A DNA stretch of 64,000 nucleotides. It comes from Echinicola arenosa. GTDB taxonomy: Bacteria; Bacteroidota; Bacteroidia; Cytophagales; Cyclobacteriaceae. The DNA is taken from the NCBI RefSeq assembly GCF_014841125.1, contig NZ_JACYTQ010000002.1, positions 248,001-312,000 on the forward strand, read 5' to 3'. The position numbers were made by a program, and so were the translations under genes. The notes below the pieces were generated by a model that saw nothing but the letters and a program-made list of their open reading frames with translations, did no database searches and had not been told where the DNA came from. Shown in pieces: positions 1 through 64,000 of the stretch (position 1 is the first letter of the stretch; every line of letters starts with the position of its first letter).

Positions 1-85
1 TCTAAAAAACATATTTCAATAATTATGTATATCAGCTATTTTTCCACTAATGACCAAAATGTAAAAGGAGCGTCCGTTTTTGGCA

Positions 86-141
86 CTGTCTTCCATCTCC
101 CGTCTTCGGTCTCCCTACTTCCATCTCCCCTCTCCCGACCA
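86..141. repeat. Degenerate 7-bp tandem repeat, 8 units
   Basis: Eight contiguous 7-bp units fit the consensus CCRTCTY (for example CCATCTC, CCGTCTT, CGGTCTC) with exact phase from 86 to 141. The same motif recurs around the S23-type gene near 3.5-4.2 kb. The degenerate heptamer style resembles the short tandemly repeated repetitive (STRR) sequences known from cyanobacteria; function is unknown. Confidence 0.8.
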
Positions 142-164
142 TTAAATCCACATCATTATCCGCT

Positions 165-188
165 GTCCCGACAGCTAAGCTGCGGGAC
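165..188. repeat. REP-like imperfect palindrome
   Basis: GTCCCG at 165-170 pairs with CGGGAC at 183-188, and CAGCT at 172-176 pairs with AGCTG at 178-182, giving an almost complete 24-bp palindrome with one unpaired A. There is no T-run, so it is more like a REP element than a terminator. Confidence 0.65.
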
Positions 189-197
189 GACTAATCT

Positions 198-212
198 TGA
201 GTCTCTGACTCA
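198..212. repeat. Short perfect hairpin
   Basis: TGAGTC at 198-203 and GACTCA at 207-212 flank a TCT loop. It lies 9 bp from the preceding palindrome and may be the second half of a paired REP-like unit. Confidence 0.5.
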
Positions 213-372
213 GTAATAACATTGTCTGTCAAATGCACAGTGAAGCCCTAATATAGTTCATGCCACATGACTTGGATCAATCTCCCATACCAGATCCCAC
301 CCCTACTACTTGTAAACATTTAATAAACCCTTAATGAACTTAATGCCTTAATGTTTTACCCTAAACCGATCA

Positions 373-2772
373 TTACTCATCCTTCAGCACATTCACCGGA
401 TTGGTAATCGCTGCCCGATAGCTCAGCCCACTCACCGTCAGTAAAGCCACTACCAGTGTCAGCAAACCTGCCAAGCCAAATATCCACCAGTCCAGTGTGG
501 TCTTATAGGCAAAGTTTTCCAGCCACTTTTGTGTCACATAATAGGCCACTGGACAGGCAATCACAAAAGCCAAAACAATCCATTTCGCAAAGTCCCCATT
601 CAGCATTAGCAGGATTTCCTTGACCGAAGCCCCATTTACTTTTCTGATACCTATTTCCTTGGCATGTCTTTCGGTCTTATATAAAAACATGCCCACAATT
701 CCCATCAAACTGATCAGAATGGCCATTAGCGTGAAAAAGCTTACCACTTTCTGAAGCGTTTTTTCATCAGCATACATATAGCTCATCGTTCTCTCCACAT
801 AATCCTTTTCAATAAAAACCCCATTACCTTTTCCAGTTTGCCATATATCCGGATGACTTTCTGCTACAAAAAACTGGTTTTCTTCCAGCAAATCCTCTAA
901 GCCATTGACAAAACTTTGTTTACTTTCTGTACTAAACTTAACAGTTACCGGCCCTATTACTTGGGCTTTGTTGATCATTCTGAAAAACATTGGCTTCAAG
1001 GTCTTTTTGAATGTTTCAAACTTAAAGTCTGCCACTACCCCTATGATAGTTCCACTATTCGTAACTGTCCCTATTGGATGCTTTAAGTTCATGAGCTTGG
1101 CTGCCGCTTCATTAATAATGATTGACTCAGTTGCATCAGTAGTAAATGTTGTAGAAAAATTTCTACCTTCCTTTAATTGGATTTCATAGAGTGGGATGAA
1201 ATTTTCATCTACATTCATAAACTCCAGAACAAACTCCTGGGTAGGAGCATCTTTTAAAGCAACTACACTTTTTTGGCTAGAGCCATACACTGGCAAGCTC
1301 TCTCCAATAGCAATTCCCTTTACATCCGGATGCTGCAAAATCACATCTTCCAACAAACTTGTCCCCTGCATATTACGATAGACATGAATCACCTTATCCG
1401 TATTAAAGCCCTTACCTTGGTTCATCATAAAGTCCAACTGCTTGTAATAAGCAAATGAAAATACCAACATGGCTGTAACTATCACCAGCTGGGCCAAAAC
1501 TACCCCATTCCCAAAGAACAGATTATGTCGCGGGGAAGCCTGTTTTTCCAACACTTCTATTACCCCATGCCGACTTATATGACGGTAAAAATAAATACTG
1601 GTCAAAAATGCAGTAATAAAAATCAAGGCTATGGCAATCACAAAAAAGGACCAGTTTTCATTTATGGATAATACCAACTGATCACGTAAAAACTCATTGA
1701 TATACCCAAGGGAATAATGTAGAAGAAAAGCACCTATAAAACCTGCAACCAAGCATATTAAAAGCGATTCTATAAATACTATCTTTAGGGTATCCATTTT
1801 ATCCATCCCCATCACTTTTCTAAGGGCCATTGATTTGGTATTACGCTCAGAAATAGCTGAATAAAGTAACATAAAGTTGAGCAGGGAAATGATCAGCACG
1901 AGCACACCAATTCCAGCAAAAAGAAAGATCCCTTCTACAGACTGTGTTGCTCTGCTCCAGGTAATTTCACCAGAATGTAAATGAACATCCTCCAACGGCT
2001 GAAGCTTAAAAACTGTTTTGAATCTACTTTTATCTTGCTCAATTTCATTTATTTTTTGTTCCACCCATTCTATATCAGCATCAGTTTTCAAGGTCAAATA
2101 CGCATTAAACCTTTCATCTCCCCTGTTTTCAGATTGACTGGCATATTTATACCGACTCGAATTCTCAATAGGAACTATCAAATCTGGACGAAACGTAGAC
2201 TTTACAGGAAAGTCTTTAAAAACTGCTACAATCCTATAAGCTTCCTTTTGTTCTTTCCCTCCTGTCCGTTCACTTAAATCAAGAAATTGCCCAGTGGCAT
2301 TAGCAATATTTTTGAAATGCTTTTTAGCAAAGGACGCGGAAACAACCATGGTTTTGGAGGCTTTATTAAACTGGCCAAAATCCCCATAGAGCAATTGAAA
2401 GGTAAACAAATCCACTATATCAGGATCTGCAAAACAAGTGTAGCCATGCGCTAATACACCGTTTATATTGATCATTTGATATGCATACCTACTGTAATTT
2501 ATAATTTCCGGGACAGTCTCCGACATTTCCCCAATCACGGCAGGATTAGTATATCCGCTAATATTCTGCTTATCCTCAGTAGAAGTGGTCAGTACCCTAT
2601 AGATATTTTTATAGTTTTTATGGAAGGTATCAAAACCCGTATGATGGGTTACCATCAATAAGGCCAGAAATACGATCCACATGCCCAAACTCAATCCAAT
2701 AAGATTGATAAAGCTATAAGGCCTTTGGTTGATAAAATTCCAGTAAGCGTATTTGATATAATGCAGGATCAT
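373..2772 (-). CDS. MacB/FtsX-type ABC transporter permease
   Basis: This is a 799-residue inner-membrane permease of the FtsX/MacB superfamily in the long Bacteroidota form. A first membrane helix lies at about 20-41, followed by a large periplasmic MacB-like core domain (about 45-280). A bundle of helices covers about 283-445, a second periplasmic domain about 450-675, and the last three helices about 680-790. The duplicated FtsX layout suits mechanotransmission rather than a classical substrate channel. The start overlaps the end of the ATPase gene by 4 bp (ATGA), so the two are translationally coupled. With the HlyD-type adaptor upstream it probably forms a MacAB-like exporter; the substrate cannot be inferred. 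Confidence 0.9.
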   Translation of the reverse strand: MILHYIKYAYWNFINQRPYSFINLIGLSLGMWIVFLALLMVTHHTGFDTFHKNYKNIYRVLTTSTEDKQNISGYTNPAVIGEMSETVPEIINYSRYAYQMININGVLAHGYTCFADPDIVDLFTFQLLYGDFGQFNKASKTMVVSASFAKKHFKNIANATGQFLDLSERTGGKEQKEAYRIVAVFKDFPVKSTFRPDLIVPIENSSRYKYASQSENRGDERFNAYLTLKTDADIEWVEQKINEIEQDKSRFKTVFKLQPLEDVHLHSGEITWSRATQSVEGIFLFAGIGVLVLIISLLNFMLLYSAISERNTKSMALRKVMGMDKMDTLKIVFIESLLICLVAGFIGAFLLHYSLGYINEFLRDQLVLSINENWSFFVIAIALIFITAFLTSIYFYRHISRHGVIEVLEKQASPRHNLFFGNGVVLAQLVIVTAMLVFSFAYYKQLDFMMNQGKGFNTDKVIHVYRNMQGTSLLEDVILQHPDVKGIAIGESLPVYGSSQKSVVALKDAPTQEFVLEFMNVDENFIPLYEIQLKEGRNFSTTFTTDATESIIINEAAAKLMNLKHPIGTVTNSGTIIGVVADFKFETFKKTLKPMFFRMINKAQVIGPVTVKFSTESKQSFVNGLEDLLEENQFFVAESHPDIWQTGKGNGVFIEKDYVERTMSYMYADEKTLQKVVSFFTLMAILISLMGIVGMFLYKTERHAKEIGIRKVNGASVKEILLMLNGDFAKWIVLAFVIACPVAYYVTQKWLENFAYKTTLDWWIFGLAGLLTLVVALLTVSGLSYRAAITNPVNVLKDE

Positions 2773-3458
2773 ACTGTGGTGGGTATTTGTTGGTTTTCGG
2801 TCACGATTTTACCATCAAAAAGATTGATGACCCGATGGGCAAAACTCGCATCATGATGGGAGTGGGTCACCATCACGATGGTCGTTCCTTCCTTATTCAA
2901 CTCAGTCAAAAGGTTCATGACTTCCTGCCCGTTTTTGGAATCCAGGTTACCCGTAGGTTCATCGGCAAGGATCAGCTTGGGATTGGCCACCAAGGCCCGG
3001 GCTATGGCCACCCTTTGCTGCTGACCACCGGAAAGCTGCTTGGGAAAATGCTTCATTCGATGTCCCATTTCCATCCTTTTGAGCACCTCGTGGATACGTT
3101 TTTTCCGCTCTGCTGCTCCCAGTTTAAGATAGATCAAAGGCAGTTCTACATTCTCATATACATTCAACTCGTCGATCAGGTTAAAGCTCTGAAATATAAA
3201 GCCGATATTGCCTTTTCTATGCTTGGTGCGGCTGTTTTCTTTAAGACTGCCCACCTCTTCTCCATCAAAGAGGTACGCCCCAGAACTGGGATTATCCAAA
3301 AGCCCGATAATATTGAGCAAGGTAGACTTGCCACAGCCTGAAGGACCCATAATGGCCAAAAACTCCCCTTTCTTCACATGCAGGTTAATATTGTTCAGTG
3401 CCGTGGTCTCAATTTCCTCGGTCCTAAAAACTTTGGATAAGTTGTTTGCTTTTATCAT
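2769..3458 (-). CDS. ABC transporter ATP-binding protein (MacB/LolD type)
   Basis: This 229-residue cytoplasmic ATPase powers the adjacent FtsX-type permease. Visible motifs are Walker A GPSGCGKST (38-46), Q-loop Gln90, signature LSGGQ (142-146), Walker B LILADEP (162-168) and a switch histidine in MVTHSH. Length and motif spacing match the LolD/MacB ATPase family. It overlaps the permease gene by 4 bp. The adaptor gene, its natural partner, is over 700 bp upstream, separated by a repeat-embedded four-helix-bundle gene. It could belong to a lipoprotein-release or an efflux system; the HlyD adaptor favours efflux. Confidence 0.93.
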   Translation of the reverse strand: MIKANNLSKVFRTEEIETTALNNINLHVKKGEFLAIMGPSGCGKSTLLNIIGLLDNPSSGAYLFDGEEVGSLKENSRTKHRKGNIGFIFQSFNLIDELNVYENVELPLIYLKLGAAERKKRIHEVLKRMEMGHRMKHFPKQLSGGQQQRVAIARALVANPKLILADEPTGNLDSKNGQEVMNLLTELNKEGTTIVMVTHSHHDASFAHRVINLFDGKIVTENQQIPTTV

Positions 3459-3494
3459 AGTGGTATGGTTTTGTACTGTTTTTTTATTTTGTTT

Positions 3495-3522
3495 GAAGAC
3501 GGAAGACGGGAGACAGAAGTCA
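3495..3522. repeat. Degenerate 7-bp tandem repeat, 4 units, inverted
   Basis: Four 7-bp units (GAAGACG, GAAGACG, GGAGACA, GAAGTCA) are the reverse complement of the CCRTCTY heptamer found at 86-141, 3644-3727 and 4147-4188. The array sits about 40 bp upstream of the ATPase start codon. Confidence 0.75.
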
Positions 3523-3525
3523 GCT

Positions 3526-3548
3526 GGTCTGCATTTGCAATGCGGACC
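3526..3548. repeat. REP-like hairpin, 10-bp stem
   Basis: GGTCTGCATT at 3526-3535 pairs with AATGCGGACC at 3539-3548 around a TGC loop, with one G-T wobble. There is no T-run on either side. It is the first of three short palindromes between the heptamer arrays. Confidence 0.7.
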
Positions 3549-3559
3549 TGAAAATAACA

Positions 3560-3574
3560 GGGATTTTCAATCCC
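3560..3574. repeat. Short hairpin GGGATT/AATCCC
   Basis: A perfect 6-bp stem (3560-3565 with 3569-3574) closes a 3-nt loop, 12 bp after the preceding palindrome. Its significance depends on the cluster; alone it could be chance. Confidence 0.5.
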
Positions 3575-3622
3575 ATTCTCATATCTACCTGCTCATTCTA
3601 CATTGGACATTCATCATTCTCT

Positions 3623-3638
3623 AGTTCCTATTGGAACT
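3623..3638. repeat. Short hairpin AGTTCC/GGAACT
   Basis: A 6-bp stem (3623-3628 with 3633-3638) with a 4-nt loop lies directly before the 12-unit heptamer array. It is the third palindrome of the cluster. Confidence 0.5.
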
Positions 3639-3643
3639 CATTT

Positions 3644-3727
3644 TTCATTCTTCATTTTTAATTCCTCATCTCCGTCTTCCATCTTCCGTCTCCCGTCCCC
3701 TATCTTCAGTCCTCCATCCCCCATCCT
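3644..3727. repeat. Degenerate 7-bp tandem repeat, 12 units
   Basis: Twelve consecutive 7-bp units run from 3644 to 3727. The first four are T-rich (TTCATTC, TTCATTT type) and the next eight follow CCRTCYY (CCGTCTT, CCATCTT, CCGTCTC). The array ends at the stop codon of the S23-type gene, as if gene and repeat form one unit. Confidence 0.8.
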
Positions 3728-4080
3728 CATTTAATCCCGTTTCTGAAGGCAATCATCATGTTCATCAAATCAAAAGACTTTTGATAGAACCTTTCAAATT
3801 CCTCTTCTGTAATATAATCTCTTCTTCTGGCCTTATGGAGACAGGTCACCACTTCGGCAAGTGATCGAATTGCATAGCCCATAAATTTCTTCTGCTCAGG
3901 ATTAGATTGTAGAATTGCGCCCTCGGAAATATTCAAAGCCACAGAATCTACCGCCCTCAATAGCTGGGATGAAAGATTGAACATTTCCTTTTTCGGAAAC
4001 TTAGAACTTATCCCATTTACCTCTTCACCCAATTCCATGGCTTTCTGCCAAACAATTAATTTTTCAAACTTGAATTTCAT
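3727..4080 (-). CDS. S23/IVP-type four-helix bundle protein
   Basis: This 117-residue, highly charged, helix-rich protein belongs to the family first described as proteins encoded in 23S rRNA intervening sequences ('S23 ribosomal protein' or four helix bundle protein). Recognisable family features are the N-terminal KFEKLIVWQKAMEL segment, the NISEGA motif in mid-protein, and the FMGYAIRSLAEV segment. The Avd accessory proteins of diversity-generating retroelements share the fold, but no reverse transcriptase or variable repeat is visible here. Proposed functions are nucleic-acid or complex scaffolding; none is established for free-standing copies. It lies between an HlyD adaptor gene and its ABC ATPase gene and is bounded on both sides by heptamer repeats, which suggests insertion as a unit. 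Confidence 0.85.
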   Translation of the reverse strand: MKFKFEKLIVWQKAMELGEEVNGISSKFPKKEMFNLSSQLLRAVDSVALNISEGAILQSNPEQKKFMGYAIRSLAEVVTCLHKARRRDYITEEEFERFYQKSFDLMNMMIAFRNGIK

Positions 4081-4146
4081 GCTATGTCTATTTTAAAAAT
4101 TAAGAACTAGGTTTATTCATCCTAAAGATATTAAAACCACTTTCTT

Positions 4147-4188
4147 CAGTCTTCAAACTTCCGTCTCCAGTCCTCCGTCTCCCCTCTC
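4147..4188. repeat. Degenerate 7-bp tandem repeat, 6 units
   Basis: Six 7-bp units, best seen as CCGTCTC, CAGTCCT, CCGTCTC, occupy 4147-4188 and stop 2 bp from the stop codon of the adaptor gene. Orientation is the same as in the 3644-3727 array, so the S23-type gene is flanked by direct arrays of the same heptamer family. Confidence 0.75.
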
Positions 4189-4190
4189 CC

Positions 4191-5441
4191 TCACTCCAAT
4201 GCCAAACGCTCATTGTCCCCAAAGGCTTCATAGCCCGAAATAATTACTTTTTCCCCGACTTCTAAGCCTTCCAGCACTTCATAGTACTTGGGATTTTGCT
4301 TGCCTATCCTCACATTTCTCCTGTAGGCGTACTCCCCTGCAGGATCCAGGACATAGATCCATTGCCCACCGGAACTTTGAAAAAAGGCTCCTTTAGGAAT
4401 TATAAGTGCCTTTTCAGGATCTCCCAGCTCCAAATTGATATAATAACTCTGGCCATTCCTGATGAGAGCAGGCTTAGCGCCCGAAAAGTGCATATCCACC
4501 TTAAACTTCCCTTCTTTTACTTCTGGATAAATCTTTTTGATCTTTAATGCATAAGCACTGTCATTTTTAGTGATCTTTCCACTCAAAAAAGCAGTGATAC
4601 GATCAATATAGTGCTCATCTATCCAGGATTCGATTTTGTAATCTGACAAATCATGGATTTGTGCAACCGGGCTTCCAGCAGCAACTTGCTGTCCGGGTTC
4701 ACCCTGAAGCATGGCCAATTGTCCTGCCACTGGTGCTTTTACATGGAGATGGTCCAATCGTTCGTAGACCATATCTAGGGTTCTTTTCATCCTTTCCAGA
4801 TCAGCATCCAGCTCCTTGATGGTATTCAGTTTGGCCAGGGAATCCTGCTGGGATTTGATCAAGCTCACCTCCATCTTTTTTTTGGCCAACTCATAATTCT
4901 CCCTGGCTTCGATATACTCTTCCTTTGAAATGAGGTTACGGTCAAACATATATTGCTCTTGTTCGTAATTCCTCTTCGCCTTTCTCAAATGGTATTGCGC
5001 CTCTATTTTATTGGTCTCACTGATGACCATATCAGATTCAAAATTAAATTTAGTTTGACGCAAATCATTTTGCTTGGAAACAAAATCAGCCTCCACATTG
5101 AGAATTTCCATATGAAGATTCCTGTTTTCCAATTTCATGATCGTATCTCCTTCCTTTACCAAGGCCCCTTCTTCCAGGTATTTTTCTACAATCCTCCCCC
5201 CCTCATAGGCATGTAAGTAATAGGTGCTAATAGGCTTAACCTGACCGGAAATATTGATATAATCATCAAAGTCACCTGAAACCACAGTGGCAATACTCAT
5301 ATTTTCCTTATTGACGCGATAGGTAGAAGCAGAACTGCCAAATAACAGCGTCAGCAGCATACCCAGAAATAACAAACTACCCACACCCACAACAACATGC
5401 TTGAGCCTTAGTCCTTTCTTCTTCTCAATCTTCCTGTCCAT
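4191..5441 (-). CDS. HlyD/MacA-type periplasmic adaptor
   Basis: This 416-residue membrane-fusion protein should link an inner-membrane exporter to an outer-membrane channel. It has a short basic N-terminus, a membrane anchor at about 15-35, a lipoyl/barrel-sandwich half-motif near 75-110, a long coiled-coil hairpin at about 110-240 rich in Lys, Glu and Leu, the second lipoyl half near 245-270, then beta-barrel and membrane-proximal domains. It is the first gene of the minus-strand ABC exporter block, but is separated from the ATPase gene by the repeat-flanked S23-type gene. The divergent NtrC-type regulator gene starts 333 bp away and is a plausible regulator. Confidence 0.9.
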   Translation of the reverse strand: MDRKIEKKKGLRLKHVVVGVGSLLFLGMLLTLLFGSSASTYRVNKENMSIATVVSGDFDDYINISGQVKPISTYYLHAYEGGRIVEKYLEEGALVKEGDTIMKLENRNLHMEILNVEADFVSKQNDLRQTKFNFESDMVISETNKIEAQYHLRKAKRNYEQEQYMFDRNLISKEEYIEARENYELAKKKMEVSLIKSQQDSLAKLNTIKELDADLERMKRTLDMVYERLDHLHVKAPVAGQLAMLQGEPGQQVAAGSPVAQIHDLSDYKIESWIDEHYIDRITAFLSGKITKNDSAYALKIKKIYPEVKEGKFKVDMHFSGAKPALIRNGQSYYINLELGDPEKALIIPKGAFFQSSGGQWIYVLDPAGEYAYRRNVRIGKQNPKYYEVLEGLEVGEKVIISGYEAFGDNERLALE

Positions 5442-5774
5442 TGTCCATTGGTTTCCAATTAAACTCCTATTCTAAATATGTTCACCCAAGAAAACGGCAA
5501 AACTCTACTGTAAAACCGCTTTCTGGATGAATTCAAAAAAATAGTCAGTTGTTCCTTATATATCAATAAGCCCTGTACTTTTCCTATCCCCACATTCCAT
5601 TGGCATGCCAAAAAACACAAACAGCTTAACACCAACACATTAACCAACTCCCCATTACTACCAGTAATGCGTTGTGTAAAATTTATGGACGAAAATGTGT
5701 CAAAATATTTTACACTGCTTCCCAATCGCCCCACATTATTTTTAGTTTTAACCATCGATCTTTTTGACTGATAT
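5442..5774. other. Divergent intergenic region, exporter versus two-component pair
   Basis: This 333-bp region separates the adaptor gene (minus) from the sigma-54 response regulator gene (plus). It should hold both promoters. I looked for the sigma-54 -24/-12 pattern (GG-N10-GC) on both strands near the two starts and did not find a convincing match. A perfect 12-bp palindrome at 5600-5611 is the clearest element. Frames on the minus strand here overlap the regulator gene and look like shadows. Confidence 0.6.
5600..5611. promoter_or_regulatory. Perfect palindrome TTGGCATGCCAA
   Basis: A 12-bp perfect palindrome lies midway between two divergent genes, 159 bp from the adaptor start and 164 bp from the regulator start. 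Such a position would suit an activator-binding site for the NtrC-type regulator, whose Fis-like DNA-binding domain normally recognises inverted repeats. Only one copy was seen, so this is tentative. Confidence 0.35.
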
Positions 5775-7136
5775 ATGGAAGGGAAAATTTTAATCGTAGA
5801 TGACAACAAATCAATACTCAATGCCTTGGAATTTCTTCTGGAAGAGGAATACTCCTGCATTACAAGTATCTCCAACCCCAACAAGATCACCGGAATAGGA
5901 GACCTGGATAGCTATGATGCTGTACTATTGGACATGAACTTTTCTGCAGAGATCAATACAGGAAATGAAGGACTATATTGGCTGAGGCAAATCAAGGCCA
6001 AAGCACCTGAACTTCCGGTAATTATGATCACGGCCTATGGTGACATGGATTTGGCCATCAAATCACTGAAAGAAGGGGCGGTGGATTTTGTGCTCAAACC
6101 TTGGGACAACCAAAAATTACTTGCCACACTCCGCTCGGCATATCAACTCGGGCAATCCAGAAAAGAAGTGGGAAATCTCAAAAAAAATCAGGCCAACCTT
6201 AAAAGCCTGATCAGTCAAAAGCAACAGCCTATTATCGGAGAATCCAATGCGATCAAAGAAATGCTCGCCATCATTCGCAAAGTAGCCCAAACCACCGCCA
6301 ATGTACTGATAACAGGTGAAAATGGTACTGGCAAAGAATTAATAGCCCAAGAGATCCACCGCAACTCACCAAGGGCCAATGAGGTCTTTGTGGGAGTGGA
6401 CATGGGATCCATACAGGAAAGCCTTTTTGAAAGTGAACTATTCGGACATGTGAAGGGATCCTTTACAGATGCCAAAGAAGACCGGACAGGCAAATTCGAA
6501 GCCGCACATGGAGGCTCGCTATTTTTGGATGAAATAGGCAATCTTTCTTATCCCCTACAATCCAAACTGCTCAGTACCCTTCAAAACAGGGAAGTTGTAA
6601 AAGTAGGTAGCAATAAGCCTGTTCCCATTGATATCCGTTTGATCTGTGCCACCAACAGCAACTTGGACGAAATGGTAAGCAATGGAGATTTCAGGGAAGA
6701 TTTGCTATACCGAATCAATACCATCCATATCGAAGTCCCACCACTTCGGGAGCGTGGCGAGGACATTTTATTGCTGGCCAATTTCTTCACCAAAAAATAT
6801 GGTTCCAAGTATGGTAAAGGAGCATTGAGCATCCATAAAAATGCCCAGAAGAAACTGATGGACTACAGTTGGCCGGGGAATATCCGCGAGCTGCAGCATA
6901 CCATAGAACGCAGCGTAATTTTATGTGAGGGAAGCATTCTTCAGGGAGAAGATATACTGCTAAAGCAACGGTCACACCCAGCACTGAACGAGTTGGAAAT
7001 GACCTTGGAAGATATGGAAAGGGATATGATTGCCAATGCCCTATCCCGACATCATGGAAATTATACTGCAGCAGCAGAACAGCTGGGCGTCAGCAGACAG
7101 ACCCTCTATAATAAGACCAAACGCTATGGTCTTTGA
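5775..7136 (+). CDS. Sigma-54-dependent response regulator, NtrC family
   Basis: This 453-residue cytoplasmic transcription activator has three domains. The receiver (about 3-122) has acidic residues DD at 9-10, phospho-acceptor Asp53 and Lys108. The AAA+ domain (about 150-385) has Walker A GENGTGKE (181-188), Walker B SLFLDEIG (248-255) and an arginine-finger region near 310-327. The Fis-type helix-turn-helix is at about 428-450. The sigma-54 contact loop, normally GAFTGA, reads GSFTDA (228-233). The sensor kinase gene follows after 36 bp, so the two form one operon. It likely controls the neighbouring exporter genes or envelope functions, by position only. Confidence 0.93.
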   Translation: MEGKILIVDDNKSILNALEFLLEEEYSCITSISNPNKITGIGDLDSYDAVLLDMNFSAEINTGNEGLYWLRQIKAKAPELPVIMITAYGDMDLAIKSLKEGAVDFVLKPWDNQKLLATLRSAYQLGQSRKEVGNLKKNQANLKSLISQKQQPIIGESNAIKEMLAIIRKVAQTTANVLITGENGTGKELIAQEIHRNSPRANEVFVGVDMGSIQESLFESELFGHVKGSFTDAKEDRTGKFEAAHGGSLFLDEIGNLSYPLQSKLLSTLQNREVVKVGSNKPVPIDIRLICATNSNLDEMVSNGDFREDLLYRINTIHIEVPPLRERGEDILLLANFFTKKYGSKYGKGALSIHKNAQKKLMDYSWPGNIRELQHTIERSVILCEGSILQGEDILLKQRSHPALNELEMTLEDMERDMIANALSRHHGNYTAAAEQLGVSRQTLYNKTKRYGL

Positions 7137-7172
7137 TTTTTTATCAATTTTAAACGAAAACCATCACTGTTC

Positions 7173-8537
7173 ATGGCCAGCAAACACCTCTACTTTCAAA
7201 TCTGCCTAAGGGTCCTTCTGCTCCTAGCCTCCTCGCTTTTATTTGCCCATCTTTATATAATAGGCGAATATACTTTGAGCCTATATATTGCTGTCATCAT
7301 ACTTTTTCAAACGGTTTGGCTTATCCGCTTTTTAAACAAAACCAACCGTAAAATCGCCTTTTTCTTCAATGCCATTGAAAACAATGACTCCACCATCAAC
7401 TTTCCTTATGACATTAAGACAAGATCCATCCGAGAACTCAATTCAAGCCTAAACAGGGTAAACAAGCTCCTTCAGGAGGCCAAAATCAATATCAAAGAAC
7501 AGGAACAATATTACCAAACCATTCTGGAAGAAGCCGAAACAGGAATCCTTGTCTTGAATGGAACCGGACATATTATTCACTCGAACAAAACAGCCAGGCA
7601 GCTATTGAATTATCCACACCTGACACACATTCAACAGCTTCAGCCTATCAGTGAAAGCCTTTTCCAAACCCTTCAAAAGCAACAAAGCTTCGATCAGAAA
7701 TTGATCCAAATACCCAATGAACGAGAAAGTATTCATCTCACTGCCAAGGCTAGAAAACTAATTCTCAAAGAGGAAAATCTGCTCATCGTGGTCATTCAGA
7801 ATATCCACAAGGAACTGGATAACCAAGAAGTCGAATCATGGCAACGCTTGATCAGGGTGCTGACTCATGAAATCATGAACTCTGTTGCCCCTATTACCTC
7901 TATTTCCGAAACCCTTTTGGGATATTTCAAAAAAGACGGAGAATTGGTCAAACCAGCATCAATCACCCAAGAAAAAGTTAAGCAAGCCGTCAAGGCCCTG
8001 GATACCATCAATTACCAGGGGAGCAACTTAATGAAGTTTACCGATTCTTACAGAACATTGACCAAAATCCCTGAACCAGACAAAAAGCTGCTGAACGTGA
8101 GATCCATTTTCGAAACCGTCAGGATACTGGTCAGCCAAGAAGATAGTGTAGATAGGATTTCCTTCAAAACAACCATTGCCCCTAAGGAATTAGAGGTTTA
8201 TGCCGATGAAAAGTTAATCACCCTAGTGCTGCTCAACTTGATCAAAAACGCCATTCATTCACTGGCTGATCAGGACAATGGGCAGATTGAATTATCAGGA
8301 GAGAAAGATGAGCTAGGTCGGCTCGCACTTATGGTGAGTGATAATGGCCCCGGAATTTCACCATGTATGCTCCAAAAAATATTTGTCCCCTTTTTTACCA
8401 CCAAAAAAGACGGATCAGGAATTGGGCTAAGCCTATCCAAGCATATCATGAAGCTGCATCATGGCAGTATAGAGGTCAAGTCTAAACCACAGGTCAAAAC
8501 AATCTTTTCACTGCATTTCCAGCAGGGATTGGGCTAA
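7173..8537 (+). CDS. Sensor histidine kinase, NtrY-like
   Basis: This 454-residue inner-membrane kinase is the partner of the NtrC-type regulator just upstream. Two membrane helices (about 10-28 and 35-53) are joined by a very short loop, so there is almost no periplasmic sensor. A linker and PAS-like domain cover about 112-215. The H-box is LTHEIMNSVAP with His232, the N-box has Asn359 (LIKNAIHS), G1 is DNGPG (390-394) and G2 is GSGIG (414-418). A membrane-embedded or cytoplasmic signal is more likely than a periplasmic ligand. Translation probably continues from the regulator mRNA. Confidence 0.92.
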   Translation: MASKHLYFQICLRVLLLLASSLLFAHLYIIGEYTLSLYIAVIILFQTVWLIRFLNKTNRKIAFFFNAIENNDSTINFPYDIKTRSIRELNSSLNRVNKLLQEAKINIKEQEQYYQTILEEAETGILVLNGTGHIIHSNKTARQLLNYPHLTHIQQLQPISESLFQTLQKQQSFDQKLIQIPNERESIHLTAKARKLILKEENLLIVVIQNIHKELDNQEVESWQRLIRVLTHEIMNSVAPITSISETLLGYFKKDGELVKPASITQEKVKQAVKALDTINYQGSNLMKFTDSYRTLTKIPEPDKKLLNVRSIFETVRILVSQEDSVDRISFKTTIAPKELEVYADEKLITLVLLNLIKNAIHSLADQDNGQIELSGEKDELGRLALMVSDNGPGISPCMLQKIFVPFFTTKKDGSGIGLSLSKHIMKLHHGSIEVKSKPQVKTIFSLHFQQGLG

Positions 8538-8775
8538 TGAATATTTTCAATTATACTGATGTCCGCTTTTTGGCTATACTTAAAATCCACAGATAAGGGA
8601 ATATACATTTAGACTTCTTTAACAAAACAATCAGTGAACGGGAATTACAAATTCCTAAGATATGAGGATGAATAGGCTTACTTTACCCAGTTGGCGTGAG
8701 ATTGCGTAATTTGTGTGTAAAAACTGGATGATCATATTAAAATTTAACATTTTTAACGTTCTAGTATAACCTATA

Positions 8776-8830
8776 TTTAACCCCTATTTAAGCCGTGTTT
8801 AACTCGTGTTTAACCCGTGTATTAGCCGTG
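8776..8830. repeat. 11-bp tandem repeat, 5 units
   Basis: Five contiguous 11-bp units follow the consensus TTTAACCCGTG: the first is TTTAACCCCTA, the middle three match closely (TTTAAGCCGTG, TTTAACTCGTG, TTTAACCCGTG) and the fifth is TATTAGCCGTG. The period is about one helical turn, so a protein bound to each unit would lie on one face of the DNA. Confidence 0.8.
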
Positions 8831-8964
8831 TTTCTACTATAAAAGAGTTATGTAATACTCGTAGTTAAGTATAGTGTTATCAAGGGAATGACTATGGACA
8901 CTTCCTCTGCTCCCCAAAAAAATGCTTGATCCCATATCGACAATTAACTAAGAATAATACAAAA

Positions 8965-8995
8965 AAATCCTCAAAGCCAAAGGCCTTGAGGATTT
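8965..8995 (-). terminator. Intrinsic terminator of the RND operon
   Basis: A 14-bp stem (8965-8978 with 8982-8995) has a 3-nt loop. The one DNA mismatch becomes a G-U pair only in minus-strand RNA, and that RNA continues with a T-run. It therefore terminates the minus-strand RND operon ending at 9067. Confidence 0.85.
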
Positions 8996-9066
8996 TACAT
9001 CAATTATTCAGTCTATAATAAATTAATCTTGAACTGAACAGCTACGAACACATTGGCATTATTGCA

Positions 9067-10512
9067 TTAATTCCAACCTCCACCTAAAGCCTGGTAGACA
9101 TTGACCAATGCGTTCATTTGCGCCCTTTTGGTTTCAACCAATTCAAATTTTGATTCCAAAGCATCTCTTTGCGTCAACAACACTTCCATGTAATCAGCCC
9201 GAGCCGATCTGAAAAGATTATTGGAGATATCTATGGATTGGGTCAGTGCCTCCACCTCCTTGGCTTTCAAATCATAACTTTGTTCTAAATTATTGATTTT
9301 AGCCAGCTGATTGGATACTTCTACATAAGCATTCAAGATGGTTTTCTCATAATTGAAAATGGCTTGAATCTGCTTTGCATTGGCACTTTTATAATCCGCT
9401 TTGATGGCATTTCTGTTGATCAAGGGAGCGGTTAAATCCCCCGCCAAGGAGTACAACAAAGATTCTGGAGTTTTGATCAAATAGGAAGGGTTAAATGCCT
9501 GAAAACCTATCCCCGCCGAAATTCCTAAGGAAGGGTAAAACCGAGCCTTGGCTACCTTTACATCCAGTTTGGCAGCTTCCAGCTCCATTTCTGCCTGCCT
9601 TACATCAGGGCGGTTCTCCAACAACTGTGATGGAATTCCTGCCTGAACGGCTTTAGGTACCAAATCACTGAAAGCCTGAGGACTTCTTTCTATATGCTGT
9701 GGATATCTACCAACTAAGAAATTGATTTTGTTCTCTGTGATAGCAATTTCCTGTTGGATATCATATTGGAGACTCTTGGTATGAAACACTTCTGCTTGGA
9801 ACTTTCTCACTGCCAGTTCCGTCACTCGGGCGGCTTGTTTCTGCAGCTTGACAATTTCCAGCGCATTACTCTGGATCTCAATATTCCTCTTTACAATTTC
9901 CAACTGATTATCCAACGCAAGTAATTCGTAATAGGAATTTGCAATCTCTGCAATCAAATTGGTCACCATAAAATTCCTTCCCTCTACTGAAGAAAGGTAC
10001 CTGGCCACTGCTGCACGCTTGGCATTGTGTAGCTTGCCCCAAACATCCAGTTCCCAAGTAGCAAAGGCTCCTACCATATAATCCTGCAAAGGATCTGGCA
10101 TTTCCCTACCGGGCTCAATTTCAGTGGTGGCCTCGCTGGCTCCTCTGCTCGTGTATCTTCCTGGCTTATCTACACCAGCTCCGGCCTTGATGTCCACAAA
10201 AGGCAAATACTCCCCTTTTCTGGCCCTTACCTCATTTCTCGATATTTCAATTTCCTGCATGATCACATTCAATTCCTGATTGTTTTTCAAAGCAGTATCA
10301 ATCAAGGCATTCAAATGAGGGTCTGTAAAATAATCTGCCCATTGGACCTTGGCAACATTGACCGTATCCTGTGAGCCATTAAAGCTCACAGGCACGTCCG
10401 TATTAGCAGCCCTTTCCACTACTGATGGAGTTTTACAGGCCGACAACAACATAGTCGATCCTGCCACCACCATACATATATTTACTATTCTATTAAGCAT
10501 CTTCATGGTCAT
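9067..10512 (-). CDS. TolC/NodT-family outer membrane efflux lipoprotein
   Basis: This 481-residue protein is the outer-membrane channel of the tripartite RND pump. It has a lipoprotein signal ending in the lipobox LLSAC (Cys26), then two repeated outer membrane efflux protein domains rich in long helices; the phrase [15 protein letters not shown] is typical of the NodT/OprM group. The start overlaps the end of the transporter gene by 20 bp. Met3 or Met5 are alternative starts that would give the same lipobox. As the last gene of the three-gene operon it is followed by a clear terminator. Confidence 0.93.
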
Positions 10513-13500
10513 ATTCTTCAGTTAAAGGGACTTCATCTTCATCTTGAATCAGGTGACGGCCATCTGCCAGTTTACCGAATATATAGTACAGGCCAGGAAC
10601 AATAATTACCCCGAACACTGTACCGAACAACATTCCTCCAAGGGCTGAGGCACCTATCGTACGGTTACCAATGGCTCCCGCTCCAGTTGCAATAATCAAC
10701 GGAATCAAGCCTGCAATAAAAGCAAAAGAAGTCATCAAGATTGGTCGGAAACGGACTTTGGCACCTTCAATCGCAGCATCAAGGATGCTCGCACCCTGCT
10801 GTCGTTTCTGTACGGCAAATTCCACGATCAACACGGCATTTTTACCCAAGAGACCTATCAACATGATCAGACCAATCTGCGCATAGATATCATTATCCAA
10901 GCCCATCAGTTTAAGCAGCATAAAGGAACCGAACACCCCGACTGGAAGTGAGAAGACCACTGCCAATGGAATGATGAAACTTTCATACTGCGCAGCCAAT
11001 ACAAAGTACACAAACACAAGTACCACCAAAAAGACATACAATGATTCATTTCCTCTATTGGATTCATCATAGGACAATCCTTCCCAGGCTATGTCATAAT
11101 CCTTTGGCAAAGTTTGAGCAGCCACTTCCCGAATGGCCTGAATCGCATCGGCAGTGGTATAACCCTTTGCTGGTAAACCTCTGATGGCTGCTGAATTGTA
11201 CATATTGAAGCGGGTCACCTCGTTTGGCCCTTGCGTCTTCTTCAATTTCATGAAGGCAGAATATGGCACCATCTCTCCATGATCGTTCTTCACATAGAGG
11301 TTCAGTACATCCGATGGAAGCCTTCTGAATTTTGGATCAGACTGAACATATACTTTAAAGAAACGACCAAACTTAATGAAGCCCTGCTCATAAGTACTAC
11401 CGATCAGAATATTGAGGTTCTCCATGGCTTTACCAATAGATACACCTTTCTGCATGGCCAGTTCATTATCAATCTCCAGTTCATACTGAGGATAGTTGGC
11501 AGCAAAGAAGGTAAACAAACCTGTCAACTCTTCTCTCTTGCCCAAATTGTCCATGAACTCTTTATTGATTTTATCAAATTCCTGATAATCAGTATTGGTT
11601 GTCTGATCCAACAAACGCATAGAGAAACCACCTGATGAACCGAAACCTGGAATGGCCGGCGGCTCAAAGAATTCTACAATTGCTCCAAGACCTTTGGATT
11701 CTTCTTCCAGTTCTTCCATGATTTCTTTCACGGAATGTTCCCTTTCAGACCATGGTTTAAGGTTGATCAAACAGGTACCTGCATTGGATCCCCTACCCTC
11801 TGTCATGATCTCATAACCAGCCAATGAGGATACTGATTCTACGCCATCTATTTCCTCACATATTTCCTGCAACTTATGGGAAACCTGGTTGGTTCTTTCC
11901 AAAGTGGCACCTGGAGGGGTTTGGATAATGGCATAAATCGTACCCTGATCCTCACTAGGAATAAATCCAGAAGGCAATACTTGGTTTTCTAAAAAGATCC
12001 CCACGCCAAAAGCCAACAAAATCGCAAAGGTCAGCCACCTTCTGTTTACAATCTTTTTGAGCAATCCCACATACTTTCCAGTCAGCTTGTCAAATCCACT
12101 GTTGAATTTATCCAATGATCTGGTAAGGATATTGCTTTTCTTTTCATGGCCATGATGGTTCTTTAGCAACATGGCACACAATACTGGCGTAAGTGTCAAG
12201 GCAATCAATGCAGAAATCACAATGGAACTGGCCATCGTAATAGAGAACTGACGATAGAAGGTACCTACCGGCCCAGACATAAAGGAAATCGGCAAGAATA
12301 CAGACACCATCACCATGGTAATCGCGATAATCGCACCACTGATTTCTCCCAAAACTCTTTTTACAGCTTGGTAAGGGGTTAGATGAGGGAATTCCTCCAT
12401 CTTGGCATGGACAGCCTCCACCACCACAATCGCATCATCGACCACAATACCAATTGCAAGCACCAAAGCAAAGAGTGTCACCAGGTTGATCGAAAGCCCA
12501 AAGAATTGGATCACAAAGAATGCCCCGATCAGGGAGACGGGCACCGCCAGAATAGGAATCAATGTCGATCGCCAATCTCCAAGGAATATGAATACTACCA
12601 AGGCTACCAAAATAAAGGCATCCCGCAAAGTATGAATCACTTGCTCAATGGAAGCATCCAGAAATTTAGACACGTCATAACTGATTTTGTAATCCATCCC
12701 AGGAGGAAATGAAGCTTTCATTTCTTCCACCTTATTCTTCACTTCTTCAATTACATCACTGGCATTACTGCCATAGTTTTGCTTCAATACAATGGCTGCT
12801 GACGGGTGACCATCAAGGTTGGAGTAAATATCGAAGAACTCACTACCCAACTCCACTTTACCAATATCCTTGAGGTGAATACTTTCCCCTTCTGCATTGG
12901 CCCGAATAATGACATTTTCATATTGCTCCGGCTCATTATACCTGCCTTTATAGGTCAACACATATTCCAATGATTGCGCTTCAATCCCGGAACTTCTACC
13001 CAAACGACCGGGACGCCCCACTATACTTTGCTCCTGCAAAGCTTCCATTACTTCATCAATGGAAATATCATAAGCTCTCATGCGGTCAGGGTTCAACCAA
13101 ACCCTCATGGCATATCTACGGCTACCCAATATCTGTGCTCTGGCCACACCTTTGATCCGGTTGATTTCCGGGATCATTTTCACATTGGCGTAGTTGTACA
13201 GGAATTTCTCATCCATGCTCTTATCCTTTGCATAGAGGTTGACATACATCAACATACTTGGCTGGATAGGCGTAATTACTACCCCCTCTCGCTGGACCAG
13301 TTCCGGTAAGAGGGGCATGACCTGGTCAACCCTGGTCTTTACCCGTATTACGGCTTGGTTAGGATCTGTTCCAGGTTCAAAAATAACACGTAACGTAGCC
13401 TCACCAGCACTGGTGGCATCCGTTGCCATGTACCGCATCCCTTGAACACCATTGATGGAATTTTCCAAAGTGATCAATGTAGATTTCACCAGTACATCGG

Positions 13501-13660
13501 CACTGGCTCCGGGATAAGCGATGAATATATTTACAGTAGTAGGTGCAATTTGCGGGAACTGAGAGATCGGCAATTGCTTAATCGACAACCCTCCCACAAA
13601 AACGATGATGACCGAAATGACTATAGCAAATACAGGCCTATGAATAAATTTTTTAAACAT
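10493..13660 (-). CDS. RND efflux transporter, HAE1/AcrB family
   Basis: This 1055-residue inner-membrane proton antiporter has the AcrB layout: helix 1 at about 10-28, a periplasmic porter domain, a helix bundle at about 340-560, a second periplasmic domain, and a last bundle at about 880-1035. The proton-relay pair is Asp408-Asp409 in [14 protein letters not shown]. It lies between its adaptor gene (27 bp upstream) and the TolC-like gene (20-bp overlap), so the whole tripartite pump is encoded as one unit. Substrates are probably hydrophobic toxic compounds, as is known for the HAE1 family; specificity cannot be read from sequence. Confidence 0.96.
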
Positions 13661-13687
13661 TGCTTCTGTTTGTTTTAGGGTGTCCGA

Positions 13688-14773
13688 TTATTCCGCATAC
13701 AGATCCAATTCTGACAATGCAGTTTTGGGATCCACGAATTCGTACTTGATTTCGTCATTCTCTCTAACCAGCCGTAAACCGTCCAACAAGATCTTGTCAT
13801 TTACTTCTAAGCCATCTTGAATAATGTAGATATGTGGCATTTCAGCTGCAATGGTGATCGCTCTGGAATGAAGTACATTTTCTTCATCTAGCACATAGAC
13901 ATAGTTCTTATCCAGTACTTCAAAAGTTGCTTTTTGAGGAATGATCATGGCATCTTTAAAAGCCACTCCCATCAAGATACTCCCTGTCTCCCCATGTCTC
14001 AAAAGCCCATTGGGGTTAGGAAATGTTGCTCTAAAAGGGATATTACCAGTCTCATGATTGAAGTCTGCCTCAATGGTCTCTACTTTTCCTGGGTATTCAA
14101 ACACCTTATTATTGGCCATCAAAAGGCTTACATTCGTGGTACTGTCCTTTTTGACGTTGCTCATATAATCTAAATACTCTGCTTCAGGCACATTGTAATA
14201 AACCCACATTTTACTGTTATCCGATAAGTGAGTCAGCAATTCTCCCTCATCAATTAAGCTCCCTAACCGCACATGGAAACGGTCAATAATCCCGTCAAAA
14301 GGAGCTCGGATTTCAGTAAACTGTAAATGAACTTCGGCCAATGCTTCCTCTGCTTTGGCTTTATCCAATTTGGCTTTGGCCATGGCCAACTCATTAGGAG
14401 CCACCACATCCTTGTCTGCAAGGGACTTGGTATTTTGATATTCGATCTCAGCAAACTCTACTTCTGCTTTGGCTCTTTTAAGCTCAGCTTCGTAAAGTTT
14501 TGGCATGATACGGAATAACAGTTGCCCCTTTTTCACAAACTGGCCTTCATCCACTAGGATGTCTTCCAAGTAACCTCTTTCTTGAGCCCGTAGCTCGATA
14601 TGACTAATAGAGTGAATTTGACAGACATAGTCTTCAGTAAGGGTGGTGTCCATTTTAATAGGACTGGTTACCAGAAACTCTGTCTCTTCTTCGTGCTTTG
14701 CTTCACCTTTTGTTGAACAGCTTGTATGCCACAATAAGGCACCCAAACTCATAAACATGAGCGTTCTCTTCAT
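13688..14773 (-). CDS. RND pump periplasmic adaptor lipoprotein
   Basis: This 361-residue AcrA/MexA-type adaptor has a lipoprotein signal with the lipobox HTSC (Cys19), a lipoyl half-motif near 65-90, a short helical hairpin near 95-145 that includes AELKRAKAEVEFAEIEY, the second lipoyl half with the APFDGIIDR motif, and beta-barrel domains beyond about 180. The hairpin is shorter than in the ABC-associated adaptor at 4191-5441, as expected for an RND partner. It is the first gene of the operon; an inverted repeat at 14821-14849 lies 48-76 bp upstream of its start. Confidence 0.94.
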   Translation of the reverse strand: MKRTLMFMSLGALLWHTSCSTKGEAKHEEETEFLVTSPIKMDTTLTEDYVCQIHSISHIELRAQERGYLEDILVDEGQFVKKGQLLFRIMPKLYEAELKRAKAEVEFAEIEYQNTKSLADKDVVAPNELAMAKAKLDKAKAEEALAEVHLQFTEIRAPFDGIIDRFHVRLGSLIDEGELLTHLSDNSKMWVYYNVPEAEYLDYMSNVKKDSTTNVSLLMANNKVFEYPGKVETIEADFNHETGNIPFRATFPNPNGLLRHGETGSILMGVAFKDAMIIPQKATFEVLDKNYVYVLDEENVLHSRAITIAAEMPHIYIIQDGLEVNDKILLDGLRLVRENDEIKYEFVDPKTALSELDLYAE

Positions 14774-14820
14774 AATAATTTGGTTTAAAAACGATAAGGT
14801 TTTTGTTGATTAATTTCGAA

Positions 14821-14849
14821 ATTGGGTGTGCGCAAATACGGCACACAAT
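14821..14849. promoter_or_regulatory. Inverted repeat upstream of the RND operon
   Basis: GTGTGC (14826-14831) and GCACAC (14841-14846) form an inverted repeat with a 9-bp spacer, extended by ATT and AAT at the outer edges. Position and symmetry suit a repressor operator for the pump operon, as is common for TetR-family control of RND pumps. No TetR gene is present in the window. Confidence 0.45.
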
Positions 14850-14951
14850 GACATTCAGCGCATACAAAAGCCACTGATGCCAGGTGATTTTGGGGTAATC
14901 AATAAGTAATTAAAGGGGATGGGGTGATATGATCACCTTGGGAAATTCATA

Positions 14952-15374
14952 TCATATGACAAACACTTGCAAAACAAGGTGTATCCTATATGATGAGTTA
15001 TTAAAAAGATGCTTACTGATGTGTAAGCCATTGGTAATGGATTGGATTAAATATCCAGAAGAGAACGCATAAAAAATAGCAGTAAAGTAGCTGCTATCTG
15101 CTAAATATTTATTTGAAACAGTGAATTCATCATCCTTTTCTTCAATTTCCAAAACATCCAGACCATAGTCCTTCGTTTTGTCTGTTAAAGACTTTTTGAT
15201 GATAAAAGACTCATGGCTCATTTCAGCACTAATTTGGGACTGATCCAGTTCTCCAAAAGCACCTTCTGCGGCATGAATTATCCCTTCCTGTATGTGATGA
15301 GCATACAGCTGACTGTATCCACTAGAGAGCAGAATACAAAGCGATAGAAGGAATCTGATTACAAATTTTATCAT
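14952..15374 (-). CDS. Hypothetical exported protein
   Basis: This 140-residue protein has a likely signal sequence (about 1-25, ending near LYAHH). Its mature part is mixed in charge, with a hydrophobic stretch near 95-110 in the C-terminal half. I do not recognise a family. It precedes the RND operon on the same strand, 178 bp upstream of the adaptor start, and could share regulation with it. It ends with a hydrophobic tail (LVLQVFVI). Confidence 0.55.
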   Translation of the reverse strand: MIKFVIRFLLSLCILLSSGYSQLYAHHIQEGIIHAAEGAFGELDQSQISAEMSHESFIIKKSLTDKTKDYGLDVLEIEEKDDEFTVSNKYLADSSYFTAIFYAFSSGYLIQSITNGLHISKHLFNNSSYRIHLVLQVFVI

Positions 15375-15875
15375 CCGGCGTCAAATCTACGTAAAGATAA
15401 TTTCTCAGTCAAGAGTAGATATATTTAAATTATCTTTACCAAATCTTCTTTCTTACATGAGGCAACTGTGTTCAAACACTTTTTACACCCACCTCATTTT
15501 AAGCTAATTGGGAAGATTTATTTTGTTTAAACCAAATCTACTTTTATAAAGTTCGTTCTTAATCAAGCAAGATTCATTTGCTATATTATTCCTACATAAG
15601 CATAAAAAGAGCTTGTTGAAAAATAAATTATCAACTCAAATACTATTCATTTAATCCAAATTAAATATTTCTATTATCCTAATTTCTCGATATTTGACTT
15701 TATTTTCCGATAGTTTTTCATGTCAAATTAAAGAACCACTATTTTTATAAAATACATTATTAATATTTCAAAATACTTTTTTATATATTTGTAATGGTTT
15801 TTAAAAATGTTTTTCACTATATTAATATAAAAACCAACCCTTTTTGAAAGATAATTAACTTAAACCCAAATAAAC
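15375..15875. other. AT-rich divergent region
   Basis: This 501-bp stretch is markedly AT-rich and has no plausible gene. It separates the hypothetical exported protein gene (minus) from the FkbH-like gene (plus). The only recognisable element is the -7-like box at 15784-15791. The composition, lower in GC than the flanks, may point to acquired DNA. Confidence 0.55.
15784..15791 (+). promoter_or_regulatory. Possible -7 box (TATATTTG)
   Basis: TATATTTG fits the Bacteroidota -7 consensus TAnnTTTG and lies 85 bp before the FkbH-like start. No TTTG -33 box is found at 19-21 bp upstream, so the call is weak in such AT-rich DNA. Confidence 0.3.
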
Positions 15876-17816
15876 ATGAATACTGTAGCGCCAAAGGTCG
15901 AAAAGATCAAATTGGTCATATGGGATTTAGATGAAACTTTTTGGCATGGCACCCTAAGTGAAGAAGGAATCAGGCCTAATGAAAAAAACATCGAACTTGT
16001 AAAGACCTTATCTAAAAGAGGAATACTCAATAGTATTGTTTCTAAAAACAACTATGATCAAGCCAAGCAAAAATTAGAAGAGCTGGGAATTTGGGATTAT
16101 TTTGTATTTCCCTCAATCGCATGGAGTCCAAAAGGAACATTGATCAAGGAGCTCATTACAAAGTGTCAATTGCGAGACAACAATGTCATGTTTTTGGATG
16201 ACAACCATTCCAACCTAGAAGAAGCAAAATATTATAATCCAAACATTCATGTCCACCTACCTGAGTTTATTGATGAAATACTGCTTCATGAAGCATTTGC
16301 CGGTAAAGATGACATGAATCTTTCAAGGCTTAACCAATACAAAGTATTAGAAAAAAAGTTTGAGGCTAGTCGCAAACATGATAGCAATATTGATTTCTTA
16401 AAGGCCTCTAATATTAAGGTCCTCTTGATTACCAAACTTGAAAATCACCTGGACAGAATTCATGAATTGCTTGACCGTACCAATCAACTCAACTTCACTA
16501 AAAAACGACTTAGCCAAGATGAAATCCAAAAACTAATCACCGACCCAAACCTTAACTGTGCCTTGGTGAAAGTAGTGGACAATTTTGGAGACTATGGTTT
16601 AGTGGGCTTCTATGCTTATCATAGAATCAATCATCAATTGGTCCATTTTGTGTTTTCATGCCGAATCCTAAACCTTGGTATTCCGCAATACCTATTTGCT
16701 AAATTAGATTTTCCAATACTCAAAACAATCCCTGAAGTAGCAGAGAACCTAGACGACTCGACACCAAATTGGATAACAGAAATAGAAAGCAACATCCAAA
16801 AGCCTTTCGCCCCCATTAAACAAAGTAATTCACAGCTAATTCGAATTCTGTACAGAGGAACATGTGATTTCAAACAAACTTTATTCTACCTCTCAAACAG
16901 TGGAATCAATGTAAAACAAGAAACCAATTATGTCACTAACAATCTCCCGATTTACCAAACCCACACCCAAACACTTGTCAATCAACTAGAACTCTCTAAG
17001 GGGTTGATTGCTGAGATCTGCCAATCTCATTTCATTCCTTTTCTGGATAAAGCTTATTTTGAAAGTGTGGTTTTCGAAGGGAACTATGATTGTTTGGTCT
17101 ATAACCTACAAACCGATTACATTCAACAGGTCTACCGACATCGGCAATTAAACTACCAATTACCACTTGGAACAGACAATGAAGTTTTGACCAAGGCAGA
17201 AAAACATCCCTACATACTTCAAAAATTGAAGGCTAGAGGACTAAATAAAATTAATAAAAGTACCCTTAAGCAGTTCAGTGAAGCCTTCATCGATATTGGA
17301 TTGATTGCTCCTGAAGTTTTTTATGAAAACCTGATTAAAATAAGACAAAATATTCCAAATCACATTCCAATTATTTTTATTAATAGCAGTGAAGTTACCC
17401 ACCCCAAATCCCTTTCTCAAAACTCTTCACTAAGAGCAAAAGAAATGAATCAGGTCCTAGACAAATTCATCAAGGAAAGTCCTAATTCCTATTTATTGGA
17501 CATGAGGAAAATCATTTCCAAGCCGAGCCAATTTTCTAATTCAATAGGGCAATTCAACCGGGAATCTTATCGGATGATCGCAACCGCCATAATGGAAAAG
17601 GTTGGGAAAATAACCCATAAAAAAATCAATTCTAATATCAGCTCCTTTACCTATTTCAAAGGCCAAATAAGAATGTCCATTCTCCAAGCCAAGAACTTCT
17701 TCAGAAAATCCATATGGCTTAAAATTAAAAGATTCAATTTCATCTTCGCGATAGATTTATTACCAGAACTAGCCAATTTAGAAATATCATTACTCATAAA
17801 TAACCCACTATTCTGA
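15876..17816 (+). CDS. FkbH-like HAD-IIIC / SGNH-like protein
   Basis: This 646-residue protein starts with a HAD-IIIC phosphatase-like domain: motif I DLDET (17-21), motif II Ser in IVSKNN near 54-58, the lysine in PKGT (85-88) and motif IV DDN (108-110). A GNAT-like segment follows with DNFGDYGLVG (235-244), characteristic of FkbH proteins. The C-terminal half begins with RGTCDF (327-332), and a late NSSEVTH ... NRESYRM region resembles an SGNH-hydrolase fold. FkbH proteins load glyceryl groups from 1,3-bisphosphoglycerate onto acyl carrier proteins in polyketide or surface-glycan pathways. No carrier protein or other biosynthetic gene is nearby, so the substrate is unknown. Confidence 0.8.
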   Translation: MNTVAPKVEKIKLVIWDLDETFWHGTLSEEGIRPNEKNIELVKTLSKRGILNSIVSKNNYDQAKQKLEELGIWDYFVFPSIAWSPKGTLIKELITKCQLRDNNVMFLDDNHSNLEEAKYYNPNIHVHLPEFIDEILLHEAFAGKDDMNLSRLNQYKVLEKKFEASRKHDSNIDFLKASNIKVLLITKLENHLDRIHELLDRTNQLNFTKKRLSQDEIQKLITDPNLNCALVKVVDNFGDYGLVGFYAYHRINHQLVHFVFSCRILNLGIPQYLFAKLDFPILKTIPEVAENLDDSTPNWITEIESNIQKPFAPIKQSNSQLIRILYRGTCDFKQTLFYLSNSGINVKQETNYVTNNLPIYQTHTQTLVNQLELSKGLIAEICQSHFIPFLDKAYFESVVFEGNYDCLVYNLQTDYIQQVYRHRQLNYQLPLGTDNEVLTKAEKHPYILQKLKARGLNKINKSTLKQFSEAFIDIGLIAPEVFYENLIKIRQNIPNHIPIIFINSSEVTHPKSLSQNSSLRAKEMNQVLDKFIKESPNSYLLDMRKIISKPSQFSNSIGQFNRESYRMIATAIMEKVGKITHKKINSNISSFTYFKGQIRMSILQAKNFFRKSIWLKIKRFNFIFAIDLLPELANLEISLLINNPLF

Positions 17817-17899
17817 CATCATAAAACACATTGTAATCTCTTACCCTTTTAGTTTTTCAGCTGTTAAACTGCTATATTTTGGTTTAATATGAAAAACGC

Positions 17900-18568
17900 A
17901 TGCTCCATCTCAAGCTTGAGGAACTGATTAAAGAATTAAAGGATAGAAATATCCTGCTCAAAAACAGCATTGATTTCGATGCTTTTGAGCAATGGTGCAA
18001 TCTAAGCGACCAACTGATCACCCTTCATGACATTGGCAATTACAGGCCTGTATTTATCAACAACGCCTGTAAAACTTTCTATGGTTTTGAAAATAATTTT
18101 CTGAAAGGAATGGATTATATCTATTATCTCAAAACAATTCACCCCTCCTACTATCCAACGCTATTTAGATCCCTTACATTTTTCAATGAAGACAAGGAGA
18201 AATTTCTTAACCTTACTTACAAGCTAAAAGATGCAAGTGGAAACTGGAGATTAATGGTCGGCATAACCCAAACGGTCACAAGATCCAAAACCGGAAAACC
18301 TCTTCATGCCATTTCCATCATCACTCCTCATGAGAACTTTTCTCCTGAAACAGACGCTCCAATCCTATTATTAGAATCACTGACCAAAAGAGAAATGGAA
18401 GTTTTCATGAAGTTGATTGAGGGATTGAGTGCCAACGAAACGGCTCATGCGCTATTTATCTCTGAAGAAACAGTCAAAAAACACAAGAAAAATATCTTCA
18501 AAAAATTGAAATGCAACAAAATCAGTGAGCTGGTCGCCATGGCATTTGAGCTTGGAGTAAAATATTAA
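17900..18568 (+). CDS. PAS domain LuxR-type transcription regulator
   Basis: This 222-residue regulator has a PAS-like sensor region (about 35-145, with NYRPVFINNACKTFYGFE and GNWRLMVGITQTV) and a C-terminal LuxR/GerE helix-turn-helix (about 158-222) starting LTKREMEVFMKLIEGLSANE with recognition helix SEETVKKHKKNIFKKL. This arrangement is common in Bacteroidota. It lies 83 bp after the FkbH-like gene on the same strand; an overlapping ATG 11 bp upstream is in another frame and reaches a stop quickly. The stop codon touches the terminator stem at 18567. Confidence 0.85.
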   Translation: MLHLKLEELIKELKDRNILLKNSIDFDAFEQWCNLSDQLITLHDIGNYRPVFINNACKTFYGFENNFLKGMDYIYYLKTIHPSYYPTLFRSLTFFNEDKEKFLNLTYKLKDASGNWRLMVGITQTVTRSKTGKPLHAISIITPHENFSPETDAPILLLESLTKREMEVFMKLIEGLSANETAHALFISEETVKKHKKNIFKKLKCNKISELVAMAFELGVKY

Positions 18569-18593
18569 AGGGCAACCATTCTGGTCGCCCTTT
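18567..18593 (-). terminator. Intrinsic terminator (adenosine kinase)
   Basis: A 12-bp stem with arms 18567-18578 and 18582-18593 carries one A/C mismatch in plus RNA but a G-U pair in minus RNA. It therefore mainly serves the minus-strand adenosine kinase gene, though it may work in both directions between convergent genes. Confidence 0.8.
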
Positions 18594-18602
18594 AATTATA
18601 AT

Positions 18603-19607
18603 CTATAATTCCGGTTTCAGTTTTTCCAACACCTCTTTGGCTTCATGCCACTCCAATCTTGGCCCAAACTGGCTCACAATCCTTGAAGATGCTAGGCTGG
18701 CCAGTTTGCCACTTGACGCGTAGGAATGTCCATTGGTGATGCCATATAAAAATGCACCTGCAAACATATCCCCAGCTCCATTGCTATCCACTGCTTCTGT
18801 TTTATAAGGTTCAATATCTATAAACGTATCTCCATCATAAATCATCGCACCATTCTTACCTTGGGTAATCACAAAATGCTTGGCAACTTTTTTCAACTCT
18901 TCTCTAGCTTCTTGAAGATTATCCTTTCCAGTATAAAGCATTGCCTCTTCTTCATTGGCAAATAAAAGATCCACGCTTGCACCGATCACTTCATCAAATC
19001 CTTCTTTGAAGTACTTTACCATAGCTGGATCAGAGAAAGTTAAAGCAACTTTTGTTCCCGACTGTTCAGCCAGCTTCTTGGCTTGCTTCATGGCAGCTTT
19101 ACCATTGGGAGAAGTTACCAAATACCCTTCTATATAGAGGTATTCGGCATCATTGATTATCGCTTCATTGATATCCTTGGTGGAAAATTCTTGGGTAATG
19201 CCCAAAAAGGTATTCATGGTTCTTTCTGCATCATCAGTTACCATTACCAGGCATTTCCCTGTAATTCCCTCTTCCAAAGCCTCCACATTGAGATTATGGT
19301 CTACTCCAGAAGCTTTTAAATCCTCCACAAAAAACTTACCCAATGTATCATTGGCAACCTTACAATTATAGTATGAGCTTCCCCCAAACTGACTTACAGC
19401 AATGATGGAATTAGCTGCAGATCCTCCACATTGTTTCTTGGCCTCAGCTGTATCAATCACCTTCATCAGCTCATTTTGCCTTTCCTCATCCACTAAAGTC
19501 ATCAGGCCTTTTTCCACACCATTAGCTGATAAAAAGGCGTCAGAAACCTGAAACTCCATATCCACTAGGGCATTGCCCATACCGACTACATTATACTTCT
19601 TATTCAT
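18603..19607 (-). CDS. Adenosine kinase, PfkB family
   Basis: This 334-residue cytoplasmic ribokinase-family enzyme phosphorylates adenosine or a related nucleoside to the monophosphate. The N-terminal MGNALVDMEF and GGSAANS segments form the substrate site. The C-terminal DSNGAGDMFAGAF holds the catalytic aspartate and anion hole. Length and motifs fit the bacterial adenosine kinase-like PfkB group; a sugar kinase is less likely. It is a single gene, with a terminator directly after its stop and the GNAT-like gene 38 bp upstream on the same strand. Confidence 0.85.
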   Translation of the reverse strand: MNKKYNVVGMGNALVDMEFQVSDAFLSANGVEKGLMTLVDEERQNELMKVIDTAEAKKQCGGSAANSIIAVSQFGGSSYYNCKVANDTLGKFFVEDLKASGVDHNLNVEALEEGITGKCLVMVTDDAERTMNTFLGITQEFSTKDINEAIINDAEYLYIEGYLVTSPNGKAAMKQAKKLAEQSGTKVALTFSDPAMVKYFKEGFDEVIGASVDLLFANEEEAMLYTGKDNLQEAREELKKVAKHFVITQGKNGAMIYDGDTFIDIEPYKTEAVDSNGAGDMFAGAFLYGITNGHSYASSGKLASLASSRIVSQFGPRLEWHEAKEVLEKLKPEL

Positions 19608-19645
19608 ATTTTATGCTATCAAAGCCTTACGGCCATTTACAATTC

Positions 19646-20809
19646 CTATTCAAAAATCTTATGACGCTCAAAGGGTTTTTCCCTATCAAACAAATACCTA
19701 TAGGTATGATGCGTCTTATATATTACTGCATTCAATTGCTCACAAACACGCATCATCTTCGGGCTAAAGTCCCCGATCCAGTTCATCTCTATGGTTTCAT
19801 AAGGAAAGGAGGGCTGACCCGACATATCATTGTACTTTTTCACCATAGCACTTTCTACCCCCTTACCTTGATGATCAGGCACCACCCCGAAAACCAAGCC
19901 TAGCATCTTATTAGGCGGATTGAATAGCTTATGGTACAGAAATTTGAGTTTACCAATCCAGTCCAATTTACCATTCACATGCTTGAATATCTGATTAAGT
20001 TCAGGTATGGAAATAAAAAAACTAATTGGTTCATTTTTATAAAAACCAAAGTAAATCAACTTTTCATCCAAAACAGGTTTTAGTTTTTTCAACATCAACT
20101 GAGCCTCTTTGATGGACATGGTTTTGCCCATATGTCTCGCCCAAGCTTTGTTATAGACAGTAACAAAATACTCGGGAAATTTCTCTTTCAACTCTTTACC
20201 TTTCAGATACCTGTAATTATAATCGGGATCATCTATGGTAATGGCTGCTCTCTTGTGAAATTTCGGATCAAAGTCAACACCTTTTACTGGCCTCATATAA
20301 GTATACTGCTTAAAGTATACCTTAAAACCATACTCCTCAAAGAACTGCTGGTAATACGCAAAGTTCCAGGGCATATTATAATTGGCAGGAGAAAAACCAT
20401 CCACTAACAATCCCCACCATTTGTCCCGCTCACCAAAGTTCACAGGGCCATCCATCGCCTCCATACCCTGCTCTTCTAACCAAGACTTAGCGGTATCAAA
20501 CAGAAGGAATGCCGCTTCCTGATCATCAATACATTCAAAAAAGCCCATACCACCAGTAGGTTGCTTATCTTTCCATTTTGGATTGGTGAAAGCCGCGATT
20601 CTGCCTATAGTCTCTCCTTTTTCATTTTTTAGCAACCAACGTTTTGCTTTGGCTCCTTTTCTGAAGAGCTTATTGGTTTCTTCATGGAACAAACTTTCAA
20701 TATCGGTATCAATGGGTTGAATCCAATTCTTTTCGTTTTTATATAACCTTACTGCCATATCCAAAAACTCCTTGGCAAGAGCAGGGTTGGTCACCTCCAA
20801 TAACTTCAT
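19646..20809 (-). CDS. GNAT-like protein of unknown substrate
   Basis: This 387-residue soluble protein has features of an acyltransferase: an N-terminal ATNPALAKEFLDMA-like region, WLLKNEKGETIGRIAAF (a GNAT strand pair), and a C-terminal LGLVFGVVPDHQGKGVESAMV segment resembling the acetyl-CoA-binding Q/RxxGxG/A signature. At over twice the length of a single GNAT domain it is probably a double-domain form common in Bacteroidota. The substrate is unknown. It lies 38 bp upstream of the adenosine kinase gene on the same strand and may be cotranscribed. Confidence 0.7.
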   Translation of the reverse strand: MKLLEVTNPALAKEFLDMAVRLYKNEKNWIQPIDTDIESLFHEETNKLFRKGAKAKRWLLKNEKGETIGRIAAFTNPKWKDKQPTGGMGFFECIDDQEAAFLLFDTAKSWLEEQGMEAMDGPVNFGERDKWWGLLVDGFSPANYNMPWNFAYYQQFFEEYGFKVYFKQYTYMRPVKGVDFDPKFHKRAAITIDDPDYNYRYLKGKELKEKFPEYFVTVYNKAWARHMGKTMSIKEAQLMLKKLKPVLDEKLIYFGFYKNEPISFFISIPELNQIFKHVNGKLDWIGKLKFLYHKLFNPPNKMLGLVFGVVPDHQGKGVESAMVKKYNDMSGQPSFPYETIEMNWIGDFSPKMMRVCEQLNAVIYKTHHTYRYLFDREKPFERHKIFE

Positions 20810-20897
20810 GGTAATGGGTGTTTTTTTGAAAGGCTAAAAATAGGGAGTTTGAAGGGAAAGAAAAAGAAGCCTGTACTTAAGCTCTTCCGATATGCAA

Positions 20898-21146
20898 TTA
20901 TTTCTTAAACATCAGCTCCTGCACGTATTTAAAACGTATAAAACCCCAAGACTTAACAAACTCTTCACGGTTCACCAAGCCTTTGGATTTCAGTCTACGA
21001 TAATCCCAGACAGGACGGTAAACAAAAAAGTAAAGTACAAACAAAACAAAAAAATTGCCCCAACCTATATAATCATATAGGAACAGTTGCATCACAATCA
21101 TCATGGGCAAAATAGTCACTAAGTGATAAGCTACTAGCTTTTTCAT
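20898..21146 (-). CDS. Small membrane protein of unknown function
   Basis: The likely product is 82 residues, starting MKKLVAYHLVTILPMM. This start is preferred over one 28 codons upstream because AAAGGA precedes it at a normal ribosome-site distance. Two hydrophobic segments (about 5-23 and 29-46) suggest a two-helix membrane protein followed by a basic soluble tail ending in KYVQELMFKK. I recognise no family. It is encoded between the RimO and GNAT-like genes on the same strand. Confidence 0.55.
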   Translation of the reverse strand: MKKLVAYHLVTILPMMIVMQLFLYDYIGWGNFFVLFVLYFFVYRPVWDYRRLKSKGLVNREEFVKSWGFIRFKYVQELMFKK

Positions 21147-21319
21147 ATTTGCTAATCCTTTTATCAAAACTATTTTCAGCCCAAAGACCTTTAAGGACTT
21201 CAGGTTATTTGGGGTAAACTTGGGAACCAAACATAAATCGATTTATATACTTTTTCCCAAAGCAATAACTTTAATATAAGGAAATCTATTTAAAATATGA
21301 GGTTATAATCAAAAAACAT

Positions 21320-21346
21320 GAAGGCCAATTCAATGAACCGGCCTTC
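21320..21346 (-). terminator. Intrinsic terminator of rimO
   Basis: Two 13-nt arms (21320-21332 and 21334-21346) pair completely in minus-strand RNA, using two G-U pairs that are mismatches in the plus RNA. A T-rich tail follows on the minus strand. It lies 27 bp after the rimO stop. Confidence 0.75.
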
Positions 21347-21372
21347 TTGCTTTGGTCTATAATATCATAATT

Positions 21373-22707
21373 TTAGTTAATCACATCTCCATAAAGGTCA
21401 AATTCAGTAGCCTCCTTTATCTTGACATCCACAAAATCACCTATTCGGCAATAGTGCTTTGAAGCATCAATCAACACTTCATTGTCGACTTCCACAGAAT
21501 CATACTCAGTTCTCCCCACAAAGTACCCATTCTCTTTTTTGTCTACTAGTACCTTAAAGTTTTTTCCGACTTTTTCCTGATTAAGATCAAAAGAAATCTG
21601 CTCCTGGACCTCCATCAAGTGATTTGCTCTTGCTTGCTTCTCTTCCTGTGGGACATCATCCTTCATGGAAAATGCATGGGTATCTTCTTCGTGGCTATAA
21701 GTAAACACCCCTAAACGCTCAAACTTCATTCTTTCCACAAAGTCCACCATCTCTTGAAACTCTTTTTCTCCTTCACCTGGGTGCCCTGCTATCAAGGTTG
21801 TCCTGATGGCAATACCTGGAATCTTCTCCCTAATACGATGGATCAATTCTTCCTGTTTCTCCCTGCTCGTGCCTCTCCTCATTACCTTTAACACTTCGCT
21901 GGAACCATGTTGAAGAGGAATATCCAAATAGTTACATATATTAGGATGGTCCGCCATCACATCAATGACGTCCATTGGGAAACCTGTTGGGTAAGCATAG
22001 TGCAGTCTCACCCAATCAATTCCATTGACATCGGCCAAGGATGTCATCAAATCTGCCAGACGCCTCTTTTTATAGAGGTCCAACCCATAGTAAGTGGAGT
22101 CTTGGGCAATCAATAACAACTCCTTAGTACCATTGGCAGCCTTGTGCTCAGCTTCTTTGACCAACTCTTCAATTGGCTTAGAAACATGGCCACCGCGCAT
22201 CAAGGGTATAGCACAAAAAGAACATGGCCTGTCGCAGCCTTCAGAAATCTTCATGTAAGCGTAATGGGAAGGATGTGTCAACAAACGTTCTCCAACCAAT
22301 TCATGCTTGTAATCCGCTTTGAATTTTTTCAAAAGTGCTGGAAGGTCTCTGGTACCAAAGAAAGCATCCACTTGAGGAATTTCCTTCTCCAGGTCATCCT
22401 TATATCTTTGGGATAGGCAACCTGTCACATAAACCTTCTCGACCAAGCCTTTTTCCTTGGCATCCACATATTGCAATATGGTGTCTACAGACTCCTGCTT
22501 GGCATTATCTATAAACCCACAAGTATTAATGATAACGATATTATTATCTTTCTGCTGAGACTCATGAGACACCGCTATCCCATTCCCCTTCAACTGTGTG
22601 AGCATCACTTCTGAATCCACCAAATTTTTGGAGCACCCCATGGTGATGATATTCACCTTATCTTTTTTTAACGTTCTCGCCTTCAAATCTTTTCTGCTTT
22701 CCTGCAA
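21373..22707 (-). CDS. rimO: Ribosomal protein S12 methylthiotransferase RimO
   Basis: This 444-residue radical-SAM enzyme methylthiolates the conserved aspartate of ribosomal protein S12. The MTTase N-domain cysteines are Cys25 (MGCSKNLVDSE), Cys63 and Cys97. The radical-SAM cluster is C158-x3-C162-x2-C165 in EGCDRPCSFCAIP. A C-terminal TRAM-like domain begins near 375. The MGCSKNLVDSEVM phrase separates RimO from its tRNA-modifying relative MiaB. It is preceded by an intergenic gap and followed by its own terminator. Confidence 0.95.
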   Translation of the reverse strand: MQESRKDLKARTLKKDKVNIITMGCSKNLVDSEVMLTQLKGNGIAVSHESQQKDNNIVIINTCGFIDNAKQESVDTILQYVDAKEKGLVEKVYVTGCLSQRYKDDLEKEIPQVDAFFGTRDLPALLKKFKADYKHELVGERLLTHPSHYAYMKISEGCDRPCSFCAIPLMRGGHVSKPIEELVKEAEHKAANGTKELLLIAQDSTYYGLDLYKKRRLADLMTSLADVNGIDWVRLHYAYPTGFPMDVIDVMADHPNICNYLDIPLQHGSSEVLKVMRRGTSREKQEELIHRIREKIPGIAIRTTLIAGHPGEGEKEFQEMVDFVERMKFERLGVFTYSHEEDTHAFSMKDDVPQEEKQARANHLMEVQEQISFDLNQEKVGKNFKVLVDKKENGYFVGRTEYDSVEVDNEVLIDASKHYCRIGDFVDVKIKEATEFDLYGDVIN

Positions 22708-22805
22708 AAGTACAAAAAGTTAAACAATACGCATGATGTGTTGCCATTTAAGTATTACTTGACCCCATTGCATCAACACCATCCTCTTAAGCCTCATAAA
22801 AAACA

Positions 22806-22838
22806 AAACAGGCCATGACTTAGTGCCATGACCTGTTT
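22806..22838 (-). terminator. Intrinsic terminator of the oxidoreductase gene
   Basis: Two 14-nt arms (22806-22819 and 22825-22838) around a 5-nt loop pair fully only in minus-strand RNA, through two G-U pairs, and are followed there by a T-rich run. It lies 27 bp after the stop of the Gfo/Idh/MocA gene. Confidence 0.85.
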
Positions 22839-22864
22839 GATCATATTTTCGGTACTTGAAGCAA

Positions 22865-24331
22865 TTATACTTCCCAGCCTTGACGGTATTCTCTACCTAC
22901 AAACTGATTGGCTTCTTCCAAATTGGTGATTCTCATTTTTTCACCATCCCAAAGCAATTTCTTTCTGCCATAATATTCCGTTCTGCCTTTAGCATTTTCT
23001 TTCCTAAGCATATAACTACGGATAGCCAAGTTCCCCATTAATACCGTCTCCGTCATAGGGCCGGCATAATCAAATGATGAGGTAAGTTCTCTATGCTCCT
23101 TACTTCCAAAACCTGCTTTACAGGCATCCACCCACTTGCGTTGATGACCATATTCCGGTTCTGGGAAGTCCTCAGTTTGTGGACCAAACTCCGTGGTACC
23201 ATCATTATAATACAGCTTCGGCATTAGAGGTGAACTGTCATTGATATTGGTTGAAATAATTCCTTTATCTCCTATGATCAGAACGCCGTTTGCACTTTCA
23301 GCCCCTCCGATATCATGATCTGCCGGGATAATATCAGGGTGAGCTGGACGGATACCTCCATCACTCCAAGTCATCTCAATTGGTGACTTGCTCTTTTCTG
23401 TAGCATCAAAGTGAAGGGTAATGAAAGACGACGCAGGACAACCTTCAGGATGATAATCAGGCGTCCACATTTGGCTGTAAACTGCGCCCACACTACATTC
23501 TGCATCTTTTGGATAATGTAATCCCAATGTACGGAAAGGAATATCCACCAAGTGACATCCTACATCCCCAAGGGCACCTGTGCCATATTCCCACCAACCT
23601 CTCCAGTTGAATGGATGGATATTAGGCGTATAAGGAATCTTCTTAGAGGGGCCTAACCAAAGATCCCAAGCCAAATCATCAGGCTTTTTACTAGGTGCTG
23701 GTTCAGGAAAAGCATTACCTTGTGGCCATACCGGACGGTTGGTCCATATCTGTACCTTGGATACGGAACCTATCTTTCCTGAATCAATCCAGTCCTGTAC
23801 GATTTGTAGATAAGGATTCGAACCCCCTTGGTTCCCCATTTGGGTAACGATTTTTTCATCCCTAGCCATCTGCGTAAGCATTCTGGCCTCACGGATATTA
23901 TGGGTCATGGGCTTCTGTACATAACAATGCACACCTCTCTCCATGGCATACTTAGCCGCTGGACCATGAACATGATCAGGGGTAGAAATGGTCACCGCAT
24001 CAATATCCTTTTCGTTATCCAGCATCTCCCTGTAATCCGCATACAATTTGGCATTAGGGAAATTCTTCACCGACTGTGAAGCAGATCCTGAAAAATCCAC
24101 ATCACAAAGTGCCACTACGCGCTCGCGGCCATTAACCGAAGCATTTTTGATATCACTGGCGCCTTTTCCACCTGCACCAATAGCTGCGATATTCAACTGA
24201 TCACTCGGAGCGGTGAAACCCACGCCTCCCAAGACATGTCTCGGTACAATTAAAACTGAAGATGCCAAAGCGGCATTTTTAATGAAATTTCTACGCGAGT
24301 TATTCTCTTCCGATTTTTTTGATTTTTCCAT
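22865..24331 (-). CDS. Exported Gfo/Idh/MocA-family oxidoreductase
   Basis: This 488-residue oxidoreductase has a twin-arginine-like signal (SRRNFIKNAALASS, RR at 13-14), so it is probably folded with its cofactor and exported. The Rossmann motif is IGAGGKG (51-57). The usual EKP motif reads QKP in CYVQKPMTHN. C-terminal sequences such as GCHLVDIPFRTLGLHYP fit the periplasmic Bacteroidota branch that acts on sugars or glycan derivatives. No carbohydrate operon surrounds it, so the substrate is open. Confidence 0.85.
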   Translation of the reverse strand: MEKSKKSEENNSRRNFIKNAALASSVLIVPRHVLGGVGFTAPSDQLNIAAIGAGGKGASDIKNASVNGRERVVALCDVDFSGSASQSVKNFPNAKLYADYREMLDNEKDIDAVTISTPDHVHGPAAKYAMERGVHCYVQKPMTHNIREARMLTQMARDEKIVTQMGNQGGSNPYLQIVQDWIDSGKIGSVSKVQIWTNRPVWPQGNAFPEPAPSKKPDDLAWDLWLGPSKKIPYTPNIHPFNWRGWWEYGTGALGDVGCHLVDIPFRTLGLHYPKDAECSVGAVYSQMWTPDYHPEGCPASSFITLHFDATEKSKSPIEMTWSDGGIRPAHPDIIPADHDIGGAESANGVLIIGDKGIISTNINDSSPLMPKLYYNDGTTEFGPQTEDFPEPEYGHQRKWVDACKAGFGSKEHRELTSSFDYAGPMTETVLMGNLAIRSYMLRKENAKGRTEYYGRKKLLWDGEKMRITNLEEANQFVGREYRQGWEV

Positions 24332-24576
24332 TGGTTATAAACTGTTGGGTTAAGTGCTTAATCGAATTACCAACCGTAATTTAGGCATTTTTATTTCTAG
24401 ACCACTACTATTTCATGATATTGTTTCTTTCAAAATTCTTCCGAATTAAAAATACACATCAAGCGACAATATTCATTTATTCAAATCTTGCCGAAACTCT
24501 TTACCTCCGATAAAACCTCCTATATTTCACTAAAATCTAGTAAAAAGTTGAAAAACATCTATTTTCTAAAACTATA

Positions 24577-24601
24577 AATGGAGCACACGGGGTGCTCCAT
24601 T
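24577..24601. terminator. Terminator-like hairpin
   Basis: AATGGAGCAC (24577-24586) and GTGCTCCATT (24592-24601) form a perfect 10-bp stem, and plus RNA continues with a T-rich tail. No plus-strand gene lies upstream, so it may end a small RNA or act on minus-strand read-through from the propeller genes. Confidence 0.6.
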
Positions 24602-24686
24602 TTTCATATTAAATAAATATTAATTGTATGCCTTGGATTTAAACTATTCATAACGACACATTTTCTAGCGTAGGTAAATAAATATC

Positions 24687-24776
24687 TACTTTTGGTACTC
24701 GTACAGCAAACGATAATTTTTTCAACTCCTTGCTTTACTTTTTAAAGAGGCGCTGATGGGAATCAGCGTCTTTTTA
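24687..24776 (+). ncRNA. Candidate small RNA, about 75 nt
   Basis: A TACTTTTG box (24687-24694) fits the Bacteroidota -7 consensus and would start RNA near 24700. A GC-rich hairpin at 24744-24773 with a five-T tail would end it. The predicted RNA is about 75 nt, plus strand, and ends 19 bp short of the minus-strand propeller gene. No -33 TTTG at proper spacing was found and no known family is recognised. Confidence 0.3.
24744..24773 (+). terminator. Intrinsic terminator, plus orientation
   Basis: AAAGAGGCGCTGAT and ATCAGCGTCTTT pair with a 2-nt bulge around a 4-nt GGGA loop, and plus RNA carries a T-rich tail. The minus-strand tail is A-rich, so plus orientation is preferred although the next plus gene upstream is far away. 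Confidence 0.65.
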
Positions 24777-24794
24777 TTTGCTGTATATTTCGAT

Positions 24795-25976
24795 TCATTC
24801 TTCTATCAGTTCCAACAAATAAAAAGTCTCAAAATCCTCTTCTTGACCAAAGTAATATTTATTCTTCGAAGCCATTATTTTTCCATCTGGCATCACAGCT
24901 TTGATCATTTTAGCCTCTAAAGGCAGTGCAACACTCTTATCAACCAAATTATGCTCCTTATCCAATACTGCAATATAATAGGGATTTACCTCTCGAGACT
25001 TTAAAGGATCATTTACTAATTCCTCATTATATTCTGTATTTCTAATACCATTTCTATAAACCACAATAATATTATTTCCGAAGCTGTCTGAGAACTGCAC
25101 ATCTCCAGGGCGCATTTCTTTATAATTACTATCCCAATCGAAGGATTTTTGACTTTCTGAAGGAATGGCACTTACAAACTTATCGCTTCCAAAACTGACA
25201 GATTCCACAAAAGACAGGGTCTTTCCCTTAATTTCATAAACATATAATACCGGCTCATTTCCCAATAGCAAATAAATAAAATTATCATTTCTAGTGACAT
25301 TTGGATAAAGAGGACCAAAATATTGATCTACTTTATACTTACTGGACTGAGGAATTGGAAGAACGGGGTTTAAATTCCCATTTTTTAAGTCAATAAAATC
25401 CAAGTAGTATTCCCTGTATTCCTCACTTCGTCCTCCTGAGATTTGACCTAATAAAAGATCATCTGAAACCTTAAAAATTTTCTTCTTTTGATTCCAATTA
25501 TGAAACTCAATTGTAAATGGAAGAGCAATATCTTTAACATGCGTCCCATTTTTTTCAAAGACTGATAGTTTTCCAAAGTTATTGGCCACCAATAGCTTTC
25601 CCTCTTCATAAAACCCTAAAGAAACTGGGCTGTTGATGGGATGTGGATTATCCCCTCCCCTTGAGTACAACTCATGAATTTCACCAGATTGATCAAAAAT
25701 AATCAGTTCTTCAGTTTTAAAGTTAAAACCAAGAATTTCTCCACTCATTACATCAATGTCGGTAATTTCAAGCTCCCCTCGATAATCTAAACGAATAGAG
25801 TCCACAATTTCCAAATGATAACGCTTCTCTGCCCCTTCAGTCAAAGCTACATCTTCTACTTTTTGCTTACAAGAATTCATCCCCCATACCCCAAGTGTAC
25901 CAAAAAGAACCATTGAACTTAATCTTGACACACTTCTTATAATTGCCATTGCACTTAAAAAACTTTGAATAATCAT
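24795..25976 (-). CDS. Six-bladed beta-propeller lipoprotein, copy 2
   Basis: This 393-residue protein has a lipoprotein signal (about 1-36; lipobox-like GMNSC) and repeated beta-strand blocks such as EILGFNFKTEELIIFDQSG and KLLVANNFGKLSVFEKNG, typical of the Bacteroidota six-bladed propeller family. Such proteins are anchored at the envelope and usually have no assigned ligand. It overlaps the upstream paralogous gene by 4 bp, so the two are translationally coupled. Met10 is an alternative start. Confidence 0.7.
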   Translation of the reverse strand: MIIQSFLSAMAIIRSVSRLSSMVLFGTLGVWGMNSCKQKVEDVALTEGAEKRYHLEIVDSIRLDYRGELEITDIDVMSGEILGFNFKTEELIIFDQSGEIHELYSRGGDNPHPINSPVSLGFYEEGKLLVANNFGKLSVFEKNGTHVKDIALPFTIEFHNWNQKKKIFKVSDDLLLGQISGGRSEEYREYYLDFIDLKNGNLNPVLPIPQSSKYKVDQYFGPLYPNVTRNDNFIYLLLGNEPVLYVYEIKGKTLSFVESVSFGSDKFVSAIPSESQKSFDWDSNYKEMRPGDVQFSDSFGNNIIVVYRNGIRNTEYNEELVNDPLKSREVNPYYIAVLDKEHNLVDKSVALPLEAKMIKAVMPDGKIMASKNKYYFGQEEDFETFYLLELIEE

Positions 25977-27148
25977 ATTTCAATTAATTTACATTTATAA
26001 AAAACACTGTAATCATTCTCTTTTTGTTCGTAGTCCAGATCAAACCACAAATACTGCCGTTCTTGTACCAAAGACAACACTCCCAAGGGATCAGGAACTT
26101 GAATATCGTGACTGAACTTGTTTCCCTCTAAGACTTGAAAATGGGTTTTATTCAGTTGAGCAATTTTCTGAAAAAACACTTCCATTTCATCCTTATGCTG
26201 TTCTTGCAACGATTTCACTTCATCCAATGGCAACCCTTCTGAATATTTTATAAGGAACAAACTGTCTGTCAAAACATCTAACGACTGAATCCCTCCGAAA
26301 TAAAACTGGGTTATGTCAAATTCGAAGTCTGTCTTGTCGGCCTCAATTCCTTTTGCCTCCACAAAATTCTCAATAGGCAAATCAACGGACCAAGCAGGTT
26401 CTTCCCATTCACCTTCCTTATACCCATATAATCTTGACTCATTACTAAATGTGACGAAAAGCATATCTTCTTCACTTGCCAAAATAGGCCTGACATAAAC
26501 ATCATGAAACAATAGCTGATCACTGGAAAACTTGCTTTTGGCAGGAAATGGCACAATCGGAATAAACTTCCCTGATGAAATATCCAAGTACTCCAACTGT
26601 CTGGACTTAAGTTGGTGTTCAATGGACACTCCCAGGTCATTGTACCGGCCCTGCAGTATCGAGACAAACCCTTTCTTCATCGCCACTGTATTTTTGGCCG
26701 ATGGAACGATAAAACGGTAAGAAGCTTCAAAGTCTGGCTCAAAGTGATGAAGCAGATCACCTTTTAAACTGTATTGAAACTGACCTTTATTTGAGCTCAA
26801 TAAAAAAGACTCATTATCTATAAAAACGGGCTTTCCTGTATGGTAATTTCCATATTTCCCAGGACCTTCCCCTTTCAGAACAAACATTCCAATGACCTGG
26901 CCTTGATCTGAAAAAGTCACAAACTTTGAAGCGACCTGATCATACGCCAAAAAACACCTTCCGTTCGGAGAAACATCTTGCAATGCCAGTTTGCCGATGT
27001 AATCCACCACAATAGAGTCAAACAACTCCAATTCAAAATTATTTTCCTGCAGATGGGAAAGACCTTCACTTTTTTTTCCGCAGGACATTAAAAATGTTAG
27101 GATTAGAAAAATAGAACAGGCTAAACGGTGAAACATAAACGAAAACAT
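25973..27148 (-). CDS. Six-bladed beta-propeller lipoprotein, copy 1
   Basis: This 391-residue paralogue of the next gene has a signal peptide with the lipobox LMSC (Cys23). It shows the same block order: an N-terminal ELFDSIVVDYIGKLALQDVS segment corresponds to EIVDSIRLDYRGELEITDID of copy 2, and both have GxGKYGN/GGDNPHP-like turns after blade 1. Late parts diverge strongly, suggesting an old duplication or distinct ligands. It is the first gene of the pair. Confidence 0.7.
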   Translation of the reverse strand: MFSFMFHRLACSIFLILTFLMSCGKKSEGLSHLQENNFELELFDSIVVDYIGKLALQDVSPNGRCFLAYDQVASKFVTFSDQGQVIGMFVLKGEGPGKYGNYHTGKPVFIDNESFLLSSNKGQFQYSLKGDLLHHFEPDFEASYRFIVPSAKNTVAMKKGFVSILQGRYNDLGVSIEHQLKSRQLEYLDISSGKFIPIVPFPAKSKFSSDQLLFHDVYVRPILASEEDMLFVTFSNESRLYGYKEGEWEEPAWSVDLPIENFVEAKGIEADKTDFEFDITQFYFGGIQSLDVLTDSLFLIKYSEGLPLDEVKSLQEQHKDEMEVFFQKIAQLNKTHFQVLEGNKFSHDIQVPDPLGVLSLVQERQYLWFDLDYEQKENDYSVFYKCKLIEI

Positions 27149-27209
27149 TAGTAAGCAACCGAATCTATGAAATCCTTAAAATATTACAAAGAAAAATCCA
27201 GTTCAAAAA

Positions 27210-27239
27210 AAATCCCCGAAGCGGATACTCCGAGGATTT
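27210..27239 (-). terminator. Intrinsic terminator of the ftsY operon
   Basis: Arms at 27210-27218 and 27231-27239 pair in minus RNA (with one G-U) and an eight-T run follows. It lies 23 bp after the ftsY stop. Confidence 0.85.
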
Positions 27240-27261
27240 CATCTATAACGTAGGTTTACTT

Positions 27262-28221
27262 TTACTGTTTTTGTTTGAACAAGGAATCTACAAACTCTGT
27301 TCGATTAAAAATCTGTAGATCAGTCATTTTTTCACCGACCCCAATATACTTTACTGGAATTTTGAACTGATCTGAAATTCCAATAACAACACCTCCTTTG
27401 GCAGTACCGTCTAATTTGGTAATGGCCAGAGCATTGATCTCGGTAGCCTTGGTAAACTCTTTGGCTTGGATAAAGGCATTTTGTCCCGTCGATCCGTCCA
27501 ACACCAATAAAATTTCATGAGGGGCATCATCAATGAACTTTTGCATTACTCTCTTGATCTTGCTCAACTCATTCATCAAATTCACCTTGGTATGAAGCCT
27601 TCCTGCTGTATCCACGATCACCACATCCGCCTCCATTTCTACTGCTTTCTTGACCGTGTCAAACGCAACAGAAGCAGGGTCTGCATTCATCCCATGGGAA
27701 ATAACTGGAACACCAACTCTTTCACCCCACAAGATCAATTGATCCACCGCAGCAGCGCGGAAAGTATCCGCAGCACCTAGCACGACTGATTTCCCTGCAG
27801 ACTTAAACTGGTGCGCCAACTTACCGATAGTGGTGGTTTTCCCCACACCGTTCACCCCCACCACCATGATCACATAAGGCTTTTTATCTTTGGGTAATTC
27901 AAAATTGGTAAGGTCCTCTAAGTTACTTTCCTCAAGCAAACCTACGATTTCCTCCCTTAAAATTTTATCCAGCTCAGCAGTATTGACATACTTATCTCTT
28001 GCCACTCGCTCCTCTATTCGTTGGATGACTTTGATAGTTGTGTCTACACCCACATCAGATGTGATCAGCACCTCTTCCAGCTCATCCAGTACCTCATCAT
28101 CTACTTTGGACTTACCAATAACAGCTTTGCCCAGTTTTGAAAAGAGATTTTCACTGGTTTTTTGAAGGCCTTTGTCCAGGCTCTCCTTTTTATCTTTAGA
28201 AAAAAATCCAAAAATTCCCAT
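27262..28221 (-). CDS. ftsY: Signal recognition particle receptor FtsY
   Basis: This SRP-receptor GTPase docks ribosome-nascent chain complexes at the inner membrane. The product is 319 residues from the chosen ATG at 28221 (MGIFGFFSKDKKESLDKGL), which matches family N-termini better than a start 11 codons upstream. The long acidic A domain of E. coli is absent. The N domain is followed by the G domain with GVNGVGKTTT, DTFRAAA, DTAGR and TKLDGTAKGG. It is the last gene after rpmB, rpmG and a DUF4295 gene, but an internal terminator-like hairpin lies just before it. Confidence 0.95.
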   Translation of the reverse strand: MGIFGFFSKDKKESLDKGLQKTSENLFSKLGKAVIGKSKVDDEVLDELEEVLITSDVGVDTTIKVIQRIEERVARDKYVNTAELDKILREEIVGLLEESNLEDLTNFELPKDKKPYVIMVVGVNGVGKTTTIGKLAHQFKSAGKSVVLGAADTFRAAAVDQLILWGERVGVPVISHGMNADPASVAFDTVKKAVEMEADVVIVDTAGRLHTKVNLMNELSKIKRVMQKFIDDAPHEILLVLDGSTGQNAFIQAKEFTKATEINALAITKLDGTAKGGVVIGISDQFKIPVKYIGVGEKMTDLQIFNRTEFVDSLFKQKQ

Positions 28222-28256
28222 AGTCTTTAACAAATTAGACCTGAATATAATCATAA

Positions 28257-28286
28257 AATCCCTCCCGAATTCAATCGAGAGGGATT
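28257..28286 (-). terminator. Internal terminator/attenuator before ftsY
   Basis: AATCCCTC (28257-28264) and GAGGGATT (28279-28286) form an 8-bp stem with a 14-nt loop, and minus RNA continues with TTTT. It lies between the DUF4295 stop (28319) and the ftsY ATG (28221), so it may reduce read-through from the highly expressed ribosomal genes into ftsY. Confidence 0.6.
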
Positions 28287-28318
28287 ATCCTTTTTGCATT
28301 ACGATTAAAGCAAGGCAA

Positions 28319-28471
28319 TTATTTTGCAAGGGTATCCTTCACCTCAGTGGTGGGTACCATCTCTTCTCTGAAAGTGTATGCTCCGGTTTTCTCAGACTTA
28401 ACTGCCTTGATCACCTTTGCGTATGTTACACCACCTTCTTTTTTCAGGGTTGCTACTACTTTCTTAGCCAT
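28319..28471 (-). CDS. DUF4295 family small protein
   Basis: This 50-residue protein begins MAKKVVATLKKEGG and ends with KDTLAK. It is rich in lysine and has the size, N-terminus and location of the DUF4295 family, found in Bacteroidota directly after rpmG. Its position, between the L33 gene and ftsY, suggests a ribosome-associated role, but no function is established. I found it by direct translation of the minus strand. Confidence 0.85.
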   Translation of the reverse strand: MAKKVVATLKKEGGVTYAKVIKAVKSEKTGAYTFREEMVPTTEVKDTLAK

Positions 28472-28519
28472 ATCTTTTAGGTTTTATTGTCAAGCCTAAG
28501 GCCTAACAGTTCCTCAAAA

Positions 28520-28702
28520 TTATTTAATTTCTTTATGAACCGTTACTTTCTTAAGGATTGGGTTATATTTCTTAAGTTCCAATCTCTCAGTAGTGTTCTT
28601 ACGGTTTTTAGTTGTGATATATCTTGAAGTGCCTGGAACACCACTTGTTTTGTGCTCTGTACATTCCAAAATCACTTGAACTCTGTTTCCTTTCTTAGCC
28701 AT
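28520..28702 (-). CDS. rpmG: 50S ribosomal protein L33
   Basis: This 60-residue ribosomal protein starts [18 protein letters not shown] and contains the family [11 protein letters not shown] core. It has a single cysteine and no CxxC pairs, so it is the zinc-free (C-minus) form. It lies 30 bp after rpmB and about 50 bp before the DUF4295 gene in the same operon. Confidence 0.97.
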
Positions 28703-28732
28703 CGCTCTATCTATTTATTGATTCGGAAATGA

Positions 28733-28975
28733 TTATTTAATGATAATGTGTCCTTCTGCCTGAGCTTCTTTCAAAACAGCGCTGATGCCTTTCTTATTGA
28801 TAGTTCTCAATGCTTTTGAAGAAACCTTCAACGTGATCCAAGCATCCTCTTCTGGCACGTAGAAACTTTTCTTGTGCAAGTTAGGATAAAACTTACGCTT
28901 GGTCTTGTTGTTCGCGTGCGATACATTATTACCTACTCGAGGTCTTTTACCGGTGATGTCACAAACTTTTGCCAT
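28733..28975 (-). CDS. rpmB: 50S ribosomal protein L28
   Basis: This 80-residue ribosomal protein has the typical start [20 protein letters not shown] and the NLHKKSFYV core. Only one cysteine is present, so this is the zinc-free form, consistent with the zinc-free L33 beside it. It is the first gene of the rpmB-rpmG-DUF4295-ftsY operon; its promoter lies in the region shared with the divergent rocD gene. Confidence 0.97.
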
Positions 28976-29179
28976 GATATATGATCGTAATTTTTAAGAC
29001 GTTTTTCTAATTGAGTTTGCAAATATCGGAAGTTTTCGGGAATAACCAAAAGAGCTGCCAAAAATTATTCGCTAAATGATTGCTATTCATTGAACTTACC
29101 ATATTCCTTTCAATCTATTGATCTGAAATGGCACTATGGCAACTTTTTTGCTCCACTTCTTATATCTAAAGGCTTTTCC

Positions 29180-29187
29180 TATATTTG
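29180..29187 (+). promoter_or_regulatory. -7 box of rocD (TATATTTG)
   Basis: TATATTTG matches the Bacteroidota -7 consensus TAnnTTTG and lies 44 bp before the rocD start. The nearest TTTG upstream is too far (29147-29150) for a normal -33 box, so only the -7 element is supported. Confidence 0.4.
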
Positions 29188-29230
29188 ATTATATAAGAAA
29201 ACCCAAATATACAACAAAAAAATTAAGGTT

Positions 29231-30472
29231 ATGATTGAATCCATTACATCCAGCAAACAAGCTATCGATTTAGAAAACAAGTACGGTGCTCACAATTACC
29301 ACCCACTGCCTGTAGTATTATCTAAAGGAGAGGGGGTATACATGTGGGATGTAGAAGGAAAAAAATATTACGACTTTTTATCTTCATACTCAGCTGTCAA
29401 CCAAGGTCACTGCCACCCAAGGATAATGGAAACATTGGTAGAACAGGCAGGAACTCTCACCCTTACTTCCAGGGCATTCCACAATGATGTACTTGGGCCA
29501 TTTGAAAAGTTCCTCAGCGAATACTTCGGCTATGACAAAGTATTGCCCATGAACACCGGTGCGGAAGGTGTCGAAACAGCTATTAAAATCGCAAGAAAAT
29601 GGGGCTATGAGAAGAAAGGAATCCCTGAAAACCAAGGAACCATCATCGTAGCTGAAAACAATTTTCACGGAAGAACCACCACTGTCATTTCCTTTTCCAA
29701 TGACGAAAATGCAAGAAAGAATTTTGGACCATATACCCCTGGCTTTATTTCAATTCCTTACGATGATACCGAAGCACTTGAGGAAGTACTCAAAACACAT
29801 GACAATATCATTGGCTACTTGGTTGAACCCATTCAAGGAGAAGCCGGTGTATACGTCCCCAAAGATGGTTATCTAAAAGAAGTTTCTAGGATATGTAAAA
29901 AGCACGGTGTTTTATTTATAGCTGACGAAATCCAGACAGGAATAGCCAGAACCGGCAAAATACTTGCCTGCGATCATGAAGAAGTAAAACCTGACATGTT
30001 GATTTTAGGAAAAGCTATCTCAGGAGGCTTCTATCCAGTCTCAGCAGTATTGGCTGATGACAAGATAATGGAAGTGATTTTGCCAGGCCAACACGGGTCA
30101 ACATTTGGAGGAAACCCATTGGGAGCCAAGGTCGCCATGACTGCATTGAATGTGGTCAAAGATGAAAGGCTAGCTGAAAATGCGGAAAAACTAGGTGAAT
30201 TATTCAGAGCTAGAATCCAAAAGTTGGTGGATAAGTCTCCATTTGTAAAACTTGTTAGAGGAAAAGGTCTATTAAATGCAGTTGTCATTAACGACTCAGA
30301 AGATAGCGAAACGGCCTGGAACATTTGCCTTGCCCTTAAAGAGAATGGACTATTGGCTAAGCCTACTCATGGAAACATTATCAGATTTGCCCCGCCTTTG
30401 GTTATCACAGAAGAACAAATCCACGAGTGTTGTGACATCATTGAAAAGACCATCTCTGAATTCAAACATTAA
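29231..30472 (+). CDS. rocD: Ornithine--oxo-acid aminotransferase
   Basis: This 413-residue PLP enzyme transfers the delta-amino group of ornithine to 2-oxoglutarate, giving glutamate semialdehyde, in arginine/proline metabolism. Landmarks are the opening KYGAHNYHPLPVVL, the MNTGAEGVETAIK block, PLP-binding Asp232 (ADEIQTG) and the Schiff-base lysine Lys261 (LGKAISGGFYP). The KYGAHNYHPLPV phrase is diagnostic of ornithine rather than acetylornithine transaminase. It is monocistronic, with a terminator just after the stop. Confidence 0.95.
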   Translation: MIESITSSKQAIDLENKYGAHNYHPLPVVLSKGEGVYMWDVEGKKYYDFLSSYSAVNQGHCHPRIMETLVEQAGTLTLTSRAFHNDVLGPFEKFLSEYFGYDKVLPMNTGAEGVETAIKIARKWGYEKKGIPENQGTIIVAENNFHGRTTTVISFSNDENARKNFGPYTPGFISIPYDDTEALEEVLKTHDNIIGYLVEPIQGEAGVYVPKDGYLKEVSRICKKHGVLFIADEIQTGIARTGKILACDHEEVKPDMLILGKAISGGFYPVSAVLADDKIMEVILPGQHGSTFGGNPLGAKVAMTALNVVKDERLAENAEKLGELFRARIQKLVDKSPFVKLVRGKGLLNAVVINDSEDSETAWNICLALKENGLLAKPTHGNIIRFAPPLVITEEQIHECCDIIEKTISEFKH

Positions 30473-30494
30473 CAATGACGGTAGATTGTTCAGA

Positions 30495-30522
30495 AGCCCA
30501 GCGCTATTAAAAGTGCTGGGCT
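30495..30522 (+). terminator. Intrinsic terminator of rocD
   Basis: Arms 30495-30505 and 30512-30522 pair fully in plus RNA with one G-U, followed by a T-rich tail. The wobble fits the plus-strand gene. Confidence 0.85.
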
Positions 30523-30646
30523 TTATTATTGAATGCAACAAAACAAAACCTCCCCTCACTACTTCCCCGACCTAAATGCTAACACCTTATACTATAATTG
30601 GACATCAGTAACCTATTACCCTACTCTATAAGACCACAGTTTTTCT

Positions 30647-30654
30647 TAAATTTG
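30647..30654 (+). promoter_or_regulatory. -7 box of hemB (TAAATTTG)
   Basis: TAAATTTG fits TAnnTTTG and lies 29 bp before the hemB start, which would give a leader of about 20 nt. No -33 box at the usual spacing is visible. Confidence 0.4.
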
Positions 30655-30682
30655 CGCTACACTAATTAAAGCACTTCCCCTT

Positions 30683-31651
30683 ATGTATAGAAGACCAAGA
30701 AGAAATCGAAAATCACCAGTCATCCGAAGCATGATTGAAGAAACAAGGCTTTCTGTGAAAGATTTCATCTTTCCAATATTCGTAATCGAAGGAAATAACA
30801 AAAAAGAAGAAGTCTCTTCTATGCCAGGAATTTACAGGCATTCCATAGACCTTCTTTTAAAAGAGATTGAAGAATGCATGAACCTTGGCATCAAAGCATT
30901 TGACATTTTTCCTGCCTACCCTGAAGACAAAAAGGACAAATACGCTTCTGAAAGCTATAATCCGGAGACATTCTATCTTCAAGCTATCCACCAGGTCAAA
31001 AGCGCATTCCCAGAAGCATGCATCATGACAGATGTTGCTATGGACCCGTATAGCTCTGATGGACATGACGGAATCGTTGAAAATGGCAAAATCCTCAATG
31101 ATGAAACCTTGGATATTTTGGGAAAGATGGCAGTGGCCCAAGCTCAAGCAGGCGCTGACATCATCGGCCCTTCTGACATGATGGATGGACGAGTCGCCTA
31201 CCTTAGAGAGTCTTTGGACATTGCAGGATTCAAAGAAACCTCCATCATGTCCTACACTGCCAAATATGCCAGTGCTTTTTACAACCCATTTAGAGATGCA
31301 TTGGACTCAGCCCCTAAAGCAGGCGACAAAAAAACCTACCAAATGGACCCGGCCAATCTTAACGAAGCCCTAATAGAAGCAGAACTGGACGAACTCGAGG
31401 GAGCTGACTTCCTAATGGTTAAACCAGCTTTGGCTTATCTTGACGTCATCAAACTCCTTAAAGAAAACTCACAACTCCCGATAGCCGCTTACAATGTCAG
31501 CGGAGAATACTCCATGATCAAAGCAGCCGGAGAAAAGGGCTGGTTGGACAGTGAAAAAGTCATGCTCGAATCCCTGCTAAGTATAAAGCGAGCTGGCGCA
31601 AGCATTATATTAAGCTACTTTGCCAAGGAATTTGCCCAACTGGTCAAATAA
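30683..31651 (+). CDS. hemB: Delta-aminolevulinic acid dehydratase (porphobilinogen synthase)
   Basis: This 322-residue cytoplasmic enzyme condenses two 5-aminolevulinate molecules to porphobilinogen in heme synthesis. The catalytic lysines are Lys194 (SYTAKYASAFYNPFRDA) and Lys247 (MVKPALAYLD). The metal site DVAMDPYSSDGHDG (117-130) has aspartates where zinc enzymes have cysteines, so it should be the magnesium-responsive, zinc-independent type. Length is typical of the family. It is monocistronic, with a terminator after the stop. Confidence 0.96.
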   Translation: MYRRPRRNRKSPVIRSMIEETRLSVKDFIFPIFVIEGNNKKEEVSSMPGIYRHSIDLLLKEIEECMNLGIKAFDIFPAYPEDKKDKYASESYNPETFYLQAIHQVKSAFPEACIMTDVAMDPYSSDGHDGIVENGKILNDETLDILGKMAVAQAQAGADIIGPSDMMDGRVAYLRESLDIAGFKETSIMSYTAKYASAFYNPFRDALDSAPKAGDKKTYQMDPANLNEALIEAELDELEGADFLMVKPALAYLDVIKLLKENSQLPIAAYNVSGEYSMIKAAGEKGWLDSEKVMLESLLSIKRAGASIILSYFAKEFAQLVK

Positions 31652-31679
31652 TATCCAATACAAGACTTAGTCAGCTTCA

Positions 31680-31708
31680 AAGCCAATCATTCCTCAAATG
31701 ATTGGCTT
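31680..31708 (+). terminator. Intrinsic terminator of hemB
   Basis: Perfect 12-bp stem (31680-31691 with 31697-31708), 5-nt loop, then a T-run. Confidence 0.9.
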
Positions 31709-32084
31709 TTTTAGTTTTTGCATGAAATCCTAACCACTTCCCCACCATTTTTCATGTTTTTCTACAGAACCGGTTATCCTAAACACCAACAACATCAAAT
31801 TCCTTCCTACAAAAATAAATACTGAAAAAGGACCAATAACCAATATTTCCACACCTCACCACTACTTTATATTGCAATTAGAATAAAAAATAGAATTTTT
31901 TCCTACACCACCGTATACGGCAACACATTTTACTGCCATTACGGCTAATCCATTACAAAAAATTTCAAAAATTATTATGGTTACAAAAAACACCTGCAAT
32001 TTCAATTTTCACAACATTTTTAACTTTTTAAGATACTAAACAGCCCTTATATATCTTCATTTATGAATTATTATCAATTATTGG

Positions 32085-32117
32085 TTTGTTTTTTTACATA
32101 AAAAATATTTACCTTTA
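32085..32117 (+). promoter_or_regulatory. Promoter of the ammonium channel gene
   Basis: TTTG (32085-32088) is followed after 21 bp by TACCTTTA (32110-32117), a 7-of-8 match to TAnnTTTG. The spacing is right for the Bacteroidota -33/-7 promoter. The start codon lies 67 bp downstream. Confidence 0.5.
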
Positions 32118-32183
32118 GAATATTATAAATTCACTAACCCATAAAAAATTTCGAAAAATAAGTCTATCTAAACATTCAACTTT

Positions 32184-33494
32184 ATGAAATGGAGTTTTAA
32201 CGACCTAGCCCAGGTAAGTACAGAAGCCCTGACTCAGGGAGCAGATTTAACTGCTGACATCACCCAAAACTTACTAACAACAAACAATGTGTGGATGATG
32301 CTATCCACAGCCCTCGTATTCATTATGCACCTTGGTTTTGCAGGTGTAGAAGCCGGATTTGGCCAAGCCAAAAACACAGTTAACATTCTTTTCAAGAATA
32401 CTGTCACCCCAATCATTGGATTAATGACCTACGCGCTTTGTGGGTTCTTTTTAATGTACCCAGGTTTTGACGTGCCAGGATGGTTTGGGTTTGACGGAGC
32501 AGGCTGGAGCATGTTCTGGTTTTCTCCTGCAGATGCAGACGTAACTGCTGGTTATGCTGATGGTGGCTATACTTATTGGACAGACTTCTTGTTCCAAGCC
32601 ATGTTTGCCGCCACTGCCGCTACTATCGTATCGGGTGCCATTGCCGAAAGGGTAAAACTTTGGGCCTACCTTCTTTTTACAGTAATCTATGTAGGTATAG
32701 TATACCCTATCATCGGAAGCTGGAAATGGGGCGGAGGAGTTCTTGACGATTGGGGCTTCTATGATTTTGCTGGATCTACACTTGTCCACTCTGTTGGTGG
32801 CTGGGGAGCTCTCGCGGGGGTAATCCTTGTAGGCCCTCGTATTGGTAAATATGTAAATGGCAAAACTGTTGATAAACCAGGAGCCAGTGTTCCATTAGCT
32901 GTAATAGGTGTCTTCTTACTATGGTTAGGATGGTTCGGCTTTAACGGTGGATCTGTTCTTTCTGCCGACCCTGCTTTGGTTTCATTTGTATTGGTAACGA
33001 CTTGTCTTGCTGCTTGTGCAGGTGGACTAGGAGGCTTCCTTGCTGGATATTTTGTATTCAAAAGACTAGACCTTGGCATGGTACTGAACGGTATCTTAGC
33101 GGGTTTAGTAGGCATCACTGCAGGTGCTGATGTAATCAACCCGGGGCCAGCCATCATTGTAGGCTTTGTAGCAGGAATTCTTGTAGTACTTTCAGCTGTA
33201 TTCCTTGACAAATTAAAACTTGACGACGTCGTTGGTGCTGTATCTGTCCACTTGACTTGCGGAATATGGGGAACACTTGCTGTAGGTATTTTTTCTACCA
33301 ACCCTGACCATTCCTTCATCACTCAATTGACAGGAGTAGTTATCTGCGGAGTTACTGCCTTTATTTGTGCCTTTGTCATCTTCTACCTATTGAAAGTTAC
33401 AGTAGGCATCAGAGTATCTGAAGAACATGAAAAAACTGGCTTGGATTCTCACGAGCACGGTATCAGAGGATACACGATCGTTTACGACGAATAA
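32184..33494 (+). CDS. amt: Ammonium transporter Amt
   Basis: This 436-residue inner-membrane ammonium channel has about 11 membrane helices. The conserved pore histidines are His202 (TLVHSVGGW) and His356 (VSVHLTCGIWG). Family segments such as GFAGVEAGFGQAKNTVN (51-67) are present. No signal peptide precedes the first helix (about 36-56). No GlnK gene is adjacent. A BBP2-type porin gene follows after 124 bp on the same strand, with a long-loop hairpin between. Confidence 0.96.
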   Translation: MKWSFNDLAQVSTEALTQGADLTADITQNLLTTNNVWMMLSTALVFIMHLGFAGVEAGFGQAKNTVNILFKNTVTPIIGLMTYALCGFFLMYPGFDVPGWFGFDGAGWSMFWFSPADADVTAGYADGGYTYWTDFLFQAMFAATAATIVSGAIAERVKLWAYLLFTVIYVGIVYPIIGSWKWGGGVLDDWGFYDFAGSTLVHSVGGWGALAGVILVGPRIGKYVNGKTVDKPGASVPLAVIGVFLLWLGWFGFNGGSVLSADPALVSFVLVTTCLAACAGGLGGFLAGYFVFKRLDLGMVLNGILAGLVGITAGADVINPGPAIIVGFVAGILVVLSAVFLDKLKLDDVVGAVSVHLTCGIWGTLAVGIFSTNPDHSFITQLTGVVICGVTAFICAFVIFYLLKVTVGIRVSEEHEKTGLDSHEHGIRGYTIVYDE

Positions 33495-33526
33495 AAAACA
33501 TACCACAACCACTATACAACCAAAAG

Positions 33527-33572
33527 ACCCTGCCCAAAGAAAAAACGCCAATCTCTTCTGCTTGGGCAGGGT
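33527..33572 (+). terminator. Long-loop hairpin between amt and porin gene
   Basis: ACCCTGCCCAA (33527-33537) pairs perfectly with TTGGGCAGGGT (33562-33572) across a 24-nt loop. There is no T-run after it, so it may be a weak or regulated terminator, or an mRNA-stabilising structure between amt and the porin gene. Confidence 0.55.
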
Positions 33573-33618
33573 TAATTTACCAGCTAATCCTAACAATCAA
33601 CTAATAATCTAAAGTAAA

Positions 33619-34779
33619 ATGAAAAAACTTCAACTACTAATTGTATTACTCTTTCTAGGCTCTTTTACCACAGTAATGGCCCAAGATTTATCAAAAGTAA
33701 GTATTTCTGGATCTGTTGACGCCTATTATAGAACTAACTTTGGCGCTCCTAACAAGGGAGAAAATGCCCAAGCCCCCGCCACATCTTTTGCCAACCTTCC
33801 TGGATTTGCACTTGGCATGGCCAACATTATCGCTGCCTATGAAGGAGAAAAAGTAGGATTTGTAGCTGACTTGGTTTTTGGACCTAGAGGTGAAGATGCT
33901 GTATTTGGCTCTCCCATGTATGCTGGCGGAATGGCCGGAAGCTCCCAAATTGTCAATCAATTATACATGTACTGGAATGTAAGCGACGGAGTAACATTAA
34001 CCATGGGTAACTTCAACACCTTTTTGGGTTACGAAGTAATCTCCCCAACGGCTAACTTTAACTACTCTACTTCTTACATGTTCTCGTATGGACCTTTCTC
34101 TCACACTGGCCTAAAAGCAGACTTTGCCCTTTCTGACAACTGGTCATTTATGGCTGCGGTGATGAACCCTACAGACATGACTGAATTTAACCTTACAGGT
34201 ACTTATACTGTAGGCGCTCAATTAGGATACACCAATGATAACGGAGGAACTTGGTTAAACATGGTTTATGGCGACCAAGATGGTAAATTGGATGAAGACT
34301 ATCCTATCGCAGCAGGTGACATGTCCGCTGGTACTACTTTCCAAATTGACCTTACTACTGGCTATGACGTTTCCGAAACAGTATACGTTGGTTTGAATGC
34401 CACCTACAACACGACTGCAGCAGGAGAATCCTATAACGGAAGCAGCATCTCTGATGTGGACGGCGATGGCGCAGGCTTCTATGGTGTAGCTGGATACCTA
34501 CAAGCTTCTACTTCAGAAAAATTTGCAGTTGGATTAAGAGGTGAGTACTTCAATGTTTTCAACAGCGGCCTTGACGGCGTAGTTGGATTAGATGATGCTG
34601 GAGACGGAAGTGTATTTGCGGTAACCTTATCTGGAAATGCAAAAATTACGGAAAACTTTACATTGATCCCAGAAGTAAGACTGGACTCAATGTCTGAAGA
34701 AGAGTTCTTCTTAAACAATGACTTGGCAGGATCTAAAAGCTTGTCATCTTTCTTACTAGCAGCCGTATTCTCTTTCTAA
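33619..34779 (+). CDS. OmpL/BBP2-type outer membrane porin
   Basis: This 386-residue outer-membrane protein has a signal peptide (about 1-21, MAQ cleavage) and repeated amphipathic beta strands ending in the terminal Phe (LLAAVFSF), as needed for BAM insertion. The early SISGSVDAYYRTNF and LYMYWNVSDGVTLTMGNF segments fit the BBP2 (OmpL-like) porin family. It follows the ammonium channel gene on the same strand, so it may provide the outer-membrane route for ammonium or a related solute; this is inference from position. A strong terminator follows. Confidence 0.85.
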   Translation: MKKLQLLIVLLFLGSFTTVMAQDLSKVSISGSVDAYYRTNFGAPNKGENAQAPATSFANLPGFALGMANIIAAYEGEKVGFVADLVFGPRGEDAVFGSPMYAGGMAGSSQIVNQLYMYWNVSDGVTLTMGNFNTFLGYEVISPTANFNYSTSYMFSYGPFSHTGLKADFALSDNWSFMAAVMNPTDMTEFNLTGTYTVGAQLGYTNDNGGTWLNMVYGDQDGKLDEDYPIAAGDMSAGTTFQIDLTTGYDVSETVYVGLNATYNTTAAGESYNGSSISDVDGDGAGFYGVAGYLQASTSEKFAVGLRGEYFNVFNSGLDGVVGLDDAGDGSVFAVTLSGNAKITENFTLIPEVRLDSMSEEEFFLNNDLAGSKSLSSFLLAAVFSF

Positions 34780-35086
34780 TTTTTTTCTGACAAACTGAAA
34801 TTTTTCTAAAAAAACCACGCGCTTTGCAAAAAGCCGTGGTTTTCTTCTTTTTACACTAAATCACTTTTGAACGGGTCTACCCAAACCCTACTTTAAGATC
34901 AAAACCTGTAATTATCACAAATTCACCCATCTCTAAAAACTAAAAAATTATCATATAATTAAAATACCAAGCTATAAATTTCATTATTGACATTAAAACC
35001 ACATTAAAATAGCGATTTATTTGAAACCTTTTAATCTCATATTCGATATATGAAGTGTTGTCAGAAAAAACTAAAACACGAATACG
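34780..35086. other. Gene-free region after the porin gene
   Basis: This 307-bp AT-rich stretch contains the porin terminator at 34811-34843 and should hold the promoter of the small repeat-protein gene. I see no clear TAnnTTTG box and no coding frame. Confidence 0.55.
34811..34843 (+). terminator. Intrinsic terminator of the porin gene
   Basis: A 9-bp outer stem (34811-34819 with 34835-34843) encloses an inner GCTT/AAGC pairing, followed by a T-rich tail. Confidence 0.85.
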
Positions 35087-35392
35087 ATGGTTAAAATTGC
35101 AATGATGGTAGCAGCAGGATTCTTTGGCATGGAAGCCTATGAAGCAAAAGCTCAAGAATTCCACGAAATCAAAGGGCCAAAAGCCAAAAACTATAAGCCC
35201 TGGAAAGAGAAAGCAAGAAACGGAATTTTGACTGTTGATTTGAGCAAGCCTGATATCAAGGGACCTGCTTACAAACAACTCAAATCTTGGGAAAAAACAT
35301 CTGAAAAGGTAACAGTCAACATGGACTTGCAGCCAATCAGTAGACCCAAAGGACCGAAAGCCAAAAATCAAAAACCTTGGGACAAGAATTAA
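35087..35392 (+). CDS. Small secreted protein with three KGPxxKxxKxW repeats
   Basis: This 101-residue protein has a likely signal peptide (about 1-22, ending AKA-Q). Its mature part carries three copies of an 11-residue motif: KGPKAKNYKPW (29-39), KGPAYKQLKSW (58-68) and KGPKAKNQKPW (88-98), spaced 29 and 30 residues apart. The rest is lysine-rich and hydrophilic with no cysteine. I recognise no family. A regular ~30-residue period with conserved Gly-Pro and Trp suggests a repeated ligand- or surface-binding unit. The gene is monocistronic, with a terminator after its stop. Confidence 0.75.
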   Translation: MVKIAMMVAAGFFGMEAYEAKAQEFHEIKGPKAKNYKPWKEKARNGILTVDLSKPDIKGPAYKQLKSWEKTSEKVTVNMDLQPISRPKGPKAKNQKPWDKN

Positions 35393-35422
35393 CTTTCCCT
35401 CATTACGTTTGTCAGAAAACCG

Positions 35423-35447
35423 GAAGGCTATCAATATGATAGCCTTC
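35423..35447. terminator. Bidirectional intrinsic terminator
   Basis: GAAGGCTATCA (35423-35433) pairs perfectly with TGATAGCCTTC (35437-35447). It lies between the convergent small repeat-protein gene and the pseudouridine synthase gene; the plus tail is more T-rich. Confidence 0.8.
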
Positions 35448-35455
35448 ATTTGTTA

Positions 35456-36196
35456 TTAGCCGCTAAAGCTATTGTCTATATGTTGATCTTTGGCTTTTAC
35501 TTTTTCAAAATCCAAATATTGCTCCCAAAAAGGCTCTTCCGGCAATGCCGCCCGTAAGTATAGCTTTTCTTTTTTTACTGGATGAATAAACACCAAGTGG
35601 AAAGCATGTAAGTTTATACTTGCATCTGGATTAGGTTTGGCAAAACCATACCTTAAATCACCCCTGATCGGACAGCCCATAGAAGCCAACTGAACCCGAA
35701 TCTGATGCGGCCTTCCCGTCACTGGCCTCACCTCCAACAACCAATGGTCATTAAGCTTTCCAAGCCTTTTGTAGGTCAATTCCGCTCGCTTCGAACCTGG
35801 TTCCTCATGATCATAGGCTTGGGTAACATTACGCTTCTCATCCTTGACCAGATAGTGTGTCAATTTCCCCGCCTCTTCCTTTGGCCTTTTCTTCACAACA
35901 GCCCAGTAAACTTTATGAATATCCCGTTTTTTGAAAAGAACCATCATTCTTTCGAGCGCTTTCGAAGTTCTTGCAAAAACCACCAACCCACTCACCGGCC
36001 TGTCCAGCCGATGCACCGGATGCAGAAACACAGCACCTGGCTTATCATACTTTTCAGCAATGTAATCCTTGCAATAATCAGTTAGGTTTTTGTCACCTGT
36101 ATGGTCTCCTTGCACCAAAATTCCTGCTCGTTTGTTGACCACTAACAAGTGATTATCTTCATACACAACAGTAAAAGGTTTCTTTGCCATATTCAA
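35456..36196 (-). CDS. RluA-family pseudouridine synthase
   Basis: This 246-residue enzyme converts uridine to pseudouridine in rRNA or tRNA. The catalytic motif is HRLDRPVSG (62-70) with Asp65. The later motif RPVTGRPHQIRVQL also fits the RluA family. No S4 domain is present at the N-terminus, so it is a short form whose target (rRNA or tRNA site) cannot be assigned. It is followed by the shared terminator at 35423. Confidence 0.92.
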   Translation of the reverse strand: MNMAKKPFTVVYEDNHLLVVNKRAGILVQGDHTGDKNLTDYCKDYIAEKYDKPGAVFLHPVHRLDRPVSGLVVFARTSKALERMMVLFKKRDIHKVYWAVVKKRPKEEAGKLTHYLVKDEKRNVTQAYDHEEPGSKRAELTYKRLGKLNDHWLLEVRPVTGRPHQIRVQLASMGCPIRGDLRYGFAKPNPDASINLHAFHLVFIHPVKKEKLYLRAALPEEPFWEQYLDFEKVKAKDQHIDNSFSG

Positions 36197-36258
36197 TTTC
36201 TTTATTGATGCTAAGTTAGGAAAAGATGAAAAACTAAATTTTCATCGAAATATGCAAA

Positions 36259-36280
36259 AAGGGCAGCTTAAGCTACCCTT
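36259..36280 (-). terminator. Intrinsic terminator of prfC
   Basis: A near-perfect 22-bp palindrome reads with one G-U pair in minus RNA and is followed there by a five-T run. It lies 19 bp after the prfC stop and upstream of the pseudouridine synthase gene. Confidence 0.75.
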
Positions 36281-36298
36281 GAACATTAATATTTACTT

Positions 36299-37879
36299 CT
36301 AAAACTCGGACGTAAAATGGAATGAGATATCTGGGTAATTATCTTGAACCATTTGAAGCCAAGCCCTGGACTCAGCCATAAAAACGAGCTTTCCGTCTTT
36401 ATCATGAGCTATATGCCTGTTCTTGGACCTTACAAACTCATCCAATTGCTTCTTATCGGTACTACTGATCCAACAAGCCTTATACAAGTTCATGGGAGCA
36501 AACTCCACTGTGGCATTATATTCATTCTTCAACCTAAACTGAATCACCTCAAACTGAAGCTGCCCAACTGTTCCCACAACCTTTCTAGACCCCATATCAA
36601 AGGTAAATAACTGAGCTACACCTTCCTCCATAAGCTGTTTCAACCCCTTTTCCAGCTGCTTGGTTTTCATCGCATCCTTATTGATGACTTCTCTGAAAAT
36701 CTCAGGAGAGAAGCTTGGGATCCCTTTAAAAGTTAAGTTCTCACCATCAGTCAAAGAGTCCCCTATTTTAAGGTTTCCTGTATCATACAAACCTACAATA
36801 TCACCAGGAAATGCTTGATCGATGATTTCTTTATCCTGTGCCATAAATGAGGTCACATTGGAAAACCTCAAAGGCTTGGTTCCCCTTACATGGTTGTATG
36901 GCTTGTTACGCTCAAATTTCCCAGAGCAGATTCTTAAAAAGGCAATCCTGTTCCTGTGATTGGGATCCATATTGGCATGGATCTTAAACACAAAACCACT
37001 AAACTTATCCTCACTTGGCAAAACCTCTCTTTCTTCAGTAACACGACTCTTTGGGATCGGGGCAATGTCAATAAAAGTATCCAACATCTCCTTTACACCA
37101 AAGTTATTCACTGCAGACCCAAAGAAAACAGGTGCCACTTGGCCAGAAAGATAATCTTCCTTATTGAATTCAGGATAAACCCCTTCCACCAACTCCACAT
37201 CTTCTCTAAGTTGATTCGCATTGGACTCCCCTACCAAGTCTTCCAATTTACTGTCTTCCAAATCCTCAATAGCCACAATCTCATCCGAAAGTTTTCTTTG
37301 GGAAGGAGTAAACAAATTAAGGGATTTGTTATATAGGTTATAAACTCCACGGAAGGTTTTACCCATTGATATTGGCCAGGACAAAGGACGAACTTTGATA
37401 TTCAATTTACTCTCTACTTCATCAAGTAAATCGTAAGGATCTCTTCCTTCCCTGTCAAGCTTATTGATAAAACAAATTACCGGAGTATTCCTCATTCGGC
37501 AAACCTCCATCAACTTCTCGGTCTGAATCTCCACACCTTTCACACAATCGATTACCATGATCACACTGTCCACTGCAGTCAATGTTCGATAGGTATCCTC
37601 AGCAAAATCCTGGTGACCAGGCGTATCCAACAAGTTGATTTTAATGCCACGATACTCAAACCCCATAACAGAGGTCGCTACAGAGATACCTCTCTGCTTT
37701 TCTATCTCCATCCAATCCGACTTGGCATGGGTATCGATCTTATTTGATTTTACCGCTCCAGCAGTCTTGATCGCACCACCAAAAAGCAATAACTTCTCAG
37801 TCAGTGTGGTCTTTCCCGCATCGGGGTGGGATATAATTCCAAAAGTTCTTCTTTTTTGAATCTCTTTGGTCAAACTCAT
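36299..37879 (-). CDS. prfC: Peptide chain release factor 3
   Basis: This 526-residue translational GTPase recycles RF1/RF2 from the terminating ribosome. GTPase motifs are HPDAGKTT (18-25), DTPGHQDF and [10 protein letters not shown]. The middle domain has [17 protein letters not shown] and [20 protein letters not shown], which are typical of RF3 rather than EF-G. Length matches the family. It is a single gene with its own terminator. Confidence 0.96.
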
Positions 37880-37986
37880 CTTCTTCAGGCTCCTTTATTT
37901 GCAAGATGCAAAGGTAGCTTTTTATCTCGAAAGTTGGAAAGTAATCCTGAGCCTGACTTAAGAAAGCCATCCATCAAGATTGATAT

Positions 37987-39225
37987 TTATCCAATAAATG
38001 GATCTTGATTGACCTTAAACTCCTCCGCACTTTCTTGAGTACCTCTCAGGACAATTCTAAAAGTGGTTCCCTTGCCCACTTCAGACTGATAAACAAAAAT
38101 ACGCCCTCTATGATACCCTTCTATAATTCTCTTGGCCAAGGTCAAGCCTAAGCCCCAGCCTCGTTTACGGGTAGTAAAACCAGGGTTAAAAACTTTTTTG
38201 AACATACTCTTATCAATCCCCTTACCCGTATCTGAAATATCAACATACACAAACTGTTCGCTCTCTTTGACAATGTTGATTTCAATAGCTCCCTGACCTT
38301 TCATGGCGTCTACTGCATTCTTACAGATATTCTCGACCACCCATTCAAACAGGGATTTATTCATCATAGCCTCCACTTCTTCCGCATGGGTATTGAGTGT
38401 TATGCTCACCTTACTGGATATTCGTGGCCTCAAATAACTGACTGCTTCCTCTACAACCTGATAAATATTTTCCTGCTTGATTACGGGTGCACTGCCAATA
38501 TTACTAAAACGCTCCGTAACCATCCTGAGCTTGGACACATCTTTATCCAATTCTACGATCACCTCTTTGTTCTCGTCCCATACTGGGGAATTTTTAAGAT
38601 AATCAATCCATGCCATCAATGAGGCAATCGGTGTCCCCAGCTGATGAGCTGTTTCTTTTGTAAGTCCAGCCCATACACGATTTTGCTCAGCAATTTTTGA
38701 CTGGTTAAACACTGCAAAAGCCAAGACTCCAAACACCAAAATAACTGAAAGCTGTACATAAGGATAATACTTCAGCCTGGTCAATAACTCCGAATTGGTA
38801 TAATAAAGGAATTGATTTTCTACTATCTGAATAGGCTCATAATCCATCTTCATTCTCAATACCTCAGCACGTAGCTTTTTATCTATATCTTCTTCCGTGG
38901 CATTATTTTTAAACTTAATATTCCTGTATTGCCCTGTAGGATTGCCAAATGCATCTGCTACAATCACCGGAATATTATGGTTTTCCTGAATGATTCCTTG
39001 ATGAATAAAAGTGAGGTTATCAGAATTATTGGCCACATATTCCATGGCATTGGCATAGAGCGTAATTTGCTTTGTCTCCCTTTCTTTTAATTCACTTACT
39101 AAAGTATTGGTATAATAAATAGACCCCACACTAATGATGAGCGACGCTATAAAAATAATCCACTTTACCTTACCCCTATTTTGGTACAAATCCAGCGTTG
39201 CCAGATCCTGAATTCGGTTCTTCAT
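37987..39225 (-). CDS. Sensor histidine kinase
   Basis: The product is 412 residues from the ATG at 39225 (MKNRIQDLATLDLYQNRGK); an upstream start 34 codons earlier is unlikely because a purine-rich AAAGAGAT precedes this one. A membrane helix near 20-40, a periplasmic sensor of about 120 residues, and a second helix near 156-176 are followed by the kinase core: H-box ETAHQLGTPIASLMAW, N-box NICKNAVDAM, G1 DTGKGID and G2 GWGLGLTLAKR. No response regulator gene is adjacent, so it is an orphan here. The dps gene is divergent. Confidence 0.9.
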   Translation of the reverse strand: MKNRIQDLATLDLYQNRGKVKWIIFIASLIISVGSIYYTNTLVSELKERETKQITLYANAMEYVANNSDNLTFIHQGIIQENHNIPVIVADAFGNPTGQYRNIKFKNNATEEDIDKKLRAEVLRMKMDYEPIQIVENQFLYYTNSELLTRLKYYPYVQLSVILVFGVLAFAVFNQSKIAEQNRVWAGLTKETAHQLGTPIASLMAWIDYLKNSPVWDENKEVIVELDKDVSKLRMVTERFSNIGSAPVIKQENIYQVVEEAVSYLRPRISSKVSITLNTHAEEVEAMMNKSLFEWVVENICKNAVDAMKGQGAIEINIVKESEQFVYVDISDTGKGIDKSMFKKVFNPGFTTRKRGWGLGLTLAKRIIEGYHRGRIFVYQSEVGKGTTFRIVLRGTQESAEEFKVNQDPFIG

Positions 39226-39384
39226 TATCTCTTTTTCAATCAATCTCCGGTAAACTTTCCGATTCCTATATAACTGGTTATTTTGATAGATATTATCTAT
39301 CAAACATAGAAATATAGTGTTTGACACCTGCGCTATAATCCCGTAAATTCGAATATAATTTTAAAAAAACAAAACATAAAAGGA

Positions 39385-39855
39385 ATGGCAACTAACGAAA
39401 TAGGATTAAAAATAAAAGACAGCAAGGTATTGGTCGAGAAATTGAACAACTTATTGGCCAATTATGAAATATACTATCAAAACTTAAGGAACTTTCACTG
39501 GAATGTATCCGGACCTAACTTTTTCGAACTGCATGCAAAATTTGAAGAATTGTACAACGAGGCAACTGTAGCCATTGACGAAACAGCAGAAAGAATTTTG
39601 ACCTTGGGAGAAAGACCATTGAGCTCTTTTTCAGAATATATCAAGGCATCCAATATTGAGGAAGCTAAAGAAATCACTGATCCCAAAAAGATGGTCGAAA
39701 CAGTAAGAGATAATTTGAACACTTTACTTTCGTTGGAAAGGGATACCTTGGAAGCGGCTTCTGCTCAAGGTGATGAAGGCTCTGTAACCCTAATGAGTGA
39801 TTATATCACTTCAAAAGAGAAAGTGATCTGGATGTTATCAGCATACTTAAGATAA
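39385..39855 (+). CDS. dps: Dps-family ferritin-like protein
   Basis: This 156-residue cytoplasmic miniferritin forms dodecamers that bind DNA and oxidise iron. The ferroxidase ligands His38, His50, Asp65 and Glu69 have the same spacing (12, 15, 4) as in characterised Dps proteins, for example in NFHWNVSGPNFFELH. The short, weakly basic N-terminus suggests limited DNA binding. It is divergent from an orphan histidine kinase gene. Its stop codon lies inside a very long terminator stem. Confidence 0.92.
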   Translation: MATNEIGLKIKDSKVLVEKLNNLLANYEIYYQNLRNFHWNVSGPNFFELHAKFEELYNEATVAIDETAERILTLGERPLSSFSEYIKASNIEEAKEITDPKKMVETVRDNLNTLLSLERDTLEAASAQGDEGSVTLMSDYITSKEKVIWMLSAYLR

Positions 39856-39898
39856 AACGAATAAGGGCGATCTGATGATCGCCCTTATTCGTTTTATC
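39851..39898. terminator. Bidirectional terminator, 22-bp perfect stem
   Basis: Arms 39851-39872 and 39877-39898 pair perfectly with a 4-nt loop; the stem begins 2 bp before the dps stop codon and contains it. It separates the convergent dps and ABC permease genes (permease ends at 39907). Confidence 0.9.
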
Positions 39899-39906
39899 AA
39901 TTCCTC

Positions 39907-41217
39907 TTAATTGCTCTGCTTGATCCATTTCCAAAGTGTCTTATAGCTCACTTTAGTCCCATGAACCAAAATGCCGATCCTATAAATTTTTGCTGCTACC
40001 CATGTGGTAAACAAAAATCCTGCAATCAAGGCAACCATCGATATCACCAAATCAAAAGCCGGTATCCCAAAACTAGCCCTACCCACCATGGCTATAGGTG
40101 CAGTAAACGGAATAACGGACAGCCAAAATGAAATATTACTATTAGGATCATCCAGGATAAACACAAACAAAGCAAAATAACTGGCTATTAAAGGAATCGT
40201 CACTGGAAACATGAACTGCTGTGCATCAGACGGAGAATCCACAGCAGCGCCAATGGCCGCGAAGAAAGCACCATATAACAGATAACCTCCTAAGAAATAA
40301 AACAAAAAGGTCAATACGAGCTGCACAAAGTCTATTCCTTGAATGACCTGCATAATTTGGGCAATATCACTGGAATTGGCCAATGTCTGTGCAGCTTCTG
40401 GGTTGGCCATTTCCAACGCCTGTTGCTGGGGCATTTGCATGCCAAAATACCCCATCACTACTGTAGAAATTGTAGAAATCAAAACAATCCAAATCAAAAA
40501 CTGCGTCAAACCGACAGCTCCTATACCAATGATCTTACCAAGCATCAACTGAAAAGGCTTGATGGAAGAAACCAATATTTCAATGATCCTACTGGATTTT
40601 TCTTCTATTACCCCTTGCATAATCTGGGTTCCATAGACAAAAATAAAGGTATAGATCAAGATCCCTAAGAAGAACCCCAAACCATAATTCACTCCAGCAT
40701 TGGACAGTTTTTCCTCCCCGCTCTCTTCCAGTGTCACAGACTGTATCGAAACATTCGTCCTTACTTCACTGATCACTTTCGGATCAATCCCCGTATCAAA
40801 TAACCTAATCTCTTCAATCTTTCTTTTTAGCTCCCTCTCCAAGTGACTCACCAATCCCATACTTGGGTTTTTCTCGGAATAATAAACTATTCCTTTCGGA
40901 TTTTTTATGTCAACCTGAGGAATATAGAGAAACCCATAGCGCTTTCCTTCTTGGACCATAGCCTTGGCTTCATCCACTGGCAATTTTGAATAGGAAAAAG
41001 CATATTGACCATTGCTTTCTAAAAAAAATCGGCCACTATCATCCACCACTTCGATGATTTTCAAAGCCTCGCCTCCTTCATCACTCAGCGAAATCCAAAG
41101 AAATATTCCAAGGATTGCCGGAAATACCAAAGGAGTAATCAAAGTAGCAAGTAAGAAAGATTTCTTCCTCACCCTAGCCAAGTACTCTCTCTTTATGACC
41201 AAAAAGACCTTATTCAT
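39907..41217 (-). CDS. ABC-2 type transporter permease
   Basis: This 436-residue inner-membrane permease has an N-terminal helix (about 22-42), a large periplasmic loop rich in coiled residues (about 45-175), then helices at about 180-200, 225-250, 300-330, 345-365 and 385-410. This is the ABC-2 layout of NatB. It overlaps the ATPase gene by 8 bp, so they form one unit. NatAB exports Na+ in Bacillus, but in Bacteroidota such pairs are usually of unknown substrate. Confidence 0.88.
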   Translation of the reverse strand: MNKVFLVIKREYLARVRKKSFLLATLITPLVFPAILGIFLWISLSDEGGEALKIIEVVDDSGRFFLESNGQYAFSYSKLPVDEAKAMVQEGKRYGFLYIPQVDIKNPKGIVYYSEKNPSMGLVSHLERELKRKIEEIRLFDTGIDPKVISEVRTNVSIQSVTLEESGEEKLSNAGVNYGLGFFLGILIYTFIFVYGTQIMQGVIEEKSSRIIEILVSSIKPFQLMLGKIIGIGAVGLTQFLIWIVLISTISTVVMGYFGMQMPQQQALEMANPEAAQTLANSSDIAQIMQVIQGIDFVQLVLTFLFYFLGGYLLYGAFFAAIGAAVDSPSDAQQFMFPVTIPLIASYFALFVFILDDPNSNISFWLSVIPFTAPIAMVGRASFGIPAFDLVISMVALIAGFLFTTWVAAKIYRIGILVHGTKVSYKTLWKWIKQSN

Positions 41218-42112
41218 ATTCGCTTTCTTTTACTTTTTGAATAAAAATTTCCTCAATAGAAGGGATTTTCTCTGAAAAACTAACCACTTCCCCATAGCCC
41301 ATTAACTCCTTCAGCAAGTCATTTGGAGCATCATCCCCCAGTGAAACATCAAACCTGACCATACCTGCCATTTCTATTGCTCCAGTAAACTTCTCAGGAA
41401 GCGGTTGGTGAACAGCCCTTAATTTCACTTCAAAAGTATTGGACCTTGCCTCATCCTTAACTTGATGAACTGGACCATCCAAAACCTTATGAGACTTATT
41501 GATCATCGCAATATGATCGCATAGAAGCTCAACTGATTCCATTCTATGGGTACTCAGCATCACTGTAGTGCCCTTTTCCTTCAACTCCAAAATCACATTC
41601 TTAATAATCTCCGCATTGACTGGGTCAAAACCAGAAAAAGGTTCATCAAGTATAAGAATCTCAGGATCATGTATTACGGTAGAAATGAACTGGATCTTTT
41701 GGGCCATTCCTTTAGAAAGGTCTTCTATTTTTTTGTCTACCCAAGCTGTTATTTCCAGCTTCTCTAGCCAATATTTCACTTTACCCTTTGCAGCATGGCT
41801 GGAAAGCCCTTTCAGCTGGGCAAAATACAAAAGTTGCTCACCCACCTTCATTCTTTTATACAGTCCCCTTTCCTCTGGTAAATAACCAATGCTCTTGATG
41901 TGTTTGGGAGCTAAAAGTTCTCCATTCACGCTGACATTACCTGAGTCAGCATCAATAATTTGATTCACGATCCGAATCAAAGTCGTTTTACCTGCACCAT
42001 TAGGACCAAGGAGACCAAAGATGCAACCTTTCGGCACAACTAAGTCTACATCAGTCAAGGCAGATTGGGCCCCATATTTTTTATGAAGCCCTTCAATTTT
42101 AAGAATATCCAA
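41210..42112 (-). CDS. ABC transporter ATP-binding protein (NatA-like)
   Basis: This 300-residue ATPase partners the ABC-2 permease encoded next. Motifs are Walker A GPNGAGKTT (35-43), signature LSKGMAQK, Walker B LILDEPFSGFD and the STHRMES switch region. A C-terminal domain of about 90 residues (from about 215) is typical of NatA/CcmA-like subunits. It is the first gene of a two-gene operon. Confidence 0.92.
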   Translation of the reverse strand: MDILKIEGLHKKYGAQSALTDVDLVVPKGCIFGLLGPNGAGKTTLIRIVNQIIDADSGNVSVNGELLAPKHIKSIGYLPEERGLYKRMKVGEQLLYFAQLKGLSSHAAKGKVKYWLEKLEITAWVDKKIEDLSKGMAQKIQFISTVIHDPEILILDEPFSGFDPVNAEIIKNVILELKEKGTTVMLSTHRMESVELLCDHIAMINKSHKVLDGPVHQVKDEARSNTFEVKLRAVHQPLPEKFTGAIEMAGMVRFDVSLGDDAPNDLLKELMGYGEVVSFSEKIPSIEEIFIQKVKESEYE

Positions 42113-42195
42113 AATGATTACTGTTTAAAAACTGAGGCTACTAAACAACAAAAATAAACGGTAAACATTAATAGCCAAGACAATAAGCCGAAAGC

Positions 42196-43089
42196 TTATT
42201 TTAAAATGAGAGAACCTACTGATACATCAATTTCAAAAGTGATCAAATCCGATGCATTTTCCTCATATCCCTTACTGGCATATACTTTTTCACCCATGTC
42301 GAAAAGATAATTGGGCAAACTCGTTCTACACATGGCTGTGGATTTTATTTTTACCAAATAAGGATATTGTGGGGAAGGCAATTTAATATATACAGAACCA
42401 GCTCCTACTGTCGTAGATATATTACAAGGCTTTTTTCTTTGGGAAACTTCATCAAAATCAAGATTGATCTTACCATAATTAACGTCAAAGATCAGGTAAT
42501 CGGCATTGGCATGGGCAACATTTACTCCTTCCACAGTCCCCATATTTACTTTGACCATCATGGTATCCATCTCAATAGGGTTGGATGACTTTCCCATATA
42601 ATTCAATGCAACATCAGCAGTAGCGGTCTTAATTTTGCAACGTTTTACCTTCAGGTTAGACAGGTCTACGGTTGCTTTTCCAATCCCAAAATGAAAGTTC
42701 AAATCATATATATAGCTATCGCTAAGACCAACCTCCCAAGTATGATCAAAGTCACCTTCACTGGTAGCAAATAGTTTAGAAGAAAGATTTTTGCCAAAAC
42801 TTTCATTTTCGACATTATTATGATTGAGGTTGGCGTGCAATACCCTGTTCTCAATATTATATTCAAAATCGGGGAGAATATTAACTTTTGACAAATGAGA
42901 GTGAATCATCACTGCCTTGGAAGAATACATTTTGTTGACTTGCGAAACTCCTTTATAGGAAGTAAAGTTTAATTGCACCAAATCAAACCCACTTTTCTCT
43001 TCAACCGTAAACTCTTTCACAATCTGGGCTTTCACCATAAAGGTTACCCCTAAAGCAAAAAACATTAATAAGCACAATTTATTCAACAT
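42196..43089 (-). CDS. Hypothetical secreted beta-rich protein
   Basis: This 297-residue protein has a clear signal peptide (about 1-21, ending VKAQ). The mature part alternates short strands, with repeated patterns such as DLSNLKVKRCKIKTATADVALNYMG and DTMMVKVNMGTVEGVNVAHANADYLIFDVNYG, resembling right-handed beta-helix or DUF4097-like adhesin folds. I cannot fix the family. It lies 95 bp after the dnaJ terminator region on the same strand and 83 bp before the ABC ATPase gene. Confidence 0.6.
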   Translation of the reverse strand: MLNKLCLLMFFALGVTFMVKAQIVKEFTVEEKSGFDLVQLNFTSYKGVSQVNKMYSSKAVMIHSHLSKVNILPDFEYNIENRVLHANLNHNNVENESFGKNLSSKLFATSEGDFDHTWEVGLSDSYIYDLNFHFGIGKATVDLSNLKVKRCKIKTATADVALNYMGKSSNPIEMDTMMVKVNMGTVEGVNVAHANADYLIFDVNYGKINLDFDEVSQRKKPCNISTTVGAGSVYIKLPSPQYPYLVKIKSTAMCRTSLPNYLFDMGEKVYASKGYEENASDLITFEIDVSVGSLILK

Positions 43090-43136
43090 ACGAATAAATT
43101 ACGGGACGATAGGTAAAAGGTTGGCTTTAGGCAAAA

Positions 43137-43162
43137 AAAAGCCGGAAAAATTTCCGGCTTTT
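43137..43162 (-). terminator. Intrinsic terminator of grpE-dnaJ
   Basis: AAAAGCCGGAAA and TTTCCGGCTTTT form a near-perfect stem with a 2-nt loop; the minus tail is T-rich. It lies 23 bp after the dnaJ stop. Confidence 0.9.
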
Positions 43163-43184
43163 AAATATATGTCATTTTTGACTC

Positions 43185-44300
43185 CTAAAAGAACTCTTTC
43201 ATCTTGTCAAAAAAGGTCTTTTCAGACTTCCCAGGGTCAGGAATAAAGTTCTCTGAAGCTCTCAAAGACTCCAACTTTTCCCTTTCCTCTTTCGTCAACT
43301 GTTTTGGTGTCCAAACATTCACATGGATCAATTGATCTCCACGACCATAGCCATTTAAGTCCTTCACACCTTTTCCTTTCAATCGTAGAATCTTGCCACT
43401 CTGTGTTCCTGGATCCAATTTGATCTTCACCTTTCCATCAATTGTAGGAACTTCGATCTGCGCCCCAAGAGCCGCATCTATAAAGCTGGTATAAAGATCA
43501 TAGACTACATTGTTCCCATCTCTTTGAAGAATTTCATCTTCTACCTCCTCGATTACAATCAAAAGATCACCTGCCACTCCTCCTGGAACTTCGTTACCTT
43601 TTCCAGAAAGACTCAACTGCATACCGTCAGCCACACCACCTGGAATATTGATTGGTATAACTTCTTCTTTCAAGACCAAACCTCTAGCATCGGCATGATC
43701 AGGTTTCTTGTCAATAATCTGACCGCTTCCACCACAGGCTGGGCAGGCACTGGCTGACACCATTTGTCCAAGCATCGTGTTGACTACCTTCTTCACCTGA
43801 CCAGAACCTTGGCAGGTTGAGCAAGTTTTGAAAGAAACACCATCCGCTACGATATGACGTTTTACCTTAATTTTCTTCTCTACGCCATTGGCTACCTCCT
43901 TAAGATTGACTTTAAGTTTAACACGAAGATTGGTTCCTTTTCTTACCCTTCTTCCACCACGGCTTCCACCGCCAAAGAACGATTCAAATCCACCTCCACC
44001 GCCGAAGATGTCTCCAAATTGAGAGAAAATATCATCCATGTTCATCCCAGCACCTCCACCGAAACCACCATTTCCACTCATGCCTTGATGGCCAAAACGG
44101 TCATAGCGCTCTTTCTTCTCAGCATTGCTGAGCACTTCATATGCTTCAGCAGCTTCTTTGAATTTCTCCTCAGCAGCTTTGTCGTCAGGGTTTTTATCTG
44201 GGTGATACTTCAATGCCATCTTTCGATAGGCCTTTTTTATCTCATCCGCACTAGCATCTTTAGACACTCCTAATACTTCGTAATAGTCTCTTTTTGCCAT
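43185..44300 (-). CDS. dnaJ: Chaperone DnaJ with reduced zinc-binding region
   Basis: This 371-residue Hsp40 cochaperone stimulates DnaK ATPase activity through its J domain (HPD at 33-35). A Gly/Phe-rich segment covers about 75-120. The zinc-binding region has only two CxxCxGxG motifs, at 160-167 and 186-193, instead of the usual four. Alignment by phrase shows that motifs 2 and 3 remain and motifs 1 and 4 are replaced (for example by [11 protein letters not shown]). Zinc site II should survive and site I should be lost. The C-terminal client-binding barrels are normal. It lies 6 bp after grpE. Confidence 0.95.
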
Positions 44301-44306
44301 AATTTC

Positions 44307-44927
44307 TTAAGATCCAATGACTACCTTGGCATACCTTACTACTTTGTCACCAAGCATATAGCCTTTTTCCACCACATCAATTACTTTTCCTTTCATCTCT
44401 TCTGAAGGAGCTGGAATCTGGGTAATAGCCTCTTGTGTATCAGCATCAAAATTATTCCCAATCAAATCCTTCATTGGAACCAAACCTTTCGATTCCAAAA
44501 TCTTGATCAACTTATTATAAATCAACAAGCTACCTTCCAAAGACTTCTCGTTTCCTTCAGCTTTTTCTTCAGCCTTGATCGCTCTTTCGAAATCATCCAC
44601 AGCAGGAATCAAATCTTTCAAAACACCTTCAGAGGCAGTTTTGATTAAGTCCAATCGTTCCTTGGAAGTTCTCCTCCTGTAGTTTTCAAATTCCGAGTAA
44701 AGCCTTAAATATTTATCTTTCAGTTCCTGGTTTTCCGCTTGAAGCTTCTGCTCAACTGACAATTCTTCAGAGCTGCCATTTTCTCCCTTTACTTGTTCAC
44801 TTGATGCTTCTTGATTTTCAGCACTTTTGTCATTATTGATCTCCTGATCTTGTGCTTCCACCTGCTCTTCAGCGGCTAATTTCTCCTTGTTCATATTTTC
44901 TCTTGATAAATTATCTTTTTCTGCCAT
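44307..44927 (-). CDS. grpE: Nucleotide exchange factor GrpE
   Basis: This 206-residue GrpE releases ADP from DnaK. A long acidic, Glu/Gln-rich N-terminal tail (about 1-65) precedes the coiled coil (about 65-110, QELKDKYLRLYSEFENYRRRT) and the C-terminal beta domain with VEKGYMLGDKVVRYAKVVIG. It is the first gene of the grpE-dnaJ operon; dnaK is not in the window. Confidence 0.96.
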   Translation of the reverse strand: MAEKDNLSRENMNKEKLAAEEQVEAQDQEINNDKSAENQEASSEQVKGENGSSEELSVEQKLQAENQELKDKYLRLYSEFENYRRRTSKERLDLIKTASEGVLKDLIPAVDDFERAIKAEEKAEGNEKSLEGSLLIYNKLIKILESKGLVPMKDLIGNNFDADTQEAITQIPAPSEEMKGKVIDVVEKGYMLGDKVVRYAKVVIGS

Positions 44928-45003
44928 ATGAAAACATAATTCTCATTTTCCCTATTTTCGATATCAATATGTTTGCCACTCTGTTTTTCCTGACAAACTG
45001 ACA

Positions 45004-45996
45004 TTACGATATAATGGCATTATAAACCAGATCCTTCAGTTTATCCAAATTATATTGGCTTACCGAAGAAATAAATATATGGGGTACACCTTTTGGCAAA
45101 TCACCTTTCATCTCCTCCATCAATTCTTCATCCAACATATCTGCTTTGGATATGGCCAAAATTCGGTTCTTGTCCAACAATTCAGGATTATACTCTTTGA
45201 GTTCCTTCAAAAGGATCTCATATTGCTCTTTAATGCTATCAGCATCAGCAGGCACCAAGAACAAAAGTATTGAGTTTCGCTCAATATGCCTTAAAAAACG
45301 TAGTCCCAAACCTTTCCCTTCAGCAGCCCCTTCTATAATCCCAGGAATATCTGCCATCACAAATGACCTATCATCCCGATAACTTACTACTCCCAAATTA
45401 GGTACCAATGTAGTAAATGGGTAGTCACCTATTTCTGGCTTGGCAGCTGAAATACTGGAAAGCAAAGTGGATTTCCCTGCATTAGGAAAACCAACCAATC
45501 CAACATCAGCCAAAAGCTTTAATTCAAGAATAATCCATTCTTCTATTCCTTCCTCACCAGGCTGAGCATAGCGTGGAGCTTGATTGGTAGATGTCTTGAA
45601 ATGATCATTGCCCAATCCTCCCATACCACCTTTTGTAAGAATGATTTCTTGGCCATCCTCAGTGATTTCAAACCTTACTTCTTTGGTCTCTGCATCTTTG
45701 GCCACAGTACCCAATGGCACTTCCAAAATGATATCCTCACCATCCTTACCTTTTCTTCTTCCTCCTTCACCACCTTTGCCGTTTTGGGCGATGACATGCT
45801 TTTTATACTTGAGGTGGAGCAAAGTCCAAAGTTGGGCATTACCTCTTAAGATAATATGTCCTCCTCTACCTCCGTCACCTCCATCAGGACCTCCCTTGGG
45901 AACGTGCTTCTCTCTCCTGAAGTGAGCAGAACCGGCTCCTCCAGCTCCTGAACGAGAACAAAACTTTACGTAATCTATAAAATTCGAATCTGCCAC
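45004..45996 (-). CDS. obgE: GTPase ObgE/CgtA
   Basis: This 330-residue Obg GTPase acts in 50S ribosome maturation and stress control. The glycine-rich Obg fold covers about 1-158. The G domain begins near 160 with [13 protein letters not shown] (about 169-181), DIPGIIEGA and ISKADM. It has no C-terminal OCT extension, so it is the minimal form. The adk gene lies upstream on the same strand, with a terminator between them at 46024-46050. Confidence 0.95.
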
Positions 45997-46023
45997 GACT
46001 TATTGATTATATCTTGAAACAAA

Positions 46024-46050
46024 ATTGGCTAAGAATAATTCTTAGCCAAT
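46024..46050 (-). terminator. Intrinsic terminator of adk
   Basis: Perfect 12-bp stem (46024-46035 with 46039-46050), 3-nt loop; minus RNA continues T-rich. It lies between adk and obgE on the same strand. Confidence 0.8.
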
Positions 46051-46088
46051 GATTTAAATCTTCACAAAGGTACAATTTATTTTTGGTA

Positions 46089-46661
46089 TTAATACTGATC
46101 GATTACGTCACATATTTTACCGAAAATCACTTCAATACCTCCCACCCCATGAATGGTAGAAAGTTTACCTTGACTCTTATAGTAACTGGCTACAGGCAGC
46201 GTTTCCTCTTTGTAAACCTGAATACGTGTATTGATTTTTTCCTCGTCCTGGTCGTCCACCCTACCAGAGGTTTTTCCTCTGTGCCTAATTCTTTCTTTTA
46301 ATTCTTCTTCCGGCACATCCAAGGCGATCATACCAGAAATGGAAAAGCCTTTCTCTTCCAACAATTGATCCAAGGCTTCCGCCTGGGCTACGGTCCTAGG
46401 AAAACCATCCAAAATGAACCCTTTGGCACCTACGGTACTTTTGATTTTATCATCTACCATACCAATCACTACTTCATCAGGGACCAATCTTCCTTCATCC
46501 ATATATTTTCTCGCCAATTTTCCCAGATCAGTTCCTTCACCAAGATGCTTCCTAAACAAATCTCCTGTGGAGATATGCTCTAAGCTATATTTAGCAATCA
46601 GTTTTTCACTTTGTGTTCCTTTGCCTGCACCTGGAGGTCCAAATAAAACAATGTTTAGCAT
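46089..46661 (-). CDS. adk: Adenylate kinase
   Basis: This 190-residue enzyme interconverts AMP + ATP and 2 ADP. The P-loop is GPPGAGKGTQ (8-17). The DGFPRT motif and RIRHRGKTSGRVDD segment are present. The LID is short and without the four-cysteine zinc site, so this is the short-form enzyme common in Bacteroidota. It is preceded by the hpt gene (42 bp) on the same strand, so they are probably cotranscribed. Confidence 0.96.
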   Translation of the reverse strand: MLNIVLFGPPGAGKGTQSEKLIAKYSLEHISTGDLFRKHLGEGTDLGKLARKYMDEGRLVPDEVVIGMVDDKIKSTVGAKGFILDGFPRTVAQAEALDQLLEEKGFSISGMIALDVPEEELKERIRHRGKTSGRVDDQDEEKINTRIQVYKEETLPVASYYKSQGKLSTIHGVGGIEVIFGKICDVIDQY

Positions 46662-46702
46662 GACATGAAAATTGTTTGTTCAGTTAAACCAGCCTAGACT
46701 GA

Positions 46703-47230
46703 TTACTTCAGTTGATATATTTCTTTTAAATTTCTTCCTTCTCCATCATAATCCAAGCCGTAGCCAACCACAAACTTATTAGGGATTTCAAAGCCTACAT
46801 AATCCACCTCAATAGGCTGTTCCAATGCTTCAGGCTTTAATAACAAGCTCACGATCGCTATACTTTTAGGACTTTTTGAAGAAACCAGCTTAAGTAAATG
46901 AGACATACTTAGACCAGTATCCACAATATCTTCAATGATGATTATATGTCTCCCCGCTATGTCCTCAACAAGCCCTATCAAATCATTAACTTTACCAGTA
47001 GAACCTGTGGATTCATAAGACGCCACTTTCACAAATGACACTTCCAATGAAATGTCTGTTTCTTTCATCAAATCAGAAAAAAACATAAAGACACCGTTCA
47101 ACACCCCCAAAACCAAGGGATTCTTACCTTGGTAGTCTTTGGATATTTGCCGCCCCAAATCCTGAACACGTCTCTTAATTTCCTCCTCAGTTAGAAAAGG
47201 GATAAATTCCTTGTCCTTTATTTTCAACAT
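46703..47230 (-). CDS. hpt: Hypoxanthine phosphoribosyltransferase
   Basis: This 175-residue purine-salvage enzyme has the PRPP-binding motif EDIVDTG (100-106) and the early hood segment KNPLVLGVLNGVFMFFSDL. The C-terminal VDYVGFEIPNKFVVGYGLDYDGEGRNL is typical of the HPRT family. It lies upstream of adk on the same strand, placing two nucleotide enzymes together. Confidence 0.92.
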   Translation of the reverse strand: MLKIKDKEFIPFLTEEEIKRRVQDLGRQISKDYQGKNPLVLGVLNGVFMFFSDLMKETDISLEVSFVKVASYESTGSTGKVNDLIGLVEDIAGRHIIIIEDIVDTGLSMSHLLKLVSSKSPKSIAIVSLLLKPEALEQPIEVDYVGFEIPNKFVVGYGLDYDGEGRNLKEIYQLK

Positions 47231-47242
47231 AGCAATAAAAAA

Positions 47243-47257
47243 GCCCTGAATAAGGGC
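47243..47257 (-). terminator. Short intrinsic terminator
   Basis: GCCCT (47243-47247) and AGGGC (47253-47257) form a short GC-rich stem, and minus RNA continues with a six-T run. It lies 53 bp after the stop of the peptidase gene at 47310. Confidence 0.65.
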
Positions 47258-47309
47258 GTTACAAATATAGAAAAAAAACGTTTGACCTTCCTAATTTGGC
47301 ATCAAAGAC

Positions 47310-48227
47310 TTACAAATGAACCATTAAGTATTTATACAATTCAATCATTGATGCTAAATCTTTGAGTGACACCTTTTCATAAGGGGTATGAACATTATCT
47401 TCGGCCGCCCCTATAAAGCACCAATCAATCATATAAGGACTCATTTGGATTTCCCGACCATCACTCCCCCCAGCACCTTCAACTTCCAACTGGAATGGCA
47501 CTCCACTACTTTGTGCAAGCCCAACTATTCTGTCGACAAACTTTTTCCTTGGAATATATTTATCCCTAAGGGAAATAGCCACACCTTCATGATGTTTAAC
47601 CCCCTCGGTTACCCATGTAATGTCAGAGATAAGTGCTTGGCTCACCTGCCATTTTTCGTACATAAATTTCACTAAAAAAGGCATACTTCCCCCTCCATGC
47701 TCTTCGTATGTTGAGAAGACGACTACTCCATCTTCCAAATCCTCACATAATTGAAGTGCATTATATACTCCAAGCCTATTATCCAAATACGCTGCCTGAA
47801 TAAATTCATCATCCAAATTTATTTCTTGCTTGTAAGAAAGATTTGTACCACGAACAATTGATCTTTTAAAGTCATGAAACACATTTCCATCAACTATTTT
47901 TACACTACATTCAATTGGCCCTAGTTCATCTTCACCTACCAATATATCGCCGTCATTAACATCTGGCCCACCCACTGGAACTAACTGATTTTCATACCGT
48001 GCCGTAAACCCAATAGTATCCATATGAGCAAAAACAGCTGTTCTTGGACGCCCAAACTTAAGCACTATATTATCGTGAAACCCCTCACCATAATAGACCT
48101 CTGGCACAACCTTCCACTGATTTCTTCGTTGAAGCACATAGTCCAATATGAATGCAGAGAATTGGGATTCATCTCCTGAAACGCCTCCTTTTTTGAGGAT
48201 TTCATACAAAAACTCCATATTTGGCAT
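47310..48227 (-). CDS. M42-like metal aminopeptidase
   Basis: This 305-residue enzyme has the full ligand set of M42/M28-type dinuclear peptidases: His68 and Asp70 (AHMDT), bridging Asp149 (YLDNRLG), Glu175-Glu176 (YEEHGGG), Asp202 (ISDITW) and His280 (DNVHTPYEKV). It is slightly shorter than typical M42 proteins and has no signal peptide, so a cytoplasmic peptide-trimming role is likely. An M20-family assignment is less probable because of the YEEHG motif. Confidence 0.82.
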   Translation of the reverse strand: MPNMEFLYEILKKGGVSGDESQFSAFILDYVLQRRNQWKVVPEVYYGEGFHDNIVLKFGRPRTAVFAHMDTIGFTARYENQLVPVGGPDVNDGDILVGEDELGPIECSVKIVDGNVFHDFKRSIVRGTNLSYKQEINLDDEFIQAAYLDNRLGVYNALQLCEDLEDGVVVFSTYEEHGGGSMPFLVKFMYEKWQVSQALISDITWVTEGVKHHEGVAISLRDKYIPRKKFVDRIVGLAQSSGVPFQLEVEGAGGSDGREIQMSPYMIDWCFIGAAEDNVHTPYEKVSLKDLASMIELYKYLMVHL

Positions 48228-48313
48228 AGTTTATGAGTAAAATATTTTGCAAATTTCAAACTTATTATGACAAAACAAATAGTCAAAAATTTATAGTTAT
48301 TGAATAAAAAATT

Positions 48314-48321
48314 TACATTTG
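48314..48321 (+). promoter_or_regulatory. -7 box of the OmpA-family gene (TACATTTG)
   Basis: TACATTTG fits TAnnTTTG and lies 77 bp before the start codon, leaving an AT-rich leader of about 65 nt. No clear -33 TTTG is seen. Confidence 0.4.
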
Positions 48322-48397
48322 CATTACAGTTAATAGTTACTAAGTTTGGATTTAAATTAATTAAACACTTAATTTTGAAAAAAAATTTTTTTTAATC

Positions 48398-49672
48398 ATG
48401 AAAAAATTATTACTATCAACATTAATGGTTGGTGCGTTAGCAGTTGGAGCTAATGCCCAAAATGACTTCAATAAGTGGTCAATCGACGTTAATGGTGGGT
48501 TCAATAAAGCTATGGCTCCTATTACGCCGGGTTATTATTCTCCTACCTTGAATCTTGGACATGCTGATGTCGGCATCAGATATATGTTCAATGAGAAATT
48601 TGGCGCGAAAGTGGACTATGGCTTCGGTAAATACCAAGAGGCTGATGGAACTCCTTCTTTCGAAACGAACTATTACAGAGTGAACTTACAAGGTGTTGCT
48701 AATCTTGGTAGAATCATGAACTTTGAGACTTTCTCAAAAAGTATTGGTCTATTGGGTCACTTCGGTGCTGGTTTTGGTAGAGTCACTCCTCAAGAAAACA
48801 CTTGGGCTGACTTCGAAGATAACGTTTACAACTTCATCGCAGGTTTGACTGGACAGGTTAAATTGGGCGGTAGAGTTGCTCTTAACGGAGACATCAGTAC
48901 TGTAATCGCTGGTCGTCAAGATGTTGCTTTTGATGGTGCTTCTTCAATTGCTATAGGTGCCAATAATGGTTATTATGGTGCTAATGCTGTTTCTTGGACT
49001 GGTACTTTGGGTCTTTCCTTCTACTTAGGTGGTCACAGCACTCATGCTGACTGGTATATCAGAGATGATATGTACGCTACTAAGAGCGAATTGGAAAACC
49101 AAATCGGTGAAATCAAGGACATGTTGAAAGACTCTGATGGAGACGGTGTACCTGATTACTTAGATAAAGAGCCTAATACGCCAGCTGGTGCTAGAGTAGA
49201 TTCTCATGGTAGAACTTTGGATTCTGATGGCGATGGAATTCCTGATCATTCTGATGATTGTGCTTTCGTTCCAGGTCCGGCATCTAATAACGGTTGCCCA
49301 GTTGAAGAGGTTGATGAAACTGACTTCTTCAAGAAAGCTATCAACGAAGGTTATGTAAATGTTTACTATGCATTCGATAGTGCCAAACCACTAGGTTACT
49401 CTTCTTCTTCTGTTAATTATGTGTCTAATTTCTTGAAGAGAAACCCAGGTGTAAACGTAGCCATCAAAGGTTATGCTGATGAGATCGGTCCAGATGACTA
49501 TAACATGAAATTATCTGAAAGAAGAGCCAAAGCTGTTTACGATCTATTGATCGCTGCTGGTATCGATTCTTCTAGAATTTCTTACAAAGGTTATGGTGAA
49601 GACACTAGCGTGGACAAGCAATCTGCTGATGCTCGCCAGTTAGCTAGAAGAGCTTCTTTCGAAGTAGAATAA
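48398..49672 (+). CDS. OmpA-family outer membrane protein with TSP3 repeats
   Basis: This 424-residue protein has a signal peptide (about 1-20, ANA-Q), an N-terminal 8-stranded-barrel-like region (about 22-215), thrombospondin type 3 calcium-binding repeats DSDGDGVPDYLD and DSDGDGIPDHSD (about 246-300), and a C-terminal OmpA peptidoglycan-binding domain (about 318-424) with IKGYADEIGPDDYN and LSERRAKAVYDLL. It anchors the outer membrane to the wall and should be abundant. A strong terminator follows. Confidence 0.93.
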   Translation: MKKLLLSTLMVGALAVGANAQNDFNKWSIDVNGGFNKAMAPITPGYYSPTLNLGHADVGIRYMFNEKFGAKVDYGFGKYQEADGTPSFETNYYRVNLQGVANLGRIMNFETFSKSIGLLGHFGAGFGRVTPQENTWADFEDNVYNFIAGLTGQVKLGGRVALNGDISTVIAGRQDVAFDGASSIAIGANNGYYGANAVSWTGTLGLSFYLGGHSTHADWYIRDDMYATKSELENQIGEIKDMLKDSDGDGVPDYLDKEPNTPAGARVDSHGRTLDSDGDGIPDHSDDCAFVPGPASNNGCPVEEVDETDFFKKAINEGYVNVYYAFDSAKPLGYSSSSVNYVSNFLKRNPGVNVAIKGYADEIGPDDYNMKLSERRAKAVYDLLIAAGIDSSRISYKGYGEDTSVDKQSADARQLARRASFEVE

Positions 49673-49692
49673 TCAAAAGAAAAATATAAATT

Positions 49693-49720
49693 AAAAACCG
49701 ACCTTTTCAGGTCGGTTTTT
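49693..49720 (+). terminator. Intrinsic terminator of the OmpA-family gene
   Basis: AAAAACCGACCT (49693-49704) and AGGTCGGTTTTT (49709-49720) form a 12-bp stem with TTTC loop, followed by further T. This is a classical strong terminator. Confidence 0.95.
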
Positions 49721-49727
49721 TTTTGCT

Positions 49728-49735
49728 TAATTTTG
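49728..49735 (+). promoter_or_regulatory. -7 box directly before upp (TAATTTTG)
   Basis: TAATTTTG fits TAnnTTTG and ends 6 bp before the ATG at 49742. If used, the RNA would start at or within a few bases of the ATG, giving a leaderless or near-leaderless message. Confidence 0.4.
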
Positions 49736-49741
49736 AAGCAT

Positions 49742-50389
49742 ATGTTTGTACTCAGCCAACAAAACTCCATAGCCAACCATTTTTTGGCAGACCTTCGAGA
49801 CATTAACCAACAGACAGACCGGTTGAGATTCCGCACCAATCTAGAGCGTCTTGGCCAAATATTAGCTTTTGAAATATCCAAGTCAATGGATTATGAAGGC
49901 AGTTCAGTTACAACTCCTCTCGCTGACACTACCGTAAATAAAATCATTGACCAACCCATTATCATTTCCGTCATGCGAGCAGCAATGCCTTTCTACCAAG
50001 GAGTTCTCAGTTACTTCGATCAAGCTGACAGTGGTTTTATTGGTGCATACAGAAAGGAAGAATCCAACAATAATGAGGTAGAAATTGAGTTTAACTATTT
50101 GGCTGCCCCTTCAATAGAAAATAAAGAAATAATTTTGGTTGACCCCATGCTAGCCACTGGAAAATCCTTAATTAAAAGCATAGAGCAACTCCATAAAAAC
50201 GGCACACCTAAAAAAGTCCATATTGCTGCAGTAATTGCCGCCCCAGAAGGAATAAAGCATTTGGAAGAAAACCTAAAGTCACCTTATCAACTATGGCTTG
50301 GAGCTGTTGATGAAAAGCTAAATGAAAAAGCTTACATCGTTCCTGGACTTGGCGATGCTGGTGATTTATGTTTTGGCCCTAAACTCTAG
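49742..50389 (+). CDS. upp: Uracil phosphoribosyltransferase
   Basis: This 215-residue pyrimidine-salvage enzyme makes UMP from uracil and PRPP. The PRPP motif is LVDPMLATGKSL, and the C-terminal IVPGLGDAGDLCFG forms the uracil site. The ATG at 49742 (MFVLSQQNSIANHFL) is preferred; an in-frame TTG three codons upstream overlaps the promoter-like box. The antiporter gene begins 7 bp after the stop, so a two- or three-gene operon is likely. Confidence 0.93.
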   Translation: MFVLSQQNSIANHFLADLRDINQQTDRLRFRTNLERLGQILAFEISKSMDYEGSSVTTPLADTTVNKIIDQPIIISVMRAAMPFYQGVLSYFDQADSGFIGAYRKEESNNNEVEIEFNYLAAPSIENKEIILVDPMLATGKSLIKSIEQLHKNGTPKKVHIAAVIAAPEGIKHLEENLKSPYQLWLGAVDEKLNEKAYIVPGLGDAGDLCFGPKL

Positions 50390-50395
50390 TTATCA

Positions 50396-51325
50396 GTGGT
50401 ATATTTATTATTAGTATCAGGCTTTATTATTCTTTTATACGGGGGTAAGATCTTAGTGGATGGAGCGTCTGCAGTAGCATCAAAACTCGGACTTAGCCCT
50501 AGTTTGATCGGCATGACTATCGTTGCTTTCGGAACCTCTGCTCCTGAATTATTGGTCAGTATTACAGCTGCTCTCAAAGGAACGAATGACATTGCCATTG
50601 GAAATGTTATCGGATCCAATATTTCTAACATCACTCTTGTATTAGGTATTACAGCTTTGGTATATCCTATTTACTTGAAATCCCTTACACTTAAGTGGGA
50701 CTTTAGCTTCACGCTCTTATCTGCATTATTATTCTATATATTGGCGCTGAATAATCTCATCTCACTTGTTGATGGCATCATCCTTTTTTCACTCCTTATT
50801 CTAATCAATTGGTTCTTATTCACCAAGGTCCATCATTCTTTAGAAGAGTTTTCTGAAGATGATGCGGAAAAGATGAAACATCAACCAATCTTTAAGTCTA
50901 TTATTCTCATAGTCCTAGGTATTGTAGGTCTATATTTTGGGTCTGAATTATTGGTAAACAATGCTATAATCTTGGCTGAACAGTATGGCATAAGCGAAAG
51001 AATTATTGGCGTAACTATTATTGCCATAGGTACGAGCTTGCCGGAATTAGCCACTTCTGTATTGGCCGCTTTGAAAAAAGAAACAGATATTGCACTTGGA
51101 AATATTTTAGGGAGCAATATGCAGAACATTCTTTCCATCATTGGTGTTACTGCTATTATAAAACCCATAGAAGTTAGCGAACTGTTTTTGTCAAGTGATT
51201 TTCTATGGATGATTGGGTTTACCCTGCTATTGTTCCCCCTGATGCGATCAGGCTACAAAATCAATCGGGCTGAAGGCGGCCTTCTTCTGGCAGCCTATGG
51301 TATATATTTATTCTTCCTTCTTTAA
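50396..51325 (+). CDS. CaCA-family Na+/Ca2+ antiporter
   Basis: This 309-residue inner-membrane protein has about 10 helices arranged as two inverted halves. The alpha repeats are GMTIVAFGTSAPELLVSI with GNVIGSNISNI, and GVTIIAIGTSLPELATSV with GNILGSNMQNI; these carry the conserved ion-binding acidic and serine residues of the family. It is probably a Ca2+ or K+/Ca2+ exchanger like YrbG. It starts with GTG, 7 bp after upp, and may be translationally coupled to it. The next gene starts 3 bp after its stop. Confidence 0.88.
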   Translation: MVYLLLVSGFIILLYGGKILVDGASAVASKLGLSPSLIGMTIVAFGTSAPELLVSITAALKGTNDIAIGNVIGSNISNITLVLGITALVYPIYLKSLTLKWDFSFTLLSALLFYILALNNLISLVDGIILFSLLILINWFLFTKVHHSLEEFSEDDAEKMKHQPIFKSIILIVLGIVGLYFGSELLVNNAIILAEQYGISERIIGVTIIAIGTSLPELATSVLAALKKETDIALGNILGSNMQNILSIIGVTAIIKPIEVSELFLSSDFLWMIGFTLLLFPLMRSGYKINRAEGGLLLAAYGIYLFFLL

Positions 51326-51327
51326 TA

Positions 51328-51786
51328 ATGCTTGAATACATTCTACAATTCTTGGTAATCTATCTGGTTTGCCTTTTCAAATTTATCGGAGGGCCTGTTC
51401 TTGGCACAGCTGCGGATTACAGTGTTTTTGAAATTGTCGTTGTAACAGTATCTGGAATGATGACCAGTGTTTTGGTCTTTACTTATTTAGGAGAATGGAT
51501 AAAAAACAACTGGACCATTAAAATCAGAAAAAACAGCAAAAAATTCACCCCAAAGACCAGAAGAATCATTCAAATCTGGCAGAAGTTTGGTGCTGCTGGT
51601 GTAGCTGCTGTAACTCCTCTAATTTTCACCCCAATTGGGGGAACTATCATTCTTACATCATTTGGTGTTAGGAGGAGAAAAATATTCGCTTATATGCTCA
51701 TCAGCGCTGTGTGTTGGTCCTTATTTTTTGGACTGACTATCAACCACCTTCTTGAAATCCCTTTCTTTAAGCGATTAATCGGCTAA
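51328..51786 (+). CDS. Small membrane protein, small multidrug export-like
   Basis: This 152-residue protein has hydrophobic segments at about 5-22, 28-50, 85-105 and 118-140, separated by a basic loop (KIRKNSKKFTPKTRRI). The layout and the GAAGVAAVTPLIFTPIGGTI segment resemble the small multidrug export / DedA-like group. Function is unproven. It begins 3 bp after the antiporter gene and overlaps the convergent serine dehydratase gene by 12 bp at its end. Confidence 0.65.
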   Translation: MLEYILQFLVIYLVCLFKFIGGPVLGTAADYSVFEIVVVTVSGMMTSVLVFTYLGEWIKNNWTIKIRKNSKKFTPKTRRIIQIWQKFGAAGVAAVTPLIFTPIGGTIILTSFGVRRRKIFAYMLISAVCWSLFFGLTINHLLEIPFFKRLIG

Positions 51787-52683
51787 ATCATCATCAGGCA
51801 ATATTTCAATATCCTGAATCAGCACCTTTTTGGAAATATTCGTACCGGTTAATGTAGCTGCCAATCCTCCTAAGGCGGTCTCTTTGTATTTGCTCTCCAT
51901 ACTAGCTCCTATTTCCCCCATTGCTTCCACACATTCATCCACTGGAATCACTCCACTAACATTAGATAAGGCTATTTGGGCAGAACTGTTCGCTATTGCA
52001 GCAGCGCTGGCATTGCGCACTACACAAGGCACTTCCACCAAACCTGCAACCGGATCGCAAACTAAGCCTAGCATGCATTGAATGGTAATAGCCACTGCAT
52101 TAAATACCTGATCTATATCACCTCCCAAACAATACACCATAGCACCAGAAGCCATAGCAGCTGCTGAACCAGTCTCCGCTTGACAGCCTCCAACAGCGCC
52201 TGCAAGACTTGCATTTTGCTCTATGATCAAAGCAATGCCAGCCCCTACTAAAAGGCCTTCCAAAATCTTTCGATCTTCTAGATGATGAATCTCTTGAAGC
52301 GTATATAGAGTACCTGGAAGAATTCCTGAAGCTCCGGCTGTAGGAGCTGCTACTACCCTCCCCATGCAACTATTGACTTCCTTTGCGGCAAGTGCTCTTG
52401 ATATCAATCTCTGGAATTCAGGAGAAAGTACAGACAATGGGTTACGGAACACTTTTTTTGCACCATTATTAATCATCCCTGACCGAGAAATCATTTCTTC
52501 TTTAAGACCAGTTTCTACAGCTTCCTTCATAACTGAAAAAGCATTTAACAGTCCATCCCAGATTTCCTGCTCTGTCTTGCCTCTTTGCTCCATCTCATAT
52601 TCAAGCACAGGATCAAATAAGACCTTCTCCCGTTCTACACAATAGCTTTTCCAGCCTTCAAAAGTTTCAAATAAATAGCTCAT
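51775..52683 (-). CDS. L-serine ammonia-lyase, iron-sulfur type, alpha chain
   Basis: This 302-residue subunit deaminates L-serine to pyruvate with a labile 4Fe-4S cluster. Cysteines lie in GGCQAETGSAAAM and LVCDPVAGLVEVPCVVRN, and the catalytic region includes PTAGASGILPG. It corresponds to the alpha domain only; the beta subunit gene is not here. The ATG at 52683 (MSYLFETFEGWK) is chosen over one 11 codons upstream by family N-terminus. The gene end overlaps the convergent membrane protein gene by 12 bp. Confidence 0.9.
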   Translation of the reverse strand: MSYLFETFEGWKSYCVEREKVLFDPVLEYEMEQRGKTEQEIWDGLLNAFSVMKEAVETGLKEEMISRSGMINNGAKKVFRNPLSVLSPEFQRLISRALAAKEVNSCMGRVVAAPTAGASGILPGTLYTLQEIHHLEDRKILEGLLVGAGIALIIEQNASLAGAVGGCQAETGSAAAMASGAMVYCLGGDIDQVFNAVAITIQCMLGLVCDPVAGLVEVPCVVRNASAAAIANSSAQIALSNVSGVIPVDECVEAMGEIGASMESKYKETALGGLAATLTGTNISKKVLIQDIEILPDDDLAD

Positions 52684-52755
52684 TCTACATGGGTTTACAT
52701 TCTTGACAAATTTCAAAATTGCAGATCACAAATCAAACAATGGTCCAAAAATAAA

Positions 52756-52786
52756 AGGCCCTCTGGAAACTATTTCCAGAAGGCCT
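52756..52786 (-). terminator. Intrinsic terminator of the FKBP-like lipoprotein gene
   Basis: A 14-bp stem (52756-52769 with 52773-52786) has a C/A mismatch in plus RNA that becomes U-G in minus RNA; a T-rich tail follows on the minus strand. It lies 26 bp after the lipoprotein gene stop. Confidence 0.85.
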
Positions 52787-52812
52787 GACACACACTTAAT
52801 CACCTAATAAAT

Positions 52813-53772
52813 TTATTGAATTCCTTCGATCGTCGCTTTGAACAAAATTGGTTCAAAAGGCTCTACAATAGTGTTCAAATAACCTTTATCAAAGTAGTCT
52901 TGGCGAATAGCTCTTGGCAACACCTGAGCTGTTGCTGAGTACGCTGCGGAAGAAGGGGCAATCACTTCTACTTCCGCTCCATCATAAAGGTCTTTCAAGC
53001 CTTCATTGATAAAATCAAAATTATCACTAGCTCCCAAAGTGGTTACTACAGGATTACTGGCCACTTCTGAGAAAGGATCCTCTTCTCCCAACTGGAACAG
53101 CTGATAAGTAAAACCAACTCGGTTGCCATTTTTGCTTGCATCAGAGTCCATATCTCCTTCTTCCACGATCCTTCTATACATCCCTTCTCCAATTGCTTCA
53201 TATCCCTCCAGCTCATTTTGTGAGATATATTCTTGAATTTTATCATCTTCAATCGCTGCTATCTCCTGCTCAGGATAAATCTTAACGAAACGTACCGTCA
53301 CCTTTAAATTTTCATATGGTGAAATCAACTGCCCATAACTATAACCTGAGTATGCCATATAAGATGGGATATAAAGGGTCAGGGTCTCTCCTTCTTCAGC
53401 CAATGCAACAGCAGAGTTAATTGCAATAGGAGCCAAAGTCTGTGCTTCTCTATCATATTTAAATTTGATTGGAGCTCCATCTGCTTCATCGTATGACTCA
53501 ATGAAGGCACCTTCCAATGTTTCCATTTCATAGTAAATTCCTATGATATCTTCATCATTAAACTTCACCCCATCTTCAATATCAACATCCCTGGTATAAT
53601 AGTAGCCCGCCGGGCTCTGCTCTGCATCTATCCCGTTCTGAGCAACGTAATCAGCTAAAATCTGATCATCACGCTTCACCTGCTTTTCGTAATCAGTCTC
53701 TTTTTCTTGCAGACAAGAAAACATTAATGTACTCATGGCTAAAGCCATTGCAATAGTTAAAAACTTGTTCAT
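52813..53772 (-). CDS. FKBP-like lipoprotein with two domains
   Basis: This 319-residue protein has a lipoprotein signal (lipobox LMFSC, Cys20). Two segments look like FKBP-type folds: residues about 55-165 (with ALAEEGETLTLYIPSYMAYSGYSYG) and about 190-315 (with GASDNFDFINEGLKDLYDGAEVEVIAPSSAAYS). Both fit the FKBP lid and GYG-like region but are divergent, so peptidyl-prolyl isomerase activity is not certain. It lies 20 bp after the TM/beta-barrel gene and may help its partner fold at the envelope. Confidence 0.72.
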   Translation of the reverse strand: MNKFLTIAMALAMSTLMFSCLQEKETDYEKQVKRDDQILADYVAQNGIDAEQSPAGYYYTRDVDIEDGVKFNDEDIIGIYYEMETLEGAFIESYDEADGAPIKFKYDREAQTLAPIAINSAVALAEEGETLTLYIPSYMAYSGYSYGQLISPYENLKVTVRFVKIYPEQEIAAIEDDKIQEYISQNELEGYEAIGEGMYRRIVEEGDMDSDASKNGNRVGFTYQLFQLGEEDPFSEVASNPVVTTLGASDNFDFINEGLKDLYDGAEVEVIAPSSAAYSATAQVLPRAIRQDYFDKGYLNTIVEPFEPILFKATIEGIQ

Positions 53773-53792
53773 TGTTGGTTCTATTAACTTTG

Positions 53793-55154
53793 TTACTTTT
53801 TAAATTGAAAGTTCATTCTAAGATTTAAACCCCCAACAGAAAATTGCTGGTTGGTAAATGTCATGTCGCCTAACGGGAGCTTATAATATGGCTCAATGGA
53901 TAAATATGTACCATTTTTCAAATTGTACTCATACCCAAAAGAAATGTTCAACATCTTTCCAAGGTCTACATTTGACTGACTACTTTCTGGCGAATATTCC
54001 TGAGTATATTCTTGAACAGATTCTTGAAACTGTAAATTTCCTGCCATATCAGATGAGAACATAGACTCAACTTGAAAGGTCTCTTTTCCTGTCTGATCGA
54101 AGTACACCATGCTAGAAAGTCCTGTTATCAGAAATAAGTCCGCCTTATCCTTATCCATTACTTTGTACTTCAAGTTTACCGGAATATCCAAGCCAGCGTA
54201 ACTGAAAGTGTATTCAGAGCCCAAATAGTTATTGGTGGCAAAGGAAGAACTCTCTGAAAGGCTATTTGCAGCCCGCAAGGTCATGTCTGCAGGCAGTTTG
54301 CTATTACTTCCTGGCTCTATACTTTGGTGAGCATAAGTCACTCCGACATCTATTTTCAATTTGTCATTAATGGAAAACTCCGACATCACCCCTCCACCAA
54401 ATTTCATTCCATCCACAGGGTTTGAAACAGTTTGTGGACCAGCTACTACGCCAAGTCTAAATGGATTTAAGGGCTTATCTCTTTTAATGATGGTTGAAGA
54501 TCCAGTAGTAGCATCCTTCTCCAAGCCTTCATTCTTCCATTCCTCTATCCAAGCTTGGGCTTCCTCAGTCTTCATAACAGCTACTGTTGAAGCCTGATTT
54601 GTATTTCCTTTGACATTAATCAAGCCTGCCTGCCCTTCTTCTCCAAAAACCATTTTGGGCAGTTTTAGTGAAGTTGATTCATCAACTAATGCAATCCTCT
54701 GATCCAACCTGGCCAACTTACCTGTTTGAATGCTCTCATAATTTTCTCTTTCAATGGTCTGATTAGGAAAAGCAGTAATGGTCTCTTTGCTTTCATCGGA
54801 CCTTGGAGCTTTGGGATCACTTATCCCCCTATCCTCTTTTTTATCCAAGCTAAGTGGAGCTGCTGGTTTCAGTATATTATCCAAAGATTCACTTTTACTA
54901 GCAATCGTATCCTTTAGCGTACTCACCCCTTGCTCTATCTCCTTTTCATACGGATAGAACAAAAAGACCAATAGCAATGAAGCTGCTATACCGGAAGCCA
55001 CAAAAGGCCAGAAAACCATCTTGCGACGCTTCACAGGCTTATTGAAATAAGCTTTGCTAAACTTATCCCACTGTACCGGATCAAAAACCTCCTCATGGTC
55101 TTGGAAGGAGTCTTTGATCTTCTCCACAAGTCGCTTATCGAATTGCTCCTTCAT
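53793..55154 (-). CDS. Inner-membrane-anchored protein with C-terminal beta-barrel
   Basis: This 453-residue protein has a charged N-terminal domain without signal peptide (about 1-46), one membrane helix (about 47-67), a long hydrophilic linker (about 68-230) and a C-terminal region of amphipathic strands (about 231-453) ending near MNFQF, like an outer-membrane beta-barrel. The N-terminal layout is that of an anti-sigma factor, and the gene overlaps the ECF sigma gene by 20 bp. A single polypeptide spanning both membranes would be unusual; alternatively the barrel stays periplasmic as a soluble sandwich. Confidence 0.75.
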   Translation of the reverse strand: MKEQFDKRLVEKIKDSFQDHEEVFDPVQWDKFSKAYFNKPVKRRKMVFWPFVASGIAASLLLVFLFYPYEKEIEQGVSTLKDTIASKSESLDNILKPAAPLSLDKKEDRGISDPKAPRSDESKETITAFPNQTIERENYESIQTGKLARLDQRIALVDESTSLKLPKMVFGEEGQAGLINVKGNTNQASTVAVMKTEEAQAWIEEWKNEGLEKDATTGSSTIIKRDKPLNPFRLGVVAGPQTVSNPVDGMKFGGGVMSEFSINDKLKIDVGVTYAHQSIEPGSNSKLPADMTLRAANSLSESSSFATNNYLGSEYTFSYAGLDIPVNLKYKVMDKDKADLFLITGLSSMVYFDQTGKETFQVESMFSSDMAGNLQFQESVQEYTQEYSPESSQSNVDLGKMLNISFGYEYNLKNGTYLSIEPYYKLPLGDMTFTNQQFSVGGLNLRMNFQFKK

Positions 55155-55683
55155 CCTTTATTTTATTTAACGCTATTATCTTATCTCTCAATTTTTGCTT
55201 TGCCCTAGCCAAATATGTCCTACTCGTACTAGGCGGGATATCCAGCTCTTCCCCAATCTCATTATGACTGTACCCTTCTATCTCATACATATTGAAAATG
55301 ATCCTCATTATTTCAGGTAAATCCCGCATAACGGTAAGGATCTCCTCTTTTGAAAGCTCGTCAATTATACTAGGGTCGTATGTTTCTGCTCCTGCCTTCT
55401 CTATTTCCATTACAGAATAATGTTTGACATTCTTCCTGTAATAGTCAATGGAAGTATTGATCACGATCCTTCTAAACCAAGCTTTGAAAGAGCTGCTATC
55501 AGAATATTGGTGTATCCTGTCAAAAGCTTTCATAAAACTATCATTGACAATTTCACAAGCTTCCTCCCGAGAATTGGAATACCTAAGAGCAATGCTCATA
55601 GCATAACCATAGAAGTGCTTATACAGCCTTTCCAGAGCTTTGGGATTACCATCTTTTGCTTCATGAATTAGGTACTGATCCAA
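55135..55683 (-). CDS. ECF-type RNA polymerase sigma factor
   Basis: This 182-residue sigma factor has region 2 (about 20-90, with YKHFYGYAMSIALRYSNSREEACEIVNDSFMKAF) and region 4 (about 120-175, with MRIIFNMYEIEGYSHNEIGEELDIPPSTSRTYLARAKQKL). It lacks region 3, as ECF factors do. It should direct transcription of envelope genes and probably of its own operon. The downstream gene overlaps it by 20 bp and may encode its antagonist. No promoter of its own class was identified. Confidence 0.93.
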   Translation of the reverse strand: MDQYLIHEAKDGNPKALERLYKHFYGYAMSIALRYSNSREEACEIVNDSFMKAFDRIHQYSDSSSFKAWFRRIVINTSIDYYRKNVKHYSVMEIEKAGAETYDPSIIDELSKEEILTVMRDLPEIMRIIFNMYEIEGYSHNEIGEELDIPPSTSRTYLARAKQKLRDKIIALNKIKDEGAIR

Positions 55684-55769
55684 ACGAATGGGATTTAATA
55701 TGCTATGCTTAATACTAAGACGACAGTCTTAAAAAAAATGCTACAATTAGAAGTAAAAAATATTACTTT

Positions 55770-56174
55770 TTAAAAATTAAAAATAACGTGCTGCTTTATA
55801 TCAGAGGCTAAACTCAAGGCCACTGGACAGGTTCTGGCAGCATTTTTTAGTTTTTGCAGCAACTTTTCATCCTCAAAAGGATGATCCCAATTAAACTCAA
55901 TAATGATTTCCTTAATCTTTCTTGGACTATCCTCCATGACTTTGGTCGTGTTCCAGGACAAGCCTTCTAATTGCTTCCCTTCCTTATTTGCCACAATTCC
56001 CATTATCGTCACCATACAACTCCCCAAGGCCGCTGCAACCAAATCTGTTGGAGAAAATGCTTCCCCTTTTCCATTATTATCTAAAGGAGCATCCGTTATA
56101 ATTTCCTCTCCAGATTGTAAATGCTTAGGGCTGGTTCGCAGATTTCCAAGGTAGGCACTTTTAATAGTAGGCAT
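55770..56174 (-). CDS. OsmC-family peroxiredoxin-like protein
   Basis: This 134-residue protein has the OsmC/Ohr cysteine pair, Cys53 (GSCMVTIMG) and Cys116 (ARTCPVALS), needed for hydroperoxide reduction. The length suits the short OsmC subgroup. It is divergent from the next plus-strand gene (68 bp between starts) and probably monocistronic. OsmC proteins detoxify organic peroxides; induction conditions cannot be read here. Confidence 0.88.
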   Translation of the reverse strand: MPTIKSAYLGNLRTSPKHLQSGEEIITDAPLDNNGKGEAFSPTDLVAAALGSCMVTIMGIVANKEGKQLEGLSWNTTKVMEDSPRKIKEIIIEFNWDHPFEDEKLLQKLKNAARTCPVALSLASDIKQHVIFNF

Positions 56175-56242
56175 AAACCTTTATTTTTATTTGAAGTTTA
56201 TTAACTTATACAGCAAAATTAGCGTTTAATTCCTTAGGACAT

Positions 56243-56974
56243 ATGACAAAAGGAACAAAATATCTTTTCATTTTAATATTATGGGTGGTCCCTACATTTT
56301 TAATGGCCCAAGGCAGGGAAGCGGGAGATTACGATTACGACAAGGAAGTCCTTTTTGGTATTAATAAGAATACCAACGGAGGATTGATAGGAGGATTGTA
56401 TCTGAAAATTGGTTCACGGATTACAGAAACCAACTTCCAATTTTTCTCTTTGGAACTAGCCAATGTGAAAAACCCAAAAGAAAGCCGATATAGCACGGTG
56501 CTTGGCAATAGCTTCATTTATGGCAAGTCCAATTACCTTTATAGTATCAGACCCCAATATGGACGAGAATTGATCTTATTCAAAAAAGCACCTCAAAAGG
56601 GAGTTCAAATATCCGTACTTTCTGCAATCGGACCAACAATTGGTTTACTAGCCCCTTATTACGTCGAATACGCAACTAGCAGATCAGAAAGCACACGTGC
56701 ACAGTATGATCCAGAGATCCACCAATCACTTGCCTATTTTTTAGGGCCCGGAAGACTTTTTGAAGGCCTAGGGGAATCTGAACTGGCTATTGGCGCCAAT
56801 GCAAAAGCAGCCTTATCTTTTGAATTTGGTGTTTTTAAATCTAATGTCACCGGATTGGAACTTGGATATGAATTGGAAGGTTTTACAAAAGAAATCGTAC
56901 TTATGCCTACCGTAGAAAACAGACAGGTTTTCCAGTCTGTTTATTTTACTCTATTCTATGGGTTCAGGAAGTAA
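56243..56974 (+). CDS. Hypothetical exported protein, possible beta-barrel
   Basis: This 243-residue protein has a signal peptide (about 1-21, LMAQ) and alternating strands through the mature region (GGLIGGLYLKIGSR, YLYSIRPQYGRELILF), ending VYFTLFYGFRK. The pattern resembles small outer-membrane barrels of Bacteroidota, but I do not recognise a family. The lipA start follows 60 bp after its stop. Confidence 0.65.
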   Translation: MTKGTKYLFILILWVVPTFLMAQGREAGDYDYDKEVLFGINKNTNGGLIGGLYLKIGSRITETNFQFFSLELANVKNPKESRYSTVLGNSFIYGKSNYLYSIRPQYGRELILFKKAPQKGVQISVLSAIGPTIGLLAPYYVEYATSRSESTRAQYDPEIHQSLAYFLGPGRLFEGLGESELAIGANAKAALSFEFGVFKSNVTGLELGYELEGFTKEIVLMPTVENRQVFQSVYFTLFYGFRK

Positions 56975-57005
56975 GTCACAAATTGGTTTTCAAAGCACAA
57001 AACCT

Positions 57006-57013
57006 TAATTTTG
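57006..57013 (+). promoter_or_regulatory. -7 box of lipA (TAATTTTG)
   Basis: TAATTTTG fits TAnnTTTG, 20 bp before the lipA ATG. No matching -33 TTTG was found, though GGTTTT lies near the expected position. Confidence 0.4.
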
Positions 57014-57033
57014 CCATAAGTTAAGATATAGAG

Positions 57034-57912
57034 ATGATAGAACTACCCGTAATATCCGAAGAGTCCAAGAAACGAAAAAAGCCTGATTGGTTAAGGGTAA
57101 AACTACCTGTTGGGAAAGAATATGCCAAAGTAAGAAAACTTGTAGACGAACATAAATTACATACCATCTGTGAAAGTGGAAATTGTCCCAATATGGGAGA
57201 ATGCTGGGGAGCCGGCACAGCCACTTTCATGATCCTGGGCAATGTATGTACGCGTTCCTGCTCTTTTTGTGCTGTAGCCACAGGCAGACCGCCAGAGTAT
57301 GATACTGATGAACCAAGACGAGTGGCTGAAGCCATCAAATTGATGGGCGTTAAGCATGCCGTCCTTACTTCAGTTAACCGTGATGAATTGAAAGACCGTG
57401 GAGCCGAAATATGGTATCAAACTGTAGTAGAGACTAAAAAGCTCTCTCCAGAGACTACCATAGAAACTTTGATCCCAGATGTAAAATCAAACTGGGATGC
57501 ATTATATAGAATGATAGATGGAGGTCAAGAAGTCGTTTCACACAATATGGAAACGGTGGAAAGCCTTTACAGAAGGGTTCGTCCACAAGCCAAATATTGG
57601 AGGTCTCTTGAGCAAATCAAACTTACCAAAGAATATGGCAAGCGAACCAAAACAGGTATAATGCTTGGATTAGGGGAAACAAAAGAAGAGGTATTCAAAG
57701 CAATGGATGACTTAGCAGAACATGGCTGCGACATCTTGACACTAGGCCAATACCTGCAACCAACAAAAATGCATATTGAAGTTGCTGAATTTATCCATCC
57801 GGACCTATTTGACCTATATAGAGAAGAAGGATTAAAAAGAGGGCTTAAATATGTCGAATCCGGCCCTTTGGTAAGATCGTCTTACCACGCCGAAAGACAC
57901 GTTAACGTATAA
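57034..57912 (+). CDS. lipA: Lipoyl synthase
   Basis: This 292-residue radical-SAM enzyme inserts two sulfurs into octanoyl chains of lipoyl-dependent enzymes. The auxiliary cluster cysteines are Cys46, Cys51 and Cys57 ([13 protein letters not shown]). The radical-SAM cysteines are Cys72, Cys76 and Cys79 (CTRSCSFC). The C-terminal [11 protein letters not shown] supplies the auxiliary-cluster serine. It is convergent with atpG and is ended by a terminator at 57918. No lipB is in the window. Confidence 0.97.
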
Positions 57913-57917
57913 AAACA

Positions 57918-57947
57918 AAAAACTCTCTGCTTATGCGGAGAGTTTTT
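57918..57947. terminator. Intrinsic terminator shared by lipA and the atp operon
   Basis: AAAAACTCTCTGC (57918-57930) and GCGGAGAGTTTTT (57935-57947) form a 13-nt stem with a U-G pair in plus RNA and a T-run. It lies between the convergent lipA and atpG genes and probably works for both. Confidence 0.85.
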
Positions 57948-57970
57948 TTATAATACTATTTTATTTTTTC

Positions 57971-58843
57971 TTAATTGCCTCCCAATGCTTCCGCACCAGC
58001 AACAATTTCTAGAATTTCATTTGTAATAGCTGCCTGACGCGTTCTGTTGTACATCAAACGAAGTTCCTTAAGAAGCTCACCTGCGTTTTCAGTTGCTTTA
58101 TCCATTGCCGTCATTCTAGCACCATGCTCAGAGGCATTGCTTTCCAAAACAGCTTTGTAGAACTGAATTTTTAAAGAAGTAGGCACCAACTCTTGGACAA
58201 TATATTCTCTGGAAGGTTCCATAATATAGTCCACGTTAGTAGAAGTTTGTTCTTCGGAAGCATCTTGCTCCATTGGAAGAAATTGCTCATTTCTAACAAT
58301 CTGGGTGGCTACATTTTTAAATTCATTGTAAACCAATACAATTTTATCAAAGGTACCGTTTACAAATCCTTCCATGGCATATTCTGCAGCTGCACTTACA
58401 TTGTCAAAAGCGACATCCGCAAATACATTGGAATAGTCCGTAACTATATCAAATTCACGTTTCTTAAATGCGTCCAATGCTTTCTTCCCCAAAGGAAGGA
58501 TGGTAATATGCTTTCCAGCATACTCTGTATTGATGGCAGCAGAAGTAGCCTTGATAATATTGGTATTAAAAGCGCCACATAGCCCCTTATCAGAAGTTAC
58601 AGGAACGATCAGTACTTTATTCACCTCTCGCTTATCTGCATAAACCAAATCGCTGCTACCCTCACTTCCAGAAGAAACATTGTTAAGAATGGCAGTTAAT
58701 TTCTGAGAATAAGGACGCATCTGGGTTATTTTATCCTGTGCTCTCCTAAGCTTTGCCGCTGCTACCATTTTCATAGCTTTGGTGATTTGCTGAGTAGAAA
58801 CTACCGAATTGATCCTCTCTTTTACTTCCTTTAAGTTAGCCAT
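57971..58843 (-). CDS. atpG: ATP synthase gamma chain
   Basis: This 290-residue rotor shaft of F1 starts at the ATG at 58843 (MANLKEVKERINSVVSTQQ), the standard family start, rather than 12 codons upstream. The N-terminal coiled coil and the C-terminal MYNRTRQAAITNEILEIVAGAEAL segment are conserved. It is the last gene of this atp operon; a hairpin at 58867-58894 separates it from atpA. Confidence 0.96.
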   Translation of the reverse strand: MANLKEVKERINSVVSTQQITKAMKMVAAAKLRRAQDKITQMRPYSQKLTAILNNVSSGSEGSSDLVYADKREVNKVLIVPVTSDKGLCGAFNTNIIKATSAAINTEYAGKHITILPLGKKALDAFKKREFDIVTDYSNVFADVAFDNVSAAAEYAMEGFVNGTFDKIVLVYNEFKNVATQIVRNEQFLPMEQDASEEQTSTNVDYIMEPSREYIVQELVPTSLKIQFYKAVLESNASEHGARMTAMDKATENAGELLKELRLMYNRTRQAAITNEILEIVAGAEALGGN

Positions 58844-58866
58844 ATTTACTAATATAGAATATAGGG

Positions 58867-58894
58867 ATCCGCCTCCCAATTAAGGCAGGCGGAT
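58867..58894. repeat. Hairpin between atpA and atpG
   Basis: ATCCGCCT (58867-58874) and AGGCGGAT (58887-58894) form a perfect 8-bp palindrome with a 12-nt loop between atpA and atpG. No T-run follows, so it is more likely an mRNA stability or REP-like element than a terminator. Confidence 0.65.
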
Positions 58895-58901
58895 GTATGA
58901 A

Positions 58902-60479
58902 TTATTTTGCGTACTTAGGTGTAAGTTCTTTTGCTGCTTTTTCCAACAATTTACCAGCTGTGTCAAGATCCCCTTTCTTAATAGCAGTAATGGCATCTTG
59001 ATATTGCGTAGTCAATAGGGTATAGAATTCCTTTTCGAATTCTCTTGCTCTTGCTACTGGAACAGCATCCATCAAACCTTTAGTAGAAGCATAGATAATG
59101 GCTGCTTGAAGTTCCACCTTCACTGGAGAGTATTGGTTTTGCTTCAATATCTCTTGGTTTCTACGACCTCTTTCGATTGTTCTCTTAGTAGTAGCATCCA
59201 AATCAGAACCAAACTTGGAGAAAGCTTCCAATTCACGGAACTGAGCCTGATCCAATTTAAGTGTACCAGACACTTTCTTCATAGATTTGATCTGAGCATT
59301 ACCACCTACTCTGGATACAGAGATACCTACGTTAATGGCAGGACGAATACCTGAGTTAAACAAGTTGGTTTCCAAGAAGATCTGACCATCAGTAATTGAA
59401 ATCACGTTAGTCGGAATATAGGCAGAAACGTCACCTGCTTGAGTTTCAATAATAGGAAGTGCGGTCAAAGAACCTCCACCTTTAACTATTGGTTTCAAAG
59501 ATTCAGGAAGATCATTCATTTCCTTTGCTATAGCATCAGAAGAGTTGATTTTGGCAGCCCTCTCCAATAATCTTGAGTGAAGATAGAACACATCACCAGG
59601 ATAAGCTTCACGTCCCGGAGGTCTTCTAAGAAGTAGCGATACCTCACGGTAAGCTACTGCCTGCTTAGAAAGATCATCATAAACAACCAATGCTGGACGA
59701 CCTGTATCTCTGAAGAATTCTCCAATAGCAGCACCAGTAAATGGCGCAAAGAACTGCATTGGAGCTGGATCTGCAGCAGAAGCAGAGACAACAACAGTAT
59801 AAGGAAGTGCTCCGCCTTTTTCCAAGGCAGCAACCACACCAGCCACTGTAGAAGCTTTCTGTCCGATAGCTACATAAATACAGAATACAGGCTCTCCCTT
59901 ATCATAAAATTCTTTTTGGTTAAGAATGGTATCGATAGACACTGCAGTTTTACCAGTCTGACGGTCACCGATAATCAATTCCCTCTGCCCTCTTCCGATT
60001 GGAATCATGGCATCGATAGATTTGATACCTGTCTGAAGTGGTTCATTTACAGGCTGACGGTAGATTACACCTGGAGCTTTACGTTCCAAAGGCATATCAT
60101 AAAGTTCACCCTCTAAAGGACCTTTTCCATCAATTGGTTGGCCGAGGGTGTCTACTACTCTACCCAGCATGCCTTCACCTACTTTAATAGAAGCAATCTG
60201 CTTGGTTCTTTTTACAGTATCTCCTTCTTTAACTCCTTGAGAGTCTCCGAAAAGTACCGCACCCACATTGTCTTCTTCTAGGTTAAGTACCATTGCTTTA
60301 AGTCCATTATCGAACTCTAACAACTCACCAGATTGGGCTTTTGATAGTCCGTATATACGGGCCACACCGTCACCAACTTGTAGGACAGTCCCTACTTCTT
60401 CCAGTTCAGCTTCAGTTTTAGCGCCAGAGAGTTGTTCTCTCAAAATCGCCGAAACTTCATCAGGTCTTACTTCTGCCAT
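58902..60479 (-). CDS. atpA: ATP synthase alpha chain
   Basis: This 525-residue non-catalytic F1 subunit has the P-loop GDRQTGKT (171-178) and the family signature [21 protein letters not shown]. Length is normal. It lies between atpH and atpG. The catalytic beta subunit gene atpD and atpC are not in the window, so they must be encoded elsewhere. Confidence 0.98.
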
Positions 60480-60513
60480 TCTTGAATATAGTTATATAGT
60501 TTTTTCTGTTTAT

Positions 60514-61074
60514 TTAAAATCGTTTCTCGTAATGATTACTCGAAAACTCCAATCTTAATGCCTTCAACTTGCTACTCATTGATTCGTCTAACTGACGATC
60601 ATTTACTTTAAGCACGAAACCACCGATAATATCCTTGTCAATCTTCTCCACCAATTCTACCTTGGATCTTCCTGAGATTTCTTTCACAGCAGCCTCAAAA
60701 GCTTTTCTTAAATCATCATTGATTTCAAAAGTAGTGGTCAACTCCGCTACTTGAATATCTTGATGAATGTTATATTGTCCGTGGAATTCCTTTGCAATAT
60801 CAGTAAGGATATCTTCTCTGTTCTTTCTTGAAATAATATCAAAGAAAGTCAAAGTTAGCTCCTGAGCGGATTTAGAAAACACCTCTTTTACCACCTTAGC
60901 TTTTACATCAGACTTCACTATTGGGCTTTTCAGCAATAAAGCAAAATCCCTATTGGAAGCAACTACAGAAAGTAATTGCTGCATATCTTGGTGTACTTCC
61001 TTCAGTATTCCTTTTTCCACTGCCAGCTCCAGCAAGGATTTGGCGTACCGAGAAGCGACTCTAGTTACTGACAT
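60514..61074 (-). CDS. atpH: ATP synthase delta chain
   Basis: This 186-residue peripheral-stalk subunit joins F1 to the b subunit. The early RYAKSLLELAVEKG and late GGFVLKVNDRQLDESMSSKL segments fit the OSCP/delta family. It lies 9 bp after atpF and 34 bp before atpA, so it is cotranscribed. Confidence 0.95.
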   Translation of the reverse strand: MSVTRVASRYAKSLLELAVEKGILKEVHQDMQQLLSVVASNRDFALLLKSPIVKSDVKAKVVKEVFSKSAQELTLTFFDIISRKNREDILTDIAKEFHGQYNIHQDIQVAELTTTFEINDDLRKAFEAAVKEISGRSKVELVEKIDKDIIGGFVLKVNDRQLDESMSSKLKALRLEFSSNHYEKRF

Positions 61075-61083
61075 TCGTTCTGA

Positions 61084-61578
61084 TTAATTTAACTTAAGAT
61101 CTTTTACAAATTCCTCTACAAGCTCTTGCTGTGCTTTTTCAGCTTCAAGGTTTTTGCGCAACAACTTCTCTGTTACCTCAAGCGCCAAAGTAGCCACTTG
61201 ATTTTTCACTTCTGATAAAGCTGCCTTTTTCTCTGTTTCAATTACTGCTTTAGCATCTTCAATCATTTTTGCTCCTACCTTGGATGCTTCATTCTTCGCA
61301 TCTTCAATAAGCTTAACAGAAGTATCATTGGCAGATTTCAAAATCTGATCTCTTTCCAATCTAGCTTCTTGAAGCAATTTCTCATTCTCAGCCTTCAAGT
61401 TGGCCATTTCATTTCTTGCATTCTCGGCAGCTTTTAGTGCTCCTTCGATTGCACTTTCACGCTCCTCTAGGGCAGAAAGAATTGGTTTCCAAGCAAATTT
61501 GCCTAGGATAATCAAAAGAATCCCAAAACCAATAATTTGCCAAATGATTAATCCAGAACCAGGAATTATAAGATCCAT
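61084..61578 (-). CDS. atpF: ATP synthase subunit b
   Basis: This 164-residue peripheral-stalk subunit has one N-terminal membrane helix (about 6-26, GLIIWQIIGFGILLIILGKF) and a long alanine- and glutamate-rich coiled coil. It lies between atpE and atpH. The 79-bp gap upstream to atpE holds a hairpin (61620-61642). Confidence 0.96.
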   Translation of the reverse strand: MDLIIPGSGLIIWQIIGFGILLIILGKFAWKPILSALEERESAIEGALKAAENARNEMANLKAENEKLLQEARLERDQILKSANDTSVKLIEDAKNEASKVGAKMIEDAKAVIETEKKAALSEVKNQVATLALEVTEKLLRKNLEAEKAQQELVEEFVKDLKLN

Positions 61579-61619
61579 CTATATAAAATTTTAAGCTGTT
61601 TTGTTCAAATCTTAAAGTA

Positions 61620-61642
61620 GGGACAGACCTAACGCCTGTCCC
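61620..61642. repeat. Hairpin between atpE and atpF
   Basis: GGGACAG (61620-61626) and CTGTCCC (61636-61642) form a 7-bp GC-rich stem with a 9-nt loop. It lies between the atpE stop (61658) and atpF start (61578). It may stabilise the atpE message, whose product is needed in many copies. Confidence 0.6.
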
Positions 61643-61657
61643 CATTCTTTGCACTTC

Positions 61658-61915
61658 TTAGAAAGTGATGTTCTCGTTAAGAGCAATTAGTAGACAAACT
61701 ACTACCGCAAATAGGGAAACCACTTCAATAAGGGCTGCAATAATCAACATAGCAGTTTGGATTTTACCAGCTGCTTCAGGTTGTCTTGCAATACCTTCCA
61801 TAGCCTGACCACCGATTCTACCGATACCTAGACCTGCGCCTATCGCTACAATTCCAGCACCGATACCAGCACCCAAAAGAGCGATACCAGCAGTCAATAA
61901 TAATGAAGTTAACAT
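61658..61915 (-). CDS. atpE: ATP synthase subunit c
   Basis: This 85-residue c-ring subunit has two membrane helices joined by the RQPEA loop (44-48). The proton carrier is Glu64 ([13 protein letters not shown]). Sodium-binding rings have a Gln in helix 1 and Ser/Thr after the Glu; here those places are Ile and Val, so a proton-driven enzyme is expected. The 85-residue length matches bacterial c subunits. Confidence 0.97.
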
Positions 61916-61948
61916 ACGTGTTATTATTTATAAATTGAACAAAGAAAT

Positions 61949-62977
61949 TTAATGATGATCATGCTCTGCCACAGCTGCACCAATGTACATTGCAGAGAAC
62001 AAGGTAAATACATAAGCCTGGATAGTCGCTACCAACAATTCAATCAAGTTGATAAATACCACCATCACCGTACTCGCCACACCTACTGCGTAGGATTCAA
62101 ATACGAAGATCAAACCTATAAAACTTAGGATTACAATATGGCCTGCAGTGATCGCAACAAATAGTCGGACCATCAAGGCAAATGGCTTTGTAAATAAACC
62201 GATAATTTCTACGGGAACAATTACGATCAAAAGTGGCAATGGCACTCCAGGAGTAGCCACCACGTGCTTCCAGTATTCTTTATTTCCATTAAGGTTGGTT
62301 GCAAAAAAGGTGAATACTGCCAAGGTCATTGTCACGGCAATATTTCCAGTCAAGTTAGCAGCACCTGGAACCAAACCAAGCAAGTTACCTATCCAGATAA
62401 AGAAAAATATGGTCAATAAGTACGGTGTAAACTTTTTGTATTTTGGACCAATATTTGGCTTAGCCACCTCATCCCTTACAAAAAGAACAAGCGGCTCAAC
62501 AAAAGAGGCAACCCCTTTTGGTGCTCCATTGGGATTGTTTTTGTAGTTCTTAACAGCAGAGAAAATCAAAAAGAAGATCACAACAAGAACTATAATTAGC
62601 ATTGCCACGTTCTTAGTGATTGATAAGTCTATGATAAACCTGCTTTCATCTACAGCATGTAGCTTATCGTGCTCATTGATATAATAACCTTCATGCTCAA
62701 CCCCAAACTTGTGGGTTTCATGATCTTGAAAATCAGTGGAAGAATAAAATTCCAAACCACGGTCGGATGAATAGATAATCACTGGTAAAGGCAAGGTTAC
62801 ATGGGTATGACCCATTGTAGCAAAATGCCATTCATGCGAATCCTTAATGTGGTGCATGATAAAACCTGTCTTATTTTCTCCGCCTTCCTCAGGTGATGAG
62901 GCAAAAGTCGCAGTTGAAAGCGCCAGTAAAAACACTGACATCAAGGTGCTTATGCACAGAATCTTACGAAACATCAA
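61949..62977 (-). CDS. atpB: ATP synthase subunit a
   Basis: This 342-residue F0 subunit has a cleavable-looking signal (about 1-26) and a long N-terminal periplasmic extension before the first helix (about 121-141), common in Bacteroidota. The essential arginine is Arg271 (MVRLFVAITAGHIV). C-terminal helices carry VASTVMVVFINLIELLVATIQAYVF-type sequence. It is preceded by two small membrane protein genes. Confidence 0.95.
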   Translation of the reverse strand: MMFRKILCISTLMSVFLLALSTATFASSPEEGGENKTGFIMHHIKDSHEWHFATMGHTHVTLPLPVIIYSSDRGLEFYSSTDFQDHETHKFGVEHEGYYINEHDKLHAVDESRFIIDLSITKNVAMLIIVLVVIFFLIFSAVKNYKNNPNGAPKGVASFVEPLVLFVRDEVAKPNIGPKYKKFTPYLLTIFFFIWIGNLLGLVPGAANLTGNIAVTMTLAVFTFFATNLNGNKEYWKHVVATPGVPLPLLIVIVPVEIIGLFTKPFALMVRLFVAITAGHIVILSFIGLIFVFESYAVGVASTVMVVFINLIELLVATIQAYVFTLFSAMYIGAAVAEHDHH

Positions 62978-62993
62978 CTAATTTATTATAGAC

Positions 62994-63401
62994 CTACTTA
63001 GAATGAGGGCGCAAGTTAGTTATTAAGCTGTATATATCAAACAACAAATACAACAAATAGATCACAAAAAAATCAGCAAAAAACAGAATCTTATTATCTA
63101 TTTTGGTAAATAAGCAAATAGCAATAAAAATCAGACTCGCCAAAAACCTTAATATTGTTGCTCCCAAAACAATTGCAACAGAATTTTCTTCTGACTGTTT
63201 TAGCAAAAATTGAATAAGTTTTCCGCTAAGCAGCATTAAGCCAAAGTAAAAAATGATGATTTGCCAGATGCGTCCATGGATTAAAGTGGGCCATGCAAAT
63301 TGCACCAATAGGGTTAGTAGTACAATGGCCAACGTAAGTAAAACAAGGGAAACGGTATGAGACTTCAATAATTTCATTGCTTGAGAAAATATTTTCCGCA
63401 A
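62994..63401 (-). CDS. Membrane protein, likely AtpI-like
   Basis: This 135-residue protein has four hydrophobic segments (about 18-37, 43-63, 76-98 and 104-126), a short basic N-terminus and no recognised motif. Position directly before atpB and size suggest an ATP synthase assembly or Mg/Ca-uptake protein like AtpI, but the sequence is too divergent to claim the family. It lies 16 bp upstream of atpB. Confidence 0.6.
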   Translation of the reverse strand: MRKIFSQAMKLLKSHTVSLVLLTLAIVLLTLLVQFAWPTLIHGRIWQIIIFYFGLMLLSGKLIQFLLKQSEENSVAIVLGATILRFLASLIFIAICLFTKIDNKILFFADFFVIYLLYLLFDIYSLITNLRPHSK

Positions 63402-63428
63402 AGTTACATTTTATTTCTTCTCAAGGCC

Positions 63429-63665
63429 TTAGTCTTTTTTCATTGACTTGAATAAACTATAAAAGGCTACTACAATGGAAACAAAACAAAAAAGAAGAAG
63501 CCAAACAGGAAATTTCATTTGGCTTCTATCTTGAACAATCCATCCAAGCCAAGTTCCCAAACCTATAATTGCACACATTTGGAAAGCAAGGCCAATATAT
63601 TTTACATACTCAGGATAATTATCCTGTGATGACTTCTTTTCCTTTGGTAAGTTCTGTTTTGTCAT
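63429..63665 (-). CDS. AtpZ/AtpI-like small membrane protein
   Basis: This 78-residue protein has two membrane helices (about 22-42 and 53-70) linked by a GTWLGWIVQDRSQM segment, which is the pattern of AtpZ/F0F1-ATPase subunit families. It starts within the C-terminal part of the bactofilin gene (47-bp overlap) and lies upstream of the other atp genes, where such a protein is expected. Confidence 0.75.
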   Translation of the reverse strand: MTKQNLPKEKKSSQDNYPEYVKYIGLAFQMCAIIGLGTWLGWIVQDRSQMKFPVWLLLFCFVSIVVAFYSLFKSMKKD

Positions 63666-64000
63666 CCTTAGACTTAGTGTTGTTTTTCACAGGCAACTCA
63701 ATTTCTTTGCTATCGCTCTCTTCGATCATTTTACAAATCCCGTTGAATACTGCTCCGTTTTCAATCACCAATTTTCTTGTAAAAATATCTCCATCGATAT
63801 CCGCAGTTTTTTTCAGGAACAAAATGTCGGAACACCTGATCTCCCCCTCAACCTTTCCTGCAATTTCAGCCTCCTTGGTATCAATATTACCTACCAAACG
63901 GGCAGAGTCCCCAATGACAATTTTTGTCTTTGAGCTCAAGGTTCCCTCGACAGTTCCTTCAATACGAATATTTCCAAAAGTGATGATATCACCTTTGATT
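63619..64000 (-). CDS. Bactofilin, truncated by the window end
   Basis: The reading frame continues open past the window end; the first codons inside it encode IKGDIITFGNIRIEGTVEGT, followed by GDSARLVGNIDTKEAEIAGKVEGEI. These glycine-rich repeats form the beta-helix of bactofilins, polymer-forming cytoskeletal proteins. The visible part is 126 residues plus stop; an apparent TTG start at 63939 is inside the gene and is not real. The tail ends hydrophilic. It overlaps the AtpZ-like gene by 47 bp, suggesting one operon with the atp genes. Confidence 0.85.
   Translation of the reverse strand, partial: IKGDIITFGNIRIEGTVEGTLSSKTKIVIGDSARLVGNIDTKEAEIAGKVEGEIRCSDILFLKKTADIDGDIFTRKLVIENGAVFNGICKMIEESDSKEIELPVKNNTKSKDDKTELTKGKEVITG

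Follow-up and report, generated by a model that had tools for sequence, protein, structure and literature searches.

An S23-Type Gene Between Inverted Heptamer Arrays as a Probable Mobile Unit in a Bacterial Exporter Operon

Introduction

Avd is the pentameric, basic partner of a reverse transcriptase (RT). The S23 family (PF05635) resembles Avd, as is also stated in the available text of PMC10053308. S23-bearing intervening sequences (IVSs) of 23S rRNA have complementary ends that form a stem, and the stem is cut by RNase III, according to the portion of PMC4990558 at hand. In the accessible text of PMC4692102, G-rich heptamer repeats from Xanthomonas and Nostoc are described as G-quadruplex repeats. 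Paired heptamer arrays were known before; a link between heptamers and S23 or PF05635 had not previously been reported in the literature covered, that is, in the titles and abstract openings among the matches listed from open-access literature.

Here we analysed an S23-type gene which lies in an ABC exporter operon of Echinicola arenosa and is accompanied by heptamer arrays on both sides. We consider it probable (about 0.6) that the gap around this gene holds a mobile, IVS-like unit at a stop-start junction, in which an Avd-like S23 gene is bracketed by inverted heptamer arms.

Results

An S23-type gene splits an ABC exporter operon

The window, i.e., the whole stretch of 64,000 nucleotides that was analysed (contig NZ_JACYTQ010000002.1, positions 248,001 to 312,000), carries the following features near its start, given here in the order of the minus-strand operon.

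4191..5441, minus strand: HlyD-type adaptor gene (PF13437 match), the upstream host gene of the junction
4143..4190 (about), minus strand: 5′ arm, a heptamer array of the GGAGACGG type, starting 2 bp past the adaptor stop codon
3727..4080, minus strand: S23-type (23S_rRNA_IVP) four-helix-bundle gene, 117 aa (PF05635, TIGR02436)
3634..3730 (about), minus strand: inner 3′ array of ~12 units in the orientation of the 5′ arm, from the S23 stop codon, with terminal heptamers of the GAATGAA type
3592..3622, minus strand: short stretch of GAATGAT-type heptamers
3526..3638, minus strand: three short palindromes read off the sequence (about 3622-3638, 3559-3573 and 3526-3548)
3491..3519 (about), minus strand: 3′ outer arm, a four-unit inverted heptamer array of the GTCTTCC type, directly before the ATPase gene
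2769..3458, minus strand: ABC ATPase gene (PF00005, 1.7e-38), the downstream host gene of the junction
373..2772, minus strand: FtsX/MacB-type permease gene (profile match)
85..140, minus strand: orphan heptamer array with the word of the gap arrays, between the exporter permease gene and a second permease gene

By the list of open reading frames (ORFs), the gap between the adaptor and ATPase genes is 732 bp long, and the ATPase and permease genes overlap by 4 bp. An earlier note on this DNA had described an S23-type gene that splits an ABC exporter operon and has heptamer arrays on both sides, and the coordinates, the PF05635 and TIGR02436 matches and the pattern counts all agree with this description. 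A three-unit, 17-base heptamer pattern had 7 partly overlapping matches in the whole window vs. 0.12 expected, and 100 shuffles gave at most 1. Six of the seven matches fell inside the adaptor-ATPase gap and one at 89-105; in another phase, the pattern had no match. The minus-strand order given in the note (adaptor gene, array, S23 gene, ~12-unit array, palindromes, four-unit inverted array, ATPase gene) was likewise found on the sequence. No inverted partner was seen for the orphan array at 85-140. An Rfam scan of positions 1-9000 of the window gave no match, and the S23 gene is flanked by the adaptor and ATPase genes, not enclosed in a 23S rRNA gene. Farther along the window, at 8776-8833, TTTAACCCGTG forms a tandem repeat of 11 bp in 5.3 copies.

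The S23 protein and its genomic company

The S23-type gene matched PF05635 with an E-value of 1.5e-30 and 105.9 bits (cut-off 33.8), and TIGR02436 with 98 bits (cut-off 24). The AlphaFold2 model of the protein had a pLDDT of 95.6. In a structure search, its best matches were two S23 structures, 2gsc and 2rld, both of which comprise five chains as deposited and have a title that names no function, followed by weaker matches to Avd (4dwl) and to a ribonucleoprotein of a diversity-generating retroelement (DGR; 8ube), with TM scores of 0.72-0.76 and E-values of 0.065-0.7. The model suggests that S23 and Avd are alike in fold, but the E-value is not significant. Eight gene pairs were tried for dN/dS, three of them with saturated dS; the five finite values were.02-.10, with a broken S23 partner in three of these five pairs. 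Since dN/dS is this low, the S23 protein has been under purifying selection until recently.

Genes of the S23 type are very common: a match was found in 86 of 98 genomes drawn from the host's family, with up to 14 per genome. The E. arenosa genome has six PF05635 matches on contigs C12, C16 and C3. Its three RVT_1 matches that exceed the family cut-off, of which one is partial and contains a stop, lie on contigs C18, C15 and C2, which carry no PF05635 match; no RVT_1 match therefore lies beside an S23 gene in this genome, and this absence counts against a mobile unit. No transposase or recombinase was found in the unit, where the scanned ORF of the gap, i.e., the S23 gene, matched the S23 family only (overlapping antisense ORFs were left out).

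Period-7 arrays accompany S23 genes across bacteria

In the E. arenosa genome, short-period arrays were seen by eye seemingly beside all six PF05635 matches, each with another word; some of them looked weak, and one had a period of 8. For a broader survey, we used 80 named S23 loci, the best 80 of at least 579 confirmed stretches, chosen regardless of repeats. In the 150-bp flanks, lag 7 was the best among lags 4-12 in 60 of the 75 testable loci (5 of the 80 were dropped for short or masked flanks), and lag 8 in 6. Away from S23, lag 7 was the best in 4/61 cases at 1 kb, 8/54 at 2 kb and 7/48 at 3 kb. The lag-7 self-match within 100 bp of S23 was.400 in 53 Bacteroidota-like loci and.386 in the 27 others vs. 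about.24-.31 at lags other than multiples of 7; more than 200 bp from S23, the lag-7 signal was gone.

At least one flank had an array within 300 bp in 45/51 Bacteroidota-like and 19/24 other loci (64/75), and both flanks had one in 32/51 and 15/24 (47/75); seven other lags gave, on at least one side, 2-8 of the 51 and 1-4 of the 24. In these counts, as in the self-match, the phylum groups were set by hand from record titles, with Ignavibacteria counted as Bacteroidota-like. An additional survey, with 32 of 35 loci, also supported the period of 7. Arrays were also recognised by eye in loci of Geobacter, Acidobacteriaceae, Clostridia, a cyanobacterium, Gemmataceae and a Methanophagales archaeon. 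A minority of loci have a unit length of 8 or 6, which we counted against the mobile-unit reading; in one Geobacter copy (L288), the arms looked to have a period of 6.

The earlier note had expected the word CCRTCTY next to S23-type genes elsewhere. The association itself holds, with period 7 and inverted arms in the named loci, but the word does not: the heptamers differ at other S23 genes, CCRTCTY is local to the unit group of the window, and its use as a diagnostic word was rejected.

The notion of genome-wide repeats was also rejected for E. arenosa, where, by our own reading of 864 kb, clear arrays are almost confined to S23 loci. Strict arrays outside ORFs in these 864 kb numbered 2 at lag 7, with 2 and 7 at lags 6 and 11; relaxed arrays numbered 39 at lag 7, with 32 and 28 at lags 8 and 10, which means that most relaxed hits are noise. 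With neighbours defined by a simple longest-ORF rule, a lag-7 array was found in 85/114 gaps that adjoin S23, in 47/187 of the remaining co-directional gaps on the same contigs and in 6/66 convergent or divergent gaps. On reading the 47 co-directional control gaps, several adjoin a second S23 gene, several hold arm pairs without S23, and some look chance-like. In Geobacter sp. AOG1, a long array of a heptamer near the word of one S23 unit lies 20 kb from the nearest S23 match. An Rfam scan of 14 of the 80 named loci gave one Flavo-1 RNA, and hence no S23 gene seated in rRNA for comparison.

Some further features of the arrays were observed. Arms of L003 (E. arenosa) and the 3′ arm of L082 look to have a period of 8 instead of 7 (GGTTAAAC and TCAAACTA). 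In L198, L177 and L071, the 3′ arm is tandemly duplicated together with adjoining sequence. The S23 gap of genome G001 (L008, about 3350-3440) contains a heptamer stub whose neighbouring sequence, TTACTGG..ATTGCGGATAT, resembles that of a stub found without S23 in the E. arenosa genome (L205, G000:C12:352679-352715); this is perhaps another small dispersed repeat.

The two arms of a locus match each other

To compare the two arms, the 160 bp upstream were aligned with the reverse complement of the 160 bp downstream, with 6 of the 80 loci dropped for short or masked flanks. The score was higher within a locus (18.07) than between different loci (9.41, sd 2.77); none of 10000 permutations of the arm partners reached the same-locus score, the maximum being 11.0. 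The own partner arm was the best of all in 35/74 loci, a share that we counted against the mobile-unit reading. The direct orientation also scored above chance (12.32 vs. 9.06, own partner best in 9/74), and additional arrays of like orientation are present in some loci, the window among them. Arm identity depends on the register: it was.689 on the best diagonal,.523 on other in-phase diagonals and.266 out of phase (n = 42). Since the arms match within a locus and their words differ between loci, the word changes from locus to locus with its complementarity kept.

Predicted arm duplexes in 52 loci had a mean of −38.7 kcal/mol with the own partner vs. −20.9 kcal/mol with other partners; by duplex energy, the own partner was the best in just 13/52, which again weighs against the mobile-unit reading. 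In the predicted RNA fold of the E. arenosa gap, the first array pairs with the last and encloses the S23 gene (MFE −193.7, z −2.95 from 20 shuffles). As in IVSs, complementary ends are thus predicted to form a terminal stem around the S23 ORF, both at this locus and at others. Five remnants without S23 (L011, L200, L247, L248 and L250) have mismatched arm words, unlike most intact units; such remnants were also counted against the mobile-unit reading.

Units mostly sit between the stop and start codons of co-directional genes

The sequence context was tabulated for 70 of the 80 loci, and in 66 of them both gaps were 450 bp or shorter. Both neighbours were co-directional with S23 in 58 of these 66 loci. 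Upstream arrays, found in 54 loci, started within 20 nt of the stop codon in 48, and downstream arrays, found in 49, ended within 20 nt of the start codon in 47; these distances are never below −20, since the searched stretch extended only 20 nt into each neighbour (taken by the same longest-ORF rule), and short gaps favour closeness. Arrays were present on both sides in only 42/66 loci of this table and 47/75 of the flank count, and this too speaks against the mobile-unit reading. The median arm length was 45 nt, or about 6 units. In 35 of the 42 loci with both arrays, the purine content was higher in the upstream array than in the downstream one. This polarity seems to follow the host transcript, because three units with a reversed S23 gene keep it relative to the operon.

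Junctions are occupied, empty or altered

The earlier note had proposed an empty site at the exporter locus as a check, and empty junctions were indeed found. Among 21 orthologous or paralogous exporter loci, the adaptor-ATPase junction was readable in 20; the unit was absent from 8, with gaps of 14-29 bp, and an S23 gene was present in 5 (E. arenosa, G001, G009, G011 and G034). The S23 gene in G034 belongs to another subfamily and is reversed, the one in G001 looks broken, and in G007 there are arms alone, mismatched. In the genus g96, 40 genomes were searched, 26 had a match, and 25 junctions were readable. S23 of the window subfamily occupied 14 of the 25, five times in a broken-looking form (L187, L188, L195 and L196 have stops, and the L197 match goes no further than residue 85). 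One g96 species (L186) had an empty 18-bp junction. In L194 and in L182 and L183, which are near-identical, S23 was missing and the arms matched each other, with yet another word. In G105, a second, reversed S23 gene of the window subfamily follows the ATPase gene, and in G194 this subfamily is found only there, before the permease gene.

The lepA-folD junction, readable in 23 of 30 loci, gave a similar variety. Gaps of 492-665 bp were found in six genomes of the window's genus. Of these six, G009 and G010 had intact PF05635 genes, with differing kinds and arms; E. arenosa had a PF05635 match with two stops; in G003, G004 and G006, only short ORFs remain. Arm remnants were left in G001, G007 and G008, and a one-sided array in G011. 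A clear array pair was absent from G002 and G005 (126 and 119 bp), and 11 more distant genomes had gaps of 2-71 bp. Besides the lepA-folD and exporter junctions, which were tested, thiolase, sdhA and mutA were recognised by reading as recurrent junctions.

The sister genomes G397 and G391 are alike at 105-110 of 110 bases in most flanking blocks, and their ATPase-permease gaps are wholly different: one holds a reversed S23 unit, and the other has unlike arms and nothing that matches the window S23. The change (L276/L277) runs from the stop codon to about 45 nt into the permease gene; this excess divergence inside the permease start resembles a co-conversion tract confined to one side. No target-site duplication was discernible by eye in the pairs compared, and no terminal motif, transfer intermediate or direct movement was seen among the junctions compared.

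The heptamer word follows the S23 tree

The S23 tree of exporter units groups the loci by heptamer word, and the adaptor tree does not. With the types assigned by eye in 18 loci (L196 carries both types and was scored as GATG, and the count omits L188, L072 and the operon-B loci), the word required 2 changes on the S23 tree, the minimum for three states, vs. 6 on the adaptor tree. An S23 tree constrained to keep the host clade L195-L199 intact was rejected (AU p 5.8e-9), this clade having been picked from the adaptor tree after both trees were seen. The E. arenosa S23 pair, in operon B, groups with the operon-A genes L013 and L188 (93/93), and the adaptors of the two operon types are only about 40% identical. 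A tree that separates 20 operon-A genes from this pair was also rejected (AU p.008), where the opposing set comprises two other-context genes as well, so that the test does not isolate the pair.

As expected of a mobile element, there are occupied and empty versions of the site and a phylogeny unlike that of the host. Taken together, these sequence comparisons indicate that the heptamer travels with S23 and that the unit has been gained, lost or exchanged independently of the host genes, and its movement relative to them is well supported.

Discussion

The unit in the window is one of many copies in a widespread class. If it is mobile, the arms would pair into a stem in the polycistronic mRNA and thereby loop out the S23 cistron, so that the unit may be tolerated in the operon without harm. 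The stem, or a cut at the junction, could free the S23 message and spare its neighbours. The S23 protein, like Avd, would bind nucleic acid, probably the arms, and may act in copying or insertion together with an enzyme supplied in trans. The arms would evolve in concert, such that a new word spreads through both of them. The preference for the operon direction could reflect either RNA-guided insertion or selection against the other orientation, and arm-only pairs may be derivatives of the unit. Of the proposal in the earlier note, namely a non-autonomous, possibly RNA-directed mobile unit, the part that the gene and its repeats form one unit which entered the operon gains support from the empty junctions and the S23-array association. 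The words "non-autonomous" and "RNA-directed" are not borne out, the three RVT_1 matches lying on contigs without S23 and a transfer intermediate not being seen.

The presence of arms without S23 was counted against the mobile-unit reading, and S23 may therefore be a passenger. An explanation of this kind takes the arrays as repeats of a general type (STRR-like or G-rich heptamers) produced by slippage between operon genes, where S23 genes merely tend to be found. Paired heptamer arrays are indeed known from Xanthomonas (70 convergent pairs in Xcc, PMC4692102) and Geobacter (PMC2700814), with no mention of S23 in the main text of either, and lag-7 arrays occurred in a quarter of our co-directional control gaps (47/187). 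But several of these gaps, by reading, flank another S23 gene, clear arrays are almost confined to S23 loci in the E. arenosa sequence read, the signal vanishes beyond 200 bp, and the word tracks the S23 phylogeny and not that of the host, making slippage an improbable account. Equally unlikely, in our opinion, is a cis-acting regulatory module in which a five-subunit S23 ring binds about five heptamers of the operon mRNA, one per subunit, and tunes the neighbours or itself. The model for such binding is TRAP, which binds triplets, one per subunit. The closeness of the arms to stop and start codons, the co-direction of S23 with the operon, the median arm of 45 nt (about 6 units), the five chains of both solved relatives and the purifying selection on S23 all suit this model; it does not sit well with a patchy distribution within one genus, empty junctions and broken S23 genes, nor with the unrelated operons, the change of word between close S23 relatives and the occasional reversal of S23.

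Plain homologous exchange of the junction from one species to another could also produce the conflict with the host tree. Recombination in the conserved flanking genes would then swap junctions, and S23 units would be old residents moved only in this way. The near-identical flanks around wholly different gaps in G397 and G391, the excess divergence extending ~45 nt into the next gene, just as homologous exchange would give and so counted against the mobile-unit reading, and the recurrence of the same junctions (lepA-folD and the exporter, with thiolase, sdhA and mutA by reading) all fit. Such an exchange leaves unexplained why one S23 subfamily occupies unrelated junctions, why different subfamilies occupy one junction within one genus, and why there are reversed units and in-phase inverted arms; as the whole explanation we find it very unlikely.

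A mobile unit is thus the reading we prefer, and it may be extended, tentatively and at less than even odds, to a pan-bacterial mobile class that inserts in sense into the stop-start junctions of operons. Each S23 clade would have its own word, rewritten in concert in the two arms. Copies consisting of arms alone, to which the Xanthomonas, Geobacter and Nostoc arrays may belong, would be non-autonomous derivatives, and S23-bearing rRNA IVSs would be a branch that landed in rRNA. If true, insertion in the sense direction would suggest that the intermediate or the target is RNA. The function of S23 becomes testable once it is tied to inverted heptamer arms, and one explanation is offered for several heptamer repeats reported separately. 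It is also suggested that rRNA intervening sequences are part of a larger class living in messenger RNA. A separated array pair that keeps one shared, changing seven-letter word would be an unusual case of concerted evolution.

Comparison with known systems

The TAACTGA repeats (PMC4679880), as far as described in the text available, are intergenic heptamer direct repeats found in Bacteroidetes and others (Beggiatoaceae), and in this they resemble the window arms. Unlike the arms, they have one fixed word and, in one genome, mostly precede start codons directly, with a single indirect repeat there. The Geobacter metallireducens sites, too, consist of four or five tandem 7-8-mers in opposite-strand pairs at a variable distance, but are called putative sites of a global regulator in the part of PMC2700814 covered, the main text of which does not contain the term S23. 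The Xanthomonas repeats share with the window the heptamers and the convergent pairs, in Xcc and Xac, with few pairs in Nostoc; the repeats lie mostly within 50 bp after a stop codon (sense) or before an ORF (antisense) and prefer co-directional genes, according to the main text of PMC4692102, from which the terms S23 and 23S are absent.

With the Avd of DGRs (4dwl, 8ube), the S23 model shares a four-helix-bundle fold (TM 0.72-0.76, E 0.065-0.7); unlike avd, the S23 gene of the window has no reverse transcriptase alongside. The unit differs from the IVSs of 23S rRNA in that it is seated in a gap between protein genes, its arms are locus-variable heptamer arrays, and its stem is predicted, whereas in the rRNA cases the stem is cut by RNase III. 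It is like these IVSs, as they appear in the available text of PMC4990558, in its sporadic distribution, for which horizontal acquisition has been proposed in the case of the IVSs, and in having an S23-family ORF inside an element with complementary, stem-forming ends.
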